DNA of 64,000 nt from Hyphomonas sp. (GTDB taxonomy: Bacteria > Pseudomonadota > Alphaproteobacteria > Caulobacterales > Hyphomonadaceae): assembly GCA_013791775.1 (NCBI GenBank), contig VMTE01000051.1, forward strand, positions 32,260-96,259, in the 5' to 3' direction. The first letter of the stretch is position 1. The number at the start of each line of letters is the position of its first letter. The notes under the pieces were generated by a model. That model had not been told where the DNA came from. It saw only the letters and a program-made list of their open reading frames with translations, and did no database searches. The position numbers and the translations under genes were made by a program. Of this stretch, positions 1 through 64,000 are shown piece after piece.

Positions 1-481
1 GAGCACTATTGATCTGAACCCCCTGTATCGCACCATGGTCGGATTCGACCGGCTCGCCGGCATGATGGACCAGGCATCCCGCCTTGATGGCACGCAGGGC
101 TACCCGCCCTACAACATTGAGCGCGTTGACGAGAATGCCTTCGCGATCGACATCGCCGTCGCCGGCTTCACCGAAGCCGAGCTCGACATCGAAACCAAGG
201 AAGGCCTTCTGACGGTCGCCGGCAAGAAAGCCGAAACCGAAGACGCCCCGGGGCGTAATTTCCTGCACCGCGGCATTGCCCAGCGCAGCTTCATCCGCCG
301 CTTCCAGCTCGCCGATCACGTTCTCGTAACGGGTGCGAACCTTGAGCACGGCGTGCTCCGGATCGACCTCATCCGCGAGATTCCGGAAGAGAAGAAAGCC
401 CGCAAGATCGAGATCGGCGCCCCCGCTGCTTCCAACGAGCCGCGCCTGATCGGCAAGAAGAAAGCCTCCGACGCGGCCTGA
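1..481 (+). CDS. Hsp20/IbpA-type small heat-shock protein (5' end just outside window)
   Basis: ATP-independent holdase chaperone that binds unfolding proteins in the cytoplasm and hands them to the DnaK/ClpB machinery. The alpha-crystallin domain runs from about residue 32 to 128: the strand NAFAIDIAVAGF, the ETKEGLLTVAGKK segment, and the hallmark A-x-L-x-x-G-V-L motif seen as ANLEHGVLRIDL. An ATG at base 35 gives 148 aa, but the frame is open back to base 2 (STIDLNPLYRT), and base 1 is a G that would complete an ATG starting two bases before the window. The full protein is therefore probably 160 aa, the usual length for IbpA-like proteins. It ends in a Lys/Ala-rich tail and is followed directly by a strong terminator, so it looks monocistronic. 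Heat-shock control cannot be judged because the promoter is outside the window. Confidence 0.93.
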   Translation, partial: STIDLNPLYRTMVGFDRLAGMMDQASRLDGTQGYPPYNIERVDENAFAIDIAVAGFTEAELDIETKEGLLTVAGKKAETEDAPGRNFLHRGIAQRSFIRRFQLADHVLVTGANLEHGVLRIDLIREIPEEKKARKIEIGAPAASNEPRLIGKKKASDAA

Positions 482-510
482 CCGCCGCGTCCCCTCCGCT
501 CACGGACGAA

Positions 511-540
511 CCCCCCGCAGCCCCTCCTGCGGGGGGTTTT
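511..540 (+). terminator. Rho-independent terminator of the Hsp20 gene
   Basis: A perfect 10-bp GC stem (511-520 with 527-536, CCCCCCGCAG / CTGCGGGGGG), a 6-nt loop and a TTTT run at 537-540. It lies 30 bases after the Hsp20 stop and just before the 3' end of the convergent GST gene (545), so it may serve both. Confidence 0.9.
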
Positions 541-544
541 CGTT

Positions 545-1537
545 TCAGGAGACGTAAGCCCGCGCGCCTGCGGCATCGAGGAAAGCGGGGAGAGCCGGGT
601 CGCTCATCCGTCCGGCCACTTCGGCCCGCACGGCGGCGAAGGCGCGGGCGGCGTAGGATTGTGTCGCCTGCTCGAACACGCCGTCATCGAAGGTCACCGA
701 AAACCGCTTCTTCTCGCGTGAGGCGCTCGCCGCATTGGCAAAGGCCCAGGGTAGGTAGGTGCGCGAAACTTCGCCTTCGAAGATCGGCAGCAGCGTCGCC
801 GACAGCTCATCGAGCGGCGCGAACGGTCCGGAGGCCTTGGGGTCTTCCATGTGCCCGCACCAGGCGACCACGAACGGTGCGCGGTCCGTCAGCCAGGTGG
901 CGGGCGTTGGATCGGTCAGCATCTGCTGGAACTGCGCCGCGATGGCAAAGTCCGCCGCGCTCGGCCGGCCGCCGAAAATGAAGAGGTGATTCTGCAGGTG
1001 CGCGTTGAGGAGCTGGGCAAAGCGCCGGTAGGACGCCTCCAGCGTCGCGGCATTCTCCGGCTCGGCGCCGACGAGCGGCAGGCGCGCCAGCATCCGCGAG
1101 GCAATCTGCTTGGCCGGCGCCTTGAAGGCGCGCGGGCGTTTGCCGTCACTCAGCTGAACCAGCACACGCAGCGCCGCCGCGTCCCGGTCCGGCTGCTGGC
1201 CCCAGCGCTGCTGGAACATGCACTTGTTGAGCCACTCGTCGCCGTAATCTTCAAGGATCAGCGCCAGCGCGGCGCAGGTGGGCTCTTCCGGAGCCGCTTC
1301 CGGTTCGGGGTGCGCAGTGTTGAGGGCGGCGAGGATCAGGGTCGAATCCTGCGCGGGCGCGTGGTCCGGCGACAGGAGCAACGGCACGGTTGGTGTTGCG
1401 GCGCTCTTGCGGAATTCCGCTTCATTGCTGGCCGAGCGCGACACCCAATCGAAGGCGAGGCCCTTGTAGCGAAGGGCCGATCGCACCTTCAGCGAATAAG
1501 GAGACGTCTCTGCGCCGAAGAGGCGATACGCGGCCAT
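545..1537 (-). CDS. Glutathione S-transferase-like protein
   Basis: The N-terminus has a thioredoxin-fold GST domain: YRLFGAETSPYSLKVRSALRY with the SPYS/K pattern at the glutathione site, then a TPTVPLLL cis-Pro loop and D-S segment near residues 50-65. An all-alpha C-terminal GST domain follows, with the conserved N-capping motif region GGRPSAADFAIAAQF around residue 190. At 330 aa it is longer than a typical GST (about 210-230 aa); the extra approximately 90 residues at the C-terminus have no family I recognise. The substrate is not predictable. It is transcribed divergently from the GT4 glycosyltransferase, with about 140 bases between them. Confidence 0.8.
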   Translation of the reverse strand: MAAYRLFGAETSPYSLKVRSALRYKGLAFDWVSRSASNEAEFRKSAATPTVPLLLSPDHAPAQDSTLILAALNTAHPEPEAAPEEPTCAALALILEDYGDEWLNKCMFQQRWGQQPDRDAAALRVLVQLSDGKRPRAFKAPAKQIASRMLARLPLVGAEPENAATLEASYRRFAQLLNAHLQNHLFIFGGRPSAADFAIAAQFQQMLTDPTPATWLTDRAPFVVAWCGHMEDPKASGPFAPLDELSATLLPIFEGEVSRTYLPWAFANAASASREKKRFSVTFDDGVFEQATQSYAARAFAAVRAEVAGRMSDPALPAFLDAAGARAYVS

Positions 1538-1679
1538 CAGGTCACCCGGGGTTTCTAGGGGGTCTGTCTAGGCAGTTCATGCCGGGCTGCCAAGCGGCGT
1601 TTGCCCGCAGGCGCTTTCCCCGCTAATCGCTGTGGGTACAGTAAATCCCCGCCGAGCAGGACCGGGGCAGGAGAACCGG

Positions 1680-2729
1680 ATGCGCGTATTGCATGTGATG
1701 GCGGGTGCGGACGAAGGCGGCGCCGAGAATATCATGTTGGAATCGGTGCTCGCGCTCGCCGAGGCCGGCGTCACCCAGCACGTCGTGACGCGCCCCGGCA
1801 ACAGGTTCCGGATCGAGAAGTTCGAAGCCGCCGGCATCGGCACCGCGACCGCGAGCTTCAACACCAGCTGGCCTTTTCCCAGCCGGAAAATCATCGGCGA
1901 GGCGATCGCGGCGTTCAAGCCGGATGTCATCGAATACTGGATGGGCCGCGCCGGGCAGTTTGCGCCCGCCGCTTACCGGGCGCGGTCGATCGCCTGGTAT
2001 GGCGGCTATTACAAACTCTCGCGCTTCCGGAACTGCGAATGGCATGTCGGGCTGACCATCGATCTGTTGCGCCACATCCGCGAACAGGGTGTGGGCGAAG
2101 ACCGCTCGACCATCATCCACACCTATGCCGATTTCCGCGGCGCCGAGCCCACGCCGCGCGCCAGCCTGTCCACGCCGGAGGGTGTGCCGGTGGCGCTGTC
2201 GCTGGCGCGGCTGCATGAGAAGAAGGGGCTGGACACGCTGCTCGAGGCCGCCGCCCGCTTGCCGGACCTCTTCGTCTGGATAGCGGGGGAGGGCCCCCTC
2301 GAAGCCGAGCTGAAAGCGCAGTCGGCGCGGCTCGGTCTTGACTCGCGTGTGCGGTTTCTGGGCTGGCGCAATGATCGCGGCGCGCTGCTGGCGGCCTGCG
2401 ATGTGGTGGCGTTCCCGTCGCGCTATGAACCGTTCGGCACGGTGACGGTTGATGCCTGGGCGGCCGGCCGGCCACTGGTTGCGGCCGATGCGGTGGGCCC
2501 GGCAGCCTATGTGAAAGACGGCGTCAACGGGTTGCTGGTTGCCAAGAATGACGTCGATGCCCTGGCGTCCGCGCTCGGCCGTGTGATCTATGACAAGGCG
2601 CTGGCCGCAAGACTGGTTGAAGGCGGGCGCGCGAGCTACGATTCCCAGTTCACCAAGGCCGTTTTCCAGCGCGACTCGCTGGCGCTGTACGAGCGGATCC
2701 GGGCCCATGCCGGACCGTTCGCGGGCTGA
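1680..2729 (+). CDS. GT4-family glycosyltransferase
   Basis: Retaining GT-B glycosyltransferase that would transfer a sugar from a nucleotide donor, probably for surface glycans; acceptor and donor are unknown. The N-terminal Rossmann domain opens with RVLHVMAGADEGGAENI, the typical acceptor-side loop of GT4 enzymes. The C-terminal half has the donor-site signature: VALSLARLHEKKGLDTLLEAA, then FPSRYEPFGTVTVDAWAAGRPLVA with the E-x7-E-type arrangement, then the GLLV loop. The start at 1680 was chosen over an upstream in-frame ATG (1632) because GGCAGGAGA sits just before it and the protein begins exactly at the first beta strand. 349 aa. It meets the deaminase gene end to end on the opposite strand with no spacing. 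Confidence 0.88.
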   Translation: MRVLHVMAGADEGGAENIMLESVLALAEAGVTQHVVTRPGNRFRIEKFEAAGIGTATASFNTSWPFPSRKIIGEAIAAFKPDVIEYWMGRAGQFAPAAYRARSIAWYGGYYKLSRFRNCEWHVGLTIDLLRHIREQGVGEDRSTIIHTYADFRGAEPTPRASLSTPEGVPVALSLARLHEKKGLDTLLEAAARLPDLFVWIAGEGPLEAELKAQSARLGLDSRVRFLGWRNDRGALLAACDVVAFPSRYEPFGTVTVDAWAAGRPLVAADAVGPAAYVKDGVNGLLVAKNDVDALASALGRVIYDKALAARLVEGGRASYDSQFTKAVFQRDSLALYERIRAHAGPFAG

Positions 2730-3176
2730 TCATCTCGGCGTTGCGGCAAAGAACCAGGCATAGCGCTGCGCGGCGTTGCGGCCGCCCGGACCGATCAGGA
2801 CGCGGATGCCGGATTCCCTCAGTACACGGATACCGTCCCTCGCCGTCGGGTGCGGATCTTCCACCGCAACAACCACGCGGGCGATCCCCGCGCTGACCAG
2901 TTTCGACGCGCAGGACGCAGCCCCGCTGGAGCGCTCACGGCAGGGCTCAAGGGTGACATAAGCCGTGCCGCCTCGCGCCCGGCCCGCCGACTCGTCCAGC
3001 GCGATTTCCTCCGCATGCGGCCGGCCGCCCTTGCCGGTAACACCTTCGCCAGCGATGTGACCGGCGGCGTCAACAATCACGCAGCCCACGGAGGGATTCG
3101 GGCCGGTCAAGCCCTGGTTCAGTCCGGCCAGCGCGAGCGCCCGGCCCATCAGGCGCTGGTCGCGGCGCTTGCTCAC
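2730..3176 (-). CDS. Stand-alone RibD-type deaminase domain protein
   Basis: Cytidine-deaminase-fold zinc hydrolase resembling the deaminase half of RibD (diaminohydroxyphosphoribosylaminopyrimidine deaminase, riboflavin synthesis). Visible motifs are GPNPSVGCVIVD, the zinc/proton-shuttle HAE (near residue 54) and TLEPC followed by a second Cys in RSSGAASC. RibD normally reads PCCHxGRTPPC, so the second motif is diverged. The protein is 148 aa and lacks the reductase domain that makes RibD about 360 aa. Its start overlaps the gpmA stop by 4 bases, so the two are co-transcribed. It could be a genuine monofunctional deaminase working with a separate reductase, or a deaminase of different specificity; the sequence does not decide this. 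Confidence 0.8.
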   Translation of the reverse strand: MSKRRDQRLMGRALALAGLNQGLTGPNPSVGCVIVDAAGHIAGEGVTGKGGRPHAEEIALDESAGRARGGTAYVTLEPCRERSSGAASCASKLVSAGIARVVVAVEDPHPTARDGIRVLRESGIRVLIGPGGRNAAQRYAWFFAATPR

Positions 3177-3886
3177 GGCAATGCCGGAAGTTTCTGTGCG
3201 CGGGCCTGGTCGAGATAGCGCACTGAGACCGGCTTCAGTTGGGCATCAAGCTCAATGAGCAGCGGATTGCCGGTCGGGATCTCGACGCTGGTGATCGTCG
3301 CGTCGGGCACCTTGAACAGATGCTTGACCAGCGCGCGCAGCGAATTGCCGTGGGCAGCGATCAGCGTGTCCTTGCCGGCCTGCAGCTCGGGCGCAATGCG
3401 GCTTTCCCAATAGGGCAGCACCCGTTCGAGCGTGGTCTTCAGGCTCTCCGTGTCCGGAATGGCGATACCGCGATAGCGCGGGTCGGTTGAGAGGTCATAG
3501 GTGCTGCCCACTTGCAGCGGCGGCGGCGGGATGTCGTAGCTGCGGCGCCAGATGTGGACCTGTTCCTCGCCGTGCAGGGCCGCCGTCTCGGCCTTGTCGA
3601 GTCCGGTCAGGCCGCCATAGTGACGCTCGTTCAGGCGCCAGTCTTTCTCCAGCGGCAGCCAGACCCGCTTCATCTCGGTCAGCGCCAGCCACATCGTGCG
3701 GATGGCGCGGGTCTGTACGCTGGTGAAGCCGGCGCGGAAATCGGCGTCGAGCTCGGCAAGCAGTATGCCGGAGGCGCGCGCTTCGGCTTCGCCCTGCGCA
3801 GTGAGGTCGGCGTCCCACCAGCCGGTGAAGCGGTTTTCGAGGTTCCAGGCGGATTGTCCGTGGCGGATGAGAACAAGCTTGGTCAT
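3173..3886 (-). CDS. gpmA: 2,3-bisphosphoglycerate-dependent phosphoglycerate mutase
   Basis: Interconverts 3- and 2-phosphoglycerate in glycolysis/gluconeogenesis. It shows the phosphohistidine loop LIRHGQSAWN at residues 5-14, the dPGM-specific ENRFTGWWDADLT, the LNERHYGGLTGLDKAE active-site segment, and the second catalytic histidine in TLIAAHGNSLRALVKHL. 237 aa matches the dPGM family (230-250 aa). It is upstream of the RibD-type deaminase with a 4-base overlap. Confidence 0.96.
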   Translation of the reverse strand: MTKLVLIRHGQSAWNLENRFTGWWDADLTAQGEAEARASGILLAELDADFRAGFTSVQTRAIRTMWLALTEMKRVWLPLEKDWRLNERHYGGLTGLDKAETAALHGEEQVHIWRRSYDIPPPPLQVGSTYDLSTDPRYRGIAIPDTESLKTTLERVLPYWESRIAPELQAGKDTLIAAHGNSLRALVKHLFKVPDATITSVEIPTGNPLLIELDAQLKPVSVRYLDQARAQKLPALP

Positions 3887-3947
3887 GCGGATCCTGATCG
3901 TGAAGGCGCGGAAGTTGGCGCCTTATGCGGCTCAATAGTGAAAGATT

Positions 3948-5090
3948 TCAAGCGTCCATGATTCGGATCAGCTCGGCGAGGGCGAGCACGACATGGTAGC
4001 CGGTCGAGGCGGGCATGTCCTTGGCCAGCACGCTGCCGTCTTCGGCGAAATGGTCGATCCAGCCACCGTCTTCGGTGAGGAATTCGTCCATCAGCACGTC
4101 GAAGCTGCGGCAGGCGGCAGCAGCAAAGCGTGCCTCGCCGCGTTGCTCGAACAGGGCGAGATGGGCCTTCAATGCTTCGGTTTGCGGCCAGGTGCGCCGC
4201 GAAGGATCATGCGGCGCGCCGTCGCGGGTCACTTCCTGACAGGCGCGGCCAGCTGCATCGAGGGTCGAGACGCCAAACGTGTAGAGGCGCAGGGCCGCCT
4301 CCGGCAAAGGCTTCTGCGCAAGGCGGGACCATGTGTGCAGCAGCCAGACCCATTCAAACTGGTGGCCGGGCTCGACAATCCGGGCGGCGTCACCGCCGGG
4401 CGCCGACCAGTCGGCCGCGAACTTCTCGCCGAGAAGGCCGCCGGATCCGGCCGTGAACTTCGTGTCGAACAGGCCGACAATCTCGGCGGCGCGCGTGAGG
4501 TGCCCGGCGTCCGGCTCGGACCGGTGCAGCGCCAGACAGGCTTCAAGCAGGTGCATGTGCGGGTTCTGCAGGCGCGTGGTGGGGGCGGGCAGGACTTCGG
4601 CGTAACCGCCATGTTCGGAATCGCGCATCAGCTGGTCGAGCGCGCCGAGGACTTGCCGGGCGGCCGACAGCGGCGCAGCGGGGTCAAGCGGCCCGCGCGC
4701 GGCTTCCGCCAGCGCGAACAGCACGAAAGCGGTGTCGTAGAGATCAGCCGAGGCATCCGCGAGCGTGCCGCGTTCGGCGTTCAGCGTGCGCCCTGGAAGA
4801 CCGGAGGGAGCGAGCGCCGGTCCGGACACGACCGATACGCCGGCCTGCACAAGCCGCGCCGCGGCGTCGCGCTTCCAGCCGAGGCGCCAGGCTTCGGCAA
4901 ACACATAGGTCTGGCGGGCCTGGACGCGAACCCGCGTCAGCTCGCGCCCGACCTCGTCATGGGTCAGCGACAGGACTTCGGGAAACAGGCCGGCCGGGGT
5001 CAGTCCGTATTCCGCCCAAAGCGGAAAGCAGCTGTCGAACAACCAGCGCCGGGCTTCCTTGGCCCGGCGGCGCAGTGCGCTTGTCGTCAT
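3948..5090 (-). CDS. AGE-family sugar epimerase/isomerase
   Basis: Member of the N-acylglucosamine 2-epimerase / mannose isomerase (alpha/alpha)6-barrel family, which isomerises sugars in the cytoplasm. Seen: HMHLLEACLALHR in the middle of the barrel, EPGHQFEWVWLLHTW, RRTWPQTEALKAHLAL and GGWIDHFAEDG near the C-terminus, all typical barrel-core segments with active-site His/Arg/Glu residues. The start at 5090 (MTTSALRRR) was preferred to one 26 codons upstream because GGGAGGA lies 9 bases before it. 380 aa is normal for the family. The sugar substrate (mannose, GlcNAc or mannose-6-phosphate) cannot be told apart from sequence alone. Confidence 0.85.
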   Translation of the reverse strand: MTTSALRRRAKEARRWLFDSCFPLWAEYGLTPAGLFPEVLSLTHDEVGRELTRVRVQARQTYVFAEAWRLGWKRDAAARLVQAGVSVVSGPALAPSGLPGRTLNAERGTLADASADLYDTAFVLFALAEAARGPLDPAAPLSAARQVLGALDQLMRDSEHGGYAEVLPAPTTRLQNPHMHLLEACLALHRSEPDAGHLTRAAEIVGLFDTKFTAGSGGLLGEKFAADWSAPGGDAARIVEPGHQFEWVWLLHTWSRLAQKPLPEAALRLYTFGVSTLDAAGRACQEVTRDGAPHDPSRRTWPQTEALKAHLALFEQRGEARFAAAACRSFDVLMDEFLTEDGGWIDHFAEDGSVLAKDMPASTGYHVVLALAELIRIMDA

Positions 5091-5224
5091 TCTGATGCAT
5101 CCTCCCGCCTGCAGGCTCGCGCTGCAAATGGCTCGCCAATCAACCCGCGACCCTGCTAACAGGAGCATCCCGACTTGGCCAGCGTGGCGCGTGTCGGGTT
5201 TGGATGACGGCGGAGGACAGCATC

Positions 5225-5806
5225 ATGCGCGACCGGATCTTCTTTCCTCTCGCCGGCCTGCTTGTTGTGTTGATGGTGTTTGTTGCGCTGCAGCCGGGGA
5301 TCGGCCAGTTGCCGACCGGCTCGGTCGCGGGCGACGGGGTCAACTACGACCGGATCGTGATTGAGGGGCGCTATCTCAACAAGGTGATTGCCGGTGGTGA
5401 GGCGCGCACCCGGCTGCTGCGCACGCAGGACAAGGGGTACGTGCTCCAGATCGATGCCGACGCCGACGCGCTCGCCGATGCGCCGGAGCTCGGCCCGCAT
5501 TTCCGTCTGGCACCCGATATCGAGGTTCAGTTCTCCGGCCGGAAGATCCGCGCCACGGTGCGGGCGCGGCCGGCGGACGATCAGGGCGCGATGGAGATCA
5601 AGGTGAACTATTCGGCCGGCCGGGTCGGCGAGTCGGGATGGCAGGTGTTTGCGCTGCAGCCTGGCTTTACGGACTTCAGTTTCGAGTATGACGTGCCGGT
5701 CGTCTCGGGCGAGCAGGGGGTCGACTATCTTGCCGTGCGTCCGGTGGTGCCGGCGAAGCGCCGGTCAATCTTCATTGAAAGCATCGTGCTCGAACGCCTG
5801 CCCTGA
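5225..5806 (+). CDS. Membrane-anchored exported protein of unknown function
   Basis: 193 aa. One hydrophobic segment at residues 5-23 (FFPLAGLLVVLMVFVAL) acts as a signal anchor or signal peptide. The remainder is strand-rich with alternating polar residues (YDRIVIEGRYLNKVI, WQVFALQPGFTDFSFEYDVPVV, DYLAVRPVV) and ends IFIESIVLERLP, a pattern like a carbohydrate-binding-type beta sandwich; this is inference from pattern only. The start at 5225 has GGAGGA 8 bases upstream; an ATG at 5204 lacks such a site. It is divergent from the AGE-type epimerase. Confidence 0.65.
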   Translation: MRDRIFFPLAGLLVVLMVFVALQPGIGQLPTGSVAGDGVNYDRIVIEGRYLNKVIAGGEARTRLLRTQDKGYVLQIDADADALADAPELGPHFRLAPDIEVQFSGRKIRATVRARPADDQGAMEIKVNYSAGRVGESGWQVFALQPGFTDFSFEYDVPVVSGEQGVDYLAVRPVVPAKRRSIFIESIVLERLP

Positions 5807-5848
5807 GCCGGTTTACAAGCCTGCGGACTGTTGACTATCAAACCGGCT
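5806..5848 (+). terminator. Stem-loop after the exported protein gene
   Basis: A perfect 9-bp inverted repeat (5806-5814 AGCCGGTTT with 5840-5848 AAACCGGCT) around a 25-nt loop, beginning at the stop codon. There is no T run, so it is only a possible terminator or mRNA 3'-end stabiliser. Confidence 0.4.
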
Positions 5849-5886
5849 TCGCGCTCGCGCCCGGATGCCGGCGGCTGCGCTCCAGA

Positions 5887-8067
5887 ATGAGGAACCCACA
5901 TTTGCGCGCCGTTCTAATTTCCCTCACCGCCCTCGCCCTTGCTGCCTGTGCAACAGGCCCAGACCCGGAGACAACCGTGACCGCTGAAACCCAGGCTGAA
6001 ACGGCCGCTTACGACGAAACGGCAGACCTCTGGCTGGAAGAGGTCGAGGGCGCAGACGCGCTCGCCTGGGTCAATGCGCAGAACACGCGCACGCTGGCCG
6101 AGCTGGAAGCCGATCCGCGCTATGCGGGTTACGAGGCGGCGGCGCTTGAGGTGCTGAATTCCAGCGAGCGCATCCCGTACGGCAATGTGCGCGACGGCCT
6201 CGTGTACAATTTCTGGCAGGATTCGGTGAACGTGCGCGGCCTGTGGCGCCGCACGACACTGGCGAGCTACGCGGCCGATGCGCCGGACTGGGAGACGATC
6301 CTCGATATCGACAAGCTCGCCGCCGATGAAGGCAAGAACTGGGTTTACAAGGGCGCCGACTGTTTCCGGCCCAAGGCGGGCGGCAAGTACAGCTGTCTCC
6401 TGTCGCTGTCGGATGGCGGCAAGGACGCGGTGATCAACCGCGAGTTCGACATCGAGACGAAATCGTTCGTGGACGGCGGGTTTGTCACGGCAGAGGCCAA
6501 GCAGGGTCTCGCCTGGGCGGGGCCGGACACGTTGCTGATCGCCACCAACTGGGGCGAGGGTACGCTGACGGAGTCCGGCTATCCGTTCATCGTCAAGCGC
6601 TGGCAGCGCGGCACGCCGGTGGAGAGCGCCGAAGAGGTGATACGCGGCACCGCCACGGATGTCGGCGTCTGGCCGATGACCATGAAACTGGAAGACGGCC
6701 GCATTCTGCAGGGCGCGGTGCAGGCCGAGACCTTCTTCACCTCGAAATACTTCTGGTTCCCGGAAGGCGAAACCGGGGCGGTGCAATGGCCGCTGCCGCT
6801 GAAAGCGTCGCCGAAGGGCATCTACAAGGGCCAGTTCCTGTTCACGCTGGAGCAGGACTGGACACCCGACGGGCAGGACGCGTTCAAGGCGGGCGATCTT
6901 GTCGCGTTCGAACTCGACGCCTTCCTGACCACGCGCGCGCTGCCGCCGGTCAGCCTCGTCTTCCGGCCGTCGGCCACGCAGGCCGTTGACGGCGTCGCCG
7001 TCGCGAAAGGGGCCGCCCTGCTGGCGATCAGCGACAATGTCGTGGGCAAGGTGTTGCGGCTCGAGCCTTCGGACGGCGGCTGGACCACCGCGCCAATCAC
7101 CCTGCCGGGCTCCGGCCAGGTCGGGATTGCCTTCGCGGACCAGGACGAAACGGCGGTGTTCCTCAACTACGAGGACTTCCTGACGCCGGATTCGCTGCTG
7201 AGCTATGACATCACGACCGGTGACGCGGCGACCCTCAAGAGCCTGCCGGCGAAGTTCGATACCGAAGGCCTGAAGGTCGAGCAGCACTTTGCGACCTCGA
7301 AGGACGGCACGCAGGTGCCCTACTTCATCGTTCACCGCGAAGACATGAAGCTCGACGCGGCGACGCCGACCCTGCTCTATGGGTATGGCGGGTTCCAGGT
7401 GTCGATGACGCCGGGCTACAGCCCGGTCACCGGCCGGCTCTGGCTGGAGCAGGGCGGGGTCTATGTGCTGGCCAATATCCGGGGCGGCGGGGAGTTCGGA
7501 CCGAACTGGCACCAGGCGGGCCTCAAGCTGAACCGCCAGCGCATCTATGATGACTTCATTGCGGTCGGCGAAGACCTCGTGGCGCGCAAGATCACAAGCC
7601 CTGAACATCTCGGCATCATGGGCGGCTCGAATGGCGGCCTGCTGATGGGCGTGATGCTGAACCAGCGGCCGGACCTCTGGAACGCCGTCGTCGTTCAGGT
7701 GCCGCTGCTCGACATGCTGCGCTACCACCTGTTGCTGGCGGGCGCCTCATGGGTCGGCGAGTATGGCTCGCCCGACATTGCCGAGGAGCGCGCTTTCCTC
7801 GAGACAATCTCGCCCTACCAGAACTTCGATGCGTCGAAGCCGTACCCCGTGCCGTTCTTCGTCACCTCGACCAAGGATGACCGGGTGCACCCGGGCCATG
7901 CCCGCAAGATGGCGAAACGCTTCGAAGAGGCCGGCCTGCCGTTCCTGTATTTCGAGAACACCGATGGCGGCCACGCGGCCGCCGCCGATCAGACGGCCCG
8001 CGCCAAACGCTCGGCGCTGGAATACACCTACCTCGCCCGGCAACTGTTTCCGAAAACTGGAAACTAG
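5887..8067 (+). CDS. S9A prolyl oligopeptidase-family serine peptidase, lipoprotein
   Basis: Predicted to hydrolyse short peptides, usually after proline, outside the cytoplasmic membrane. A lipoprotein signal ends in LALAAC-A at about residues 16-21. Residues 45-430 form the beta-propeller that gates access to the active site. The C-terminal alpha/beta-hydrolase domain holds the nucleophile Ser581 in GGSNGGLLMG, the Asp in TSTKDDRVHP (664/665) and the His696 in TDGGHAAAAD. 726 aa is the usual length of bacterial S9A enzymes. It stands alone between an exported protein and a GNAT gene, both in the same direction, so it may be read with either. Confidence 0.93.
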   Translation: MRNPHLRAVLISLTALALAACATGPDPETTVTAETQAETAAYDETADLWLEEVEGADALAWVNAQNTRTLAELEADPRYAGYEAAALEVLNSSERIPYGNVRDGLVYNFWQDSVNVRGLWRRTTLASYAADAPDWETILDIDKLAADEGKNWVYKGADCFRPKAGGKYSCLLSLSDGGKDAVINREFDIETKSFVDGGFVTAEAKQGLAWAGPDTLLIATNWGEGTLTESGYPFIVKRWQRGTPVESAEEVIRGTATDVGVWPMTMKLEDGRILQGAVQAETFFTSKYFWFPEGETGAVQWPLPLKASPKGIYKGQFLFTLEQDWTPDGQDAFKAGDLVAFELDAFLTTRALPPVSLVFRPSATQAVDGVAVAKGAALLAISDNVVGKVLRLEPSDGGWTTAPITLPGSGQVGIAFADQDETAVFLNYEDFLTPDSLLSYDITTGDAATLKSLPAKFDTEGLKVEQHFATSKDGTQVPYFIVHREDMKLDAATPTLLYGYGGFQVSMTPGYSPVTGRLWLEQGGVYVLANIRGGGEFGPNWHQAGLKLNRQRIYDDFIAVGEDLVARKITSPEHLGIMGGSNGGLLMGVMLNQRPDLWNAVVVQVPLLDMLRYHLLLAGASWVGEYGSPDIAEERAFLETISPYQNFDASKPYPVPFFVTSTKDDRVHPGHARKMAKRFEEAGLPFLYFENTDGGHAAAADQTARAKRSALEYTYLARQLFPKTGN

Positions 8068-8118
8068 TCGCGCCCTCGTGATTTGTCCGGGCGCGCCGGT
8101 TATGGCACGAATAGCGCC

Positions 8119-8709
8119 ATGAAACTCGACGCGCCCGGTCTTGAGGTTGCGGGTGTGCGGTTGGATCTTCTCACGGAGGCCCATCGCACGGCGCTCGCGG
8201 AGTCCGGCGCGGTAGAGGCGATGTGGCAGTGGATGCCGGTCATCCCCACGGGCACCAATTTCAAGGCCTATTTCGACCACACGCTGGCCGACGCGCTGAC
8301 CGGCCGGTCGGTGCCGTTTGCCGTCACACGCATGTCGGACGGCGCCTTTGCGGGGGTCGCCGCCTATCTCGATATTTCCCGCACGCACCGGCGCCTGCGC
8401 ATCGGATACCAGTGGCATCCCAAGGAGATGCGCAGCGGCGTTGTGCCGGCAGCCACCGCGCTGGCGCTGATCGGCCGGGCCAAGGCTTGCCGCATCCGCC
8501 GCATCGAATACCTGATCGATGAAGAGAATATCCCGGCGATCAAGTCGGTCGAGCGCCTCGGCGCCACGCGGGAAGGCTTGCTGCGCAGCCACATGCGCGT
8601 CGCCAAGGGCACCTGGGCCAACATGGCGGTCTATTCCCTCGTGGATACGGAGATCCGCACCGCCATGACGCTGCTGCAGGACCGGGTCCGGGCCCTGCAG
8701 GTTGCTTGA
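8119..8709 (+). CDS. GNAT-family N-acetyltransferase (RimJ/RimL type)
   Basis: Transfers acetyl from acetyl-CoA to an amino group, either protein N-terminal or small molecule. The RimJ/RimL-like layout is clear: GLEVAGVRLDLLTEAHR at the start, then the central strand VAAYLDISRTHRRLRIGYQWHPKEMR with the GYxWHP motif where RimL proteins bind CoA, then RIEYLIDEENIPAIKSVERLGATREGLLRSHM with the usual N-x3-S-x3-LGFxxEG core. The start at 8119 gives 196 aa, normal for the family; an in-frame ATG at 8083 would overlap the preceding gene's spacing without a ribosome-binding site. Confidence 0.85.
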   Translation: MKLDAPGLEVAGVRLDLLTEAHRTALAESGAVEAMWQWMPVIPTGTNFKAYFDHTLADALTGRSVPFAVTRMSDGAFAGVAAYLDISRTHRRLRIGYQWHPKEMRSGVVPAATALALIGRAKACRIRRIEYLIDEENIPAIKSVERLGATREGLLRSHMRVAKGTWANMAVYSLVDTEIRTAMTLLQDRVRALQVA

Positions 8710-8796
8710 CCTGTGGAATGCGCCGTGCTTTACGGCCCCCACATCTCGCGCAATTTGATAAGCGCGCCCTGACTGGCCCTTGAGGCAAGCGGGGCC

Positions 8797-8831
8797 CCCC
8801 GCCCGGCGAAGTTTCGCTCAGCGGGGCTTTT
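8797..8831 (+). terminator. Terminator-like hairpin upstream of ffh
   Basis: Two coaxial stems, CCCCGC (8797-8802) with GCGGGG (8821-8826) and an inner GCGAA (8806-8810) with TTCGC (8813-8817), followed by CTTTT. It sits 90 bases after the GNAT stop and 30 bases before ffh, so it probably separates the two transcription units. Confidence 0.7.
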
Positions 8832-8862
8832 CGGCTTTGCGCGTCATGAGGAGACGGAAGCG

Positions 8863-10353
8863 ATGTTCGACACCCTGAGCGAACGCCTTGGCAGTATCTT
8901 TGACGGCCTGACCGGGCGCGGCGCGCTGTCCGAAAAGGACGTCAGCGAAGCCTTGCGCGAAATCCGGGTGGCGCTGCTCGAGGCCGACGTCGCCTTGCCG
9001 GTGGTGAAGGACTTCATCGAAACGGTGCGGGCGCGCGCGGTCGGCGAGGAAGTCATCCGCTCGGTTCGCCCGGGCCAGCAGGTCATCAAGATCGTCTATG
9101 ACGCCCTCGTCGAAATGCTCGGCGCGGATGAGGAAGAGTCCCACCTGCGCGTTGATGTTCCGCCGGCCGTCGTGATGATGGCCGGCCTTCAGGGTTCGGG
9201 TAAAACGACGACGACAGGCAAGATCGCCAAGCGCCTTGCCGACCGGGGCAAGAAGCGCGTGCTGCTCGCCTCGCTCGACGTGCGCCGCCCGGCCGCCATG
9301 GAACAGCTGGCAGTCCTTGCCCAGCAGGCCGGCCCGAACGTTTCGTCCCTCCCGATCATCCCCGGCCAGCTGCCTGCGGACATCGCGCGGCGCGCCGTGC
9401 AGGCTGCCAAGATCGGCGGCTACGACGTCCTCTTCCTCGATACGGCGGGCCGCACCTCGATCGACGAGCAGATGATGAGCGAGGCGGCCGAGATTGCCGC
9501 CATTGCCAACCCGTCGGAAGTGCTGCTGGTCGCCGATGCGCTGACCGGTCAGGACGCCGTGGAAACCGCGCGGCGCTTCCATGAGCGCCTGCCGCTGACC
9601 GGACTCGTCCTGACACGGATGGACGGCGACGGACGCGGCGGCGCGGCGCTGTCGATGCGCGCGGTTACCGGCCTGCCGATCAAGTTCCTCGGCGTCGGCG
9701 AAAAGCTGGACGGTCTCGACACCTTCGATGCCAAGCGCATTGCGGGCCGTATTCTCGGGCAAGGCGACATTGTCAGCCTGGTCGAAAAAGCGGCCGAGCA
9801 GATGGACGCCGAAAAAGCCGAGCGCATGGCCGCGAAGCTCAAGAAGGGCGAATTCGACCTCGACGACCTGGCGGAACAATTGCGCCAGATGCAGCGCATG
9901 GGCGGCCTCGGCGGCATCATGGGCATGATGCCGGGCGCACGCAAAGCCAAGGAAGCGATGGCGAATGCCAATCTCGACGACCGGGTTCTGAAGCGCCAGG
10001 AGGCGATCATCCTGTCGATGACGAAAACCGAACGCCGCAAGCCGGCCGTGCTGAACGCTTCGCGCCGCAAACGGATTGCCGCCGGCGCCGGCGTCGATGT
10101 GTCGGACGTCAACAAGCTCCTGAAGATGCATCTCCAGATGGCGACCATGATGAAGAAGATGCGCACCAAGGGCGGCATGAAAAGCATGCTCGGTGCCGCG
10201 CAGGCCGCCGGCCTCTCGCCCGCTGACCTCGCCAAGATGGGCGGCATGGGCGGCGGCGGGGGCCTGCCGGGTCTCGGCGGACCTTCCGCAGGCGGACTAC
10301 CCGGCCTCGGTGGCGGCTCGCTGCCCGGCCTTCCCGGGAGCAAGAAGAAATGA
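8863..10353 (+). CDS. ffh: Signal recognition particle protein Ffh (SRP54)
   Basis: GTPase that binds signal sequences of nascent membrane proteins and delivers ribosomes to FtsY. The N domain (residues 1-90, ALREIRVALLEADVALPVVKDF) is followed by the NG GTPase with P-loop GLQGSGKTTTTGKIAK, the SRP-specific SLDVRRPAAMEQL, DTAGR, TRMDGDGRGGA and the closing loop GVGEKLDGL. The M domain (about residue 330 on) has the Met-rich RQMQRMGGLGGIMGMMPG finger and the SRP-RNA-binding basic helix ASRRKRIAAGAG. A Gly/Pro/Leu-rich tail closes the 496-aa protein. It overlaps chorismate mutase by 4 bases (ATGA), and starts the ffh-to-rpsP operon. Confidence 0.98.
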   Translation: MFDTLSERLGSIFDGLTGRGALSEKDVSEALREIRVALLEADVALPVVKDFIETVRARAVGEEVIRSVRPGQQVIKIVYDALVEMLGADEEESHLRVDVPPAVVMMAGLQGSGKTTTTGKIAKRLADRGKKRVLLASLDVRRPAAMEQLAVLAQQAGPNVSSLPIIPGQLPADIARRAVQAAKIGGYDVLFLDTAGRTSIDEQMMSEAAEIAAIANPSEVLLVADALTGQDAVETARRFHERLPLTGLVLTRMDGDGRGGAALSMRAVTGLPIKFLGVGEKLDGLDTFDAKRIAGRILGQGDIVSLVEKAAEQMDAEKAERMAAKLKKGEFDLDDLAEQLRQMQRMGGLGGIMGMMPGARKAKEAMANANLDDRVLKRQEAIILSMTKTERRKPAVLNASRRKRIAAGAGVDVSDVNKLLKMHLQMATMMKKMRTKGGMKSMLGAAQAAGLSPADLAKMGGMGGGGGLPGLGGPSAGGLPGLGGGSLPGLPGSKKK

Positions 10354-10661
10354 CCCACCCCGACCAGACCCTCGCCCTGTTCCAGCTGAACCAGCTTCGC
10401 TCGTCCATCGACAACATGGACTCGATCCTGATCCACACGCTGGCCGAACGCTTCAAGCTGACCCAGGAAGTCGGCAAGCTGAAGGCGCTGCACGATATGC
10501 CGCCGGCGGACAAATCCCGCGAGTCCGAGCAGATTGACCGCCTCAAGCGCCTCGCCAACGAGTCCGGCCTCGATCCGGCTTTCGCCGAGAAAATCATCGC
10601 CTTCATCGTGGCGGAAGTGATCCGCCACCATGAACAGATCCGTGGCCGTGAGGCCGAATAG
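10350..10661 (+). CDS. Monofunctional AroQ-type chorismate mutase
   Basis: Converts chorismate to prephenate for phenylalanine and tyrosine synthesis. The 103-aa all-helical protein has the AroQ pattern LNQLRSSIDNMDSILIHTLAERFKLTQEVGKLKA at residues 10-43, with the first active-site Arg and the LAERF-K segment, and the second helix set DKSRESEQIDRLKRLANESGLD with R-x3-R and the E-Q pair. Placement between ffh and rpsP with a 4-base overlap on ffh is a common alphaproteobacterial arrangement. Confidence 0.92.
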   Translation: MTHPDQTLALFQLNQLRSSIDNMDSILIHTLAERFKLTQEVGKLKALHDMPPADKSRESEQIDRLKRLANESGLDPAFAEKIIAFIVAEVIRHHEQIRGREAE

Positions 10662-10701
10662 ACCAAGAACCCCGAGAGACAAGACTTAACAGGAGATCCC
10701 C

Positions 10702-11103
10702 ATGTCACTCAAAATCAGGCTCGCCCGCGGCGGGTCCAAGAAACGCCCCTTCTACTCGATCGTCGTGGCCGATGCGCGCGCCCCGCGTGACGGCCGCTTC
10801 ATCGAGAAGATCGGCACCTATGATCCGCGCCTCGCGAAAGATTCCGCCGAGCGCGTGAAGGTCGATGCGGTCAAGGCTGCCGACTGGATCAAGAAGGGCG
10901 CCCAGCCGACAGAGCGCGTGCTGCGCTTCCTCTCGAAAGTCGAAGTGGACGGCAAACCTGTGGCGACGTTCACCAACGGCAACAACCCGAAAAAGGGCGA
11001 ACCCGGCAAGAAAGCCCAGGAACGTGCCAAGGAGCGCGCCGGCAAGGCCGCCGCGAAGGCCGCCGCTGCCGCTGCGCCGGTTGAGGCCGCCGAAGCCGAA
11101 TAG
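10702..11103 (+). CDS. rpsP: 30S ribosomal protein S16
   Basis: Small-subunit assembly protein. The family opening is clear: [41 protein letters not shown], then RVLRFLSK. The first 80 residues are canonical; residues 85-133 are a Lys/Ala/Glu-rich tail ([20 protein letters not shown]) as found in many alphaproteobacterial S16 proteins. AGGAGA precedes the ATG. The operon normally continues into rimM, but here a terminator and two crystallin-type genes intervene. Confidence 0.98.
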
Positions 11104-11136
11104 GCTGATCGCCGGCAGGCGCGCAGTTCACCAGAA

Positions 11137-11165
11137 GGTCGGCGTCCCCTGGGCGCCGGCCTTTT
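11137..11165 (+). terminator. Rho-independent terminator after rpsP
   Basis: Stem GGTCGGCG (11137-11144) with CGCCGGCC (11154-11161), one G-T pair, 9-nt loop and TTTT at 11162-11165. It separates rpsP from the inserted crystallin-type genes. Confidence 0.85.
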
Positions 11166-11255
11166 GTATTTGGGCGGTGCGTTCGTGCGGGACGGGAACG
11201 GAACACGGCCTGGGGCGTTAATACCGTATCGACCCCTCAAACGGAGATTCTGCCC

Positions 11256-11921
11256 GTGATCCGCCCCTCCAAATTGCTCGCAGGCGCCGCCTGCATCGCC
11301 GCTCTCGTCATTCCCGCCTGTGTCTCCGGCGGCTACGGACCAGGCTACGGCGGAATCGAGCGCAGCGAGGTGGTGGTGCACGAGGGCGAAAACTATTCCG
11401 GCACCGCGCAGTCATTCGACGGGGCGGTGCCGGATTTCGTGGAGTACCGCCTGAATGATGCGATCTCCTCGATCCGGATCAATTCCGGCAGTTGGGAAGT
11501 CTGCACGGATGCCAATTTCCGTGGGCGGTGCGAAGTGCTGACGTCCAGCACGCCCAGCCTCCGGGCCCTGCAAATGAACAACAACATTTCATCCATGCGT
11601 CCGGTGGACGGTTACGGCTATCCGCCCGGACAGGCCGGTCCCGGCTATGGCAGCCTCACCTTGTTTTCGCAGACTGGACTTCGCGGTGACGCGCTGACCG
11701 TGAACCGGGACGAGCCGAACCTGTCGCGGGCCGGCTTCAACGACCGCGCGCGCAGCGTCGATGTGCGCTCGGGCGTGTGGGCAGTCTGCGCGGACGGCAA
11801 TTATCTAGGCCGGTGCGTCACGCTCGACCGGCCGGTGAGTGATCTCAGGGATGCCGGGCTTTCGGGCAGCATCTCCTCGGTCCGCCTCCTGCCGGATAAC
11901 CGGCATCGCCGCGGGTACTGA
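11256..11921 (+). CDS. Lipoprotein with two beta/gamma-crystallin-type domains
   Basis: 221 aa. A lipoprotein signal ends in LVIPAC-V at residues 17-23. Two Greek-key units follow, about residues 40-105 and 130-210; the second has the family-like sequence F-N-D-R-A-R-S-V-D-V with GVWAVCADGNYLGRC, in which aromatic/Gly residues and a Cys pair recur. Beta/gamma-crystallin domains in bacteria often bind calcium and lend stability to exported proteins; no clear N/D-N/D-x-x-S/T-S calcium site is seen, so binding is uncertain. It is followed by a paralogue (12012) and, after rimM, by a third (13547). It lies in the gap between rpsP and rimM. Confidence 0.75.
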   Translation: MIRPSKLLAGAACIAALVIPACVSGGYGPGYGGIERSEVVVHEGENYSGTAQSFDGAVPDFVEYRLNDAISSIRINSGSWEVCTDANFRGRCEVLTSSTPSLRALQMNNNISSMRPVDGYGYPPGQAGPGYGSLTLFSQTGLRGDALTVNRDEPNLSRAGFNDRARSVDVRSGVWAVCADGNYLGRCVTLDRPVSDLRDAGLSGSISSVRLLPDNRHRRGY

Positions 11922-12011
11922 TCCGCCGGGCTGAACGGCGGCCAACAAGCTCCGCATTGTCCGTTCAGGTGGGCTGCGGCAGAAATGTCTCTGTTTTCTG
12001 GAGACTGTGCC

Positions 12012-12896
12012 ATGCCCCGTGATATTCTCGCCCAATCGCTTCTCGCCGCCGCCTTCCTGGTGATGGCGGCCGCGCCCGGGGCGCAGGCCCAGAAGGATGA
12101 GGTGGAAGCCTTCCGGCGCGGCCCGCCGCCGGCGAACGGTCCGGCCGAGATCACCCTCTTTGCCGATACCGGCCTGCGCGGCGCGTCGGTCACGCTGACG
12201 GGCGACCAGACGAGTTTCAGCCGGCTCCGCTTCAACGACACGGCGCGCAGCGTCGAGGTCAAGGGCGGCGTCTGGCTCCTGTGCTCGGACAGCAACCTGA
12301 AGGGCCGCTGCGAATACGTTGACCGCACGGTGCGCAATCTCGGGGAGATCGGCCTGTCGGGCAATATCTCGTCGGCCCAGGTCACCGCCTATGACCGTGG
12401 CCCGCGCAGCTATGACATCGCCTTCTTCGCCAACCGGGATTTCCGCGGACCCTTCCTCGGCTTCGATGAAGGTGAGGCGCGCCTCAGCCAGTTCCGCTTC
12501 AACGACACGGCCGGCTCGGTCCTGATCACGCGCGGCACCTGGCTGGTCTGCGCCGACAACGACTATCGCGGCACTTGCGAACTCCTGGATGCGTCGGTCA
12601 GTGATCTGGGCGCCATCACCCTGAATGATGCGATCTCGTCGTTCCGCCGGTATGATGAGCGCCGCGAGGGGCCGTGGCGCCGGCCGGTACCGGACCCCTT
12701 CTATCCACCCGGCCCGGGCGGCGGAGCAGGGGGCTTCGAGGGCGAACAGTCGGTGTTCTTCCCGGCGCCGACCTATCGCGGGGCCCGCATTTCCAACCGC
12801 GACGGCGCAGCAACCCGGTTTTGCCAGGACAACGGTTTTGACGAGGCCGCATATAAAGCACCGGGGCCTGTTCTCTCGGACGTGGTCTGCCGCTAG
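12012..12896 (+). CDS. Secreted protein with tandem beta/gamma-crystallin-type domains
   Basis: 294 aa with a signal peptide cleaved after AQA (about residue 26). Two full Greek-key units share the repeated sequence FNDTARSVEVKGGVWLLC and FNDTAGSVLITRGTWLVC, each ending in a DLG...ISS(A/F) strand. A third partial unit with a Pro/Gly linker (DPFYPPGPGGGAGG) closes the protein: FFPAPTYRGARIS with two cysteines. The start at 12012 follows TGGAGA at a proper distance; an ATG 9 codons upstream would spoil the signal peptide. It ends 9 bases before rimM and is in the same direction, so it may be co-transcribed with it. Confidence 0.75.
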   Translation: MPRDILAQSLLAAAFLVMAAAPGAQAQKDEVEAFRRGPPPANGPAEITLFADTGLRGASVTLTGDQTSFSRLRFNDTARSVEVKGGVWLLCSDSNLKGRCEYVDRTVRNLGEIGLSGNISSAQVTAYDRGPRSYDIAFFANRDFRGPFLGFDEGEARLSQFRFNDTAGSVLITRGTWLVCADNDYRGTCELLDASVSDLGAITLNDAISSFRRYDERREGPWRRPVPDPFYPPGPGGGAGGFEGEQSVFFPAPTYRGARISNRDGAATRFCQDNGFDEAAYKAPGPVLSDVVCR

Positions 12897-12905
12897 AAGC
12901 GGCGC

Positions 12906-13466
12906 ATGGCAGCCAAAACCCCTGACAGACTGATTGCTGTGGGCGTCCTGAGGGGCGCCCATGGTGTTCGCGGCGAAGTCCGCGTGAAGAGCCTCACAGC
13001 CGATCCGGAGGCCCTGTTCGGCTATGGACCGCTGACGGATGAACACGGCGCCGTCGTGCTCACGCCGAAATCCGCCCGGCCGGGCAAGGACCATTTCATC
13101 GTCCGGCCAAAGGAGATGAAGCAGAAGGAAGAATGGGACGCCCTGCGCGGCCGCCTGCTGCATGTGCCGCGCGCCCGTCTTCCCGAGGCCGGGGACGATG
13201 AGTTCTACATCGAGGATCTCGCCGGGCTGGACGTGTTCACCGGCGGCGATGCGCCGGCCGGGCGCGTGCGCTCGGTCCAGAATTTCGGGTCCGGCGATCT
13301 GCTCGAAGTCGAGGTGACCGGCCTTCCGGCAACCGTGTTCGTGCCGTTCACCCGCGCCGATGTGCCCGTCATCGACATGGCCGCGCGCCGCGTGATGATC
13401 CCGGACCTGGCGGTCTGGAGCGAGCCGGGAAGTGATGACCCGGCCGGAGACGAGTGCAGCCAATAG
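12906..13466 (+). CDS. rimM: 16S rRNA processing protein RimM
   Basis: Assembly factor that binds S19 and helps mature the 30S head. Two-domain layout visible: the N-terminal barrel GVLRGAHGVRGEVRVKSLT (residues 13-31, with the conserved GxxGxxGEVxV) and the C-terminal PRC-barrel DEFYIEDLAGLDVF, with LLEVE...VFVPF and the VMIPDL end near residue 165. 186 aa is typical. It is separated from rpsP by two crystallin-type genes instead of following it directly. Confidence 0.95.
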   Translation: MAAKTPDRLIAVGVLRGAHGVRGEVRVKSLTADPEALFGYGPLTDEHGAVVLTPKSARPGKDHFIVRPKEMKQKEEWDALRGRLLHVPRARLPEAGDDEFYIEDLAGLDVFTGGDAPAGRVRSVQNFGSGDLLEVEVTGLPATVFVPFTRADVPVIDMAARRVMIPDLAVWSEPGSDDPAGDECSQ

Positions 13467-13546
13467 CCGTGTTTCGGCGCCGCATGTTGCGCGGGGTTCA
13501 TATCCCGCATGTCATTCTGCAGGTGTAATGGACGAAAGGAGTCCGC

Positions 13547-14938
13547 ATGCGCCGCTTATCCTTGCGCACCGTCATCGCCTTGACGGTTCCTGCCTTCTTC
13601 ACCGCGCCGTCTGCGCTTGCGCAGTACGCTGCAGACTATGGCCGCGGCGGCGAGGACGTACCGGCCGCCATCGCGCTGTTCAGTGACGAGAACTATTACG
13701 GCGATGTCCGGGATGTGTACGATCCCTTCAACAAGCTGAGCGATCTCGGCTTCAATGACCGCCCGCGCTCCGTTGCCGTCTTTGCCGGTCAGTGGGAGCT
13801 GTGCGAGCACAAGGACTTCACCGGGCGCTGCGTGTTCATCCGCGAGGATGTCAGCGACCTCGGCTGGTTCGGTCTGGCGGGACGCGTATCGTCCGCCCGC
13901 CCGGTTTACGAATACACCGAGGCCCAGCACGGCCTCATGTTCACCCGCGACAAGTATGGCTACATCCGGTACGCCGACAACGAAATCTACGGATACGACA
14001 CCTGGACCAATGGCTATGCCAGCTCCTGGGGGATCAGCGTCTCCCACTACGGTTCTTCGCCCGACTATTACCGCTACGGTTATTACAGCCCGACCTGGGG
14101 CTACGACCCCTATGGTTTTGCGTGGAGCCCGCGCGGCAGGATCCGGTACACCACCAGCTATCGCTGGCATCCGCGTCCGTCCGTGATCAACCCCTACTGG
14201 AGCGGTTGGGACTATCGCCGGTCGGACTGGCGGCACGGTCACTGGAGCTGGCGTGACGGCCGGCGCGGTGGCGACGACTGGCGCGATGGCCGTGGCGGAG
14301 ACGGTCGCGACGGACGGGATGGCCGCGATGGTCGCGGCGGCGACAGACGCCCCGGTGACACCGGCGGTGGCCGTGACGGACGTGATGATCGTCCGGGCCG
14401 GGACGTTCCGGGTGACCGTTGGGGCCCGGGCGCCGGCGGTTCGGGTACGGTCACGCTTGATCCGCGCCCCGGGCGCGGCGGCGACGGCCGGCGCGGCACG
14501 GGCAGCTTGACCAGTCCCATCCCGTCAGATCCGGGTTCGGGTCGCGGCCGGGGCGGGGTCTTGCCCGGCGCAGGTTCGGGACCAGCCCTCGTGACGCCGC
14601 CCGCCGATCCCCGGCCGGGCCGGGGTGGGCGCGGCGGTGAACCGGTCGGCCTGCTCGGTGGTCCGTCCCCGGAGGTTTCCGGCCCGCGCGGCGCTGGCGG
14701 AGATGGCTGGCGCGGCGGCGGCCGGGGCGGCGACGGTGATCGCCGCATCGGACGCTCGGGTGACGGCATTTCCAGCGGAGACGGCGGGCGGCGGGCCTCG
14801 CCGGCTGCGGCTTCTCCTCCTCCGCCACCACCGCCTCCGGCAGAAGCGCCGCAGGAGACGCGCCGGGACGTCAACCGGGATGCCGCGCCGCGAGACAGCG
14901 GCAAGGGCGGGTTCCGCCGCCGTAACGGCGATGACTAG
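13547..14938 (+). CDS. Secreted crystallin-domain protein with Arg/Gly/Asp-rich low-complexity tail
   Basis: 463 aa. A signal peptide ends in ALA-QY near residue 25. One beta/gamma-crystallin-type unit (residues 42-122) has FNDRPRSVAVFAGQWELC and GRCVFIREDVSDLG, matching the two upstream paralogues. Residues 125-230 are Tyr/Trp/Ser-rich (SPDYYRYGYYSPTWGYDPYG). From about 235 on, the chain is low-complexity: RDGR/RGGD repeats, then Gly/Pro-rich stretches with PRPGRGG repeats, a PPPPPP run near 425 and a basic C-terminus. The tail is probably disordered and may bind acidic polymers or the cell surface; that is inference. The ATG has AAAGGAG 6 bases upstream. Confidence 0.7.
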   Translation: MRRLSLRTVIALTVPAFFTAPSALAQYAADYGRGGEDVPAAIALFSDENYYGDVRDVYDPFNKLSDLGFNDRPRSVAVFAGQWELCEHKDFTGRCVFIREDVSDLGWFGLAGRVSSARPVYEYTEAQHGLMFTRDKYGYIRYADNEIYGYDTWTNGYASSWGISVSHYGSSPDYYRYGYYSPTWGYDPYGFAWSPRGRIRYTTSYRWHPRPSVINPYWSGWDYRRSDWRHGHWSWRDGRRGGDDWRDGRGGDGRDGRDGRDGRGGDRRPGDTGGGRDGRDDRPGRDVPGDRWGPGAGGSGTVTLDPRPGRGGDGRRGTGSLTSPIPSDPGSGRGRGGVLPGAGSGPALVTPPADPRPGRGGRGGEPVGLLGGPSPEVSGPRGAGGDGWRGGGRGGDGDRRIGRSGDGISSGDGGRRASPAAASPPPPPPPPAEAPQETRRDVNRDAAPRDSGKGGFRRRNGDD

Positions 14939-14958
14939 ATTGCCCTGATTGAACCAGG

Positions 14959-15708
14959 TTAGCCGCCGCGTGGATCGTTCCACTCGGCGGCGACGCCGTA
15001 TCCGCCCCGGCGGACCAGCCAGAACATACCGATCAGGTCAAAGATGCCGGCGCCGAGCCGTCCGAGGAATCCATACTTGGACTGACCGGCCAGGCGCGGC
15101 CGGTCGTTCACGCGTTCTTCGCGCACGTCCCAGCCCGCACGTTTGACCAGCGCCGGCAGGAAACGGTGCATCGACGCAAAGAAGGGCAGGTCGCGAAACG
15201 CCGCCGTGCGGATCAGTTTCCAGCCGCAGCCCGTATCGGTGGCATCGTCCTGCAGCACGAACCGGCGCACCCCGTTGGCGACGCGCGATTGCACCCATTT
15301 GAATCCGGAATCGTTGCGGCTGCTCCGCTTGCCGGCGATGATGCCGAGGCGCGGCGGCGCGCCGGGCGCGATCTGCTCCTTCCAGACACGCGCCGTGTCC
15401 GCCGGATCGTTCTGGCCGTCCCCGTCGAGCAGCTGGACCCAGGTGCCGCGCACGGACTTGAGGCCGGTGAACAGCGCCGCCGATTTGCCGCGCCGCGCCA
15501 CATGCGTCAGCACCCGGACCGTGCCCGGATGCTTCGCCTGCGCTTCGGCCAGCTCGGTGCCTGTGGCATCGCCCGAGCAGTCGTTCACGCAGATGATCTC
15601 GAAATCGATGCCCGCCAGCGCAGCCTGCACCTCGTCGATCACGGGGTGCACGTTGCCCGCTTCATTGAAGAAGGGGATCAGAACGGAAAGGGCAGGGGCG
15701 TCGGTCAT
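14959..15708 (-). CDS. GT2-family glycosyltransferase (dolichyl-phosphate-mannose synthase-like)
   Basis: GT-A inverting glycosyltransferase. Seen: LSVLIPFFNEAGNVHPVIDEV at the N-terminus, the IICVNDCSGDAT donor loop, LLDGDGQNDPAD with the metal-binding DxD (the DGD at about residue 96) and GCGWKLIRTAAF in the acceptor side. This is the pattern of DPM1/undecaprenyl-phosphate transferases, which load a sugar on a polyprenyl lipid carrier. There is one short hydrophobic stretch near the C-terminus (GAGIFDLIGMFWLV) that could lie on the membrane. 249 aa. Confidence 0.88.
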   Translation of the reverse strand: MTDAPALSVLIPFFNEAGNVHPVIDEVQAALAGIDFEIICVNDCSGDATGTELAEAQAKHPGTVRVLTHVARRGKSAALFTGLKSVRGTWVQLLDGDGQNDPADTARVWKEQIAPGAPPRLGIIAGKRSSRNDSGFKWVQSRVANGVRRFVLQDDATDTGCGWKLIRTAAFRDLPFFASMHRFLPALVKRAGWDVREERVNDRPRLAGQSKYGFLGRLGAGIFDLIGMFWLVRRGGYGVAAEWNDPRGG

Positions 15709-15759
15709 GCGCCTCCTGCCTAGTCCAGCCCGGGCCGGAATCCAATCGGTGCGGCGAAA

Positions 15760-16197
15760 TCAGCCCGCAAAGACCTGCTGGCCGGCATGCCGGGCGAGCT
15801 CGGCGTGCAGCACGGCCGGGCTTTCGACCGGGCGGCGCTGAAGACCGGACAGGGCGAACGGCGCGTCGTAGCCATAGGTTTCGGTCCACACGCTGTCGAG
15901 ACGGGCCTTGGTCAGCGCGCCGGTATAGGCGACTTCCTTGACGCGGGTGGCCTCCGCGCGGCGGCCGGTGCCTGGCAGGTAGATCGTGCCGTTGGAGAAA
16001 TCGACGGCGAAAGCGATCACGCCGGGCACCAGGAACAGCAGCAGGCCGATACCATCGAGAATGGCGACCGTGGTGTCGATCTTGCCGTCGATCTGTCCTT
16101 TTCGCTCGGGATACATGATCGTGCCGCAGGCGCTGAGCGAGACGGCGGCGAGGGTGAGGCCGGTACCGGCCAGAAGTTGACGGCGGGACGGGGTCAT
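15760..16197 (-). CDS. Tat-type lipoprotein of unknown function
   Basis: 145 aa. The signal starts SRRQLLAGTGLTLAA, a twin-arginine-like pattern, and closes with a lipobox LSAC at residues 21-24. The mature part has a hydrophobic segment (GIGLLLFLVPGVIAFAVDF, residues 48-66), then NGTIYLP, an arrangement seen in small lipoproteins annotated with YceK/YidQ-like names; I cannot assign a role. The C-terminal half is Ala/Arg-rich. It is convergently placed with nothing overlapping, downstream of the antiporter's divergent promoter region. Confidence 0.7.
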   Translation of the reverse strand: MTPSRRQLLAGTGLTLAAVSLSACGTIMYPERKGQIDGKIDTTVAILDGIGLLLFLVPGVIAFAVDFSNGTIYLPGTGRRAEATRVKEVAYTGALTKARLDSVWTETYGYDAPFALSGLQRRPVESPAVLHAELARHAGQQVFAG

Positions 16198-16347
16198 GGG
16201 GGGGCTCCTGTTGCAATGTGCCTTGTATATGCGCCTGAATCTTCAGAAACCCTAACCGGTTGATGTCCGGCTTGGCGCGGTACCTGCCGCCCCATTTGCG
16301 CCTGCGGGCGGGGCCTGTAAGGTTTGCGGGCGAGACAGGAGACCGTC

Positions 16348-18150
16348 ATGGCAGTCGAATCCCACGGGCCGGATCTCGGCGCCATCGTTGTCCTGCTCGG
16401 CTCGGCCGTGCTGGCCGTGCCCCTCTTCAAGCGGATCGGCTTCGGCTCGGTGCTGGGCTATCTCGCCGCCGGCCTCGTGATCGGGCCCTTCGGTTTCCGC
16501 GTCTTCACCGAGCCGGAGGCCATCCTGCACGTCGCTGAGCTTGGCGTGGTGATGTTCCTGTTCATCATCGGCCTCGAGATGCAGCCGTCGCGGCTCTGGT
16601 CGATGCGCAAGGAGATCTTCGGGCTCGGGCTGGCGCAAGTGCTGGTCTGCATCCTGCTGCTGTCCTGGGTCGGGGTCGCGCTCGGCTATACGCCGCAGCA
16701 ATCGCTGATCGCCGGCACCGGCTTCGTGCTCACCTCGACCGCCATCGTCATGCAGATGCTGCAGGAACGCGGCGACCTCGCCAAGCAGAAGGGCCAGCGG
16801 ATTGTCTCCATCCTGCTGCTGGAAGATCTCGCCATCGTGCCGCTTCTGGCTCTGGTCGCCTTCCTCGCGCCGGGCGGGGGCGAGGTGTCGATCACCGAGC
16901 GGTTGCGCGGCGTGGCCATCGGGATTGGCGCCATCGCGGCGCTCGTGGTCGCAGGCCGCTATCTGCTCAACCCCGTCTTCCGCCTGCTTGCCGCCGCAAG
17001 GGCGCGCGAGGTGATGACCGCAGCGGCGCTGCTCATCGTTTTGGGCGCGGCCTGGGGTATGCAGCTTGGCGGCCTGTCGACGGCGATGGGGGCTTTCCTC
17101 GCCGGTGTACTTCTATCTGAATCGTCCTATCGCCATGAACTCGAAGCCGATGTGGAGCCGTTCCGCGGCATCCTGCTCGGCCTCTTCTTCCTCGCCGTCG
17201 GCATGTCGCTGGACCTGAACGTCGTGGCGCGCAACTGGCAGCTGATCGCCCTCAGCGTGATTGCGTTCACGCTGCTCAAGGCGGCGGGCGTCTACGGCGT
17301 CGCGCGCCTGTTCCGGGCCAGTCACCGCGAAGCGGCCGAGCGCACCGTCCTGATGACGCAAGGCGGCGAGTTCGCCTTCGTGCTCTACGCCGCCGCGCTC
17401 GGCGTCGGGTTGATCGACGCGGAAGGCAGCGCTGTCCTCACCGCGATCATCATCGTCTCGATGGTGATGACGCCGTTGATGGTGGCCATCCACGACCGGC
17501 TGATGCCGGAAGTCGTGGTCGACGAGACCGGCATGGAGACGCCGAAAGACGCGGTCGGCACGGCGCTGCTGATCGGGTTCGGCCGGTTCGGCCAGGTCGT
17601 CAGCCAACCGCTGCTGTCACGCGGCTATTCCGTCACCACCATCGACAATGATCCGGAGATGATCCGGGTCGCGGCCTCCTTCGGCTTCAAGGTCTATTTC
17701 GGCGACGGCGCGCGGCTGGACATCCTCCACGCCGCCGGGGCCGGGAACGCGTCGCTCATCCTGGTCTGCGTCGATGACCGCGCGGCGGCGACCCGGATGG
17801 TCGAGCTGGTGCGCCATGAATTCCCGAACGCGCTGTTGCTCGCCCGCGCCTATGACCGCGAGCACGGCCTTGAGCTGGTGAAGGCCGGGGTGGACTATCC
17901 GGTGCGCGAAACCTTCGAATCCGCCATCAAGTTCGCCCGCGCCGCGCTGGACCGTCTGGGCGAGCCCGAGGATGCCATCGATGATGCCATCGCGGAACTG
18001 CGCCGCCGCGACGAGGAACGCTTCGCCCTGCAGCTGACCGGCGGCATGATGGCCGGGCGCGAGTTGATGATCGGCAATGGCGGCGCGGAAAAGCCGAAGG
18101 ATGTGGACCCGCCGGAACTCAAGCCGGACGAGAGCACGATTGGCGGATGA
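16348..18150 (+). CDS. CPA2-family KefB/KefC-like monovalent cation:proton antiporter with TrkA-N domain
   Basis: Exports K+ or Na+ in exchange for protons across the inner membrane. About 12 transmembrane helices span residues 5-385, including the core VGLEMQPSRLW-type segment (FIIGLEMQPSRLW) and FLAGVLLSESSYRHELEADVEPFRGILLGLFFLAVGMSLD, in which the acidic ion-site residues lie. A TrkA-N Rossmann domain starts around residue 405 (TALLIGFGRFGQVVSQPLL) with D-N-D-P ending the second strand, so NAD(H) or nucleotide control is likely. Start 16348 has CAGGAGA just upstream; the in-frame ATG at 16324 does not. 600 aa is typical of KefB/C. No partner KefF/KefG-like gene is adjacent. Confidence 0.92.
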   Translation: MAVESHGPDLGAIVVLLGSAVLAVPLFKRIGFGSVLGYLAAGLVIGPFGFRVFTEPEAILHVAELGVVMFLFIIGLEMQPSRLWSMRKEIFGLGLAQVLVCILLLSWVGVALGYTPQQSLIAGTGFVLTSTAIVMQMLQERGDLAKQKGQRIVSILLLEDLAIVPLLALVAFLAPGGGEVSITERLRGVAIGIGAIAALVVAGRYLLNPVFRLLAAARAREVMTAAALLIVLGAAWGMQLGGLSTAMGAFLAGVLLSESSYRHELEADVEPFRGILLGLFFLAVGMSLDLNVVARNWQLIALSVIAFTLLKAAGVYGVARLFRASHREAAERTVLMTQGGEFAFVLYAAALGVGLIDAEGSAVLTAIIIVSMVMTPLMVAIHDRLMPEVVVDETGMETPKDAVGTALLIGFGRFGQVVSQPLLSRGYSVTTIDNDPEMIRVAASFGFKVYFGDGARLDILHAAGAGNASLILVCVDDRAAATRMVELVRHEFPNALLLARAYDREHGLELVKAGVDYPVRETFESAIKFARAALDRLGEPEDAIDDAIAELRRRDEERFALQLTGGMMAGRELMIGNGGAEKPKDVDPPELKPDESTIGG

Positions 18151-18151
18151 G

Positions 18152-18568
18152 TCAGAACGTGTCCGCCACCAACATGCCGGGCGCGATACGCTTGTACGCG
18201 AAGCAGGCGCGCAACCCGTTCACAATCCCGAGTATCAAGGCGGCGTATACGAATATCCAAGCCACACTGGTCGTGCCGCTGACGATCTTCAGGAAGGTTT
18301 CCAGGAGGAATAGGGCGAGAAGGAGAACGCCGCTCACAACGCCCCGGTGCATCGAGAAACGCCACGTGAACAAGAGGATCAGCAGGAGCTCGGCACCGAT
18401 ACCGATCATGCTGCCAAGCTTGTCTTCGGCCGCTATGTCTCCGCCGAAAAGGACGAACAGTAAGCCGAGCAGCGTCATCGCGGCAACGACCAGGCCGCAG
18501 ATTCCTGCCGTCCGCAGCGCCTTGTTGATGTCGTCCATTGTCTCGAATTTCGGGATCAACTTTTCCAT
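18152..18568 (-). CDS. Small four-helix membrane protein of unknown function
   Basis: 138 aa from an ATG at 18568 with GGAGGGCGCC just upstream; an ATG at 18631 is possible but weaker. A short polar N-terminus (KLIPKFETMDDINKALR) is followed by four hydrophobic segments (CGLVVAAMTLLGLLFVLF, IGIGAELLLILLFTWRF, VVSGVLLLALFLLETFL, VAWIFVYAALILGIVNGL). No catalytic or transporter motif is seen. It lies convergent with the antiporter, with one base between the two stops. Confidence 0.6.
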   Translation of the reverse strand: MEKLIPKFETMDDINKALRTAGICGLVVAAMTLLGLLFVLFGGDIAAEDKLGSMIGIGAELLLILLFTWRFSMHRGVVSGVLLLALFLLETFLKIVSGTTSVAWIFVYAALILGIVNGLRACFAYKRIAPGMLVADTF

Positions 18569-18688
18569 GGCGCCCTCCACAACCCCTCCGGTGAACGCGT
18601 TTATCTTCAGGTTGATGTCGCAGGCTGTCAATCATCGTCTGCCGCGAAGGCCATGGCGCCGCACGGCGGGATGAATTAGGCACACGGC

Positions 18689-19414
18689 ATGTTCACCGCC
18701 ACCTGCATCACCCTCGTGCCTGAGGCATATCCCGGCCCGCTCGGCGTCTCGATCCTGGGTCGGTCGCGCGCCGAGGGCATCTGGGCGCTGGAGACGGTCG
18801 ACCTGCGCACCTTCGGGCTCGGCAAGCATCGCAAGGTCGATGACACGCCGGCCGGGGGCGGGGCGGGCCTCGTCCTGCGCGCCGATGTGGCCGCTGCCGC
18901 CATCGACAGCGTGCCCCGGAATGGCCGCCCCCTCGTTTACCTCTCCCCGCGCGGCCCCCGCTTTGACCAGAAAATAGCTCGCGACTGGGCGGCCGGTCCC
19001 GGCGTCGTCTTGTTCTGCGGCCGGTTCGAGGGGCTGGACGAGCGGGTCCTCGAAGCCCGGGGCATGCAGGAAGTCTCGCTGGGCGATTTTGTCCTCGCCG
19101 GCGGCGATGTGGCGGGCATGGCGATGGTTGAGGCGGCGGTGCGATTGTTGCCCGGGGTGGCGGGCAATGCGGCCTCCCTGACGGGCGAGTCTTTCGAGAC
19201 CGGCCTCCTCGAACACCCCCAATATACCCAGCCCCGGGACTGGGAAGGGCGGCCAATTCCCGACATTCTCCTCTCCGGAGACCATAAGCGTATAGAAGAG
19301 TGGCGCCTCAGCCGCTCAAAGGCGTTGACTTTTGACCGCCGCCCCGATTTATACGCCGCTTACTCCCGACCCCCCACTTCTGTTGCGCCGGAGACTGGCG
19401 ATGAACCTGATTAA
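18689..19414 (+). CDS. trmD: tRNA (guanine-N1)-methyltransferase TrmD
   Basis: Makes m1G37 in tRNAs reading CNN codons, preventing +1 frameshifts. SPOUT-fold trefoil-knot enzyme: [18 protein letters not shown] (residues 50-67, with the conserved DD-x-PxGGGxGMV), then LSPRGPRF, the knot motif [31 protein letters not shown] and the closing [12 protein letters not shown]. 241 aa. The stop overlaps the rplS start by 14 bases, so the two are translationally coupled. Confidence 0.97.
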
Positions 19415-19982
19415 AGAGCTTGAGACGGCCGAAATGGCCCGCGTTCTCGGCGACAAGAAAATTCCGACTTTCTCGCCCGGCGACACGCTGGCGGTGAACG
19501 TCAAGATCAAGGAAGGCGACCGTGAGCGCGTCCAGCGCTACGAGGGCGTCTGCATCGCCCGCGCCGGCCAGGGTCTCAACGAGAGCTTCACGGTCCGCAA
19601 GATCTCCTTCGGTGAAGGCGTCGAGCGCGTGTTCCCGGTGGTCTCGCCGTCGATCGACTCGATCGAAGTGGTCCGCAAGGGCCGCGTCCGCCGCGCGAAA
19701 CTCTACTATCTGCGCGACCTGCGCGGCAAAGGCGCCCGTATCGCCGAGCGCACCACGGGCCACGGCATCGAGACGCAGGAAGTCGCCGTCTCGAAAACCG
19801 AGCGCCGCCGCCAGAAGGACGCCGAAAAGGTTGCCCGCAAGGACACCGCTGCCAAGGCCCGCGCCGAAGCTGCTGAAGCGGCCGCTGCCGCCGAGGCCGT
19901 TGCCGCTGCAGAAGCCGCCGCCGCTGAAGCCGCAGCTGCCGCTGCCGCTGCCGCTGCCGAGGCACCCGCGACCGAAGAATAG
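19401..19982 (+). CDS. rplS: 50S ribosomal protein L19
   Basis: Large-subunit protein at the 30S-50S interface. Canonical core in residues 1-110: [72 protein letters not shown] and the [20 protein letters not shown] end. Residues 120-193 are an Ala/Glu-rich tail that makes it much longer than E. coli L19 (115 aa), a feature of several alphaproteobacterial L19s. The ATG at 19401 lies inside the trmD 3' end. A terminator follows. Confidence 0.98.
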
Positions 19983-20008
19983 TCATCCCTCCGGACGAAA
20001 ACGTTCAA

Positions 20009-20038
20009 ACGCCTCCGCCATCCGGTGGGGGCGTTTTT
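20009..20038 (+). terminator. Rho-independent terminator of the trmD-rplS operon
   Basis: An 11-bp stem ACGCCTCCGCC (20009-20019) with GGTGGGGGCGT (20024-20034), two G-T pairs, ATCC loop and a run of five T at 20034-20038. It is close to the 3' end of the convergent LysR gene (20043). Confidence 0.9.
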
Positions 20039-20042
20039 CGTT

Positions 20043-20951
20043 TCAGGGCGCCTGCGTTTCCCGTGCATAGGCGCCGACAGCGCTCACCAGCCGGTCGAAC
20101 ACCAGCCGCATCCGCCGGTTACCCCGCAAGTCTTCGTGCATCGTGATCCATGTGCCGAGCGGAAGGGCAATCTCCTGCGGGAACAGGCGCACCATCCCGG
20201 CCATCCGCCGGGCAAGGACCGTCTGGCAGATCCCGATTCCGAACCCGCCCCTCACCGCCGCCAGTTGGGCCAGGTCGCTATCGCTCCGGAAGGCGAACAT
20301 CTCGCGCGTCAGCGTAACACCCAAGGGCTTCAGGGATTGGAGCGAAGCGGTATCGCGGTCGACGCCGATCACGGCATGGCTTGCCAGATCCTCCAGCCGC
20401 TGCGGCGTGCCGCGCCGGGCCAGGTAATCCTCGCGCGCAAACATGCCCAGCATGATGTCGCCGACTGACTGCGCCACCAGCGCGCCCTGGCTCGGCCGCA
20501 CCATCCGCACGGCGATGTCGGCGTCCCGGCGCAACAGGTCTGCTGTCTGGTTCGAGGGCACGACTTCGAAGTCGAGGTTCGGGTAGTCGGCGCTGATCCC
20601 GGTTAGGATGCCGGGCAGCACTTCCACGCCGATCACCACGCTCGCCGTGATCCGCACCGTCCCGGCGATCTCGTCTGTGTTGCCTGAAGCTGCGCGCAGC
20701 ATCGCGGCGGCGGAAGCTTCCATGGCCAATGCATGCGGGAGCAGCGCGCCCGCCTTGTCTGTCGGCGTGAGGCCTTGCGGCGAACGGATGAACAGTGCGC
20801 CGCCGCCGAGCGCGTCCTCAAGCTGGGCTATATGGCGCGCAATCGTCGGCTGGGTCTGGCCGCTCGCCCGCGCCGCTGCCGAAAGGCTCCCCGTCCGGCA
20901 GACACCGAGGAACGATCGGCAGTGATCCCAGGATAGCGGCGCCAGATCCAT
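20043..20951 (-). CDS. LysR-type transcriptional regulator
   Basis: 302 aa. The N-terminal winged helix-turn-helix is LSWDHCRSFLGVCRTGSLSAAARASGQTQPTIARHIAQLEDALGG, with the classic S-L-S-x-A-A-R-x-S-x-P/T-x-I-S-R-x-I-x-x-L-E pattern. The effector-binding domain follows from about residue 90 (GTVRITASVVIGVEVLPGIL). It is transcribed divergently from the NAD-dependent epimerase at 21052, and 100 bases separate the two starts, so that gene is the natural regulatory target. The inducer is unknown. Confidence 0.93.
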   Translation of the reverse strand: MDLAPLSWDHCRSFLGVCRTGSLSAAARASGQTQPTIARHIAQLEDALGGGALFIRSPQGLTPTDKAGALLPHALAMEASAAAMLRAASGNTDEIAGTVRITASVVIGVEVLPGILTGISADYPNLDFEVVPSNQTADLLRRDADIAVRMVRPSQGALVAQSVGDIMLGMFAREDYLARRGTPQRLEDLASHAVIGVDRDTASLQSLKPLGVTLTREMFAFRSDSDLAQLAAVRGGFGIGICQTVLARRMAGMVRLFPQEIALPLGTWITMHEDLRGNRRMRLVFDRLVSAVGAYARETQAP

Positions 20952-21051
20952 TATTTTCGTTTAGCAGGTACAGATATTACGGCAATTCCGTTTATCGCGC
21001 CGGCGCTGCAACTTCTCCTCATCAGCGGAATCAGCCGCAAAGGAAAACACA

Positions 21052-22053
21052 ATGTCCAAGATCGCTCTCATCCTCGGCGCCACCGGCGGGATAGGCTTTG
21101 AAACTGCGCGCGCCCTGAAGCGCCATGGCTGGCAGCTGCGGGTGCTTCACCGCCGCCCGGACAGCGTGTCCCACCTGCTTCCCGAAGCTGACTGGATCGA
21201 GGGCGATGCCCTGTCCGCGGCAGACGTGCAGGACGCCGCCGTGAACGCGGGCCTGATCGTCCATGCCGTCAATCCCCCGGGCTACCGCAACTGGAAAGGC
21301 CTCGCCCTGCCGATGATCGACAACACGGTCGCCGCCGCCATCGCCAATCGCGCGCGCATCATCTTCCCCGGCACGATCTACAATTATGGACCGGACGCCT
21401 TTCCGCTCGTCAGCGAAACGTCGCCGCAAAATCCGCGCACCCGCAAAGGTGTGATCCGGGTCGAGATGGAGAGCCGTCTTCGCCGCGCTTCGGAATCGGG
21501 CGCGCGCGTGCTGCTCGTCCGCGCCGGGGACTTTTTCGGACCGCACATGACCGGCAATGCCTGGCTGTCCTCCGCCATGGTGAAGTCCGGCCGGCCGGTG
21601 ACAGCGATCACCGACCCCGGCCGGAAGGGCGTCGGGCATGCCTGGGCCTACCTGCCGGACCTTGCCGAAACAATCGCCCGGCTGGCGGACCTCGATGAGG
21701 ACCTCGGCACCTTCGAAACCTACCATTTTGGCGGCCACTGGTTCGACGACGGAGCGGATTTCGCCCGGCATGTCCGCAGCGCGGCGAGCGCGCCATCCGC
21801 CAGGATCGGGTCCTTCCCCTGGCCCGTCGTCCTCGCGCTGTCGCCCTTCGTCCGGCTCTTTGGCGAGATGGCCGAGATGAAATATCTCTGGGACGTGCCG
21901 GTGCGCCTCGACAACACGAAACTGGTGCGCCGCCTCGGCCAGGAGCCGCACACTCCGATCGAAGCGGCCCTGAGGGCGTCGTTGCAAGGCATGAATTGCC
22001 TGCCTCGGGACGAATTGACCCCGGCTACCGGCAAAATAGTGCGCCACGCCTGA
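21052..22053 (+). CDS. NAD-dependent epimerase/dehydratase family protein
   Basis: Extended short-chain dehydrogenase/reductase that would bind NAD(P). Seen: the Rossmann glycine motif ALILGATGGIGFETARAL (residues 5-22), the DWIEGDALSAADV segment, and a YNYG sequence (residues about 108-111) in place of the usual YxxxK. GTIYNYG with an altered catalytic tetrad marks the atypical SDR subgroup, so catalysis in the classic way is uncertain. 333 aa. It is divergent from the LysR gene and is its likely target. Confidence 0.82.
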   Translation: MSKIALILGATGGIGFETARALKRHGWQLRVLHRRPDSVSHLLPEADWIEGDALSAADVQDAAVNAGLIVHAVNPPGYRNWKGLALPMIDNTVAAAIANRARIIFPGTIYNYGPDAFPLVSETSPQNPRTRKGVIRVEMESRLRRASESGARVLLVRAGDFFGPHMTGNAWLSSAMVKSGRPVTAITDPGRKGVGHAWAYLPDLAETIARLADLDEDLGTFETYHFGGHWFDDGADFARHVRSAASAPSARIGSFPWPVVLALSPFVRLFGEMAEMKYLWDVPVRLDNTKLVRRLGQEPHTPIEAALRASLQGMNCLPRDELTPATGKIVRHA

Positions 22054-22128
22054 AAAAATGAAACAGCCTCGCGGGCTTTTCTCCGCGCGTTTCGCCGCTA
22101 TTGTGCGGCGCGCAACGAAGAGGCCCCC

Positions 22129-23526
22129 ATGCCAGGCAAGACATTATACGACAAGATCTGGGACGCGCATGTCGTCCATACCGACCCGGCTTCGGGCGAG
22201 AGCCTGTTGTATATCGATCTCCACCTGATTCACGAGGTGACGACCCCGCAGGCGTTTGACGGCCTGAAGGTCGCGGGCCGCCGCGTGCGCCGCCCGGAAC
22301 TGACCCTCGCTGTCGCCGATCACAACACGCCGACCGAGAACCAGGCCCTCGGCCTCGCCGGCGTCAAGGATCCGGAAGCGCGCAACCAGCTCGAAACGCT
22401 GACCCGCAACGTCGCCGAATACGGCATCCAGTTCTTCCCGATGGGCGACATCAACAACGGCATCGTCCACGTCGTCGGCCCGGAGCAGGGGAGAACTCAG
22501 CCCGGCATGACCATCGTGTGCGGCGACAGCCACACCTCGACGCACGGCGCGTTCGGCGCGCTCGCCCACGGCATCGGCACGTCGGAAGTCGAGCATGTGC
22601 TGGCGACGCAAACGCTGCGCGCGCGCAAGATGCTGAACATGGCGGTCGAGGTCTCAGGCCAGCTACGCGAAGGCGTGACCGCGAAAGACCTTGCCCTCCA
22701 CATCATCGCGATCACCGGCACGGCTGGCGGCACCGGTTATGTCATCGAATACCGCGGCGAGGTTGTCCGCGACCTGTCGATGGAAGGCCGGATGACGCTG
22801 TGCAACCTCTCCATCGAAGGCGGCGCCCGCGCCGGCCTCGTGGCGCCGGACGAGAAGACGCTGGCTTACGTCAAAGGCCGTCCCGCTGCCCCGCACGGCA
22901 GCGCCTGGGACAAGGCGGAACGCTACTGGCAGACGCTGCGCTCGGATGATGACGCCGTGTTCGATCATGTTCTCAGCATCAAGGGCGAAGACGTCGAACC
23001 CACCGTCACCTGGGGCACCAGCCCGGAACAGGGGATAGCCCTCTCCGCAAATATTCCGCGTCCGGAGGATTTCGCCGATCCTGTCAAGGCCGCCGCCTGC
23101 GAACGCGCGCTCGCCTATATGGGTCTTGAAGGCGGCAATCCCATCGCCGGCACGCCGGTCCAGCGCGTCTTCATCGGTTCGTGCACGAACAGCCGTATCG
23201 AAGACCTGCGCGCTGCGGCCGACGTCGCGAAGACCGGCAAGGTCGCGCCCGGCGTGCGCGCCATGGTCGTGCCCGGCTCCGGCCTCGTGCGCGCGCAGGC
23301 GGAAGAAGAAGGCCTCGACCAGATCTTCCTCGCCGCCGGCTTCGAATGGCGCGAACCCGGCTGCTCGATGTGCCTCGGCATGAACCCGGACATCCTCGCC
23401 CCGGGCGAGCGCTGCGCCTCGACCTCCAACCGCAACTTCGAAGGCCGCCAGGGCCGGGGCGGCCGTACCCACCTGATGAGCCCCCAGCTTGCCGCCCGCG
23501 CCGCCCTCACGGGCGTCATCGGATAA
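22129..23526 (+). CDS. leuC: 3-isopropylmalate dehydratase large subunit LeuC
   Basis: With LeuD, isomerises 2- to 3-isopropylmalate through isopropylmaleate in leucine synthesis; 4Fe-4S aconitase-type enzyme. Visible: [13 protein letters not shown] start, the [31 protein letters not shown] signature, the iron-sulphur ligands in [13 protein letters not shown] and [11 protein letters not shown], and the [20 protein letters not shown] end. 465 aa is typical. The small subunit is 5 kb downstream (28935) rather than adjacent; bioB follows within 28 bases. Confidence 0.98.
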
Positions 23527-23553
23527 TCCGCTTACAGATAAAGGAATACTGGA

Positions 23554-24513
23554 ATGACGACGGACATCTCCCCCCGCCAGGACTGGACGCGCGACGAGAT
23601 CGCCGCCGTCTACGAGCTCCCGCTCGACCAGCTGCTCGCCCGCGCGCTCGCCGTGAAGGCCGCCAACTGGAAGGACGGCGCGGTCCAGAAATCCCAGCTC
23701 CTGTCGATCAAGACCGGCGGCTGCCCGGAAGATTGCGGCTATTGCAGCCAGTCGGCCAAGTTCGATACCGGCCTCAAGGCCGAGAAGCTGCTCCCCCTCG
23801 ACGAGGTCGTCGAGACCGCCCGCCGCGCCAAGGCCAACGGCGCCGACCGCTTCTGCATGGGCGCCGCCTGGCGGTCGCTGAAGGACCGCGACCTTCCGAA
23901 AGTCGCAGAGATGATCTCGGCGGTAAAAGCCGAAGGCCTCGAAACCTGCGTCACCCTTGGCATGCTCGAAGAGGGACAGGCCGAAGCGCTGAAGGCCGCC
24001 GGCCTCGACTATTACAACCACAACCTCGACACCTCGCGCGAATATTATGGCGACGTCGTCAGCACACGCACATATGACGACCGGCTCGAAACGCTTGGCC
24101 GCGCGCGCATGGCCGGTATCAAGCTCTGCTGCGGCGGTATCCTCGGCATGGGCGAATCCCGCGCCGACCGCGTCGGCCTGATCCACGAGCTTTCGAAGCT
24201 CACGCCGCACCCGGAAAGCGTGCCCGTGAACAAGCTCGTCCCGATCAAAGGCACGCCGCTCGGCAACAGCGCCGAACTCGACACGCTGGAGCTGGTCCGC
24301 GCCATCGCCGCCTGCCGCATCGTCTTCCCGAAAAGCTGGGTGCGCCTCTCGGCAGGCCGCGAGTCGATGAGCCCGGAAGGCCAGGCCCTCTGCCTGCTCG
24401 CCGGCGCCAATTCCATCTTCGTCGGCGACCGCCTCCTCACCACGCCCAACCCCGGCATGGACAAGGACGCGAAGCTGCTGGAATCGGTGGGGGGCAGTTG
24501 CGGGGAGTGCTGA
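23554..24513 (+). CDS. bioB: Biotin synthase BioB
   Basis: Radical SAM enzyme inserting sulphur into dethiobiotin, the last step of biotin synthesis. It has the [4Fe-4S]/SAM cluster motif [14 protein letters not shown] (residues about 53-66), the substrate region [23 protein letters not shown] and the second-cluster/tail signature RLSAGRESM. 319 aa matches the family. The neighbour is leuC 28 bases upstream in the same direction, so the two are probably one transcript; no other bio genes are in the window. Confidence 0.97.
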
Positions 24514-24864
24514 TCAGAGCCGCAGGCCGAAACGGGGCCCGATCCAGGTCAAGAGTGCGTAAAGCGCGACGGTCAGGGCGCACCCTGCGCCCAGCGCGAT
24601 CCAGAATGGCAGGCCCTGTTTCAGAAGCGCAGGTATCAGTAGGAACATCGGCAGGCTCGGCAGGACATACCAGAATGTCGCCGCCGAATGTTGCGCCATG
24701 GTTGTCGCGTCGGGCTTGTCGCGCCACAACCACATCATCCCCATCACCGAGACGAGGGGCAGGGACGCCACCAACGCGCCGATGCCGGGATACCGTTTCG
24801 AGATCTCGGACACGGCCGCAATCATGACGCCCGAAATGATGGCTTTGAGCAGAAGGTAGGTCAT
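24514..24864 (-). CDS. DUF3147 family membrane protein
   Basis: 116 aa integral membrane protein of unknown role. Four hydrophobic segments are seen and the family-type sequence runs LLLKAIISGVMIAAVSEISKR, ASLPLVSVMGMMWLWRDKP, SAATFWYVLPSLPMFLLIPALL and the closing FWIALGAGCALTVALYALL. The ATG at 24864 was chosen; the frame is open 6 codons further to a TTG. It ends exactly where bioB ends, on the opposite strand (convergent, no spacer). Confidence 0.78.
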   Translation of the reverse strand: MTYLLLKAIISGVMIAAVSEISKRYPGIGALVASLPLVSVMGMMWLWRDKPDATTMAQHSAATFWYVLPSLPMFLLIPALLKQGLPFWIALGAGCALTVALYALLTWIGPRFGLRL

Positions 24865-24999
24865 GACTTTACTTGACTGCAAGACGCTGGCGCCCGCAAC
24901 TCCGAACGGTATGCGCTGCGCCTATCGTCTCCCTTCAGTTGCGTTCCTGCCTATGCGAGCTGATAGTCGGCCCAGAACACTTTGATTGCGGAGAAGCTC

Positions 25000-25983
25000 A
25001 TGCCCGGCAATGTAAAACTCGATGGCGGTATCACGCTCGATGGCCCGCGGGGGCGCGTCTATGGCTCGATCCTCGAAACCATCGGATCGACGCCCCTGGT
25101 GCGCGCCGGGAAGTTCGCGAAGGCCGAAGGCGTGGGCGCCGACCTCCTCTTCAAGCTCGAATTCTTCAACCCGCTCGCCAGCGTCAAGGACCGGATTGGC
25201 CTCGCCATGGTCCTCGCCCTCGAAGCCGAGGGCAAGCTGAAGCCCGGCGGCACGCTGATCGAGCCGACCTCGGGCAATACCGGTATCGGCCTCGCCTTCG
25301 TCGCCGCCCAGCGCGGCTACCGGCTGATCCTGACGATGCCGGAATCGATGTCGATCGAGCGGCGCAAGATGCTTGCCTTCCTCGGCGCGGAGCTCGAACT
25401 GACGCCGAAGGAAAAGGGCATGGGCGGCGCCATCGCCAAGGCGAAGGAATTGCTGGACGCCATCCCCGGCGCGGTCATGCCCAGCCAGTTCGACAATCCG
25501 GCGAACCCCGCCATCCACGAGAAGACGACCGCCGAGGAAATCTGGACCGACACGGACGGCAAGGTGGATGCGGTTATTTCCGGCATCGGCACAGGCGGCA
25601 CCTTCACCGGCTGCGGGCGTGTCCTAAAGCCGCGCAAACCCTCGCTCAAGATGTACGCCGTCGAGCCGGAAGCCTCGCCCGTCCTCTCCGGCGGCGCGCC
25701 GGGTCCGCACATGATCCAAGGCATCGGTGCAGGTTTTATTCCCGGCAATGCCGATACGAGCCTCATCGATGAAGTGCTGAAAGTGTCGAACAGCGACGCG
25801 ATTGCCACGGCCCGCAAGCTGGCGAAGATCGAGGGCATTCCGGGCGGCATCTCGTCCGGCGCCGCCGCGCATGCGGCTGTCCAGCTCGGCAAGAGGCCGG
25901 ACATGGCGGGCAAGACCATCGTGGTCATCCTCGCCAGCTTCGCCGAACGCTATGTCTCGACGGCGCTGTTTGAGGGGCTCTGA
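25000..25983 (+). CDS. cysK: Cysteine synthase A (O-acetylserine sulfhydrylase)
   Basis: PLP enzyme that replaces the acetate of O-acetylserine with sulphide to give cysteine. The PLP-lysine motif is in [14 protein letters not shown] (residues about 52-65), followed by [20 protein letters not shown], the phosphate loop [16 protein letters not shown] and [11 protein letters not shown]. 327 aa. The start at 25000 has GCGGAGAAG 4-9 bases before it, whereas the ATG at 24982 has none. It is bracketed by antisense genes on both sides, so it has its own promoter. Confidence 0.96.
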
Positions 25984-25990
25984 GCGCGCG

Positions 25991-27295
25991 TTACTTTTTC
26001 GGCGGCAATAGCGGCGCGAGCACCGCGGCCGGGCACATGGCTACCTCTTCGGGCGTGACCGTGCCTGTTGGCATCGGGTGCGCGCGTGTGGGGGCGGGGG
26101 TAAAGAACGGCATCACGTGCGCATCGCTCAGGCCAAGGTCCTCGGCGTTCGGCTTGCCGCGCTTCTCGGCGCTGCGTTCCTCTTGGGTCAAGGTGTCCGC
26201 GCCGATCTGTGCAGCGTAGAAGGCGAGGTCGCGGCCCAGACGGTCAGCGACCACCGCCTTGTTCGACGCGCGCACGTTGAGCGCGATGTGGCGGCGCACC
26301 TCGGCAGGCGAGGGTGGCCAGGCGGCGGCTCTTTCCGCCTTCAGTGTACGGAGTGCCGTTGTCAAAGCCGAAGCCGAAACGCTCATTTGAGTTGCCCTAT
26401 CGACAAAGAAGGCATGGTCGATCTCGGTGACTTCCAGATCGAATTCCGGCGCGGTCCACACCTTGTAGAAGGTTGCGATCTTGCCGCCATCGAAGGATTG
26501 GGACCGGTACACGTCCCGGTAGATCTCCCCGACGCTCGGGATCTTGCCAAACGTCTTGAAGCCCGCCTTCCAGGCCGCCCGCCGCGCAGGGTCTATCCAC
26601 ACACCGCACAGGTAGATTTCCAGCGGCGAGTCCGCGTTCGCGCCGTTCAGCTCCAGCATACGGCGCACTGCGGTCGCCTGGCTGCCAAACGCGGCGTCGA
26701 GTTCAACCCCGCTCGTCTCCGGCTTCGCCGCGAGAAACGCATTCAGGATGGCCTGCACTTCGCGTCCATGCCCTGCGGTCGCACCGTTCGGTCCCCATGT
26801 GATGTAGGAGGCGCGATCATTGGAATAGCAGACGTCCTGACCTGCTTCGGGATTGTATCGCGGCGAACTCTGGCAATAGTTCCATTCCATGCGGTCATAG
26901 TCGGTCGCTTCGAAGGTCAGTTTCAGCGCGGCGGCCCGGGCGTCCACATCCGGCACCGGCGTGTCCGGCAGCAAGGACTGCCAGAGCGCGGCTGTGATCG
27001 CGCCGCTTCGGGCCGGGCTGCCTGGTTCAAGTTGGGCGGATATGGCTTCGCACGCGCTCAGCTGCGTGATGGCGCTGCGCGTGCCGGGCCCGAAGGCGCC
27101 GTCTGGCTGCAGCACCTTGTTGATACCGCAGGCCGCCAGTGCCGGGTTCATCGCCGCCTGGAACTGCGCCACGGCGCCGGACGCGCCATCCCGGATCATG
27201 CCGGTGCGGTACTGGTAGAGCACGGCGTCGTCTGCTGCGGCGGGTGGCACAATCGCCGCAGCCAGCAGGGCTAGTGCCAAAAGCCGGTTTTTCAT
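25991..27295 (-). CDS. Secreted protein of unknown function with N-terminal peptidoglycan-binding-like repeat
   Basis: 434 aa with a signal peptide (KNRLLALALLAAAIVPPAAA, cut near residue 22). Residues 40-110 (GVIRDG...INKVLQPDGAFGPGTRSAITQL) resemble a peptidoglycan-binding-1 type helical repeat: LQPDGAFGPGTRSAITQL matches its G-x-F-G-P-x-T-x-x-A core. The central part (WNYCQSSPRYNPEAGQDVCYSND...GAAFGSQATAV) has four to six cysteines that could form disulphides. No catalytic motif was recognised. The ATG at 27295 has GGAGGA 7 bases upstream. It ends 8 bases from cysK on the opposite strand. Confidence 0.6.
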   Translation of the reverse strand: MKNRLLALALLAAAIVPPAAADDAVLYQYRTGMIRDGASGAVAQFQAAMNPALAACGINKVLQPDGAFGPGTRSAITQLSACEAISAQLEPGSPARSGAITAALWQSLLPDTPVPDVDARAAALKLTFEATDYDRMEWNYCQSSPRYNPEAGQDVCYSNDRASYITWGPNGATAGHGREVQAILNAFLAAKPETSGVELDAAFGSQATAVRRMLELNGANADSPLEIYLCGVWIDPARRAAWKAGFKTFGKIPSVGEIYRDVYRSQSFDGGKIATFYKVWTAPEFDLEVTEIDHAFFVDRATQMSVSASALTTALRTLKAERAAAWPPSPAEVRRHIALNVRASNKAVVADRLGRDLAFYAAQIGADTLTQEERSAEKRGKPNAEDLGLSDAHVMPFFTPAPTRAHPMPTGTVTPEEVAMCPAAVLAPLLPPKK

Positions 27296-27444
27296 GCACA
27301 CGTCCTCCGTCCGTACCTGTCAGGCGGTCCGGTTGGCCGGGAGTGTAACGTCGCGATCCTGCGCGGCCAGCCCCCAATCCCCAACGGCATGATTTCCATT
27401 TCCCGCCATTGCTTGCATAAGGTGGCCGCCAAACAGGAGTTTTC

Positions 27445-28080
27445 ATGGCCCGCTACACCCTACACGGCATCTTCGCCTCCGGCCCCACTTACAAGGTGGC
27501 GCTGATGTTGCGCCTCACCGGCACGCCGTTCGACTATGAACATGTCGACCTGCGCGCCGGGGCGCACAAGGCGGACGCCTTCCTCGCCCGGAACCGCTAC
27601 GGACAGGTGCCTGTGCTGGAAGACAGCCAGACCGATTACTGCCTCTGCCAGTCGTCCGTGATCCTCGACTATCTTGCCGACGAGACCGGTCAGTTCGGCG
27701 GCAAGGACCGGGGTGAGCGGCTGCGCGCCCGCGAATGGCAGCTCTGGGGCGCCGGCACGCTGACCACCGGCATCTACCGCACCCGCGCGCTCAAGCTCGG
27801 CTTCTTCAAGTTCCCCGAACAGATTGCCGAGGCCAACCTTCAATCGGCGCAGGGCGGCCTCAAGGAATTGAACACCCTGCTCGATGGCCGTGACTGGCTG
27901 GTCGGCAAGGGCGCCACCATCGCCGACATCGACCTCTACGGCATCGCCGCCTACGCCCCGCAGGCCGGCATCGACCTCGCGCCCTATGGCAATGTCCGCA
28001 AATGGCTCGCCCGCGTCGAAGCGCTGCCAGGCTTCAAGGACGTGAACACCTGCCTGCCGCAAGCGAGCGCGAAGGCATGA
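27445..28080 (+). CDS. Glutathione S-transferase
   Basis: Conjugates glutathione to electrophiles. N-terminal thioredoxin fold: TLHGIFASGPTYKVALMLRLTGTPFDYEHVDL (S-x-x-Y-K pattern), the cis-proline loop RYGQVPVLEDSQ and ESQ-like CQSSVILDYLAD. C-terminal helical domain with the ATIADIDLYGIAAYA capping motif. 211 aa is typical. It overlaps the following VOC-family gene by 4 bases (ATGA), suggesting a detoxification-type pair. Sequence identity to the larger GST-like protein at 545 appears low by eye. Confidence 0.93.
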   Translation: MARYTLHGIFASGPTYKVALMLRLTGTPFDYEHVDLRAGAHKADAFLARNRYGQVPVLEDSQTDYCLCQSSVILDYLADETGQFGGKDRGERLRAREWQLWGAGTLTTGIYRTRALKLGFFKFPEQIAEANLQSAQGGLKELNTLLDGRDWLVGKGATIADIDLYGIAAYAPQAGIDLAPYGNVRKWLARVEALPGFKDVNTCLPQASAKA

Positions 28081-28925
28081 TCAGCGGCGTCGATCACATC
28101 GTGATCCTGACGCCCGAGATAGATGCGGGCACGGCGGTCTATGCTGCCCTCCTCGGCCGATCTCCGGACTGGCGCGCCGACAGCGATACCGGCGTCGCCA
28201 CGGTTCTCTTCCAGCTGGGCAACACGGCCCTCGAACTCGTCGCGCCGGCCGGGCACGGACCAAGCGCAGAGCATCTGCGCGAGCGGATCACGGCCGAAGG
28301 GCCGGGCCTAAAGTCGCTCGCCTTCCGCTCCACCGACCTGTCGGGCGATCACCGCGCCTTCGCGCGCCTCGCCCTGTCGCCCACCGTGATCGAGGAGGGG
28401 GAGAGCGAAGACATGGCCCGCGAGGCCCGCCGCACCTGGCGCCGCTTTCGCTGTCCGCCGGAGGCGTCCGCCGGTGTCCGCTGGTTCTTCATCGAGCCGC
28501 TGGACGGCGACATCGAGCCGGCGGAAGTCCCGCTCGGCCATGTCCACGCGCTCGACCATCTCGTCATCAATACGCCGAACCCGGACCGGGCGATGGCGCT
28601 TTACGGCGCCAAGCTCGGTCTGCGCCTGGCGCTGGACCGGTCGGCGCCGGAATGGGGCGTGCGCCTCATCTTCTTCCGCACCGGCGGCCTGACGGTCGAG
28701 ATCGCCCACCGGCTGGGGCAGGGGGAAGACCCTGCCGCACCGGACAGTTTCTGGGGCCTCACCTGGCGGGTCGGTGATATCGAAGCCGCCCATGACCGGC
28801 TGGCAAAGGCGGACTTCAACGTCTCGGACGTGCGCACCGGCCGCCGCGCCGGCACCCGCGTCTTCACCGTCCGCGACGGCACTTTGAGCGTACCCACCCT
28901 GTTCATTTCCGGCGTGGCCGATTAA
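28077..28925 (+). CDS. VOC-family (glyoxalase/bleomycin resistance-like) protein
   Basis: 282 aa with two vicinal-oxygen-chelate modules, about residues 1-120 (SGVDHIVILTPEIDAGTAVYAALLG) and 155-280 (HALDHLVINTPNPDRAMALYGAKLGLRLALDRS). The His that opens each module and a Glu near the end of the second (VEIAHRL, ...) are in positions where VOC enzymes hold a metal. Substrate unknown. The start at 28077 was chosen since it overlaps the GST stop by 4 bases; the frame is open further upstream inside the GST gene. Confidence 0.85.
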   Translation: MISGVDHIVILTPEIDAGTAVYAALLGRSPDWRADSDTGVATVLFQLGNTALELVAPAGHGPSAEHLRERITAEGPGLKSLAFRSTDLSGDHRAFARLALSPTVIEEGESEDMAREARRTWRRFRCPPEASAGVRWFFIEPLDGDIEPAEVPLGHVHALDHLVINTPNPDRAMALYGAKLGLRLALDRSAPEWGVRLIFFRTGGLTVEIAHRLGQGEDPAAPDSFWGLTWRVGDIEAAHDRLAKADFNVSDVRTGRRAGTRVFTVRDGTLSVPTLFISGVAD

Positions 28926-28934
28926 AACACCCCC

Positions 28935-29564
28935 ATGACCCCATTCACCTCCCTCACCGGAACCGCCGCGCCCCTGCTCGAGAAGGGCAAGCCGATGTCG
29001 AACGTCGACACCGACATGATCATCCCGAAACAGTTCCTGAAAACGACGACCCGCACCGGCCTTGCGATCGGCCTGTTCCACGAGCTGAAAACCAAGGCGG
29101 ACGGCTCACCCGATCCGGACTTCGTGCTGAACAGGCCGGCCTATGCCAAGGCCAGCATCCTGATCGCCGGCGAGAATTTCGGCTGCGGATCGTCGCGCGA
29201 GCACGCCCCCTGGGCGCTGCTCGACCAGGGCATCACCTGCGTCATCGCGCCGAGCTTTGCCGACATCTTCCACAACAACTGCTACAAGAACGGCATCCTG
29301 CCCGTCCGCCTGCCGGTGGATGTCTGCGAAAAGCTCGCGAAAGCCGCCGGCGGATCGAACCACGTCTTCACGGTCGATCTCGCGACGCAGACGGTCACCA
29401 CGCCGGACGGCGAGGTCCACGCCTTCGACATCGACCCCGGCCGCAAGTCGAACCTGTTAGCCGGCCTCGACGAGATCGGCGCCTCGCTCACGTCGGCGCC
29501 CGAAATCGACGCCTTCGAAGCCCGCCGCCGCGCCGCCACCCCCTGGCTCGAACCCGCCCGCTGA
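28935..29564 (+). CDS. leuD: 3-isopropylmalate dehydratase small subunit LeuD
   Basis: Partner of LeuC. Motif set: [16 protein letters not shown], the swivel-domain loop [26 protein letters not shown] (residues about 72-97), [18 protein letters not shown]. 209 aa. It begins 10 bases after the VOC gene and is followed by a small lipoprotein gene, so it lies inside a longer same-direction run that includes leuB. Confidence 0.97.
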
Positions 29565-29593
29565 ACCCCCGCGGGCCAAAAGGAGACGTCCCC

Positions 29594-29776
29594 ATGCCCG
29601 GCACCGTCCGCTTCCTCGTTCCGCTCATCCTCCTCGGCGCGCTCGGCGCCTGCCACACCGATCCCTTCAGCATGAAGCCGGAAGTGCCCGGCGTGAAGAT
29701 CCCGGAGAAGGCGGCGCCCGTCGAAACCGAAGCCCAGGAAGAAGAGACCGCTCCCGCACCCGAGGCGGACCAGTGA
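29594..29776 (+). CDS. Small lipoprotein (60 aa)
   Basis: A 60-residue protein whose signal ends in the lipobox LGALGAC (cysteine about residue 20). The mature peptide is short, Pro/Glu/Lys-rich (PEVPGVKIPEKAAPVETEAQ) and acidic, with no domain. AAGGAG precedes the ATG. Its stop overlaps the GTG start of the ABM gene, so the two are coupled, within the leuD-leuB run. Confidence 0.6.
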   Translation: MPGTVRFLVPLILLGALGACHTDPFSMKPEVPGVKIPEKAAPVETEAQEEETAPAPEADQ

Positions 29777-30069
29777 TCGTCATCGAAGGCACGGTCCGCA
29801 TCCCGCCTTCAAACCTCGAGGCTGCCCGCCCGGTGATGGAACAGATGGTCCGCGCCAGCCGCGCCGAGCCGGGCTGCCTCGATTATGCCTACAGCGTCGA
29901 TGTGCTGGACGCCGGCCTCGTGCGCGTCACGGAACGCTGGGCCAGCCGCGAGGCGCTCGCGGCGCATTTCAAGACCGCCCACATGGCCACCTGGCGGGCC
30001 TTCTTCCCCGAACTCGGCATCACGGACCGGTCGCTCCGCCTCTACGACGCCGAGCCCGAACCGATCTGA
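29773..30069 (+). CDS. ABM (antibiotic biosynthesis monooxygenase)-domain protein
   Basis: 98 aa dimeric alpha+beta barrel fold. Sequence IVIEGTVRIPPSNLEAARPVMEQMVRASRAEPGCLDYAYSVD matches the family (E-x-G-C-x-x-Y), followed by ERWASREALAAHFKTAHMATW. Such proteins often handle heme, quinones or act as monooxygenases without a cofactor; the substrate is unknown here. Starts at a GTG overlapping the preceding lipoprotein stop. Confidence 0.85.
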   Translation: MIVIEGTVRIPPSNLEAARPVMEQMVRASRAEPGCLDYAYSVDVLDAGLVRVTERWASREALAAHFKTAHMATWRAFFPELGITDRSLRLYDAEPEPI

Positions 30070-30140
30070 CGCCGGTTGCGCGCTGGCGTCCGGCTCGCTA
30101 CTGACCCCCGGCAGCACGATGCGCGCGGAGACCCCTGACG

Positions 30141-31193
30141 ATGAAGAAAAAACTCCTCCTCCTGCCCGGCGACGGCATCGGCCCTGAAGTCATCGCCGAA
30201 GCGCGCCGCATTGCCGAACTGCTCGTGGCCGACATCGAGATCGAAACCGGCCTCGTCGGCGGCGCCAGCTTCGATGCGCATGGCGCCCCGCTGACCGATG
30301 AGACGCTGGCCCGTGCGCTGAAATCGGAAGCCGTCCTGCTCGGCGCCGTCGGCGGCCCGAAATGGACCGGCACTGCGCGCGACCTGCGCCCGGAAGCCGG
30401 CCTCCTCGCCTTGCGCAAGGGCCTCGACGTGTTCGCCAACCTGCGACCTGCCTTCTGCTTTCCCGCCCTCGTGGACGCCTCCAGCCTGAAGCGCGAAAAG
30501 GTCGAAGGCCTCGACCTGATGATCGTCCGTGAGCTGACCGGCGGCGTTTATTTCGGCACCCCGCGCGGCATCGACGAAGTGGGCGGCCTGCGCCGGGGCT
30601 ATGACACCGCCATCTACACCCATCCGGAAATCGAGCGCGTCGCCCGCGTCGCATTCGACATCGCGCGCGGCCGTTCGGGCCGCGTCCTTTCGGTGGAGAA
30701 ATCCAATGTCATGGAATCCGGCCTTTTCTGGCGCCAGGAAGTGACCCTCGCGCATGCCGAGTTCGGCGGCGGGGTCGCCCTTGCGCATATGTACGCCGAT
30801 GCCTGCGCGATGGAACTCGTCCGCGCCCCGAAACAGTTTGACGTGATCCTCGCCGACAACCTGTTCGGCGACCTCCTGTCCGACGAAGCCGCCATGCTGA
30901 CGGGCTCGATCGGCATGCTGCCCTCCGCCTCGCTTGGCGCGCCCGGCACGCCGGGTCTCTATGAACCCGTCCACGGCTCGGCGCCGGACATTGCGGGGCA
31001 GGGCATCGCAAACCCCTGCGCCGCCATCCTTTCGCTCGAAATGGCCCTGCGCTGGTCGCTCGGGAAAGAAAAGGCCGCCGACGCGCTGCTCGCCGCTGTC
31101 GGCAAGGCCCTCGATCGCGGCGCCCGCACCCGCGACCTCGGCGGCGAGCTGACAACCCGCCAAATGGCCGACGCGGTGATCGCCGCGCTCTGA
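30141..31193 (+). CDS. leuB: 3-isopropylmalate dehydrogenase LeuB
   Basis: Oxidises and decarboxylates 3-isopropylmalate with NAD+ in leucine synthesis. Seen: [22 protein letters not shown], the substrate Arg segment [24 protein letters not shown](T)[40 protein letters not shown] and the metal site [28 protein letters not shown] with [14 protein letters not shown]. 350 aa. Not adjacent to leuC but in the same direction. Confidence 0.98.
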
Positions 31194-31253
31194 TCCGGTT
31201 GGACAAGCGGCCCGTCTGTGACATCCTCTGCAAAAACGTGCGGAGGAAACAAA

Positions 31254-32444
31254 ATGTCTTATGCGGCCGGGCGTCTGATCCATGATGCTGACAGCCATCT
31301 CATGGAGATGACCGACGTGCTCGACCCGTATTTCGAGAAGCGCCTGCTGGCGTGCTATCACGACCTGCCGGTTTACAAGTTGAAGCATTCCCACGCCCAC
31401 TGGATGAACAAGGAACGCGTCCGCCACGAGGACGCGGCCTACCGCGCCGCCGCCGGCGAGGCGATCCTCCTGAAGAAGAACTATGAGGCCCTCGGTGCCT
31501 TCCGCCGCGAGGACCGCCCGGCTGCGATGGACCGTCTCGGCTTCGCCAGCCAGCTTGTCTTCACCACCTTCTGCCTCGGCAATTTCGGCCTCGACCAGTC
31601 CGGTGACCTGGAACTTTGCTACGCTGCCGCAGATGCGCACAACCGGATGATGACGGACTTCTGTTCCATCGACCGGCGCTTGCTGCCTGTTGCCTATGTG
31701 CCACTGGAGGATTTCGCCCGCGCCGATGCCACCGTGAAGCTCGCCATCCAGCTCGGCGCGAAAGGCATCATGGTTCCCTCTGTATGCCCACAAAAACACT
31801 CGCCCAGCCATATCGGCCTGGACCCCGTCTGGCGCGCGGCGGAGGAGGCGGGCCTGCCCATCCTCCTGCATGTCGGCGGGGAGGAGAAGCTGAACCCCGT
31901 CTACAAGGAAAACGGCCTGCCGCCGGTGCCCGATTTCCACGGCGGCGACGACAATTTCACCTCCGTGTCCTACATGCCGATCCCGCAATCGGCGATGCAG
32001 ACGCTCGCCACGCTGATCTTCGACGGCGTGTTCGACCGGTTCCCGAAGCTGAAATGGGGCGCCATCGAACTCGGCGCTTCGTGGGTGCCCGGATGGATGC
32101 GCGCAATGGATTCCGCCGCCCATGCCTTCATCCGGAACGAAGAGCGCCTGCAGAAACTCTCCACCAGGCCGTCCGAAATCGTCCGCCGCCAATTCCGCGC
32201 CGCACCGTATCCGCACGAGGATGCCGGCTGGATCATCCGGAATTCGGGCGACGAGATTGCACTCTTCTCCTCCGACTATCCCCACGTCGAAGGCGGACGC
32301 AACCCGCTCAAACGCTTCGACGAAACCCTCGCCGGCTGCACCCCCACCCAGGTCACGCGCTTCTATTCCGACAACTTCATCGATCTGATGGGCGAGGGGT
32401 TGGCGTCGGACCTCAGGCGCCCCGCGATGAAAGCGACCGGATAG
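31254..32444 (+). CDS. Amidohydrolase family 2 (ACMSD-like) protein
   Basis: 396 aa metal-dependent TIM-barrel hydrolase/decarboxylase type. Features: HDADSHLMEM near the N-terminus in place of the usual HxH metal motif, PLEDFARADATVKLAIQLGAKGIMVPS, PILLHVGGE with a metal-site His, KWGAIELGASWVPGWM, and ALFSSDYPHVEG with the catalytic Asp. These are hallmarks of the ACMSD/gamma-resorcylate decarboxylase group; the reaction cannot be set from sequence. The start at 31254 was chosen because GGAGGAAAC lies before it. Confidence 0.87.
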   Translation: MSYAAGRLIHDADSHLMEMTDVLDPYFEKRLLACYHDLPVYKLKHSHAHWMNKERVRHEDAAYRAAAGEAILLKKNYEALGAFRREDRPAAMDRLGFASQLVFTTFCLGNFGLDQSGDLELCYAAADAHNRMMTDFCSIDRRLLPVAYVPLEDFARADATVKLAIQLGAKGIMVPSVCPQKHSPSHIGLDPVWRAAEEAGLPILLHVGGEEKLNPVYKENGLPPVPDFHGGDDNFTSVSYMPIPQSAMQTLATLIFDGVFDRFPKLKWGAIELGASWVPGWMRAMDSAAHAFIRNEERLQKLSTRPSEIVRRQFRAAPYPHEDAGWIIRNSGDEIALFSSDYPHVEGGRNPLKRFDETLAGCTPTQVTRFYSDNFIDLMGEGLASDLRRPAMKATG

Positions 32445-32447
32445 ACA

Positions 32448-32465
32448 TTCAACCATCGGGTTGAC
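32448..32465. promoter_or_regulatory. Upstream ArsR-type operator (TTCAAC-N6-GTTGAC)
   Basis: Inverted repeat TTCAAC (32448-32453), CATCGG spacer, GTTGAC (32460-32465). It overlaps the -35 hexamer TTGACA (32461-32466) and shares its half-site and 6-bp spacing with the second copy at 32486. Confidence 0.6.
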
Positions 32466-32488
32466 AATCAATCTGGCCCGTCTATGTT
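32461..32488 (+). promoter_or_regulatory. Sigma-70-type promoter of the ArsR-SRPBCC operon
   Basis: A -35 TTGACA at 32461-32466 and a -10 TATGTT at 32483-32488 with 16 bases between. The expected transcription start lies about 32494-32496, next to an ATG at 32496, so the mRNA may be nearly leaderless. Both inverted repeats overlap it. Confidence 0.6.
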
Positions 32489-32505
32489 CAACAACATGGT
32501 TGAAC
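32486..32505. promoter_or_regulatory. Second ArsR-type operator (GTTCAAC-N6-GTTGAAC)
   Basis: Perfect 7-bp inverted repeat GTTCAAC (32486-32492), AACATG spacer, GTTGAAC (32499-32505), covering the -10 end, likely transcription start and the start codon. Centre-to-centre it is 39 bp from the first copy. Likely site of autorepression. Confidence 0.7.
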
Positions 32506-32861
32506 TAGAAGACTCCCCCCGCCTCGACGCCGTCTTCCATGCCCTGGGAGACGCCACCCGCCGCCGAATGCTCCATGAGCTGACCGAAGGTGCCCGCACC
32601 GTCAGCCAGCTGGCGGAGCCCTTCGAGATGTCGCTCGCTGCCGCCTCGAAACATATCAAGGCGCTGGAAGGGGCGGGCCTCATCCGCCGCGAAGTGCGCG
32701 GGCGCACCCATGTCTGCCATCTTGAGGCCGGCCCGCTCGCCAGCGCCAATGACTGGCTCAGCGTCTACGAACGCTTCTGGACCGGCCGCCTCGACACGCT
32801 CGAACAGCTGCTGCGCGACGCAGACGCCAAATCTTCGCCCCCGAAAGGAACCAAGTCATGA
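32496..32861 (+). CDS. ArsR-family (SdpR-like) transcriptional regulator
   Basis: 121 aa winged-helix repressor. Helix-turn-helix region: RRRMLHELTEGARTVSQLAEPFEMSLAAASKHIKALEGAGLIRREVRGRTHVCHLEA. There are no clustered Cys/His residues of a metal-sensing ArsR, so it fits the SdpR-like group that pairs with AHSA1/SRPBCC proteins. The ATG at 32496 (or 32484, adding MFNN) has no ribosome-binding site, consistent with a leaderless or operator-covered start. Its stop overlaps the SRPBCC gene by 4 bases. Confidence 0.9.
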   Translation: MVELEDSPRLDAVFHALGDATRRRMLHELTEGARTVSQLAEPFEMSLAAASKHIKALEGAGLIRREVRGRTHVCHLEAGPLASANDWLSVYERFWTGRLDTLEQLLRDADAKSSPPKGTKS

Positions 32862-33388
32862 CCCAGACCACCAATGCCCCCTACGGCCAGCTCATCGAGC
32901 CCACCGTCCTGAAGCTCGAACGCCTCCTGCCTGGCCCCGTCGCTCGCGTCTGGGACTATCTGACGAAAAGCGAGCTGCGCCGCCAATGGCTCGCGTCCGG
33001 CGACATGGACCTGACGCCCGGCACCGAGTTCGAATTCGTCTGGCGCAATGACGAGCTGACCGATCCGCCTGGCGCCCGCCCCGAAGGCATGGGCGCGGAA
33101 AACCGCATGACCTGCAAGATACTTGAGGTCGACGCCCCCCATCGCCTGCTCATCAGCTGGGGCGTCCAGTCGGATGTCCTGTTCGAACTGGCCGGGAAGG
33201 GGAGCGATACGCTCCTCACGATCACCCACCGGCGCCCGCCCACCCACGACATGCTCCTCAGCGTCTCCGCCGGCTGGCATTCGCACGTCGATGTCCTCGC
33301 CGCCAAACTCGCGGGCACCAAACCCGCCCCCCACTGGGACAACTGGGTCCGCCTCAAGACGGAGTATGCCCAGCGCTTCCCGGAATAA
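32858..33388 (+). CDS. SRPBCC/AHSA1-family protein
   Basis: 176 aa with the START-like fold. Seen: LERLLPGPVARVWDYLTKSELRRQWLASGDMDL, ILEVDAPHRLLISWG, DTLLTITHRRP and the closing GWHSHVDVLAAKLAG typical of AHSA1 domains. It is coupled by a 4-base overlap to an ArsR-type repressor, an arrangement that is frequent for this pair. The ligand is unknown. Confidence 0.9.
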   Translation: MTQTTNAPYGQLIEPTVLKLERLLPGPVARVWDYLTKSELRRQWLASGDMDLTPGTEFEFVWRNDELTDPPGARPEGMGAENRMTCKILEVDAPHRLLISWGVQSDVLFELAGKGSDTLLTITHRRPPTHDMLLSVSAGWHSHVDVLAAKLAGTKPAPHWDNWVRLKTEYAQRFPE

Positions 33389-33391
33389 GCT

Positions 33392-33468
33392 GGTGCACTT
33401 CGCTCCGCTCACTGCACCCTGAACGCACCCCGTGCAGTGACACCGGCGAAAGCCGGTGGAAGTGCACC
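33392..33468. repeat. Compound palindromic element with a three-way-junction plan
   Basis: Outer inverted repeat GGTGCACTT (33392-33400) with AAGTGCACC (33460-33468) encloses two separate hairpins: TCACTGCAC (33409-33417) with GTGCAGTGA (33432-33440), and CACCGGC (33441-33447) with GCCGGTG (33452-33458) around a GAAA tetraloop. All stems are perfect. It sits between two convergent genes and may be a bidirectional terminator, a REP-type element or a structured RNA. Confidence 0.75.
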
Positions 33469-33483
33469 ATCAAACCGATCGAC

Positions 33484-33855
33484 TCAGCTATAATCCGCAA
33501 TCCGGCACAGCAGCGGCCCGCGAAATTCGAAGAAGCTCGCGCCGCGCACGCGTACTGTCTCGCCCGCCTTGACGCCGTTCGGCAGGTCCACCGCCGCGCG
33601 GCCCTCGAACTCGATCTCGGCGGCGGCCTTGCCGGCCCCGGTCACGATATTGATCAGCCGCTGGCGCCGGTAGGAGAAGGCATTGCCGGACACTTCCGCC
33701 ACCTGCCGCATCAGGGCCTTGCCATCGAGGCGCATGGACTGGCCGGTATTCGAGATGTTCTCGAACACGACATCATCGGTCACGCAGGCCAGCATGGCGT
33801 CGATGTCCCGGTCATTATAGCTTGCGATATAACGGCGGATGATCTCGTCCAGCAC
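33484..33855 (-). CDS. SnoaL-like (NTF2-fold) protein
   Basis: 123 aa cone-shaped NTF2-type fold: EIIRRYIASYNDRDIDAMLACVTDDVVFENISNTG (the family opener, with the active-site-type Asp/Asn region), RLDGKALMRQVAEVSG, then strand-rich C-terminus VRVRGASFFEF. The start is a GTG at 33855 preceded by AAAGGGG. These proteins include ketosteroid isomerases and polyketide cyclases; no catalytic set is clear enough for assignment. Confidence 0.78.
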   Translation of the reverse strand: MLDEIIRRYIASYNDRDIDAMLACVTDDVVFENISNTGQSMRLDGKALMRQVAEVSGNAFSYRRQRLINIVTGAGKAAAEIEFEGRAAVDLPNGVKAGETVRVRGASFFEFRGPLLCRIADYS

Positions 33856-33980
33856 GGCGCGCAGACCCCTTTTTCAACGATGCCTCCTCCTGCCAGCCGG
33901 GGGCGCATTGCACAAGCCGCTTTCGGAAATGTCGCACTTGCGTCATAAGCCCCCCTCGCACTCAGGACATGGAGACCAGA

Positions 33981-35021
33981 ATGGGAACGCGCATCGCTGT
34001 CGTCGGCGCCACGGGCAATGTCGGGCGGGAGCTCTTCAACATTCTCGATGAGCGCCTGTTTCCCGCAGACGAGGTCTACGCCGTCGCCTCGCGCCGGTCG
34101 ATCGGCAAGGAAGTGTCCTTCGGCGACCGAACGCTGAAATGCCACGACCTCGAACAGTTCGACTTCTCGCGCGTCGATCTCGTGCTGATGTCGGCCGGCG
34201 GCAAGGTATCGAAAGTCTGGTGCCCGAAGATTGCGGCGGCCGGCGCCATCGTCATCGACAACTCCTCCGCCTGGCGGATGGATCCGGACGTGCCCCTCGT
34301 GGTGCCGGAAGTGAATGCCGACTCGGTCATGGGCTACGCCAAGAAGCGCATCATCGCCAACCCCAACTGTTCCACCGCCCAGCTCGTCGTCGCCCTCAAG
34401 CCGCTGCATGACGCGGTCGGCATCAAGCGCGTCGTCGTCTCCACCTACCAGTCCGTCTCCGGCGCCGGCAAGGAAGCCATGGACGAGCTGTGGAACCAGA
34501 CCAAAGGCATCTTCGTCAACGCCGAGCTCGCCCCGACCGTCTTCGAAAAGGAGATCGCGTTCAACGTGATCCCCAAGATCGGCGACTTCCTGCCGGACGG
34601 ATATACCGACGAAGAAGCCAAGATGTGGAACGAGACCAGGAAGATGATCGACCCCTCGATCAAGCTGTCGGTCACCTGCGTGCGCGTGCCGGTCTTCGTC
34701 GGCCATTCCGAAGCCGTGCATGTCGAGCTGAACGGCCCGATGAGCGCAAAGGAAGCGCAGGCCCTGCTGCGCGAAAGCCCCGGCATCATGCTGCTCGATG
34801 ATCCGGCCAAGGACGTTTACGTCACCCCGAAGGAATGCGTCGGCGAGTGGGCCACCTTCATCAGCCGCGTGCGCAAGGATGTCAGCGTCGAGAACGGCCT
34901 CGTCTTCTGGTGCGTCTCCGACAATCTGCGCAAGGGCGCCGCCCTCAACGCTGTCCAGATCGCCGAGGAACTCCTCAACCGCGGCATCATCAAACCGGAA
35001 ACGGCGAAGGCGCGGGCCTGA
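33981..35021 (+). CDS. asd: Aspartate-semialdehyde dehydrogenase
   Basis: Reduces aspartyl phosphate to aspartate semialdehyde with NADPH, feeding lysine/diaminopimelate, threonine and methionine. Rossmann motif RIAVVGATGNVGREL, FSRVDLVLMSAGG, catalytic Cys in NPNCSTAQLVVALKPL and the substrate loop TYQSVSGAGKEAMDEL. 346 aa. The start at 33981 has GGAGACC upstream; an ATG 4 codons before is possible. The last 32 bases overlap the 3' end of an antisense gene (34990). Confidence 0.97.
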   Translation: MGTRIAVVGATGNVGRELFNILDERLFPADEVYAVASRRSIGKEVSFGDRTLKCHDLEQFDFSRVDLVLMSAGGKVSKVWCPKIAAAGAIVIDNSSAWRMDPDVPLVVPEVNADSVMGYAKKRIIANPNCSTAQLVVALKPLHDAVGIKRVVVSTYQSVSGAGKEAMDELWNQTKGIFVNAELAPTVFEKEIAFNVIPKIGDFLPDGYTDEEAKMWNETRKMIDPSIKLSVTCVRVPVFVGHSEAVHVELNGPMSAKEAQALLRESPGIMLLDDPAKDVYVTPKECVGEWATFISRVRKDVSVENGLVFWCVSDNLRKGAALNAVQIAEELLNRGIIKPETAKARA

Positions 35022-35547
35022 CATCCTCGCGCAGCTGCAGGCTCAGCGAGGCGAGGCGCGCATAGGTGCGTGCTTTCTCCCGGGCCGGGCGCCAGTCGTA
35101 CAGGAAAGCTGACACCGGGCGCCAGTTGGCGACCCAGCCGATGATGATCAGGCCTTCGCTGACGAGGGCGCCAGCCACCCCCGGCACAAAGGCGCGGAAG
35201 GCCTGGCTGCCGGCGATGCAGGCGATCAGGAATATCAGGCCGACCAGTGCGTCGCGCCGGCTTTCCCGCATGAACAGGCGCAGCTGACGGTTCTGGCGAT
35301 CCGACAGGAAGGAGAAATAGTTCACGACCGATTTTTCGACCACCCCGGCATCAAGTCGCTCCAGCGTCGCTGCGGGCAGGTGCAGGACCAGAACCAGTGG
35401 CGCGTCGTGGGGCGCGTCCTGCACGAAGTCAATCATGTAGTCTTCGATGGCATCGTCAATGTCCCGCTCGACCAGCGGTGACGGGTCGAGCGAATTGAAC
35501 AGTTCGTCGAGAGTCCTCAGTCGCAAGTCGATTTCAAACGGCGCCAT
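34990..35547 (-). CDS. Membrane protein of unknown function
   Basis: 185 aa. The N-terminal 90 residues are acidic and soluble (LRTLDELFNSLDPSPLVERDIDDAIEDYMIDFV), and two hydrophobic segments follow (ALVGLIFLIACIAGSQAF, GVAGALVSEGLIIIGWVANW), with a basic C-terminus. No motif recognised. The gene overlaps asd tail to tail by 32 bases. Confidence 0.6.
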   Translation of the reverse strand: MAPFEIDLRLRTLDELFNSLDPSPLVERDIDDAIEDYMIDFVQDAPHDAPLVLVLHLPAATLERLDAGVVEKSVVNYFSFLSDRQNRQLRLFMRESRRDALVGLIFLIACIAGSQAFRAFVPGVAGALVSEGLIIIGWVANWRPVSAFLYDWRPAREKARTYARLASLSLQLREDVRPAPSPFPV

Positions 35548-35630
35548 GCGGGATGTGTTCCTGAACGGTTTTACCCGGTATTGCGGCCGACCCTAGCGGT
35601 ATCTGCCGCCGCGGTCATCGGCGCGGCAAC

Positions 35631-36137
35631 TCAGAGCGGCGAAAAATCAATGATCTCGAACCGATGCCCCGTCGCCTCCACGAAGCGCCGGAAGTCCGCC
35701 TGCGAGATCGCCGTCGTCCCGGTATTCACCAGCGGATGGAAGTTCACGACCTCCGCCCCCGCCAATACCGAATCCACCAGGAACCGCACGCGTCCCTCCC
35801 GGTCGTTCATCAGCGCAAACGCCGTCACCGACCCCGGCATCACGCTCAGCACTTCGGTCATCAGCTCGGCTGGCCCGAACGAAAGCCGCTTCGTCCCGAT
35901 GATCTTGTGCAGCTGGTTCAGTTTCAGCTGGTTATGCGCCTCCGCCGCGATCAGCACCAGCGCGCCCTCCGCGTCCTTCAGGAACAGGTTCTTGGTGTGC
36001 GCCCCCGGCATCCGGGCCTTCAGTCCGGCCGACTGGTCCACGGTGAACAGCGCCTCGTGCCACTCTGTCGAATGGGCGATGCCGAGGGAATCGAAATAGG
36101 CGAACAGGTCATCAGGGCTTGCGAGCATGGCCCCCAT
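35631..36137 (-). CDS. YbaK/ProX-type aminoacyl-tRNA deacylase
   Basis: 168 aa editing domain that removes mischarged amino acids from tRNA in trans, most likely Ala-tRNA(Pro) (ProX group). It has the DLFAYFDSLGIAH start, HEALFTVDQSAGLKARMPGAHTKNLFLKDAEGALVLIAAEAHNQLKLNQLHKIIG (with the conserved G-x-H-x-K-N-L-F-L-K motif), MPGSVTAFAL and the closing NFHPLVNTGTTAIS. These are ProX/PrdX signatures. The ATG at 36137 was chosen; ATG at 36128 is also possible. Confidence 0.9.
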   Translation of the reverse strand: MGAMLASPDDLFAYFDSLGIAHSTEWHEALFTVDQSAGLKARMPGAHTKNLFLKDAEGALVLIAAEAHNQLKLNQLHKIIGTKRLSFGPAELMTEVLSVMPGSVTAFALMNDREGRVRFLVDSVLAGAEVVNFHPLVNTGTTAISQADFRRFVEATGHRFEIIDFSPL

Positions 36138-36184
36138 TCGCCAAGACTTCCCGGCTCCGTCAAGCACTTAAGGTCAAGGGTCCC

Positions 36185-36922
36185 ATGCGCCTCGAATGCT
36201 ACAAGATCTACGATGTCGCCCCGGAGATCGTCCCCGGCCGGTCAGACCGCGCCTGGATGGATGCGTTCGTGGACCGCCACCCCTATCGCTGCCTGCCGCT
36301 GAGCATGGCGAACGCCACCGGCTGGGAAATCCTCTGCCCGATGGACATCAAGATCATCTGGAATGGCGGCCCCCGCAACGAGGACATCCTCCTCAAGACC
36401 ACCGGTGATCCCGCCGCCATCGCCAGTTTCGCCGACGCCCACTTCATGCGCGGCATTGTCACCTTCCACACCGGCCACCTATTCCGCACGCCGCCGGGCT
36501 GGGGTGTCTGGGTCACCGGCCCGCCGAACTGGCCGAAGGACGGCATCGCCCCGCTCACCGGCCTCGTCGAGACCGATTGGCTGCCCTTTCCCTTCACCAT
36601 GAACTGGCAACTGACCCGCCCCGGCGAAGTCGTCTTCCGCAAGGGCGAGCCCTTCGCCTTCATCACCCTGATGGAACACAAGCGCCTCGAGGAGATCGAA
36701 CCCGAACGCAAGCTGATGCGCACCAACCCCGAACTCGTCGATGAATACAACGCCTGGCGCGATAGCCGCGCCGACTTCAACACCCGCCTCAAGGAAGGCG
36801 AGACGGCCGCCATGAAGGAACGCTGGCAACGCCATTACATGAAGGGCGAGAAACCGACCGGGGATAAAGCGGAAGTCCACCAGACAAAGCGTAGGCTGAA
36901 GCCGCCGAGGGAGGTGAAGTGA
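36185..36922 (+). CDS. DUF6065 family protein
   Basis: 245 aa conserved protein of unknown function. The start MRLECYKIYDVAPEIVPGRSDRAWMDAFVDRHPYRCLPLSMANATGWEI matches what I know as the DUF6065 type; later GIVTFHTGHLFRTPPGWGVWVTGPPNWPKDG, where a His and a Tyr/Trp-rich strand recur. C-terminus is basic and charged (KERWQRHYMKGEKP). The start at 36185 was chosen because it begins this conserved block. Its relatives are found with glycosylation or 2-oxoglutarate enzymes, but no reaction can be assigned here. Confidence 0.75.
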   Translation: MRLECYKIYDVAPEIVPGRSDRAWMDAFVDRHPYRCLPLSMANATGWEILCPMDIKIIWNGGPRNEDILLKTTGDPAAIASFADAHFMRGIVTFHTGHLFRTPPGWGVWVTGPPNWPKDGIAPLTGLVETDWLPFPFTMNWQLTRPGEVVFRKGEPFAFITLMEHKRLEEIEPERKLMRTNPELVDEYNAWRDSRADFNTRLKEGETAAMKERWQRHYMKGEKPTGDKAEVHQTKRRLKPPREVK

Positions 36923-37054
36923 TTAAGCGCCGCCCCCGGAGCAGCGAAGTAATTTCTCGACACAGAAGGTTATAGAGTAGCTGCCGAGCAGCGGGCGGCT
37001 TTCACTCAATAGAGTGTTTGAAGTGGGCGGTGAACTGGAAGCGTTCATCTTGGG

Positions 37055-37936
37055 TCAGTGATGCCTTTCCTGCACCACGAACAATTGAACTCCGAAAACA
37101 TTCGAAGCGAATTCTGACACTTTTGAGAGCTGTTCGAACGGCTTCTTCGAAGAAGAAATCGAACGCCTAAGTGATGTAAGAAGTTCGTCATACCTTAGTC
37201 GAATCGGTCGAAACACTCCGCGGGTCGAAGTGACGGATTGGATCAAACCTTCTGAGTACCTATCATATGCGCGAAGGACGCTTTTGTCCTGATCCGACAT
37301 CTTCTCTGCCGCCACCGAAAACGCTTCAAGCAGGGAATTTACGAAATGTTCGTCGAGAGCTCGTCCGGCTACTTCCAAGGTTTGTCTGAAATACGATTCC
37401 AGATTTTCGATGTCTAGGTATTCAACTTCTCTTGGTTCGGAGCATACGTAGACGCGATGCTTCGCCAAGGTGCAATGGTGTTTCCCCGGTTGGAGAGCGC
37501 CGATAGTGCGGGGCCTCACAAATCTGGATTCTTGTGCAACCGAGTTGTTTCTAAAAGCGGCGTCGAGTTCTTCATGTGTGTGAAACCTAGGAGCAGCGTA
37601 GAAAACTTCACTTCCGGCTTGATCAAGGGAAAGCAACATATCGTGTTGTTTGGAGTGACGTGAATCCATCAACGGAAATCTGTAAAATGGAACGTTTATT
37701 GGAAGGTGGTGAGTCTTGATCTCTGCGCACGACCTCCTTAGCATTTTGTGAGATAGTTTAAATTGTAAGAAAATCGGAAACGTGGGATCTCCGAGTTTCA
37801 GATCATATCCCCCGCCCTCTTTCCCCTCTTGAAGGAGGGATGGAAAGACGGGAGCAGTAGCTAACCCGGGAAATCGTGTGACAATTTCATTGGTCAGCGC
37901 AAAGCCATACGAGAACTCCGAAATGTCCGGCGCCAA
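37055..37936 (-). CDS. AT-rich gene: uncharacterised protein with D-x12-QxK (PD-(D/E)xK-like) pattern
   Basis: 293 aa, base composition clearly AT-richer than its neighbours, a sign of transfer. It starts at a TTG (37936) behind a GGGGGA sequence, with a stop four to five codons further up. Residues 3-60 (DISEFSYGFALTNEI, FPSLLQEGKEGGGYDLKL, FLQFKLS) contain D45-x12-Q58-x-K60, the spacing of a PD-(D/E)xK nuclease core in which Gln replaces Glu, and E38 upstream. The middle has HSKQHDMLLSLDQAGSEVFYAAPRFHTHEEL. No partner gene is adjacent. Family function is unknown to me; nuclease activity and a defence role are inference from motif and context. Confidence 0.6.
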   Translation of the reverse strand: MAPDISEFSYGFALTNEIVTRFPGLATAPVFPSLLQEGKEGGGYDLKLGDPTFPIFLQFKLSHKMLRRSCAEIKTHHLPINVPFYRFPLMDSRHSKQHDMLLSLDQAGSEVFYAAPRFHTHEELDAAFRNNSVAQESRFVRPRTIGALQPGKHHCTLAKHRVYVCSEPREVEYLDIENLESYFRQTLEVAGRALDEHFVNSLLEAFSVAAEKMSDQDKSVLRAYDRYSEGLIQSVTSTRGVFRPIRLRYDELLTSLRRSISSSKKPFEQLSKVSEFASNVFGVQLFVVQERHH

Positions 37937-38156
37937 ATTGTATCCCCCAGTTCAACTTATTGGCGCGAATGTAGCTCGGCCTATCTACGGAACTTAACGT
38001 AGGTTCTTTCATTGCGACCAGTAGCGCAATTGCGAAAATAATTGTCTTATCGGGCGAGGCACGCCGCTCCGCCTGCTGATATTTCAGCGAAGGCGCTTGC
38101 CTCCCGCTGTTGATCCCTGTGCAGGGGGGGGCTCGCGAGGCGCTTGCCAATCCCGG

Positions 38157-38174
38157 TTCCCGCCTTCGCGGGGA
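38157..38174 (-). terminator. Hairpin after argG
   Basis: Stem TTCCCGC (38157-38163) with GCGGGGA (38168-38174; one G-T pair), CTTC loop. It lies 19-36 bases past the argG stop. It also fits the short palindromes that recur between genes in related alphaproteobacteria. No clear T run. Confidence 0.4.
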
Positions 38175-38192
38175 TGAGCGCACCAGCAAAAC

Positions 38193-39434
38193 TCAGTTCT
38201 TCCCGAACTTCCGGTCCCGCCCCGCCATCAGCCTGAGCCGCAGCGCGTTCAGCTTGATGAACCCTTCCGCGTCCTTCTGGTCATAGGCGCCGTGGTCATC
38301 CTCGAAGGTCACGATCTTCTCCGAGTACAGACTATACGGCGACGTCCGTCCGATGAGATAGGCGGTGCCCTTGTAGAGCTTGATCGTCACCTCACCGGTC
38401 ACCCAGCGCTGCGAATGGTCGATCGCGGCCTGCAGCATCTCGCGCTCCGGGCTCCACCAGAAGCCGTTATAGATCATCTCGGCATAGCGCGGCATCAGCT
38501 CGTCCTTGAGATGGCTCTGGCCGCGGTCGAGCGTCGCCTGTTCGATGCCGCGGTGGGCGACCAGCAGAATCGTGCCGCCCGGCGTCTCGTAGATGCCGCG
38601 CGACTTCATGCCGACGAACCGGTTCTCGAGCAGGTCGAGCCGGCCGATGCCATGCTTCTTGCCGTAAGCGTTCAGCGCGGTCAGCAAGGTGGCCGGGCTC
38701 ATCGACTCGCCATTGATCGACACCGCGTCGCCGCGCTCGAAGCCGATCTTGATGATCTCCGCCTTGTCGGGCGCATCTTCCGGCGAAATCGTCCGCATAT
38801 GGACGAATTCAGGCGCCGGCTCGCCGGGGTTCTCGAGAACCTTGCCCTCGGAGGAGGAGTGGAGAAGGTTCGCGTCCACCGAGAAGGGGGCGTCGCCCCG
38901 CTTGTCCTTGGCGATCTCGATGCCGTGTTCCTCGGCGAATTTCAGCAGGTCCGTGCGGGACTTGAAGTTCCAGTCACGCCAGGGCGCGATCACCTTGATG
39001 TCCGGGTTGAGGCCGTAATAGCCAAGCTCGAACCGGACCTGGTCATTCCCCTTGCCGGTGGTGCCGTGGCAGACGGCATCGGCGCCGACCATGTCGGCAA
39101 TCTCGATCTGGCGCTTGGCGATCAGCGGCCGGGCAATCGAGGTGCCGAGCAGATAGACGCCCTCATAGACGGCGTTGGCCCGGAACATCGGGAAGACGAA
39201 ATCGCGCACGAATTCCTCGCGCACGTCCTCGATGAAGATGTTCTCCGGTTTCACCCCGGCGGCCAGCGCCTTCTTGCGGGCGGGCTCCAGCTCTTCGCCC
39301 TGGCCGAGATCGGCTGTAAACGTGACCACCTCGCAGCCGAATTCGACCTGCAGCCACTTGAGGATGATCGACGTATCAAGGCCGCCGGAATAGGCAAGAA
39401 CGACCTTCTTGGGCTTGGCAGCGAGCTTGGACAT
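38193..39434 (-). CDS. argG: Argininosuccinate synthase
   Basis: ATP-dependent ligation of citrulline and aspartate in arginine synthesis. PP-loop ATPase motif [18 protein letters not shown] near the N-terminus, TADLGQGEE, the citrulline/aspartate-binding [17 protein letters not shown] and [16 protein letters not shown], and [23 protein letters not shown]. 413 aa. The start at 39434 ([10 protein letters not shown]) has AGGAA upstream; the frame is open 21 codons further. Confidence 0.97.
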
Positions 39435-39583
39435 GGAATTCCTGACACAATTTTCGGCTGAACGGGGAAAGTGTTGCCTTAAAGTCCCGCCCGTCACCTG
39501 ACAAGGCGGGCCGGTCCGGTGATTCCTGTGGTTTACGCATTCCTAAGCCGTTATAGTGAATTGGATGGATCAAGGTGGCGCTT

Positions 39584-41500
39584 ATGTTGAACGACCCGAT
39601 GGATCACGGACCCGCCCGCAGCCCGGCGCTGCCCGAAAGTCTGCGTCAGGCGATTCGCGAGGCTGAGGCCACCGGCCGCGCCGCCGAGGCGCAGGCCCAG
39701 TCTGCCATGCCGTTCCGGGCCCGGCTTCGCGCCCGCGACGGCGTGCGCCCGCAGCCGACCCTGTCGATCCTGACGCATTCGGGCCCGATCACCGCCGGCC
39801 CGGTCATGCCGGTCGCCATCTCCGAAGTGCGCGCCCTGCGCCGTCCGCCCGCGCCGCCGCCGCCCCGTCCGCCGATCTCGCCCACCACCGCCCTGGTCCC
39901 GGTTCGCCAGCGTCCGCTCACCGTCAGCCAGCCGGCCGGCGCCGGCCGCGATGATAATGATGACGAGGTCCGCCCCGGCTTCTTCAGTCGCCTCAACGAT
40001 TTCTCGCAGTTCGCCTTTGCCGGTCTCGCCGTGCTGGGGCTCGCAGGCCTTTCGGTCATGGCCGCCGAGAACGCGCTCGGCTCCAAGCCGGACACCGACG
40101 AAGGCGACGGCGACCCGATGCTGTCGGCTGCCGGTCTCGAGCCGGCCTTGCCTGCGGCCAGCGTTTCGGCGGCAGCGGTCGATCTGGCATCCACGCCGGC
40201 CGGCGTCGCCGCGACGCCCTGGTTCGATTATCGCGGCACGGCGGATCTCCTCAAGACCCGCATCGCGGCGCTTCAGGCCGAAGAAACCGAAGCCGCCCGT
40301 CTCGCCGCCGCCGGCGCGGACACCTCCGCCGCGCTCGCCATCGCCAATGCCGAAGCGGCCCGCGTCGCGGCGGAACCGGCGCCATCGACCGGCGCGCCGG
40401 CAATCATTGATGCCCGCGTGCGCGACCGTCTCGCCGCCGAGGAAGCGGCCCGAGCCGCCGCCGCCACGGCCGCAATCCAGCTGAAGGCCGACCAGGCTTC
40501 CGCCGCCGCGAAAGTTGAATCCGACCGCCTCGCCGCCGAGGAGGCTGCCCGCGCCGCCGCGCTCGCCGCCCAGCAGCAACGGGTCGCGGACGCCGAAGCC
40601 CAGCGCGCGGCAACGGCCGAAGCCAAGCGCCTCGCCGATCTCGAAGCGAAGAAGCTGGCGGCTGAAGCCGAAGCGCAACGGCTCGCCGACGCCGAAGCCC
40701 TCAAGGCTGCCAAAGCGGCGGAGGCAAAACGCCTCGCCGATCTCGAAGCCAAGCGGGCAGCGGACGCGGAAGCGGCCCGTCTCGCCGCGCTCGAAACCCG
40801 GCGCGTTGCCGAGACAACCGAAGCCCGGCGCCTCGCCGCCGTCGAGGCCCGCCGGCTTGCCGACGCGGAAGCCGCGCGCCTGGCTGCGGTCGCTGTCGCC
40901 GCAACGACCGCCGCCGCGCCTGCACCGCGCGTCTGGTCGAACCCGCCCGGCCGCGCCTCGCTGAAGCCCGCACTTCGCCCGGCGGCGCCGCAACTTGTCG
41001 CCTCGAACGAGGCTGCGGTCTCGCGGCCGGTTCCGCCCTCGCTGAAGGTTTCGCCGCCCGTCGTGCGCCCGCTGACCGGTCCGCGTCCGGTCGATGATTT
41101 CATCGCCGAGCGCGCCGAATACACGGCCGGCCAAGCGCTCGACGTGGCGGGGCTCGATGCCCTCAAGCTGGACTTCCTCGCGCTGGTCGAGACCAGCGCG
41201 GACGGCACCCATCACCAGCTGCTGACACCGGATGGCCGCCCCTTGCTGATCCATTTCGAGCGGACGCTGTCGGTCGACGCGGCCACGGCCAGTGTCCAGG
41301 CCATCGGCTATGCGCCTTCAGCGGACGGCTTCGTCAGCCGGCCGTATATCGAGCCGGTGAATGTCAACGTGAAGGTCATGTGCCGCGATGTGGCCTACGC
41401 CTTCCCGGGCCAGGAGCGGGGGCGTTTCGCCGCTTGTCAGGATGTGGACGGTGTCTGGACCATGGCCCGCGCCTCGATGCTGAACGGCATTCCGATCTGA
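39584..41500 (+). CDS. Ala-rich coiled-coil membrane protein
   Basis: 638 aa. The cytoplasmic N-terminus is basic and Pro-rich (ALRRPPAPPPPRPPISP, residues about 80-100). One transmembrane segment follows (FAFAGLAVLGLAGLSVMA, about 145-163). A long Ala/Glu/Arg/Leu heptad-like coiled coil runs from about 225 to 450 (EAKKLAAEAEAQRLADAEALK). The C-terminal folded part has TSADGTHHQLLTPDGRPLLIHF and a Cys pair (VKVMCRDVAYAF, RFAACQD). This resembles TolA/surface-antigen-type cell-envelope proteins in layout, but no family is assigned. The ATG at 39584 has AAGGTGG upstream. Confidence 0.6.
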   Translation: MLNDPMDHGPARSPALPESLRQAIREAEATGRAAEAQAQSAMPFRARLRARDGVRPQPTLSILTHSGPITAGPVMPVAISEVRALRRPPAPPPPRPPISPTTALVPVRQRPLTVSQPAGAGRDDNDDEVRPGFFSRLNDFSQFAFAGLAVLGLAGLSVMAAENALGSKPDTDEGDGDPMLSAAGLEPALPAASVSAAAVDLASTPAGVAATPWFDYRGTADLLKTRIAALQAEETEAARLAAAGADTSAALAIANAEAARVAAEPAPSTGAPAIIDARVRDRLAAEEAARAAAATAAIQLKADQASAAAKVESDRLAAEEAARAAALAAQQQRVADAEAQRAATAEAKRLADLEAKKLAAEAEAQRLADAEALKAAKAAEAKRLADLEAKRAADAEAARLAALETRRVAETTEARRLAAVEARRLADAEAARLAAVAVAATTAAAPAPRVWSNPPGRASLKPALRPAAPQLVASNEAAVSRPVPPSLKVSPPVVRPLTGPRPVDDFIAERAEYTAGQALDVAGLDALKLDFLALVETSADGTHHQLLTPDGRPLLIHFERTLSVDAATASVQAIGYAPSADGFVSRPYIEPVNVNVKVMCRDVAYAFPGQERGRFAACQDVDGVWTMARASMLNGIPI

Positions 41501-41562
41501 TCGCCGCAAGGGCGCCGACGCTGCCTTGCGCGCGCCCGCAAAGCTTGCGACAGGATGGCGTC

Positions 41563-41904
41563 ATGACGACCGGAACGGCTTACAAACTCCTCAGCGAAGC
41601 GGACTGGGCCGCTGCCCAGACGGCGGGCATCACCGCTTCGGCGGTGGATCTGGCGGACGGCTACGTGCATCTCTCGACGGCCGAACAGGTCCGCGAAACC
41701 GCCCGGCGTTACTTCGCGGGCGCGGGCCGCGTCCGGCTGCTTCGCTTTGAACTCGCGGGTCTCGGCGATGTCCGATGGGAAGCGAGCCGGGGCGGGGATC
41801 TTTTCCCCCATCTTTATGGCCCGCTCGAAATCACCAAGGCAAACGCGGCCTGGTGGCTGTTGCCGGGACCGGACGGCGTGCCGGTCTTCCCGAGGATACT
41901 CTGA
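41563..41904 (+). CDS. DUF952 family protein
   Basis: 113 aa. Matches the DUF952 pattern: AYKLLSEADWAAAQTAGITASAVDLADGYVHLSTAEQVRETARRYFAG, with the YVHLS block, and DLFPHLYGPLEITKANAAWWL. Some relatives bind glutathione-like groups but the role is unknown. The start was placed at 41563. The stop overlaps pyrD by one base (TGATG), so the two are coupled. Confidence 0.85.
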   Translation: MTTGTAYKLLSEADWAAAQTAGITASAVDLADGYVHLSTAEQVRETARRYFAGAGRVRLLRFELAGLGDVRWEASRGGDLFPHLYGPLEITKANAAWWLLPGPDGVPVFPRIL

Positions 41905-42929
41905 TGCTGTCCGACCTCGGCGCGCGTGCCATCCGTATCCTGCCGCCGGAGGCGGCGCATGTGGCGACCGTCCGCCTGCTGAGCAAGGGTATTGGCGCGC
42001 CGGCGCGTATGCCGCAATTGCCACCCGGCCTCGCGGTCACCTTGCCGAAGTCGGGTTTGAAGTTCGCCTCGCCCATCGGGCTGGCCGCCGGGTTCGACAA
42101 GAATTGCGACGTGCCGGACGTGATGGCCCGCTTCGGGTTCGGCTTTGTCGAATGTGGCACGGTGACGCCGAGGCCGCAGCCGGGAAACCCGAAGCCGCGC
42201 CTGTTCCGGCTCGACGAGGACCGCGCGGTCATCAACCGGATGGGTTTCAACAATTTCGGACTGGACTATTTCGTCCGGCGCCTCGCGCGGGTCTCTCATC
42301 TCGTGCCGGTCGGCGCGAATGTCGGCGCCAACAAGGACAGCGAAGACCGGATCGCGGACTATGTCACCGGCATCGAAGCGGTTGCGCCGTATGCAGATTA
42401 TATCACGATCAACATTTCCTCGCCGAACACGCCGGGCCTGCGCGGCTTGCAGGACAAGGCCTCGCTGACCGCGCTGCTGACACGCTGCGGCGCCGCTGAC
42501 CGCAAGGGCAAGCCGGCCTTCCTGAAAGTGGCGCCCGACCTCGACGCGGACGGCATCGCCGATGTCTGCGCGGTCGTGCGCGCCGAAGGTGCCTGGCTGT
42601 CCGGCCTGATCATTTCCAACACGACGCTGGCGCGCCCGGCTTCGTTGCGCAGCGCAGACAAGGGCGAAGCAGGCGGTCTGTCCGGCGCGCCGCTGCTCGG
42701 TCCGTCAACGGACGTTCTTGTCCGGTTCGCCCGCGCGCTGGACGGCGCGTTCGATCTCATCGGCGCGGGCGGCATCGCGTCGGCCGACGACGTTCGCGCC
42801 AAACTCGCGGCGGGCGCGCACGCTGTGCAGCTCTATTCCGCCCTCGTCTACGAAGGCCCGGGCCTTGTGCAGAAGATCAATGCCGAGCTCGGTAACGCCG
42901 CCGCTGGCGACGAGCGTGCATCTCGGTGA
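41904..42929 (+). CDS. pyrD: Dihydroorotate dehydrogenase (quinone), with altered C-terminus
   Basis: Class 2, membrane-bound FMN enzyme of pyrimidine synthesis. Seen: IGLAAGFDKNCDVPDVMARFGFGFVECGTVTPRPQPGNPKPRLFRL, RMGFNNFGLDYF, VPVGANVGANKD, TINISSPNTPGLRGLQDK with catalytic Ser, KVAPDLDADGIADV, SNTTLARP, GGLSGAPL and the phosphate loop GAGGIASADDV. Residues through YEGPGLVQKINAEL are conserved; then the reading frame reads GNAAAGDERASR and stops. Related enzymes continue with about 15 more residues of a final helix (LLxRDGFxSIxEA-like). The replaced tail coincides with the 3' end of an AT-rich antisense TIR gene that overlaps by 53 bases. 341 aa. Confidence 0.95.
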   Translation: MLSDLGARAIRILPPEAAHVATVRLLSKGIGAPARMPQLPPGLAVTLPKSGLKFASPIGLAAGFDKNCDVPDVMARFGFGFVECGTVTPRPQPGNPKPRLFRLDEDRAVINRMGFNNFGLDYFVRRLARVSHLVPVGANVGANKDSEDRIADYVTGIEAVAPYADYITINISSPNTPGLRGLQDKASLTALLTRCGAADRKGKPAFLKVAPDLDADGIADVCAVVRAEGAWLSGLIISNTTLARPASLRSADKGEAGGLSGAPLLGPSTDVLVRFARALDGAFDLIGAGGIASADDVRAKLAAGAHAVQLYSALVYEGPGLVQKINAELGNAAAGDERASR

Positions 42930-43566
42930 TTTGGTGTTGAACTTCCGCGCGGAACGTTTCGCTTGGCTTCGGTAGAAGGTGTTCGTCGAAATACTGAAGG
43001 CCTTTTAGCGGCAAGCCCTTGCGACGGCGATTGTGTCCGCTGTCGGTGAATCCGCCGGTATCTTCAAACCAACGAGGAATTAGCGCAGCAACGCAATTGA
43101 TCAGATCATCTTCGTCATCGCCGTTTGCAATTCTGTAGTTGTCGCTCACCAGTGCAAGCTCGTTTCGAAGCGTCGTGCGCCGCAAAATATCGCTGGAATC
43201 GACTAAGATTACGGGAATTGAGTAGGCGACCGCTGCTAATTCAATCTCGTATCGAACCCAACCACTGTACGATACCTCGCTCCCTATTGGCGCTATCAGC
43301 AGATCGCTGGAGAAGATGCGAGCAGCCATGCGCGACTTCAAAATGAAGTGTTGCAATGAAGGTGGGCCCAAATCCTCTTCAGGGGCGGTTCCTCGTATCG
43401 AGAGGTCCTGAACGTCAGCATATCGTCTTCTGATCGCTTCGATCGTCTTGTCGACAAATCCTTCGTGCCGGTCCCAGATATGAGACACGAATACCCTAGG
43501 CTTGCGGCGTAAAGGCAGGACTTCGAGTCCAAGCTTTCCAGCCGTATATGACCCACCATCGGCCAT
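42877..43566 (-). CDS. Stand-alone TIR-like domain protein (ThsB/MTH538 type)
   Basis: 229 aa, AT-richer than its flanks. The TIR-like fold is shown by RVFVSHIWD (residues 24-32), DLSIRGTAPEEDLG, the segment ILKSRMAARIFSSDLLIAPIGSEVSYSGWVRYEIELAAVAYSIPVILVDSS with W103 and E107 at the likely catalytic-glutamate position. Families with this layout include bacterial anti-phage TIRs such as ThsB, which make a NAD-derived signal. No ThsA-like effector or other TIR partner is nearby. Its 3' end overlaps the truncated pyrD end by 53 bases, and a TATAAT at 43602-43597 with GGGGGGAG upstream gives it its own promoter. NADase or cyclase activity is inference. Confidence 0.75.
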   Translation of the reverse strand: MADGGSYTAGKLGLEVLPLRRKPRVFVSHIWDRHEGFVDKTIEAIRRRYADVQDLSIRGTAPEEDLGPPSLQHFILKSRMAARIFSSDLLIAPIGSEVSYSGWVRYEIELAAVAYSIPVILVDSSDILRRTTLRNELALVSDNYRIANGDDEDDLINCVAALIPRWFEDTGGFTDSGHNRRRKGLPLKGLQYFDEHLLPKPSETFRAEVQHQITEMHARRQRRRYRARH

Positions 43567-43596
43567 AGGCTCCCCCCGTCGCTTTGCGATCTTGAT

Positions 43597-43602
43597 ATTA
43601 TA
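43597..43602 (-). promoter_or_regulatory. -10 element of the TIR gene
   Basis: A perfect TATAAT on the minus strand (43602 to 43597), 31 bases before the start codon in a strongly AT-rich stretch. No convincing -35 hexamer; GGGGGGAG (43572-43579, minus strand) serves as the ribosome-binding site. Confidence 0.45.
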
Positions 43603-43660
43603 TTAACCATACATTCTCCGTTTGCGCGAGCGGATTCCAACCCCGGCCTTAGTGAGCCTT

Positions 43661-44953
43661 CTACTGGGGCGGCGACATCCGTTTGAGCAGGCCGGGCAGC
43701 CAGGCGCCGAGCGCGGCGGCGCGGAAGACATACATCAATAGGAATGCGCCCCAGACGCCGGCATTTCCGAAGGCGGGCCTCAGCACGAGATCGGCGCCGA
43801 TATACAGTATAGCGACAATCACGCCGGAATTGCGCAGCGCCCGGCCCTGCGTGGTACCGATGAACAGGCCGTCGAGCTGCCAGGCCGCCACGCCGAGCAT
43901 CGGCACCGCCGCGCAGTAGGGCAGGTAGGTCAGCGCGGCCGCCCGCGCTTCGGAGTCGCGGATGAAGGTGTCGATCACGAAGGCGCCGCCTGCGAAATAG
44001 GCGAGCGAGAAGGCGGCGCCGAACAGGAGGGCGAATTCGCTGGTCAGCCGCATCGCGCGGACAAGGCCAGCGCGGTCCATCGCGCCCCAGGCTTCGCCGG
44101 CGGCTTTCTCGGCGACGAAGGCAAAGCCGTCGAGCACGAAAGCGGCGACCGTGATGAACTGGAGCAGGACCTGGTTGCCCGCAGTGGCGGCTGTTGAAAT
44201 CAAAGTGCCGGAGCGCACGAACCAGCTGAAAGCGAGCAGCAAGGCCAGTGTACGGATCATGATGTCGCGGTTGGCAGAGAACATGGCGGCGAGGCGCACC
44301 CGGTCGAACAGGCCCTTGCGGGCGCCGAGGCCGGCGCGCACGAGCCATAGTCCGAAGCCGAGGGCGGCCCATTCGGCAATCGCGGTGCCCGCGCCGATCC
44401 CGGCGGGGCCGAGGTTCAGTCCGGCCACGAACCAGATGTCGAGCCCGGCATTGATGGCGTTCAGCACGATCTGGAAGATCAGCATCTGCCCGGTCTTGCC
44501 GGTGCCCAGCATCCAACCAGTAACGGCGATGCCCATCAGGTAAGCGGGCGCGCCCCAGATGCGGGCGTTGAAATAGCCTGCCGCAAGACCTTCCACGCGG
44601 TCCGTTCCGGCAAAGGCAGAGCCCATGGCCAGCTTCAGCAGCGGGGCGGTCAGTATAAGGAGGGTGCCGATGGCGCCGCCGAGGAGAAGCGCACGCACGA
44701 GGATGGCGCGTTTCTCGTCCTCATCCCCGCGCCCGCCGGCCTGTGCAGTGAGGCCGGTGGTGGACATGCGCAGGAAGCCGAAGGCCCAGTAGATGAAGCT
44801 GAACGCAACCGCGGCAATGGCCACGGCGGCGAGGTCTGCCTTGTCGCCGTAGCGGCCCATGACGAGGGTATCGACCAGACCCGTGGTCGCCGTGGCAGCT
44901 TGCGCCGCAACGACGGGAAGGGCGAGGGCGAGGACTTTGCGGCGGGTGAGCAT
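43661..44953 (-). CDS. MATE-family (DinF-like) efflux transporter
   Basis: 430 aa, twelve hydrophobic segments. The DinF-type pattern is visible: LVDTLVMGRYGDKADLAAVAI near helix 1-2, YFNARIWGAPAYLMGIAVTGWMLGTGKTGQMLIFQIVLNAINAGLDIWFVAGLNLGPAGIGAGTAIAEW in the middle, GFAFVAEKAAGEAWG in the second half. Such carriers use Na+ or proton gradients to export drugs or lipid-type substrates. It stands alone with its own short upstream region. Confidence 0.93.
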   Translation of the reverse strand: MLTRRKVLALALPVVAAQAATATTGLVDTLVMGRYGDKADLAAVAIAAVAFSFIYWAFGFLRMSTTGLTAQAGGRGDEDEKRAILVRALLLGGAIGTLLILTAPLLKLAMGSAFAGTDRVEGLAAGYFNARIWGAPAYLMGIAVTGWMLGTGKTGQMLIFQIVLNAINAGLDIWFVAGLNLGPAGIGAGTAIAEWAALGFGLWLVRAGLGARKGLFDRVRLAAMFSANRDIMIRTLALLLAFSWFVRSGTLISTAATAGNQVLLQFITVAAFVLDGFAFVAEKAAGEAWGAMDRAGLVRAMRLTSEFALLFGAAFSLAYFAGGAFVIDTFIRDSEARAAALTYLPYCAAVPMLGVAAWQLDGLFIGTTQGRALRNSGVIVAILYIGADLVLRPAFGNAGVWGAFLLMYVFRAAALGAWLPGLLKRMSPPQ

Positions 44954-44971
44954 GGGGGAAAGCGGTATGCG

Positions 44972-44999
44972 AATCCCCGGGCTTAGTCATCCGGGGATT
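44972..44999 (-). terminator. Hairpin between the alcohol dehydrogenase and MATE genes
   Basis: Perfect 9-bp stem AATCCCCGG (44972-44980) with CCGGGGATT (44991-44999), 10-nt loop. It could end the upstream alcohol dehydrogenase transcript on the minus strand, though no T run follows. Confidence 0.4.
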
Positions 45000-45014
45000 T
45001 CGGCGCCGCGAACG

Positions 45015-45096
45015 GCTCATCCTGACCGAAGTCGAAGGACGAGCCGGGGCGATCAATGCGCTGGTGGCCCATCCTTCGACTTCGGTCAGGATGAGC
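45015..45096. repeat. Perfect 25-bp inverted repeat element
   Basis: Arms at 45015-45039 and 45072-45096 are exact reverse complements with a 32-base spacer. Each arm contains CATCCTGACCGAAGTCGAAG or its complement, a sequence type that recurs between genes in many alphaproteobacteria. It sits between two minus-strand genes with nothing else in the gap. Confidence 0.85.
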
Positions 45097-45115
45097 GTTG
45101 TGTGGCTTGGCGAAC

Positions 45116-46216
45116 CTAATCGAGAACGACAACCTGGCGGGCAACGGTCCCTTTGTTGTCCTTCAGGTTCTGCATCGCGGCGGTGATGCCGTCGAGGCCG
45201 ATGCGGTCGGAGATCAGGTCGTCGAGGTGCAGTTTGCCTTGCCGGTAGAGTTCGACGAAGCGCGGGAAGTCGATCCGGAAACGATTGGAGCCCATGACCG
45301 CGCCTTGCAGGCGTTTTTCGGTGACGAGGAGTTCGATGCCGGGAATCTCGATGTTCACACCGGGCGAGATCATGCCGATGATGGTGGCGACGCCGCGCGG
45401 GCGGAGCATGTGGTAGGCCTGCTCGGCGGTCTTCTTCAGGCCGACGCATTCGAAGGAGTAATGCACGCCGCCCTTGGTGAGCTCCTTAACCGCTTCAATT
45501 GCGTTGACCTTGGAGGGATTGACGACATCGGTGGCGCCGAAGCGGACGGCGAGTTGCAGTTTCTCGTCCGACAGGTCAACCGCGATGATGCGGGATGCGC
45601 CGGCAATCGCCGCGCCGTTGATCGCGGCGAGGCCAACCCCGCCGCAGCCGACGACGGCGACGGTCGAGCCGGGCTCGACCTGGGCGGAGTGGAAGACCGA
45701 GCCGACGCCGGTGATGACACCGCAACCGATCAGGCAGGCGCGGTCCATCGGCATGTCCTTGTCGATGGCGCAGAGGGCGTTCTCGTGAACGAGGATCTGC
45801 TCGGCGAAGGAGGAGAGGTTCAGGAACTGGCCGACCCGTTCCTTGCCGATCGACAGGCGCGGCGCTTCGTCCGGCCCGCGCTTGAACTGCGCGCCGTTGA
45901 CCGTGTGGCAGACCGACATGTGGCCGGTGAGGCAGTATTCGCAGACGCCGCAGAAGGGCGAGAGGATGGAGATGACATGGTCGCCCGGCTTCACGGCGGT
46001 GACCATCGAGCCGACCTGCTCGACCACGCCGGCGCTCTCGTGGCCGAGGATGACCGGCATTTCGGCCGGGAAGTTGCCGTCCCAGAAGTGCACGTCCGAA
46101 TGGCAGACGCCGATGGCCTTGAGGCGCACGAGCACTTCGCGCGGGCCGGGCTTGGAGATGGTGACCTCCTCGATCGTCAGAGGCTTGTTGGCCTCGCGCA
46201 TCACGGCAGCTTTCAT
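45116..46216 (-). CDS. Zinc-dependent alcohol dehydrogenase (MDR family)
   Basis: 366 aa NAD(P)-dependent dehydrogenase, class III-like. Catalytic Zn residues in GVCHSDVHFWDG and the GHESAGVVEQVG block; structural Zn in CGVCEYCLTGHMSVC; Rossmann VAVVGCGGVGLAAINGAAIAGASRIIAVDLSDEKLQLAVRFGATDVVN. The start at 46216 has GGAGGAAAC upstream; the frame is open 14 codons further. The substrate alcohol or aldehyde is not evident. Confidence 0.94.
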   Translation of the reverse strand: MKAAVMREANKPLTIEEVTISKPGPREVLVRLKAIGVCHSDVHFWDGNFPAEMPVILGHESAGVVEQVGSMVTAVKPGDHVISILSPFCGVCEYCLTGHMSVCHTVNGAQFKRGPDEAPRLSIGKERVGQFLNLSSFAEQILVHENALCAIDKDMPMDRACLIGCGVITGVGSVFHSAQVEPGSTVAVVGCGGVGLAAINGAAIAGASRIIAVDLSDEKLQLAVRFGATDVVNPSKVNAIEAVKELTKGGVHYSFECVGLKKTAEQAYHMLRPRGVATIIGMISPGVNIEIPGIELLVTEKRLQGAVMGSNRFRIDFPRFVELYRQGKLHLDDLISDRIGLDGITAAMQNLKDNKGTVARQVVVLD

Positions 46217-46303
46217 GGCGTGTTTCCTCCGGGTTGTGTTTCGGGGAGTGTCGCGCAAGGCCGGGCGTTTGGCCAGACTGACGCGGCGGCAGTGCGGGAG
46301 ATA

Positions 46304-47326
46304 TCAGCCGGTCCAGGCGATGTTCAGGAATATGTGGCCGGTGACCATGGCGATGATGAGCAAAAGCAGGCCGCCCCAGACCACCATGATCGCGGTGGTG
46401 ATGCGCCACCGCTCGGGCGGAAGGCCCTGGATCAGGAAGGCGGCGACGCCGGCGATGTTGATGCAGACGAGGTTCGTCGCAAACAGGAACAGACCGCGCA
46501 GGGCAAGTTCGAACTCACCGTGGGAAAAATAGAGGCCTGCAGCTGCGAGAGGCGGCACCAGCGCCACGGCGATCATCACCCCCACCAGCGAGGCCCCGGA
46601 GCCTTTGTTGAGGGCAAGCACACCGGCCATGCCGGAGGCCAGCGCGAGGGCAATGTCGGCGAGGTGGACGACGGTGCGGTTGTACAGCTCCGGCGCGCGG
46701 GGATCGAAATCGATCAGGAGTCCCAGCAGGACCGTGAAGACGAGTATGCTGACGACGCCGGCCGCCAGCGTCCGGATGGCCTTCAGCCCCAGTGTCCGGC
46801 TTCCGACCGTCGCCGAGAGGGCGAGCGCCAGTGTCGGAGACAGGAGCGGGGCAATGACCATTGCGCCGACCACGATGGCCACTTGCCCGCTCCGCATGCC
46901 GAGGGCGGCGATCAGGGCCGACAGGACGGTGTTGAGCAGGAACTCGAAATTCAGCGACACGGTGCCCGCGATGTCGTCATAGATTTCGTCCGTACTGCGA
47001 CGGTTTCGGCTGAAGAACCGTTCCATCCGCGTCGGCGGCCGGGCCGCCGACTGAATGTCCAGGCCCTCGGCCTGATCCGTGCCGAGCCGGGGAAGGATAG
47101 CTTGAATCTGAAGGACGATGGCCGAGAACTCAGGCGTATCGCAGAACCTGAGCTGCAGCGCGCGCATCAGGTGTTCAACGTTGTGTGAGGAGACAATGCC
47201 CGAGAGCTTCTCAAGACCCTCAGGTGAAGATTCCTGCCAGATCCGGGCGCAATGCGCGCGCAGGATTTTCGTCGCGTCAGGGACGTCGAGGTCCTTCACG
47301 AGCACTTCGATGAGGCGCGATGTCAT
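46304..47326 (-). CDS. DUF389 (TIGR00341-type) membrane protein
   Basis: 340 aa. An N-terminal soluble part (MTSRLIEVLVKDLD, residues 1-110) precedes six hydrophobic segments with family sequence NFEFLLNTVLSALIAALGMRSGQVAIVVGAMVIAPLLSPTLALALS and FDPRAPELYNRTV, HLADIALALASGMAGVLALNKGSGASLVGVMIAVALVPPLAAAGL. Role unknown. The start was placed at 47326. A 54-codon ORF ends 5 bases upstream, in the same direction. Confidence 0.88.
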   Translation of the reverse strand: MTSRLIEVLVKDLDVPDATKILRAHCARIWQESSPEGLEKLSGIVSSHNVEHLMRALQLRFCDTPEFSAIVLQIQAILPRLGTDQAEGLDIQSAARPPTRMERFFSRNRRSTDEIYDDIAGTVSLNFEFLLNTVLSALIAALGMRSGQVAIVVGAMVIAPLLSPTLALALSATVGSRTLGLKAIRTLAAGVVSILVFTVLLGLLIDFDPRAPELYNRTVVHLADIALALASGMAGVLALNKGSGASLVGVMIAVALVPPLAAAGLYFSHGEFELALRGLFLFATNLVCINIAGVAAFLIQGLPPERWRITTAIMVVWGGLLLLIIAMVTGHIFLNIAWTG

Positions 47327-47330
47327 GGCT

Positions 47331-47495
47331 TCAGTCCGCCATCGCGTACGGCGCGTCGCGGGTCGCGTCGTCGGCGGGGAAGAGGCGTTCGAGGTGCAGG
47401 TCACGGACGGTGACGTCTTCGCTGGTGCCGAAATGGGTCATGGTGCAGAGGAAGCTCAGCTGGCCGCCGGGCGCAATACTGATCTGGTACGTCAT
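47331..47495 (-). CDS. Possible small protein (54 aa)
   Basis: TYQISIAPGGQLSFLCTM followed by HFGTSEDVTVRDLHLERLFPADD, ending 5 bases before the DUF389 start. AAAGGGA lies upstream of the ATG. Composition is protein-like and there is no better reading frame, but nothing identifies it; it may be a small regulator or spurious. Confidence 0.45.
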   Translation of the reverse strand: MTYQISIAPGGQLSFLCTMTHFGTSEDVTVRDLHLERLFPADDATRDAPYAMAD

Positions 47496-47671
47496 CGACT
47501 CGTCCCTTTCCGTTGCCACGGGATTCGGGCTCAACACGGTTCCAAATGCCGGGCTGCTGATCGCCGACCCCATCCGCGTGCTCGCCAGCGGCGCGCTGAG
47601 ACCGCCCCCTGATCCCCGCCTGAACGGAGACCTCGCCGCCATTGCCGGCAAATGGCGGCGCAGGTCGCGTT

Positions 47672-49252
47672 TTACTCCGCGGGCGGAGCCGGGACCAGAC
47701 CCAGGGCGCGGCCCATGACGTGGAAGATCTCGTTCTGCTCGATCACGCCGCTGATCAGGTTGGCGCCGGGGCCCGAGGCGAAGGCGGCCACATCTTCGCC
47801 GCCATGGGTTTCCGAATACATCGGCACGAGGGCGGGCTGGCGGAAGTCTGGTGCCAGCGTGTCGATGCCGGTCAGGTCCTGGCGGGCGCAGTCGAGAACG
47901 TCCTTGCCGTCCTTGTCCTTGCCGGTGACACGGCAGGCGCCGGGGCCGTTGGCATAGCCGAGTGTGGTGTAGGGCAGGCCGTCGGCGCCGTCCGAGCCGC
48001 CTTCGCCGCCCTTGCCGGAAACCGACAGGCCGAGGATCGGATTGCCGCGCTGGGCATAGCCGGCGATCGACAACGTGTGCGAATGGTCCGCCGTGACGAT
48101 GATCAGGGTGTCTTCCGCATTCGTCATTTCGAGCGCGGCGGCGACGGCGGCGTCGAAGGCCATGGCGTCTTCCAGCGCGCGGATCGCGTTGCCGGCATGG
48201 TGGGCGTGGTCGATGCGCCCGCCTTCGATCATCAGGACGTAGCCGTCTTCATCGCGCGACAGGCGCGTGATCGCGGCTTTGGTCATCTCGGCCAGCGACG
48301 GTTCGCCCGCCTTGTCCTTGTCGCGGTCAAGTTCGTATTGCATGTGCGATGGCTCGAACAGGCCGAGCAGCTTGACGTCGGTGTTGAAATCGACGGCGTC
48401 GAAGCCCGCCTTGTCGAACACGAAGGTGTGGTCAGGGGATTTCGCGGACCACTCTTCGATGAGATTGCGGCCGTCGGCGCGTTCGCCTTTCGCATCCGCA
48501 TATTCCGGGTCCACCGTTTCTGCGGGAAGGAATTTCGAGCGGCCGCCGCCGAGCGCGATGTCGAGGCTGCCGGCCGGCCACTCGATCAGCTGGCGCGCGA
48601 TGTCCTTGCAGGTGTCGGAGGAGGCGCCGCGCATGTTGGCGTCGCTCTCCCAGTCGCGGTGTGGGATGTGGGCGTAGGTCGAGGCAGGGGTCGCATGGGT
48701 GAAGCGTGTGGTGGTGACAACCCCGGTGGCGAGGCCGGCGCGGGCGGCTATCTCGAACAGGGATTCGGTCTCGTTGCCCGGCAGGCTGGCACAGTTGCCA
48801 TAGTTGATGTCGCTGGTGACGCCGAGCACGCCGGAGCGGGTCTTGACGCCGGCGGTCATGGCGGTGGCGGTGCCGGCCGAGTCCGGGATCTGGAAATCAT
48901 GGCTGTAGGTCTTCGAAAGCGCCGACCAGGGCAGGGTGTCCATCGCGAGAACGTGGCTCTCGCCGTCTTCGCCGGCATACTGGCCGGCATAGATGCGCGT
49001 CGCGGTGATGGTCGAGATGCCCATGCCGTCGCCGATGAACAGGATCACGTTCTTTGCCGGCTTGAGGCCGCGGGCCTCAATGCGGCCTTCGACGGCGGCG
49101 GCGGCTTTCACGTAATAGGTATCTGCGGCTTGTTTTGGCAGGACCGATTCGCGCGCGGCGGAAACGGCGGCGTCCTGGGCGACCGGGGCGGGTTCGGGCG
49201 CCACGGTGCAGGCGGCAAGAACGGCGAGGCTGGCGACGAGGGCGAGACGCAT
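47672..49252 (-). CDS. Alkaline phosphatase (PhoA family), lipoprotein
   Basis: 526 aa. A lipoprotein signal ends in LAVLAAC-T (cysteine about residue 15). The catalytic region is seen as NVILFIGDGMGISTITATRI (metal-site Asp), SHDFQIPDSAGTATAMTAGVKTRSGVLGV with the nucleophile Ser in DSAGTATAM, VLMIEGGRIDHAHHAGN and IIVTADHSHTLSI, which supplies Zn/Mg ligands, and THGGEDVAAFASGPG close to the end. It hydrolyses phosphate monoesters in the periplasm. No Pho box could be confirmed upstream. Confidence 0.96.
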   Translation of the reverse strand: MRLALVASLAVLAACTVAPEPAPVAQDAAVSAARESVLPKQAADTYYVKAAAAVEGRIEARGLKPAKNVILFIGDGMGISTITATRIYAGQYAGEDGESHVLAMDTLPWSALSKTYSHDFQIPDSAGTATAMTAGVKTRSGVLGVTSDINYGNCASLPGNETESLFEIAARAGLATGVVTTTRFTHATPASTYAHIPHRDWESDANMRGASSDTCKDIARQLIEWPAGSLDIALGGGRSKFLPAETVDPEYADAKGERADGRNLIEEWSAKSPDHTFVFDKAGFDAVDFNTDVKLLGLFEPSHMQYELDRDKDKAGEPSLAEMTKAAITRLSRDEDGYVLMIEGGRIDHAHHAGNAIRALEDAMAFDAAVAAALEMTNAEDTLIIVTADHSHTLSIAGYAQRGNPILGLSVSGKGGEGGSDGADGLPYTTLGYANGPGACRVTGKDKDGKDVLDCARQDLTGIDTLAPDFRQPALVPMYSETHGGEDVAAFASGPGANLISGVIEQNEIFHVMGRALGLVPAPPAE

Positions 49253-49316
49253 GGGCGGGGCTCCGGACTGAGTTCAATCCGCCTCTCCTAACCCGGTTTT
49301 GTGACAGTTGCGACCC

Positions 49317-50243
49317 TCAGACGAGTCCGGTCGGGCGGCCCTTTCGCCGCTGCGCCATCCAGACGGCCAGGAGGATCGCGCCGGCGCCGGCCAGCTGGAT
49401 CGCCGTCAGCGGTTCGTCGAAGACGCGCCAGGAAATGACAGCTGCCACCACCGGCTGGGCCAGGACCAGGATGCCGGCGATGGCGGTATCGGTCGATCCG
49501 AGGCCGGAGATGATCAGGCCCTGTCCGGCGACCTGCACGATCAGGGTCAGCGCCAGCGGAACTGCGAAACCCGACAGCGTGGCCGGCAGGTACGCTTCGC
49601 CTGACCCCCAGACGACGAAGAAGGCGAGGGCGGTCTCGAACACGCTGAGCCAGAACATGGCTTCAAGGCCGCCGAGCGTGCGGCGGGCAAGTTTCGAGAA
49701 CAGCATGTAGAAGGACACGAACACGGCAGCAGCGAGCGCGAAAAGGTCGCCGCGCAGCGCGCCGGCCTGCAAGGTCTGCCCGCCGAGGGACAGAGCCGCA
49801 GCGCCGAGGATGGCCAGCACGGCGGCCATCGCCCAGTTGAGACCGGGCCGTTCCTTGAGGAAGGCCCAGGCGGTGAGGCCGACGAGGACGTTGCCGAGGT
49901 TGACGATGAAGGTGGCGTTCGACACGCTCGTCATCGTCAGGCTCCAGTGCCAGAGCGTCATGTCGAGCGTGAAGAAGACGGCGGCCAGGAAGACCGCGCC
50001 ATTCGGCTTGCGCGGCAGGCGCCGGTCGACCAGCAGGACCAGGACCAGCAGTACCGGCACGGCAAACAGGTAGCGCCAGAAGGCAATCGCCTGCGGCCCG
50101 AGATCGTCCAGGCCGAGGCGCAGGCCGATCGGCGCAAAGCCGAGCGCGATGCCGCCGCCGAGCACCATCAGCGGTCCGAGCCAGGCGGGCGCCTTTGCAA
50201 CAGGGAGCGGGGCAGCCGCGGGCGCCGGAGTGAGGTTTGTCAT
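49317..50243 (-). CDS. EamA/DMT-family transporter
   Basis: 308 aa, ten hydrophobic segments in two five-helix halves, as in the drug/metabolite transporter family: GGGIALGFAPIGLRLGLDDLGPQAIAFWRYLFAVPVLL, VFFTLDMTLWHWSLTMTSVSNATFIVNLGNVLVGLTAWAFLKERPGLNW and, in the second half, FYMLFSKLARRTLGGLEAMF, AGILVLAQPVVAAVISWRVFDEPL. Exports metabolites of unknown type. Its start overlaps the gluQ stop by 4 bases. Confidence 0.9.
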   Translation of the reverse strand: MTNLTPAPAAAPLPVAKAPAWLGPLMVLGGGIALGFAPIGLRLGLDDLGPQAIAFWRYLFAVPVLLVLVLLVDRRLPRKPNGAVFLAAVFFTLDMTLWHWSLTMTSVSNATFIVNLGNVLVGLTAWAFLKERPGLNWAMAAVLAILGAAALSLGGQTLQAGALRGDLFALAAAVFVSFYMLFSKLARRTLGGLEAMFWLSVFETALAFFVVWGSGEAYLPATLSGFAVPLALTLIVQVAGQGLIISGLGSTDTAIAGILVLAQPVVAAVISWRVFDEPLTAIQLAGAGAILLAVWMAQRRKGRPTGLV

Positions 50244-51085
50244 GCGGCGCGCGTCATGGCGCGAATATCGTCCGGCGTCATCCCCTCGGCGCGGAAATCA
50301 CCCAGGGTCTTGCTGCCGAAACGCTTGGACAGCTTCTTGCAGTCGGGTCCGAGGATCAGCGAATGGAAGCGGTAGACGGGCCGGGGCCAGTCCATCAGCG
50401 CCTGCAGCAAGGCGTGAATGCCGGTCACGGCGTGCAGGTCCTCGCCGCGCACGATATCCGTGATGTCCTGCAGGGCATCGTCATGGCAGCAGGCGAGGTG
50501 GTAGCTGGCCGGCGTGTCCTTGCGGGCCAGCACGACATCGCCGAACCGCTCCGGCCGTGCGGGTACGGACCGTATGCCGGCCGGCGTCCATTCGCGGTAG
50601 GCGAGTTCGGCAAACCGCCCGCCGAGCGCGCGGCGGGCCGCGTCCAGCGACAGCCGCCAGGCGAAGGGCTGCTGGTGGGCGAGGCGCTCTGCTTCGTCGG
50701 CGGGTGACAGCGGGCGGCTCACCAGTCCGCCTTCATCGGGGTCCGCGCCGGCGGGCAGACGTGCGGCAATTTCGCGCCGGGAGAGAAAGCAGCGATAGAC
50801 AAGCCCCTGCGCGCGAAGATGATTGAGAAGTGTGGTATAGTTGTCAAAGTGATCGGATTGGCGGCGAACGGTGCCCGTCCACTTCAATCCCAGCCAGGCC
50901 AGGTCTTCAAGGATGGCAGTTTCGAACGGCGCCCGGCAGCGGGTCTGGTCGATGTCTTCGATCCGCAGGAGCACGTCGCCGCCGGCAGCATCGGCTGCGT
51001 CCCACACCGCGAAGGCGGAGGCGGCGTGCCCAAGATGCAGGCGGCCGGTCGGGGAAGGGGCGAAGCGGGTGCGGAACACGGTCAT
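50240..51085 (-). CDS. gluQ: Glutamyl-Q tRNA(Asp) synthetase
   Basis: 281 aa class-I-like glutamyl-tRNA synthetase without the anticodon-binding domain; it attaches Glu to queuosine-34 of tRNA(Asp). HIGH-type motif in RFAPSPTGRLHLGHAASAF, LLRIEDIDQTRC, WRLSLDAA, VLARKDTPASYHLACCHDDALQDITDIVRGEDL and KMSKS-like LGPDCKKLSKRFGSKTL. The start at 51085 begins this conserved block (frame open 26 codons further). 281 aa is typical; full GltX is about 470 aa. It is coupled to the EamA gene. Confidence 0.93.
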   Translation of the reverse strand: MTVFRTRFAPSPTGRLHLGHAASAFAVWDAADAAGGDVLLRIEDIDQTRCRAPFETAILEDLAWLGLKWTGTVRRQSDHFDNYTTLLNHLRAQGLVYRCFLSRREIAARLPAGADPDEGGLVSRPLSPADEAERLAHQQPFAWRLSLDAARRALGGRFAELAYREWTPAGIRSVPARPERFGDVVLARKDTPASYHLACCHDDALQDITDIVRGEDLHAVTGIHALLQALMDWPRPVYRFHSLILGPDCKKLSKRFGSKTLGDFRAEGMTPDDIRAMTRAA

Positions 51086-51165
51086 CGTCCTGTTAGAACA
51101 GCGTTTCCTTGTTGCAAGGATTTGGTAAGAAACGTATCGCCTCCAAGCAGGTGAGGGTAGCACTG

Positions 51166-52233
51166 ATGTTGATCTCCGGCTGGCTTGAAACCGCCGACAA
51201 ATGGCTGAAAACGAACGTGCCGGGCGCCGAATGGCTGGACCTGATCGGCGCCGCCATTGTGGTCGCCGGCCTGGTTTACCTTGTCTGGCGCCTGTTCGGC
51301 GGGCTGCGCGGCACGGCGAGCGCGATTTACAATGCCAGCAAGGCGCGGCGCGCCAAGTTCAGCAAGACGCCCGGGTTCCGCATCCTGCTGGCCCGTCCGG
51401 CCGGCGCCGGCAGCCGGCGCACCAACAAATGGCTGAGCGACGCGTTGTCGCGCAACCTGCCGACCTTCGCGTTCGATGCCCCGTTTTCCCTCGTGCCGAT
51501 GGGCCAGATCAAGGGCGGTCTCGGCACCGACGCGGTCGCCCTCGCCCGCAAGCGCATGGCCACGGCGGACGCCGACCTGTTCGTCTGGGCCAGCCGTCAG
51601 GGTAATGGCGAGCGCGGCCTCGAAGTGCACGGCCTCAGCCGCGGCGGCGGATTGACCCCGGCCGAAGCGCGCCTGTTCACCATCGCGCTACCGGGATCGC
51701 GCAAGGCGCAGACAGACGATGTCGCGCGGCTGGCGGCCTACCTGGTGGCCAAGCATCTGCAGCCGGCGCTCAGCGATCCGCAGGCGTTCCGGGTCGAGAA
51801 GATCCGCGAACTGGCGGGCGAACTCGAAAGCGTGCTCGCCCATCCGCTGCCGGTGTCGTCCACGCTGCTGGGCGAGATCGAGGCCGATTTCTGCGCCGCC
51901 GGTGTCCGCGTCGCCGAAGAGCTCGGCGAACTGTCGGCGCTGGACCGCGTGATCGCCATGCGCCGGGGCCATCTGGGCGCGGCCACGATCACCGCCGATA
52001 CGGGCCGCATCATCCAGGCCAAGCTCGAGCTCGGCCGCGCCCTGATCGTGCGCGCCGAGAAACAGTTCGACCAGGCCGTCGTCAAGGAAGCGATCGGGCA
52101 TCTGGCCCAGGCGGTTGAAGGCCTGCGCACCGATCCGACGATCCAGCGGGCCCAGGCCGCATCGGATGCATTGTTCAAGGCCCAGACGATGATCGAGTCC
52201 CGCAAGCGGTTCTCGCTGAACTTCGGGTCCTAG
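51166..52233 (+). CDS. Membrane-anchored protein of unknown function
   Basis: 355 aa from an ATG at 51166 (frame open to 51109). One transmembrane segment at about residues 25-44 (LIGAAIVVAGLVYLVWRLF) is followed by a soluble alpha/beta part: RILLARPAGAGSRRTNKWLSDALSRNLPTFAFDAP and helical C-terminus with LAQAVEGLRTDP, which resembles TPR-like repeats in outline. No catalytic motif was found. Divergent from gluQ by 80 bases. Confidence 0.6.
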   Translation: MLISGWLETADKWLKTNVPGAEWLDLIGAAIVVAGLVYLVWRLFGGLRGTASAIYNASKARRAKFSKTPGFRILLARPAGAGSRRTNKWLSDALSRNLPTFAFDAPFSLVPMGQIKGGLGTDAVALARKRMATADADLFVWASRQGNGERGLEVHGLSRGGGLTPAEARLFTIALPGSRKAQTDDVARLAAYLVAKHLQPALSDPQAFRVEKIRELAGELESVLAHPLPVSSTLLGEIEADFCAAGVRVAEELGELSALDRVIAMRRGHLGAATITADTGRIIQAKLELGRALIVRAEKQFDQAVVKEAIGHLAQAVEGLRTDPTIQRAQAASDALFKAQTMIESRKRFSLNFGS

Positions 52234-52260
52234 GACTCCGAGGCCTGCTCAAAGGAGTGT

Positions 52261-52376
52261 CCCACCCTGACCCCGCGAGACGGGGAGGGGACAGGTCGCA
52301 TCTCGGGGCAGCGCAACCTTTCGCCGCTCGCAAACGGTCCCCTCCTCGCGCGAAGCGTGGAGAGGCTCAGGGTGGG
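52261..52376. repeat. Nested palindromic element
   Basis: Outer 10-bp inverted repeat CCCACCCTGA (52261-52270) with TCAGGGTGGG (52367-52376) and inner 9-bp repeat GGAGGGGAC (52284-52292) with GTCCCCTCC (52337-52345). It fills the gap between the convergent membrane-protein and msrA genes, 27 bases past the first stop. REP/MITE-type or bidirectional-terminator element. Confidence 0.7.
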
Positions 52377-52392
52377 GCCTTGCTTGCGGTCG

Positions 52393-53046
52393 TCAGCCGA
52401 CTCGCCGGGGTAGCGGGCAGCTGACGCCGGTGCCGCCGATGCCGCAATAGCCGGCCGGGTTCTTCGCCAGGTATTGCTGGTGATAGTCTTCCGCCAGGAA
52501 GACGTGCGGGCGCGGGCCGAGTTCGGTGGTCACCGGCGAAGGGCGCCCGGCCGCCGCCAGTTCAGTCGTATAGGCCGCGGTCATTTCACGGGTGGTCGCT
52601 TCCTGCGCGGGCGTCGTCCAGTAGATCGCGGAACGGTACTGCGTGCCGATGTCGTTGCCCTGGCGCATGCCCTGGGTCGGGTCGTGGCTTTCGAGGAACA
52701 GCTTGACCAGCGCTGCGAAGGATACCTGCGCGGGATCAAAGATCACCTCGACGATTTCGGTATGCCCGGTCTGGCCGGAGCAGACTTCTTCATAGGTGGG
52801 GTTCGGGGTGAAGCCGCCGGCATAGCCGACGCGGGTGAGCCAGACGCCCTTGGTCTGCCAGAAGATGCGCTCGGCGCCCCAGAAGCAGCCGAGGCCGAAC
52901 ACGGCCGTCTCGAAACCAGCAGGTGCTTCGGCGCCCAGGGGGCGGGCGCAGACGAAGTGGACGGCGGCCGTGGGGATAGGCTGATTGCGGCCGGGCAGGG
53001 CGGTTTCGCGGGTCGGCAGGGCGGCAGGCTTGCGGGCGAAGAACAT
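52393..53046 (-). CDS. msrA: Peptide methionine sulfoxide reductase MsrA
   Basis: 217 aa. Reduces methionine-S-sulfoxide in proteins using thioredoxin. Catalytic Cys in [31 protein letters not shown], then [48 protein letters not shown] and the [20 protein letters not shown] close. The extra Cys near the end is the resolving type. An N-terminal extension of about 45 residues precedes the catalytic core. Confidence 0.95.
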
Positions 53047-53165
53047 GGTCGGGGGTCCCTTGTTTCGGCATCATATATGGGAAGGAAGGGGGCAAGCGGC
53101 AATCGCGAGCTTGCGACCGGTGCGATCATCCGTTATCTGCTCGCCCTTCGCCGCTTGCGGCGTGA

Positions 53166-53255
53166 GGAGAGGTGGCCGAGTGGTCGATGGCGCACGCCTG
53201 GAAAGTGTGTAGACGTTAACGCGTCTCCAGGGTTCGAATCCCTGTCTCTCCGCCA
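53166..53255 (+). tRNA. tRNA-Ser (anticodon GGA)
   Basis: Cloverleaf seen directly: acceptor 7-bp stem GGAGAGG (53166-53172) with TCTCTCC (53245-53251), G73 and encoded CCA (53253-53255). Anticodon loop CTGGAAA with GGA anticodon between arms CACGC/GTGTG, a long type-II variable arm containing GACGTTAACGCGTC, and the T arm GGTTCGAATCC. 90 nt including CCA. A tyrosine recombinase gene starts 150 bases past its 3' end and reads away from it. Confidence 0.95.
53231..53255 (+). other. Probable attachment site of an integrated island (3' end of tRNA-Ser)
   Basis: The T arm and acceptor 3' half of tRNA-Ser(GGA), directly followed by an outward-reading tyrosine integrase gene, is the usual attB/attL position for tRNA-targeted elements. 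A second copy of this stretch was not found in the remaining 10.7 kb, so the far boundary would be beyond the window. Prediction only. Confidence 0.4.
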
Positions 53256-53406
53256 TCCCCACAAGATCGTGCCCTTTCCAGCGCTCTGAAAATATTGATT
53301 TTATTGCGCAAGTTTGCACCGCGCTGCACGCGCTCGGACTTGAACTGCTGCGCATTTTGCTACACTTTTTGCTACACAAAGTCCGCTAATGGTGACGGAG
53401 GCGTGT

Positions 53407-54678
53407 ATGTCGATCGTGAAGCGTGGGAGCACGTTCCAGCTGCGCCGCCGGGTGCCACAGAGGTATCGCGAGGTGGAGCCGCGTGCGGTGATCTGGATCA
53501 GCCTGCATACCGATTCCGAGACCGTGGCGCGCAGCAAGGAAGACCGCGCCTGGGGCAATCTCGTCGAGGCCTGGGAGGCGCGGTTGGCGGGCGATACCGA
53601 GGACGCTGAGGCCCGCCATGCGGCTGCGCATGAGCTCGCCCGCATCCGGGGTTTCCGCTACCTTGATGTCGGCCTCGTATCGCGCCTGCCGGTGGACGAG
53701 ATCCTCGCCCGCGTGGAGGCGATCGGCGCGCGCCGGGCGGCGCCGGACCCGGTGGAGGCCTCGGCCCTGCTGGGCACGGTGCCGGCGCCCTCGCTGACGC
53801 TCGAGAAGGCCCTGGAGCTCTACTGGGGCCTTGCCCGGGATAAGACGCTCGGCAAGAGCGAAGACCAGCTCCGGCGCTGGAAGAACCCGCGCCTCAAGGC
53901 GGTGCGCAACTTTGTGGAGATCGTCGGCAACAAGCCGATCGAAGCCATCACGCGGGACGACATGCTGGATTTCCGCCAGCACTGGCTGGAACGGATCGAG
54001 ACGGGTGAGGTGACGCCCAACTCGGCCAACAAGGACCTGATCCATCTCGGCGACGTACTGAAGACTGTGAACACGATGAAGCGGCTGGGCCTCACCCTGC
54101 CGCTTGGCGAGCTCTCGTTCCGCGAAGGCGAGACGCGCACCCGCCCGCCGTTCAGTCCCGAGTGGATCAAGAACCGGCTGCTAGCACCTGGCGCGCTCTC
54201 GGGGCTGAACGATGAGGCGCGCGGTCTCCTGCTCGGCATGGTCAACACCGGCTACCGCCCGTCCGAGGGCGCAGTCCTCACCGCAAAGACCATCCGGCTC
54301 GATGCCGCTGTGCCGCATATCGCCATCGAGCCAGAAGGGCGGCAGCTGAAGAGTTCCTATGCAAGGCGCGTGATCCCGCTGACGGGTGTCTCGCTGGAGG
54401 CGTTCAAGGCGTTCCCGGACGGGTTCCCGCGTTACCGGGAAAGCAGCGCGGGGCTGAGCGCCACGGTCAACAAATACCTCAAGGCCAACGGCCTGCTCGA
54501 GACACCGGCGCATTCGTTCTACTCCCTGCGCCATGCGTTCGAGGACCGGATGCTGGCAGCCGGTATCGATGACCGCATCCGGCGCGACCTGTTCGGCCAC
54601 CGGCTTGACCGCGAACGCTATGGCAAGGGCGCCTCGCTGGAGCACGTCGCGAGGCTCGTGCGCGAGATTGCGCTCTGA
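53407..54678 (+). CDS. Tyrosine recombinase/integrase of a genomic island
   Basis: 423 aa. The N-terminal domain MSIVKRGSTFQLRRRVPQRY...VWISLHTDSETVA resembles the DUF6538 DNA-binding/head part found in phage-type integrases, followed by a core-binding region with SLTLEKALELYWGLARDKTLG and the catalytic domain. Catalytic residues: R284 in NTGYRPSEG, the box-II Arg R375 with H376 (FYSLRHAFED, where the usual first His is a Tyr), and the nucleophile Y405 in LFGHRLDRERYGKG. It begins 150 bases after the tRNA-Ser and reads away from it. It very likely mediated insertion there. Confidence 0.85.
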   Translation: MSIVKRGSTFQLRRRVPQRYREVEPRAVIWISLHTDSETVARSKEDRAWGNLVEAWEARLAGDTEDAEARHAAAHELARIRGFRYLDVGLVSRLPVDEILARVEAIGARRAAPDPVEASALLGTVPAPSLTLEKALELYWGLARDKTLGKSEDQLRRWKNPRLKAVRNFVEIVGNKPIEAITRDDMLDFRQHWLERIETGEVTPNSANKDLIHLGDVLKTVNTMKRLGLTLPLGELSFREGETRTRPPFSPEWIKNRLLAPGALSGLNDEARGLLLGMVNTGYRPSEGAVLTAKTIRLDAAVPHIAIEPEGRQLKSSYARRVIPLTGVSLEAFKAFPDGFPRYRESSAGLSATVNKYLKANGLLETPAHSFYSLRHAFEDRMLAAGIDDRIRRDLFGHRLDRERYGKGASLEHVARLVREIAL

Positions 54679-54864
54679 AACAGCTGGGGCACTCATCCGT
54701 GCTGCGCGGGACGCTCGCGCGGCATTGAGCGTGCAGGCTTGGGCAACAAGGCCCGCGCAGGCATGGAGGCTGGTCATGGCCGAATGGCAGGGCCTGTCAT
54801 TCGGCCTGGAAGCAAATCTGCAGTCTGATTGCGGTGGGCTCCTGAGCAATTGCCTGAAGGCAGT

Positions 54865-55293
54865 TTACTGAGGCTTTGCTTCCTCCGGTTCCGTTTGTTC
54901 CCAGCGGAGCGACTCCGCCACGAGCGATCGGCGCCGGCGGAGCTTCTTTGCGATCTGGTCGATGAAGTGATCAAGCCGACGCTCACCAAGGGCATGGGCG
55001 ATGTCGCGCTCGCTTTCCGGAATCGGGTCTGTCCGGGTCAGCCAGTAGAGCACAAAATGCCCGGTCGTCTCGACGCCGAGATCTACCGCCCAGAAGAGCT
55101 GCCCCAGGCGCTTCTCAAAACTGTCCATGCGCTGCATCAGCCGGTCCTCCAGCGAGCGATTGCGGTCCGGATCAAGATAGCAGCGCAGAGCATCTTCCAG
55201 GATATCGGTCTTGGTCGTCTTCTGCGTGCGTGCGGCGGCCTCGAGCTGTGCAAGCAGCGCGGCATTGAGGCGGAGGTTGACGCGGGGTTTCAT
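54865..55293 (-). CDS. Ribbon-helix-helix (CopG-type) protein, conjugation-module type
   Basis: 142 aa. RHH fold at the N-terminus: KPRVNLRLNAALLAQLEAAARTQKTTKTDILEDALRCYL, with the expected beta-strand of alternating residues and T-x-x-D-I-L-E-D-A-L helix. It resembles the CopG-type protein that precedes trbB in many mobile elements, after which comes a helical C-terminal half (FEKRLGQLFWAVDLGVETTGHFVLYWL). No tra/trb genes follow within 1 kb, so it may be a remnant. The start at 55293 is chosen because it begins the RHH domain; the ribosome-binding site is weak. Confidence 0.65.
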   Translation of the reverse strand: MKPRVNLRLNAALLAQLEAAARTQKTTKTDILEDALRCYLDPDRNRSLEDRLMQRMDSFEKRLGQLFWAVDLGVETTGHFVLYWLTRTDPIPESERDIAHALGERRLDHFIDQIAKKLRRRRSLVAESLRWEQTEPEEAKPQ

Positions 55294-55826
55294 CGGGCGG
55301 CGCGGGAGGGTGTTGGAAACACCGTCATCGGATTGCCTTTGGAATGGGTTTTTCTGTGTGTCACGATGCGGGCTCCGGCAGTGTCTCCCAGTGTGCTGCC
55401 GCAGATGGGGCTTGCCTAGTTGGAGCGTCACCAATGCGGCGCAGCCCTGTACAGGCGGGTACATTGCGATGCAATTGATGGTGTACGGACGTTCGCGCGG
55501 CTGCAGCAGGTCCGGCAAAATCCGTACACCCCAACGGCGTGCAATAGGCACCGAAAAATCGTTGTGCAGACAGGGCGCTACCTAGGGGGTGGCGCCAACC
55601 CTTTTATCTTGCCCTACCGGATTCGCTGTCCGCACCTGTCCAGCACTAGCCGCAAAATGACGCGCCGGCCGACTTTTTTGAGCCGGCGATCCGTTCAGAC
55701 GAACCGGGCTACCCTCTTTGAGCCGTCCTGTATTTCGCTGCGGTTCAGCCGTAAACTGATGATGTCCGCGCAATGTTTTCTGCTACCTAAAAGGCAGATT
55801 CCTGCCAGGCGCAAGGAGACGGAAAC
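55294..55826. other. Gene-poor stretch upstream of the RHH protein with two palindromes
   Basis: No protein-coding reading frame with recognisable content was seen in these 533 bases. They hold a perfect 10-bp inverted repeat, GGTGTACGGA (55480-55489) with TCCGTACACC (55521-55530), 31-base spacer, and a hairpin CGCCGGC (55663-55669) with GCCGGCG (55682-55688). The first may be an operator for the RHH protein or a nick-site-like element; the rest looks like decayed gene sequence. Confidence 0.5.
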
Positions 55827-56741
55827 TCAGCCAAGAAGTGTTTCGAGACGCGTCCGCTGGGCGGCGTACTTTTCCGGATTTGTGTCCCGCAACTGAAGGA
55901 TGTTACGCAGTTTCCACTGCACCGCTGGGAGCGCTGCCGCTGAGGCCAAACCGATAGCCTCGAAGGCTGGTGCGCCGTCTGCGAGCGTGCGCAAAAAGTG
56001 CGCGACATTATGGTTCAACCGGGACTGTACGTCCTGAATAAGCCTGACGCGCACGGCCTCAAGATCAGCGACTGTGACAGGATCGTCCGTCATGCCGGAG
56101 AATTCCTTCTCGAACACGTCGTCCAGAGGCGAAAGGTTCGGGTTCAGCAATTCATGAGGCGGCCGGTTGGAACTCGCGACATAGACAAGGAAAGCGCGGA
56201 AAAGATCGTCTGTGATGCCCTCGTGCTCATAGAGCAGCTTCACATCGAACAGATCCCGCGGATGCTGACGGTCGAGCGCCGCATGGAGCTTGCCGGCAAA
56301 CAGGTCTTCGAAGGCGACCAGCCTTGTTTCGGCGAACCCGAATTCATCCTCGACCGCTGGCGAGACACGCTTGAATTCCGGCTCGAAGACAACGCCCCGC
56401 GTTACCGGAGAGGTTTCGACCTTCACGGTCGCGGTGCCGCGCTGAAACATGACACGCGTAGCGCCGCCGCCACCGCCTGCGATCCGGGTTGATGTTACAT
56501 TTCGCAATTTCGAGCCTGCCGCGGCAATGCGGTCCATGGCGGCGTCGATTTCGGCAAGGGACTGCGCGCGATCCTTGATCGGAAGGAATGTGAGGTCGAC
56601 ATCGACCGAAAGACGTGGAAGTTCGCGATAGAAGAGGTTGATTGCCGTGCCGCCTTTCAGAGCGAACTCTTCTTCTGCCGCTACGGCTGGCAGGATGTCG
56701 ACTAGCAGCCGAACCTGATTCACATATCGCTCACGCGCCAT
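55827..56741 (-). CDS. AbiEii-type toxin (nucleotidyltransferase, DUF1814)
   Basis: 304 aa toxin of the type IV AbiE system. Nucleotidyltransferase core: EFALKGGTAINLFYRELPRLSVDVDLTFLP (G-G-T-x-N-L-F...R-x-S-x-D-x-D-L pattern, residues about 26-53), then KVETSPVTRG, FEDLFAGKLHAALDRQHPRDLFDVKLLYEHEGI with the K-x-x-A-x-x-R-x-x-x-R-D-x-F-D motif. It starts 11 bases inside the AbiEi gene, so the two are co-translated. Family members arrest growth and give phage resistance by abortive infection; biochemical target inferred by homology only. Confidence 0.9.
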   Translation of the reverse strand: MARERYVNQVRLLVDILPAVAAEEEFALKGGTAINLFYRELPRLSVDVDLTFLPIKDRAQSLAEIDAAMDRIAAAGSKLRNVTSTRIAGGGGGATRVMFQRGTATVKVETSPVTRGVVFEPEFKRVSPAVEDEFGFAETRLVAFEDLFAGKLHAALDRQHPRDLFDVKLLYEHEGITDDLFRAFLVYVASSNRPPHELLNPNLSPLDDVFEKEFSGMTDDPVTVADLEAVRVRLIQDVQSRLNHNVAHFLRTLADGAPAFEAIGLASAAALPAVQWKLRNILQLRDTNPEKYAAQRTRLETLLG

Positions 56742-57528
56742 TCTCGTCTTCCCTATGAGGCATCAGTTCAGGCGGCACAGAGACCCCATACCGCGGATGA
56801 AACTGTCCCTTTTCAAAGAGGGCGCGCGGTCCGGAGCCGAGGTCGAATCGCTCGGGCGACAGATGCCGCCGCCAGGCGTGTCCGTGTTTGTCGGCAAGAA
56901 CGAAAAAGAGGCGTTTGACCTTGATGCTCGTGCAGGACGCCAGCAGCTTTTCCAGTCTGCGGGGGCGCGCGGACGCGAGGCCTTCGAATGCGGTATCGAC
57001 GATATGAACGCTCTCATGTCTCGGCAGCTCATCCAGCAGTTCAAGGATGGCGCGCTCCGGCGTTGAACACTTCAGCGAGCCGACGGGCGAGTGGACATCT
57101 GTCGTCTCTTCATTGGCGCTATCGTCGAACAGTTTGGTGCTGTGAAGCCTGTAGCGGGCAGCGTCATCCAGACGCTTGAGCCAGGTCGGATGACGATCGC
57201 CATAGAGGTGGATGAGCTGTTCGCCGCGCATCGGCAGATAATGGGCAAGACCATGCAACTCCAGTGCAGTGCGTCCTCCGACCACCGACGAGTAGTCCAT
57301 GATATGCTGCAGAGAACGCACGACTAGCCGCCAGTCCTCGCGGGTAGCATCGGGATCCGGGCGTCGGTAAAGGCCGCGCACGACGGGTTCGAGCCAGCCG
57401 CTGTTTATGTATTTGTGTGCGAGCATACGCGTCACACCATGACGCTCCAAGGTTGGCGTATCCACCATACGCCCTGGTAGTACGGCCCCCAGCAGCCACT
57501 TTAGCTTTATCTCTTTTTGTTGTCTCAT
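56731..57528 (-). CDS. AbiEi-type antitoxin and autoregulator
   Basis: 265 aa. AbiEi fold: an N-terminal winged helix (LPGRMVDTPTLERHGVTRMLAHKYINSGWLEPVVRGLYRRP) and a C-terminal domain with DYSSVVGGRTALELHGLAHYLPM and PERAILELLDELPRHESVH. AbiEi binds inverted repeats at its own promoter to repress the operon and blocks the toxin. An imperfect inverted repeat lies at 57550-57577, upstream of the start. No ribosome-binding site precedes the ATG at 57528; a start further in is possible. First gene of the AbiE operon. Confidence 0.87.
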   Translation of the reverse strand: MRQQKEIKLKWLLGAVLPGRMVDTPTLERHGVTRMLAHKYINSGWLEPVVRGLYRRPDPDATREDWRLVVRSLQHIMDYSSVVGGRTALELHGLAHYLPMRGEQLIHLYGDRHPTWLKRLDDAARYRLHSTKLFDDSANEETTDVHSPVGSLKCSTPERAILELLDELPRHESVHIVDTAFEGLASARPRRLEKLLASCTSIKVKRLFFVLADKHGHAWRRHLSPERFDLGSGPRALFEKGQFHPRYGVSVPPELMPHREDENGA

Positions 57529-57933
57529 AGTATACTAAATAGACAAATTTCGAAATTCTACAAGTTGGTAGTTTCGAGGTGGTATTTTTAGTAAACCTTC
57601 GGAGTACAAAAACGCATTTTTTCAAAATGCCTGAACCCACAGCCGGACGCCGGTCTTCCGTATATCAGGCTTTACGCTTTCCAGGACGCTGGCCACCGGG
57701 CCCTCGGCAATCGGCTGTGCAAGGCGAGTGACCTGGAAATCTGAACATGCCCCCACAGCTCGGTCGTGATCGCCAGAGGCAGGGTAAACTCAATCCGGCC
57801 ATCGGGATCTTGGGCCACTACCCGGCCGGAGATCGCCGATTCTTGCCTTTCGAGGCGTCCTTTTGATGGCCACCACCAAAACGGGCTCAGCGACCGCTTC
57901 TGCGAGCAACGTATCCCCTGCATCGCGCGATCC
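57529..57933. other. Intergenic stretch, no gene assigned
   Basis: Apart from the AbiEi promoter and operator at its start, I see no coding sequence I can support. A minus-strand frame (57672-57920) ending in PLAITTELWGHVQISRSL and a different frame with LLAEAVAEPVLVVAIKRTPRKARIG look like pieces of a decayed gene. Confidence 0.45.
57550..57577. promoter_or_regulatory. Candidate AbiEi operator
   Basis: Imperfect inverted repeat: TCGAAATTCTAC (57550-57561) against GTAGTTTCGA (57568-57577), 6-base spacer, a 2-base bulge on one side. It lies 22 bases upstream of the AbiEi start in an AT-rich stretch, where the promoter should be. Confidence 0.5.
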
Positions 57934-59133
57934 CTAGAAGATCGGATGCCCGTTCGCCTTGCATTCCGGTCTTGCGTAGGCGCGAATCTCCAGCTCCTCC
58001 GCCTCGAATGTCTTCGCCTTGGCAGTGTATGCCGCATCGCCCGTCACATGCGTCAGCTCAAGGTAGAGAGAATAGATCCGCGCGAGCCCCCTGAGGCCCT
58101 GCGAATAATAGCTGCAAGCCCGTTCGTAGTCGCCGCGGTCCTCCCACGTTTCGGCAAAATCGAGATTTGATTCCTTCATGCCGATCTCGCCCGTGATCTG
58201 CTGCACCAGATCGCTCGCTTGCTGCTCAACCGACGGGCCCGGCACAGCCATCGCCACCGTCGCACCGGCCGCCGAACCGGCAGCGGCGCAGTTCAATCCT
58301 GTATAGGTCGCCTCGAGCAGCGCCTTCACGTTCGCGCGCTCGCTCTCCAGAATGTCGCGTCCGGGATTCCGGCTTACGACCTCCAACGCGCCTGTCAGGC
58401 CGTTGCAGGTAGACTGGCGCTCGGGCACGACGCTGTACATGAAGGACGAGATGGCCTTGCAGCCTTGGAACGCGGCGCCGGCCACATTCGAAAGATCGGT
58501 CTCTCCAGCCAGAGTGCCTGCATAGCTGCAGGATCGAAACGGCCATTCGCCATTCGCAGCCGTCGCCACGATCTTGCCGTCCGGGCCGACTTTCGAGGCG
58601 CCAGCCGTCGAAGCGAAAAGCTCGACGGTCCTTCCCGCCCAGTAGGTCATGTCCTTCCCGGCGCAGCCGGCCGCGGTCAGCACCCGGTCATGAAGGGCGC
58701 CGACGCCGCGTTTCTCATAGGTTTTCTGTATCCGGGCATCGGGTTTTTCCCGGTCGCCCGTCGCTTGTGTAAGGGTATCCCACGAGCCGTACCTGCAGGC
58801 GAGCACATCATTGCCCGCAAGCCAGGCCGCCACTTCCATGCACACCCGGGCTGCGGCCTCGGCGGCGACCTGGTCGGCTCGAAATCCGCTGCCTGTTCCA
58901 TCGAGGCAGGTCGTGTCGGAGAGTTTCAGGGATTTGTACGCGGCCAGCCGCTCCGCCGCCGGCTTCTCGATCAGCGGCGCCATCTTCATCAGAGTGGGAA
59001 TGCTGATCTTGTCAAAGTCCGCCCTGGCGGCCTTCAGTTTTGCAGCCGATTGCTTGTCGGCGAGCGCAGGCGAAACCGTCGCGGCGCCTGCGATGAGGAG
59101 AAGGGCGATAAGGACATGTCTCAGCAGCGACAT
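57934..59133 (-). CDS. Secreted protein of unknown function
   Basis: 399 aa with a signal peptide (SLLRHVLIALLLIAGAATVSPALA, cleaved near residue 26). The mature part has about a dozen cysteines (SDTTCLDGTG, AARVCMEVAAW, LACRYGS, TAAGCAGKD, FRSCSYAG, FQGCKAI, STCNGLTG) that may pair as disulphides. No enzyme motif was recognised. A TPR-like helical region near the end includes NLDFAETWEDRGDYERACSYYSQGLRGLARI. The ATG at 59133 is preceded by CCGGAG; the frame is open 78 codons further but without support. Confidence 0.65.
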   Translation of the reverse strand: MSLLRHVLIALLLIAGAATVSPALADKQSAAKLKAARADFDKISIPTLMKMAPLIEKPAAERLAAYKSLKLSDTTCLDGTGSGFRADQVAAEAAARVCMEVAAWLAGNDVLACRYGSWDTLTQATGDREKPDARIQKTYEKRGVGALHDRVLTAAGCAGKDMTYWAGRTVELFASTAGASKVGPDGKIVATAANGEWPFRSCSYAGTLAGETDLSNVAGAAFQGCKAISSFMYSVVPERQSTCNGLTGALEVVSRNPGRDILESERANVKALLEATYTGLNCAAAGSAAGATVAMAVPGPSVEQQASDLVQQITGEIGMKESNLDFAETWEDRGDYERACSYYSQGLRGLARIYSLYLELTHVTGDAAYTAKAKTFEAEELEIRAYARPECKANGHPIF

Positions 59134-59499
59134 TGTTGAACTCCGGAAATGCGACTTCGGCATCAGACGTGTTCCGTAGCTTTTGGCAAGCGCAGCGCGT
59201 GGACACGTCCCCGAAGCCCGCATCGCTTTCTGCATCGCAACGTTTGGAGACGTGCCAAGACGGGGCGCGCCATTCCGCACCCCCGCCTGACAGTCTACCT
59301 GCCAGCTCCAGGTGTTCAGCACGGCTTGATGAACAACGGAAAAGGGCCAGCTGGCTCCGATCCTCAAATTTCCTGTCCGGCAGGGTCACCTCTGTCCAGT
59401 CATTGGGGAGCCGAGTCGCCACCCGGCGTGACTTCGCCGAAAGCGGACGTCCAACAGCCGCCGCCTCAGTTTGAGCGGCAACTGCTGTTGAACACGAGC
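59134..59499. other. Intergenic stretch, no gene seen
   Basis: 366 bases between two minus-strand genes. No supported gene, promoter or repeat was seen; competing reading frames on both strands lack family resemblance. Confidence 0.45.
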
Positions 59500-60081
59500 C
59501 TATCGGGTTTTGGGTTCGACCGGCACCATCACGTGGACCAACGGTGTTTTGTCCCACATCACATAAGGGCCACCGGCGTATGGATCCCGCGGCAGCGCTG
59601 CGATTTCCGATGCGGTCGGGAATAGCATCATGAGATGTGGACCGTCCTGAACCCACATTCCACTATGGTCATGCACCGTCGCTGTGGGATCCATGTTGTG
59701 CACCATCGCGTCGCCTTGCAGCATGTAGGATACGCCGATCACGTCGGTCGAGAATTCACCGCTGGTCATTGCGGCCTTCAGCCATGCCGTCCAGGTCTCG
59801 TCGTTGCACATGGGATGTTCATCTCCGGGGATCAACGGGATACCGGGGATACAGGTCCAGCCATTGTTGCCTTCGCGCAAAACGGTTCCATCCATGTCGA
59901 CGATCTTGGCAGCGCCTGAAATGTCGGGCGGCGCGGCCAGCATGGCGCGATTGATCTTCGCTTCGACGGAATCTTCTGCGGGAGGGGCGACCGCTTCTGT
60001 CGTTGCGCAGGCGCCGAGAACCGCTGCAAGAAGAGGTGCCACGATCATTGGTGTACGGAAGTTTGTATTGAGGAATTTCAT
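59500..60081 (-). CDS. Lipoprotein of unknown function
   Basis: 193 aa from an ATG at 60081 (AAAGGA upstream). Signal ends in LLAAVLGAC with the lipid cysteine near residue 24. Conserved-looking body: NRAMLAAPPDISGAAKIVDMDGTVLREGNNGWTCIPGIPLIPGDEHPMCND (two Cys) and DPTATVHDHSGMWVQDGPHLMMLFP with several His/Asp. No activity assigned; it may bind metal or a small ligand. It precedes, in the same direction, the secreted protein at 57934. Confidence 0.65.
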   Translation of the reverse strand: MKFLNTNFRTPMIVAPLLAAVLGACATTEAVAPPAEDSVEAKINRAMLAAPPDISGAAKIVDMDGTVLREGNNGWTCIPGIPLIPGDEHPMCNDETWTAWLKAAMTSGEFSTDVIGVSYMLQGDAMVHNMDPTATVHDHSGMWVQDGPHLMMLFPTASEIAALPRDPYAGGPYVMWDKTPLVHVMVPVEPKTR

Positions 60082-60169
60082 TCGTCTGGTCCTTTTGTGA
60101 AATTTTAGGGCGTCAAGTTTTAGGTATGCGCCATCAAGGCCTCCGGCATCTCGTGCCCTCAAGGACCCT

Positions 60170-60985
60170 TCAGGTGACGGAAATCGTGACCCGCAGAAAT
60201 GTTGCGGGGATCGAAGTGGCGCCTTTGACAGGGCTCCGGTTCTGGTTGTTGAACAGGGCGTCGAGTTCGGAGTGTAGCTGCTCCGACTTGCCGTTCTTGG
60301 CTGCGGCGTCGTAGGCGTTCATCGTGGGTCCGTAATAGTTCCGGAACGCATCCAGAAAATCGGTCGGCGTGCCCGCGTGGTTGAAGGTGTAAGTGTCCCT
60401 CGCGAACGAGACATTCTCCGGACGGACGCCGGCGGAAGTGAACCGTTCGAGGACATTTTCTTCGATCCCCCACGTCATCGGACTGACGAAGCCCTCCGGC
60501 GGCGGCGGCGAGTACGCGGAGCTTATCTTGAGGATTTGCGCGACCAGTGTGGGATCATTTGGAATCCAGTTTCCCATGATGATTCGGCCGCCTGGCCGGG
60601 CGACACGCACCATTTCCTTAGCAACGTTGAATGGCCGCGGCGCGAACATGGCGCCGAAGATGCTGACCACGAAATCGAAAGCGTCATTTTCGAGTTCCTG
60701 GAGGTCAGAAGCGTCACCAACTTGAAAGCGAACTTTCGAGAGTTCCAACTCACGCGTCCGCTGGTTGCCTGCGGCAACCAGATTGCTGGCGATGTCCACA
60801 CCGAGGACCGTCGCATCACGCCTTGCGGCTGGAATCGCCGTTGTTCCGTCGCCGCAGCCTAGGTCGAGAACCTTTGCGCCAGCGACGAGCCCAAAGCTGT
60901 CAACGAGGGCCTCGCCACTCTCGCGCATACTTTGGGCGATACGCGTGAAGTCACCCTTTTCCCACAGTGCCTTGTTCGGATTCAT
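60170..60985 (-). CDS. Class I SAM-dependent methyltransferase
   Basis: 271 aa. SAM-binding motif I VLDLGCGDGTTAIPAARRDATVLGVDI (residues about 39-65), motif II FQVGDASDLQELENDAFDFVVSIFGAMFAPRP and motif III-like VARPGGRIIMGNW. The methyltransferase-11/UbiE-like type; the substrate is unknown. It is transcribed divergently from a winged-helix/TPR regulator (61107), 120 bases apart, so it may be its target. Confidence 0.88.
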   Translation of the reverse strand: MNPNKALWEKGDFTRIAQSMRESGEALVDSFGLVAGAKVLDLGCGDGTTAIPAARRDATVLGVDIASNLVAAGNQRTRELELSKVRFQVGDASDLQELENDAFDFVVSIFGAMFAPRPFNVAKEMVRVARPGGRIIMGNWIPNDPTLVAQILKISSAYSPPPPEGFVSPMTWGIEENVLERFTSAGVRPENVSFARDTYTFNHAGTPTDFLDAFRNYYGPTMNAYDAAAKNGKSEQLHSELDALFNNQNRSPVKGATSIPATFLRVTISVT

Positions 60986-61106
60986 GCGGTTCTCCCTTTT
61001 CGATCGGCGGTTCGATGTCCGGCGTCGAGCGGGAAACTAGGCGTTTCAAACCTGCAGTGCTTGCAGAGGATCGGGAGATCGTCTGGAGAATGCTTGTTTT
61101 TAGGCT

Positions 61107-62666
61107 ATGGTTCCTTCGATGATCTACGTTTTCCAGAATTTCGAGTTGGATACGGACAAGGTCGAACTGCGCGCCGATGGGGTCGCCGTCGCGGTCGAGC
61201 CTCAGGTTTTCACCCTGCTTCGGTTTTTGATCGAAAACCGGGATCGCATGGTTACCAAGGACGAGATCGTGGAAGAGGTCTGGAATGACAGGATCATTTC
61301 GAACGCCGCAATTGCCAGCCGCATCAAGTCGGCGCGCCGGGCTGTAGGTGATAGCGGCCGGGCACAGGCAGTCATTCGCACGGTTCACGGCTTGGGCTTT
61401 TCCTTCGTCGCCGATGTCTCGACCCGAGCGGCGGTTACGCTCCCTGACGCCGGCGATGCGCCCCTGCAAGAGCGCGAACAGCCCTCGCAGCCGAGCATTG
61501 CGGTCTTGCCCTTCAACCTTGTGGGGGCAGACGAAGCGGGATTTGCCATTGCTGACGGCCTGCCGCACGACCTCATCACGGGGCTGTCTCGACTACATTG
61601 GCTATTTGTGATCGCCAGAGGATCGTCGTTCCGCTTTCGCGGCGAAGCAGCGGGAATTGCCGAGGTTAGGAACAAGCTCAAAGTCCGCTATTGCCTGACC
61701 GGTAGCGTCGAGGTTTTCGGCAAGCAGATGTCGGTCACGGTTGAACTCAGCGACACACAGAATGGAGGCGTCGTGTGGAGCGAAGCTTTCCGCGCGAATG
61801 TCTCGGCGGTTCACGAGATCCGCGACGAGATCGTAGAGGCTGTTACGAGCGCAGTGGAAGTGAGGGTCCCGTTCAACGAGGCGAAACGGGCTCTGCTCAA
61901 ATCACCTGAGAACCTCGATGCGTGGTCGAGCTACCATCTCGGCCTGCACCACATGTATCGTTTCACCAAAGCCGACAACGAGATTGCAACGTCGTGGTTC
62001 GAGCGCGCCATTGCCATGGAGCCCGAATTCGCTCGCCCCTATGCCGGCCTTTCGTTTACGCACTTTCAGACCGCGTTCTTGCGGTACGACCCGAACCCGC
62101 AGGCGTCAAAACTTGCCGAGCACTACGCGTCGTTGAGCCTTGAACGCGACCCGCTCGATCCCTTCGGACATTTCACCATGGGCCGGGCACAGTGGTTGAA
62201 AGGAGAGTTGGAGAACAGTCTTCCGTGGCTGGAACGCGCCAATGCACTTAATCCGAACTATGCGCAGGCGAAGTATTCAAGAGGCTGGGCCGAAGCGCTG
62301 CTCGGAGAGTCCGATGCCAGCCGCGCGAGCATCGACGCGGCGATGGCCCTGAGTCCGCTCGATCCCTTGGGATACGCCATGCTAGGGGTAAACGCCCTGT
62401 CCCATCTGGCGCTGGCAGAGCACGCGCAAGCCGCGCACTGGGCCGAGCGCGCTGCCAATGCGCCAGGCGCCCATGCACTCATTGAGATGATCGCGGCTGT
62501 CGCCCAATCCCTCGACGGAAACAGCGCGAAGGCTGTATTCTGGACGGAGTCTGCTCACCGGCGCGGTAAACATCTGGGTAAGGCCGACTTTCTTCGCGCT
62601 TTTCCCTTTCGGGACGCTCAAACGCGCGCGCGGATCTCGGCGACACTCGATCGGCTTGGCTTTTAG
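61107..62666 (+). CDS. Winged-helix regulator with FlgO/TolB-like and TPR domains
   Basis: 519 aa. Residues 1-105 form an OmpR/PhoB-type winged helix (MIYVFQNFELDTDKVELRADGVAVAVEPQVFTLLRFLIENRDRMVTKDEIVEEVWNDRIISNAAIASRIKSARRAVGD), without a receiver domain. Residues about 130-280 have the PSIAVLPFNLVGADEAGFAIADGLPHDLITGLSRLHWLFVIARGSSFRFRG sequence of the TolB-N/FlgO-like sensor type found in CadC- and adenylate-cyclase-like regulators. The last 220 residues are TPR helices (SYHLGLHHMYRFTKADNEIATSWFERAIAMEPEFARPYAGLSFTHFQ). No transmembrane helix is seen, so sensing would be cytoplasmic. Divergent from the methyltransferase. An ATG at 61119 is also plausible. Confidence 0.85.
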   Translation: MVPSMIYVFQNFELDTDKVELRADGVAVAVEPQVFTLLRFLIENRDRMVTKDEIVEEVWNDRIISNAAIASRIKSARRAVGDSGRAQAVIRTVHGLGFSFVADVSTRAAVTLPDAGDAPLQEREQPSQPSIAVLPFNLVGADEAGFAIADGLPHDLITGLSRLHWLFVIARGSSFRFRGEAAGIAEVRNKLKVRYCLTGSVEVFGKQMSVTVELSDTQNGGVVWSEAFRANVSAVHEIRDEIVEAVTSAVEVRVPFNEAKRALLKSPENLDAWSSYHLGLHHMYRFTKADNEIATSWFERAIAMEPEFARPYAGLSFTHFQTAFLRYDPNPQASKLAEHYASLSLERDPLDPFGHFTMGRAQWLKGELENSLPWLERANALNPNYAQAKYSRGWAEALLGESDASRASIDAAMALSPLDPLGYAMLGVNALSHLALAEHAQAAHWAERAANAPGAHALIEMIAAVAQSLDGNSAKAVFWTESAHRRGKHLGKADFLRAFPFRDAQTRARISATLDRLGF

Positions 62667-62789
62667 GACCAAAGTCAGGCCGTCCGGTGCGAATGTCCGC
62701 AACGGGCCAATGCACTAACGCGCTCGCGCGCGAGTTGAACGTTGCGGCGTCGGGGATGAACATGACCGTCTGATGTTTCCGGGCAGCGC

Positions 62790-62816
62790 CCGGGTGGGCC
62801 GGGAGCGCCCACCCGG
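62790..62816 (+). repeat. Hairpin upstream of the IS91-type ORF
   Basis: Perfect 10-bp stem CCGGGTGGGC (62790-62799) with GCCCACCCGG (62807-62816), 7-nt loop, ending 8 bases before the ATG at 62825. It also contains the ribosome-binding site. It could be the terminal hairpin of an IS91-type element. Confidence 0.6.
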
Positions 62817-62824
62817 AGGCTCCC

Positions 62825-64000
62825 ATGAGCAACATCGAGAAGACCCAACCGATCCATCCCCTTCGCCAGCGCATGATCGAGGACATGACCCTGCGCGGCA
62901 TCAGCCAGGCCAGCCAGTCCGGCTATATCCGATGCGTGCGCAACTGCTGCGCCCATCTCAAGCTGGCGCCCGGCGCTCTGACCGCAGAAGACGTTCGCGG
63001 CTTCCTACTTCATCTTCAGGCTGCGAGCGTGAGCGTGTCCGGCATCAACAGCCATTCCACTGCGCTGCGTTTTTTCCTGAGGGTGACGCTGAAGCGGGGC
63101 GAAGAAGTAGACCGCATCCCGATCCTGCGTGAACACCGCCGCATGCCTGTGGTGTTCACGCCTGAAGAGGTTGCGCGCATTATCGCCTGCGCACCGGGCC
63201 TCAAGTACAGGACAGCGCTGAGCGTCACCTATGGTGCCGGCTTGAGGGCGTCCGAGACCGCATCGCTGAAGGTGTCGAACATCGACAGCCGGACGATGAC
63301 CCTCGCGATCGAGCAGGGCAAGGGATACGAGGATCGCAAAGCCAAGCTCTCGCCGCAGCTGCTCGAAGCGCTGCGTAAGTGGTGGCAGATCACCCGTCCT
63401 CAGGTCTGGCTGTTCCGCAGCCTGTCGCCGGATGGCAAGCGCTGGGTCGACTGTCGCCGCGGCTTCTTCCTGCCCGTCCGGGTGCTGTCACGCCTGTTCC
63501 GCAGACTGACGTGCGAGCGGCTTGCCAGCCTGAAGGCCGCCGGCAAGCTCAGCTTCCACGGCGATCTCGCCCAGCTGGCAGACCCAGAAGCGTTCACGAG
63601 CTTCCTGAAGAGCCAGCGCCGGCGCGACTGGGTCGTCTATGCCAAGCGCCCGTTTGCCGGGCCTGACCAGGTCCTCTCCTACCTCGCCCGCTATACTCAC
63701 CGGATCGCCATCTCGAACAGCCGGATCACAGCCTATGACGGAACGCGTGTGACGTTCCGGGTCAAGGACTACCGCAAGCAGGACGAGGCGAGATACGGGG
63801 TCATGACGCTCGCCGCCAGCGAGTTTGCCCGGCGGTTCCTGCAACACGTTCTGCCCGACGGCCTCCACCGCATCCGGCATGTCGGGCTCCTCGCCAACAC
63901 CCAGCGCCGCGCCGCCATTGCGAAGGCACGCAGCCTGCTCGCCGATCGCATGCCGCCGCCAGATCCGATCTCCGAACCTACGCCGGCCACACAGATGCCG
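62825..64000 (+). CDS. IS91-type chimeric ORF: tyrosine recombinase N-half fused to Y2 transposase C-half (runs off window)
   Basis: An uninterrupted frame of 392 codons from ATG at 62825 to the window end. Residues 1-199 are the start of an IS91-associated tyrosine recombinase: QRMIEDMTLRGISQASQSGYIR, AEDVRGFLLHLQAASVSVSGINSHSTALRFFLRVTLKR and the first catalytic Arg R141 in GAGLRASE, but the box-II HxxR and Tyr are absent. From residue 200 the sequence is that of a Y2 transposase: LSPDGKRWVDCRRGFFLPVRVLSRLFRRL, DWVVYAKRPFAGPDQVLSYLARYTHRIAISNSRI with Y286-x3-Y290, and HVLPDGLHRIRHVGLLA. The HUH motif is missing. It looks like an internal deletion that joined the two IS91-type ORFs in frame. 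Activity is doubtful; end is outside the window. Confidence 0.8.
   Translation, partial: MSNIEKTQPIHPLRQRMIEDMTLRGISQASQSGYIRCVRNCCAHLKLAPGALTAEDVRGFLLHLQAASVSVSGINSHSTALRFFLRVTLKRGEEVDRIPILREHRRMPVVFTPEEVARIIACAPGLKYRTALSVTYGAGLRASETASLKVSNIDSRTMTLAIEQGKGYEDRKAKLSPQLLEALRKWWQITRPQVWLFRSLSPDGKRWVDCRRGFFLPVRVLSRLFRRLTCERLASLKAAGKLSFHGDLAQLADPEAFTSFLKSQRRRDWVVYAKRPFAGPDQVLSYLARYTHRIAISNSRITAYDGTRVTFRVKDYRKQDEARYGVMTLAASEFARRFLQHVLPDGLHRIRHVGLLANTQRRAAIAKARSLLADRMPPPDPISEPTPATQMP

Follow-up and report, generated by a model that had tools for sequence, protein, structure and literature searches.

A small AT-rich gene that encodes a TIR-domain protein lies tail to tail against pyrD in the DNA analysed here (the window, a stretch of 64,000 nt from Hyphomonas sp.), and the two reading frames overlap. 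The locus raises the questions of how the gene came to lie there, whether its arrival cost a housekeeping enzyme its C-terminus, and what such a TIR protein might do on its own. The relevant features are as follows.

41904..42929, plus strand: pyrD, dihydroorotate dehydrogenase, with a short C-terminus
42877..43566, minus strand: TIR gene, 229 aa, ATG start, no internal stop codon
42877..42929: tail-to-tail overlap of pyrD (plus strand) and the TIR gene (minus strand), 53 nt
42877..42890, minus strand: stop codon and last three to four codons of the TIR ORF, inside native pyrD sequence
42881..43672: segment of 792 nt, unaligned, between the blocks that match pyrD and MATE of the nearest relative (G018)
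about 42891 to 43668: the insert itself, GC 0.533
42891..42929, plus strand: new end of pyrD read from the insert, GNAAAGDERASR and stop codon
43570..43577, minus strand: GGGGGGAG, ribosome-binding site of the TIR gene
43597..43602, minus strand: TATAAT hexamer, 30 nt upstream of the TIR ATG
43661..44953, minus strand: MATE-family transporter
TIR protein: residues 1-22, N-terminal part; about 23-165, TIR core; 166-229, C-terminal extension

The TIR gene and the empty pyrD/MATE junction

The first-pass annotation had described an AT-rich minus-strand gene with its own TATAAT, overlapping pyrD by 53 nt. The overlap was confirmed, with the TIR ORF running from 42877 and pyrD ending at 42929, and so was the composition. 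The GC content of the gene is 0.535 versus a window mean of 0.650 (standard deviation 0.040, 690-bp stretches), a value reached by 1.7% of the 690-bp stretches of the window, those over the gene counted in, and its GC3 is 0.55 versus 0.84-0.88 in the four adjoining genes. The TATAAT is indeed present, but a sigma-70 scan yielded no passing −35/−10 pair (0.3 expected), so that a promoter belonging to the gene is half supported. The homologous pyrD block reaches 42880, and the INREL/INAEL stretch is common to the relatives; thus, the TIR gene takes its stop codon from the antisense strand of pyrD.

The TIR gene was found in one of the 42 genomes of the genus that were searched. G018 lacks it, and pyrD runs directly into MATE there. 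The two sequences are colinear over window positions 38193-49993, gaps aside, and the PyrD of G018 is 90.6% identical to that of the window over the aligned part. The pyrD block of G018 ends at L113:7867 and the MATE block starts at 7852; the 14 nt between them correspond to 792 nt in the window, a net length difference of 778 nt. Measured from a pyrD anchor to a MATE anchor, the distance is 863 nt in the window, 85 nt in G018, 130 nt in five relatives and 149 nt in one. Of the 36 other genus genomes read, 24 have MATE as the convergent downstream neighbour of pyrD, and the remaining 12 show no MATE within the 1.4-3.5 kb of sequence available past pyrD; the overlap of the two genes ranges from 4 to 38 nt in the 17 other genomes measured. 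The ends of the insert show short matches only, with no clear target-site duplication or terminal repeat. Relative to its close kin, the window thus carries a single-gene insertion in the pyrD/MATE junction, for which G018 provides a clean empty site. In this respect the annotation, which had proposed an insertion beside pyrD, was right.

About 5 kb from the TIR gene, at window positions 37055-37936 on the minus strand, the window has another lone AT-rich gene (293 aa), one neighbour of which we take to encode argininosuccinate synthase. It was found in two of the 42 genus genomes, the other match being 35% identical, and not in G018. Its product has no Pfam match at E ≤ 0.1 and no PADLOC match at 0.01.

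The PyrD C-terminus and the order of events

The C-termini of PyrD were compared in 37 of the 42 genus genomes (G000-G036, with G061-G065 left out; the 40 rows of the table include three repeats, for G018, G021 and G001). The full last helix, most commonly of the LLKADGF..LAEAVGKDL kind, is present in 35 of the 37 genomes and absent from the window genome and G018. The window protein reads VQKINAEL and continues directly with the insert-encoded residues; as annotated, PyrD ends in unrelated residues where its relatives have a helix. The further claim, that the insertion cost PyrD this helix, did not hold, as TIR-free G018 lacks the same helix. Its PyrD ends in INRELVPTPAG, and the end of MATE overlaps pyrD by 35 nt. 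The annotation had also reasoned that close relatives with the same short tail would speak against an insertion; G018 is one such relative, but it has no insertion.

By eye, in both the window and G018 the break on the left lies just past EL(V) and that on the right just ahead of CGACAYCCG, and the breakpoints of the two genomes are within a few nucleotides of each other. The C-terminus of the G018 MATE protein is also altered, to RRVSEPVPG, and reads into the antisense strand of pyrD (L113, about 7850-7870). A deletion, 45 nt long as judged from the anchor distances of 85 nt in G018 and 130 nt in the five relatives, seems to have rewritten the ends of both convergent genes.

Because the helix is missing also from TIR-free G018, its loss most likely preceded the TIR insertion, an order that we infer from two genomes, and the insertion most likely changed only the final residues of PyrD. 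Conversely, the TIR gene might have arrived first, in an ancestor common with G018, and removed the helix, with G018 losing the TIR gene later. The breakpoints shared on both sides would fit such a course, but a near-exact deletion would then be needed in G018, which shows no remnant of the insert in the 14 nt between the homologous blocks and keeps one more native PyrD residue than the window (INRELV versus INAEL). We regard this reverse order as unlikely. Alignment with the solved E. coli enzyme (DHODH, 1f76), in which query residues 10-327 match residues 8-332 of 336, indicates that the E. coli protein ends at about the same place; therefore, PyrD can probably do without the helix, and the short tail is probably harmless.

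A ThsB-type TIR protein and its family

The product of the inserted gene had been annotated as a ThsB-type TIR. Against this protein, Pfam ThsB_TIR (PF08937) scores 19.8 bits by hmmscan, with a cut-off of 21.2, and 21.4 bits in the frame search, above the curated cut-off; this position at the edge of the cut-off sets it apart from Thoeris ThsB. Among the 15 members of alignment A4, 14 match PF08937 at E ≤ 0.01. A profile of 14 homologues, made without the window protein, recovered the latter with E = 2.5e-28 from 596 window frames and 1000 shuffles, and the second-best match was a shuffle of the TIR protein itself (E = 1.7); chance does not account for the match. The only names given by sequence profiles are ThsB_TIR and TIR_2 (Pfam) and ThsB (PADLOC). 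The FxSH and W-x3-E patterns are common to the TIR protein and short ThsB-type proteins, and F26, S28, W103 and E107 are kept in alignments with relatives. E107, the glutamate of the W-x3-E helix, is invariant in alignments of 6, 16 and 19 sequences; it is the presumed catalytic glutamate and would be equivalent to E85 of ThsB, as given in the accessible part of PMC10022894.

The model of the TIR protein has a fair alpha/beta fold with a basic C-terminal helix (pLDDT above 90 in the last two blocks), whereas the model from the TIR sequence alone reached a pLDDT of 37.3. In the fold comparison alone, deoxyribosyltransferase-type enzymes and DNPH1 rank above TIRs; because both have one fold, the fold Z cannot tell them apart. 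The TM-scores, normalised by query length, were 0.31-0.47. The fold ranking obtained with VIA-align holds among the TIR families listed there and hardly covers the C-terminal part. Sequence searches of solved structures returned no TIR with the TIR protein alone, the single match being sacsin (E = 0.21), and no matches at 0.01 with alignment A5. Altogether, the Pfam match, the family profile, E107 and the alpha/beta model support a TIR domain of ThsB type. The annotated identity thus agrees with the ThsB_TIR and ThsB profile matches, the family profile and the W-x3-E pattern, and the model probably has the TIR fold that the annotation expected, although DNPH1-type enzymes rank higher.

Searched alone, the TIR protein had no relative in plasmids, phages, viral contigs or genome contigs, and three weak relatives in each of the class and phylum samples, one of them in both (4 of 385 and 4 of 398 genomes matching, respectively, the own genome counted). 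Relatives of the same build surfaced only with the six-row profile A1. In f3, another family of the same order, 17 of 60 genomes carry the TIR core family (E ≤ 1e-15); a stop codon interrupts the match in three of these, and one match is partial. An exact-pattern scan of the public genome set gave at least 13 loci of the family, all in MAGs titled Hyphomonadaceae, Alphaproteobacteria, Caulobacterales or Terricaulis. No viral contig was confirmed in scans with A1 and A4, and the first member of A4 found no relative in plasmids and phages. We found no paper that joins Hyphomonas with a TIR domain.

For the gene neighbourhoods, 17 loci were fetched with flanks of at most about 9 kb per side, as far as the contigs reached; of these, 16 belong to the family and one (L099) holds a shorter relative; genes were called by a simple script, and the TIR frames of L086 and L095 were set by hand. 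Neighbour clusters are shared by at most 4 of the 17 loci; the largest is a short-chain dehydrogenase group, and the remaining clusters are mainly common to three syntenic loci (L085, L087, L088). The domain searches covered 90 neighbour proteins, namely 88 of the 151 listed plus two longer than 999 aa; the outer neighbours, all those of L099, proteins below 100 aa and the other long ones, among them the product of a 1014-aa gene adjoining the L092 copy, were dropped. PADLOC found 22 families among the 90 proteins, none in more than one protein at E ≤ 1e-5, and ThsA is not among them; a few loci hold single defence-like genes. Among the best 25 of 117 Pfam families, the response-regulator domain occurs in three neighbours and the others in one or two, and these families are mostly metabolic and regulatory. 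Being alone therefore looks like a trait of the family, and the description of the window gene as an orphan seems to extend to its relatives, whose 16 loci show no recurrent partner.

The window protein shares with this solitary family a TIR core of 21-31% identity in alignments, the AARI..SD..IAP stretch, the W-x3-E helix, and scattered loci. A tree grouped it with the f3 family against the short ThsB-type proteins (split 100/99), with a branch length of 3.47 and a placement that the tree program flagged as unsure. Unlike the other members, it occurs in a different bacterial family and reads into a housekeeping gene. The family C-terminal profile (56 positions), run with filters off, did not place residues 149-229 among the listed matches, with shuffles reaching at most 9.4 bits. 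In view of the long, unsure branch and of the 80 C-terminal residues without a match to the family profile, the window protein is, by its sequence, a divergent member of the family. The R(F/Y)RGPP motif of the family C-terminus, read by eye in the window protein, did not rise above shuffles.

A scan of viral contigs with the short ThsB-type proteins only (A2) gave five loci (L078-L082) on IMG/VR contigs, with proteins 41-57% identical to a bacterial one; these TIR genes are possibly prophage-borne. Near family TIR genes, L098:3392-7210 (plus strand) encodes a large protein that begins like SIR2 and is presumably the PADLOC Dsr1 match, and L094:5563-8346 (plus strand) encodes one of 927 aa that begins like a TIR. 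In other bacteria, the short ThsB-type genes at L032:978-1466 (minus strand) and L033:1896-2420 (plus strand) are followed by genes for small proteins with hydrophobic stretches, which resemble two-transmembrane, SLATT-like partners.

Possible partners and mode of action

Next to the TIR gene lie only pyrD and MATE, and no ThsA-like gene is nearby, as had been annotated. In the genome as a whole, which is listed as 100% complete, no STALD domain exceeded the cut-off (one match has E = 0.65), and a search for Macro domains gave nothing at E ≤ 0.01. Judged by these domains, the genome has neither type I nor TM-macro Thoeris. One gene exceeds the SIR2_2 cut-off. It encodes a SIR2-type protein of 506 aa on contig 47 of the window genome (L046:1240-2760, minus strand), with PADLOC SIR2 PDLC04090 as the best match (E = 4e-238), and is a candidate NAD-active defence gene; the best 25 of 26 PADLOC families for this protein do not include ThsA. 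PF08937 has nine matches in the genome at E ≤ 1, the window TIR counted, of which seven others sit in longer proteins of other builds (contigs 14, 15, 21, 25, 29, 39 and 51), by eye presumably WD40-like repeats, an ABC ATPase, formylglycine-enzyme-like and ParA-like ends. These TIR genes and the SIR2 gene leave room for an unlinked partner.

With Thoeris ThsB (PF08937, PADLOC ThsB), the window protein shares the TIR core, the glutamate of W-x3-E and a small size with an extension. According to the accessible parts of PMC10022894 and PMC12578639, ThsB is a signal maker that works through ThsA; here, unlike there, no ThsA adjoins the gene, and a signal can only be predicted. AbTir and TcpO are bacterial TIR NADases studied without ThsA (PMC10022894, accessible part). 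By description they resemble the window protein in having a TIR with a catalytic glutamate, and their NAD+ cleavage needs no ThsA; the window protein differs in its ThsB-like sequence, and its NADase activity is a prediction.

The reading that we prefer, with a probability of roughly one half, is that a solitary ThsB-type TIR islet occupies an already shortened pyrD/MATE junction and serves in defence as an NADase, alone or with an unlinked, non-ThsA effector. A 45-nt deletion in the ancestor common to G018 would have removed the dispensable last helix of PyrD, after which the AT-rich single-gene islet of about 0.78 kb would have entered the convergent junction. In this way pyrD would have gained 12 codons from the islet in place of whatever short tail stood there, and the TIR ORF, lacking its own stop codon on arrival, would have come to end at the antisense pyrD stop, with its last three to four residues derived from pyrD. 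An infection cue, perhaps sensed through the C-terminal extension, might free the TIR active site; E107 would then cleave NAD+, and the loss of NAD+ or an ADP-ribose-type signal would stop the growth of the infected cell. That the protein would act alone or via an unlinked, non-ThsA effector is suggested by the lack of a ThsA partner in the genome and in the examined family loci. ThsB1 and ThsB2 form a complex with major capsid proteins (PMC12578639, accessible part), and by analogy the modelled extension with its basic helix could play a similar capsid-sensing part.

Other functions have to be weighed against an NADase that acts without ThsA. The protein might, like ThsB, make a signal for an unlinked effector encoded in this genome, for example, the contig 47 SIR2 protein. 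The strong PADLOC match of the latter and the signalling of Thoeris ThsB to ThsA speak for this, but with no STALD domain over the cut-off and no macro domain at E ≤ 0.01 in the genome, no ThsA among the best 25 of 26 PADLOC families for the SIR2 protein, and no recurrent partner in the examined loci, we consider it rather unlikely. A decaying, functionless passenger, cut at its 3' end by the insertion and diverged since, would explain the missing stop codon, the long branch, the C-terminus unlike that of the family and the lack of a full promoter. Drift would, however, be expected to strike F26, S28, W103 and E107, which are all kept, and the 229 open codons, the clear ribosome-binding site and the fair model with its well-predicted C-terminal helix also argue against decay, so that this explanation appears improbable as well. 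Still less credible is a nucleotide N-glycosidase or deoxyribosyltransferase-like enzyme of the DNPH1/MilB kind, acting on nucleotides and not on NAD+. The fold of the model is highly similar to that of nucleoside deoxyribosyltransferase-type enzymes, yet nucleoside 2-deoxyribosyltransferase, DNPH1 and MilB families have no Pfam match to the protein at E ≤ 1, and both the profile names and the patterns shared with short ThsB-type proteins point to TIRs.

The pyrD/MATE locus thus provides a clear empty-site comparison, and it cautions against assuming that a foreign gene has caused the rewritten tail of the housekeeping gene next to it. Both the TIR insertion and the family of TIRs without recurrent partners are real, and the shortening of PyrD was probably earlier and harmless. 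A broader proposal, which we advance only tentatively, is that the lineage-restricted family constitutes a one-gene defence without ThsA that might spread between housekeeping genes as recombinase-free islets of less than 1 kb, whose insertion could exchange the 3' ends of the TIR gene and the adjoining host gene. The patchy distribution of a family without recurrent partners suggests that ThsB-type TIRs can act alone or via unlinked effectors.
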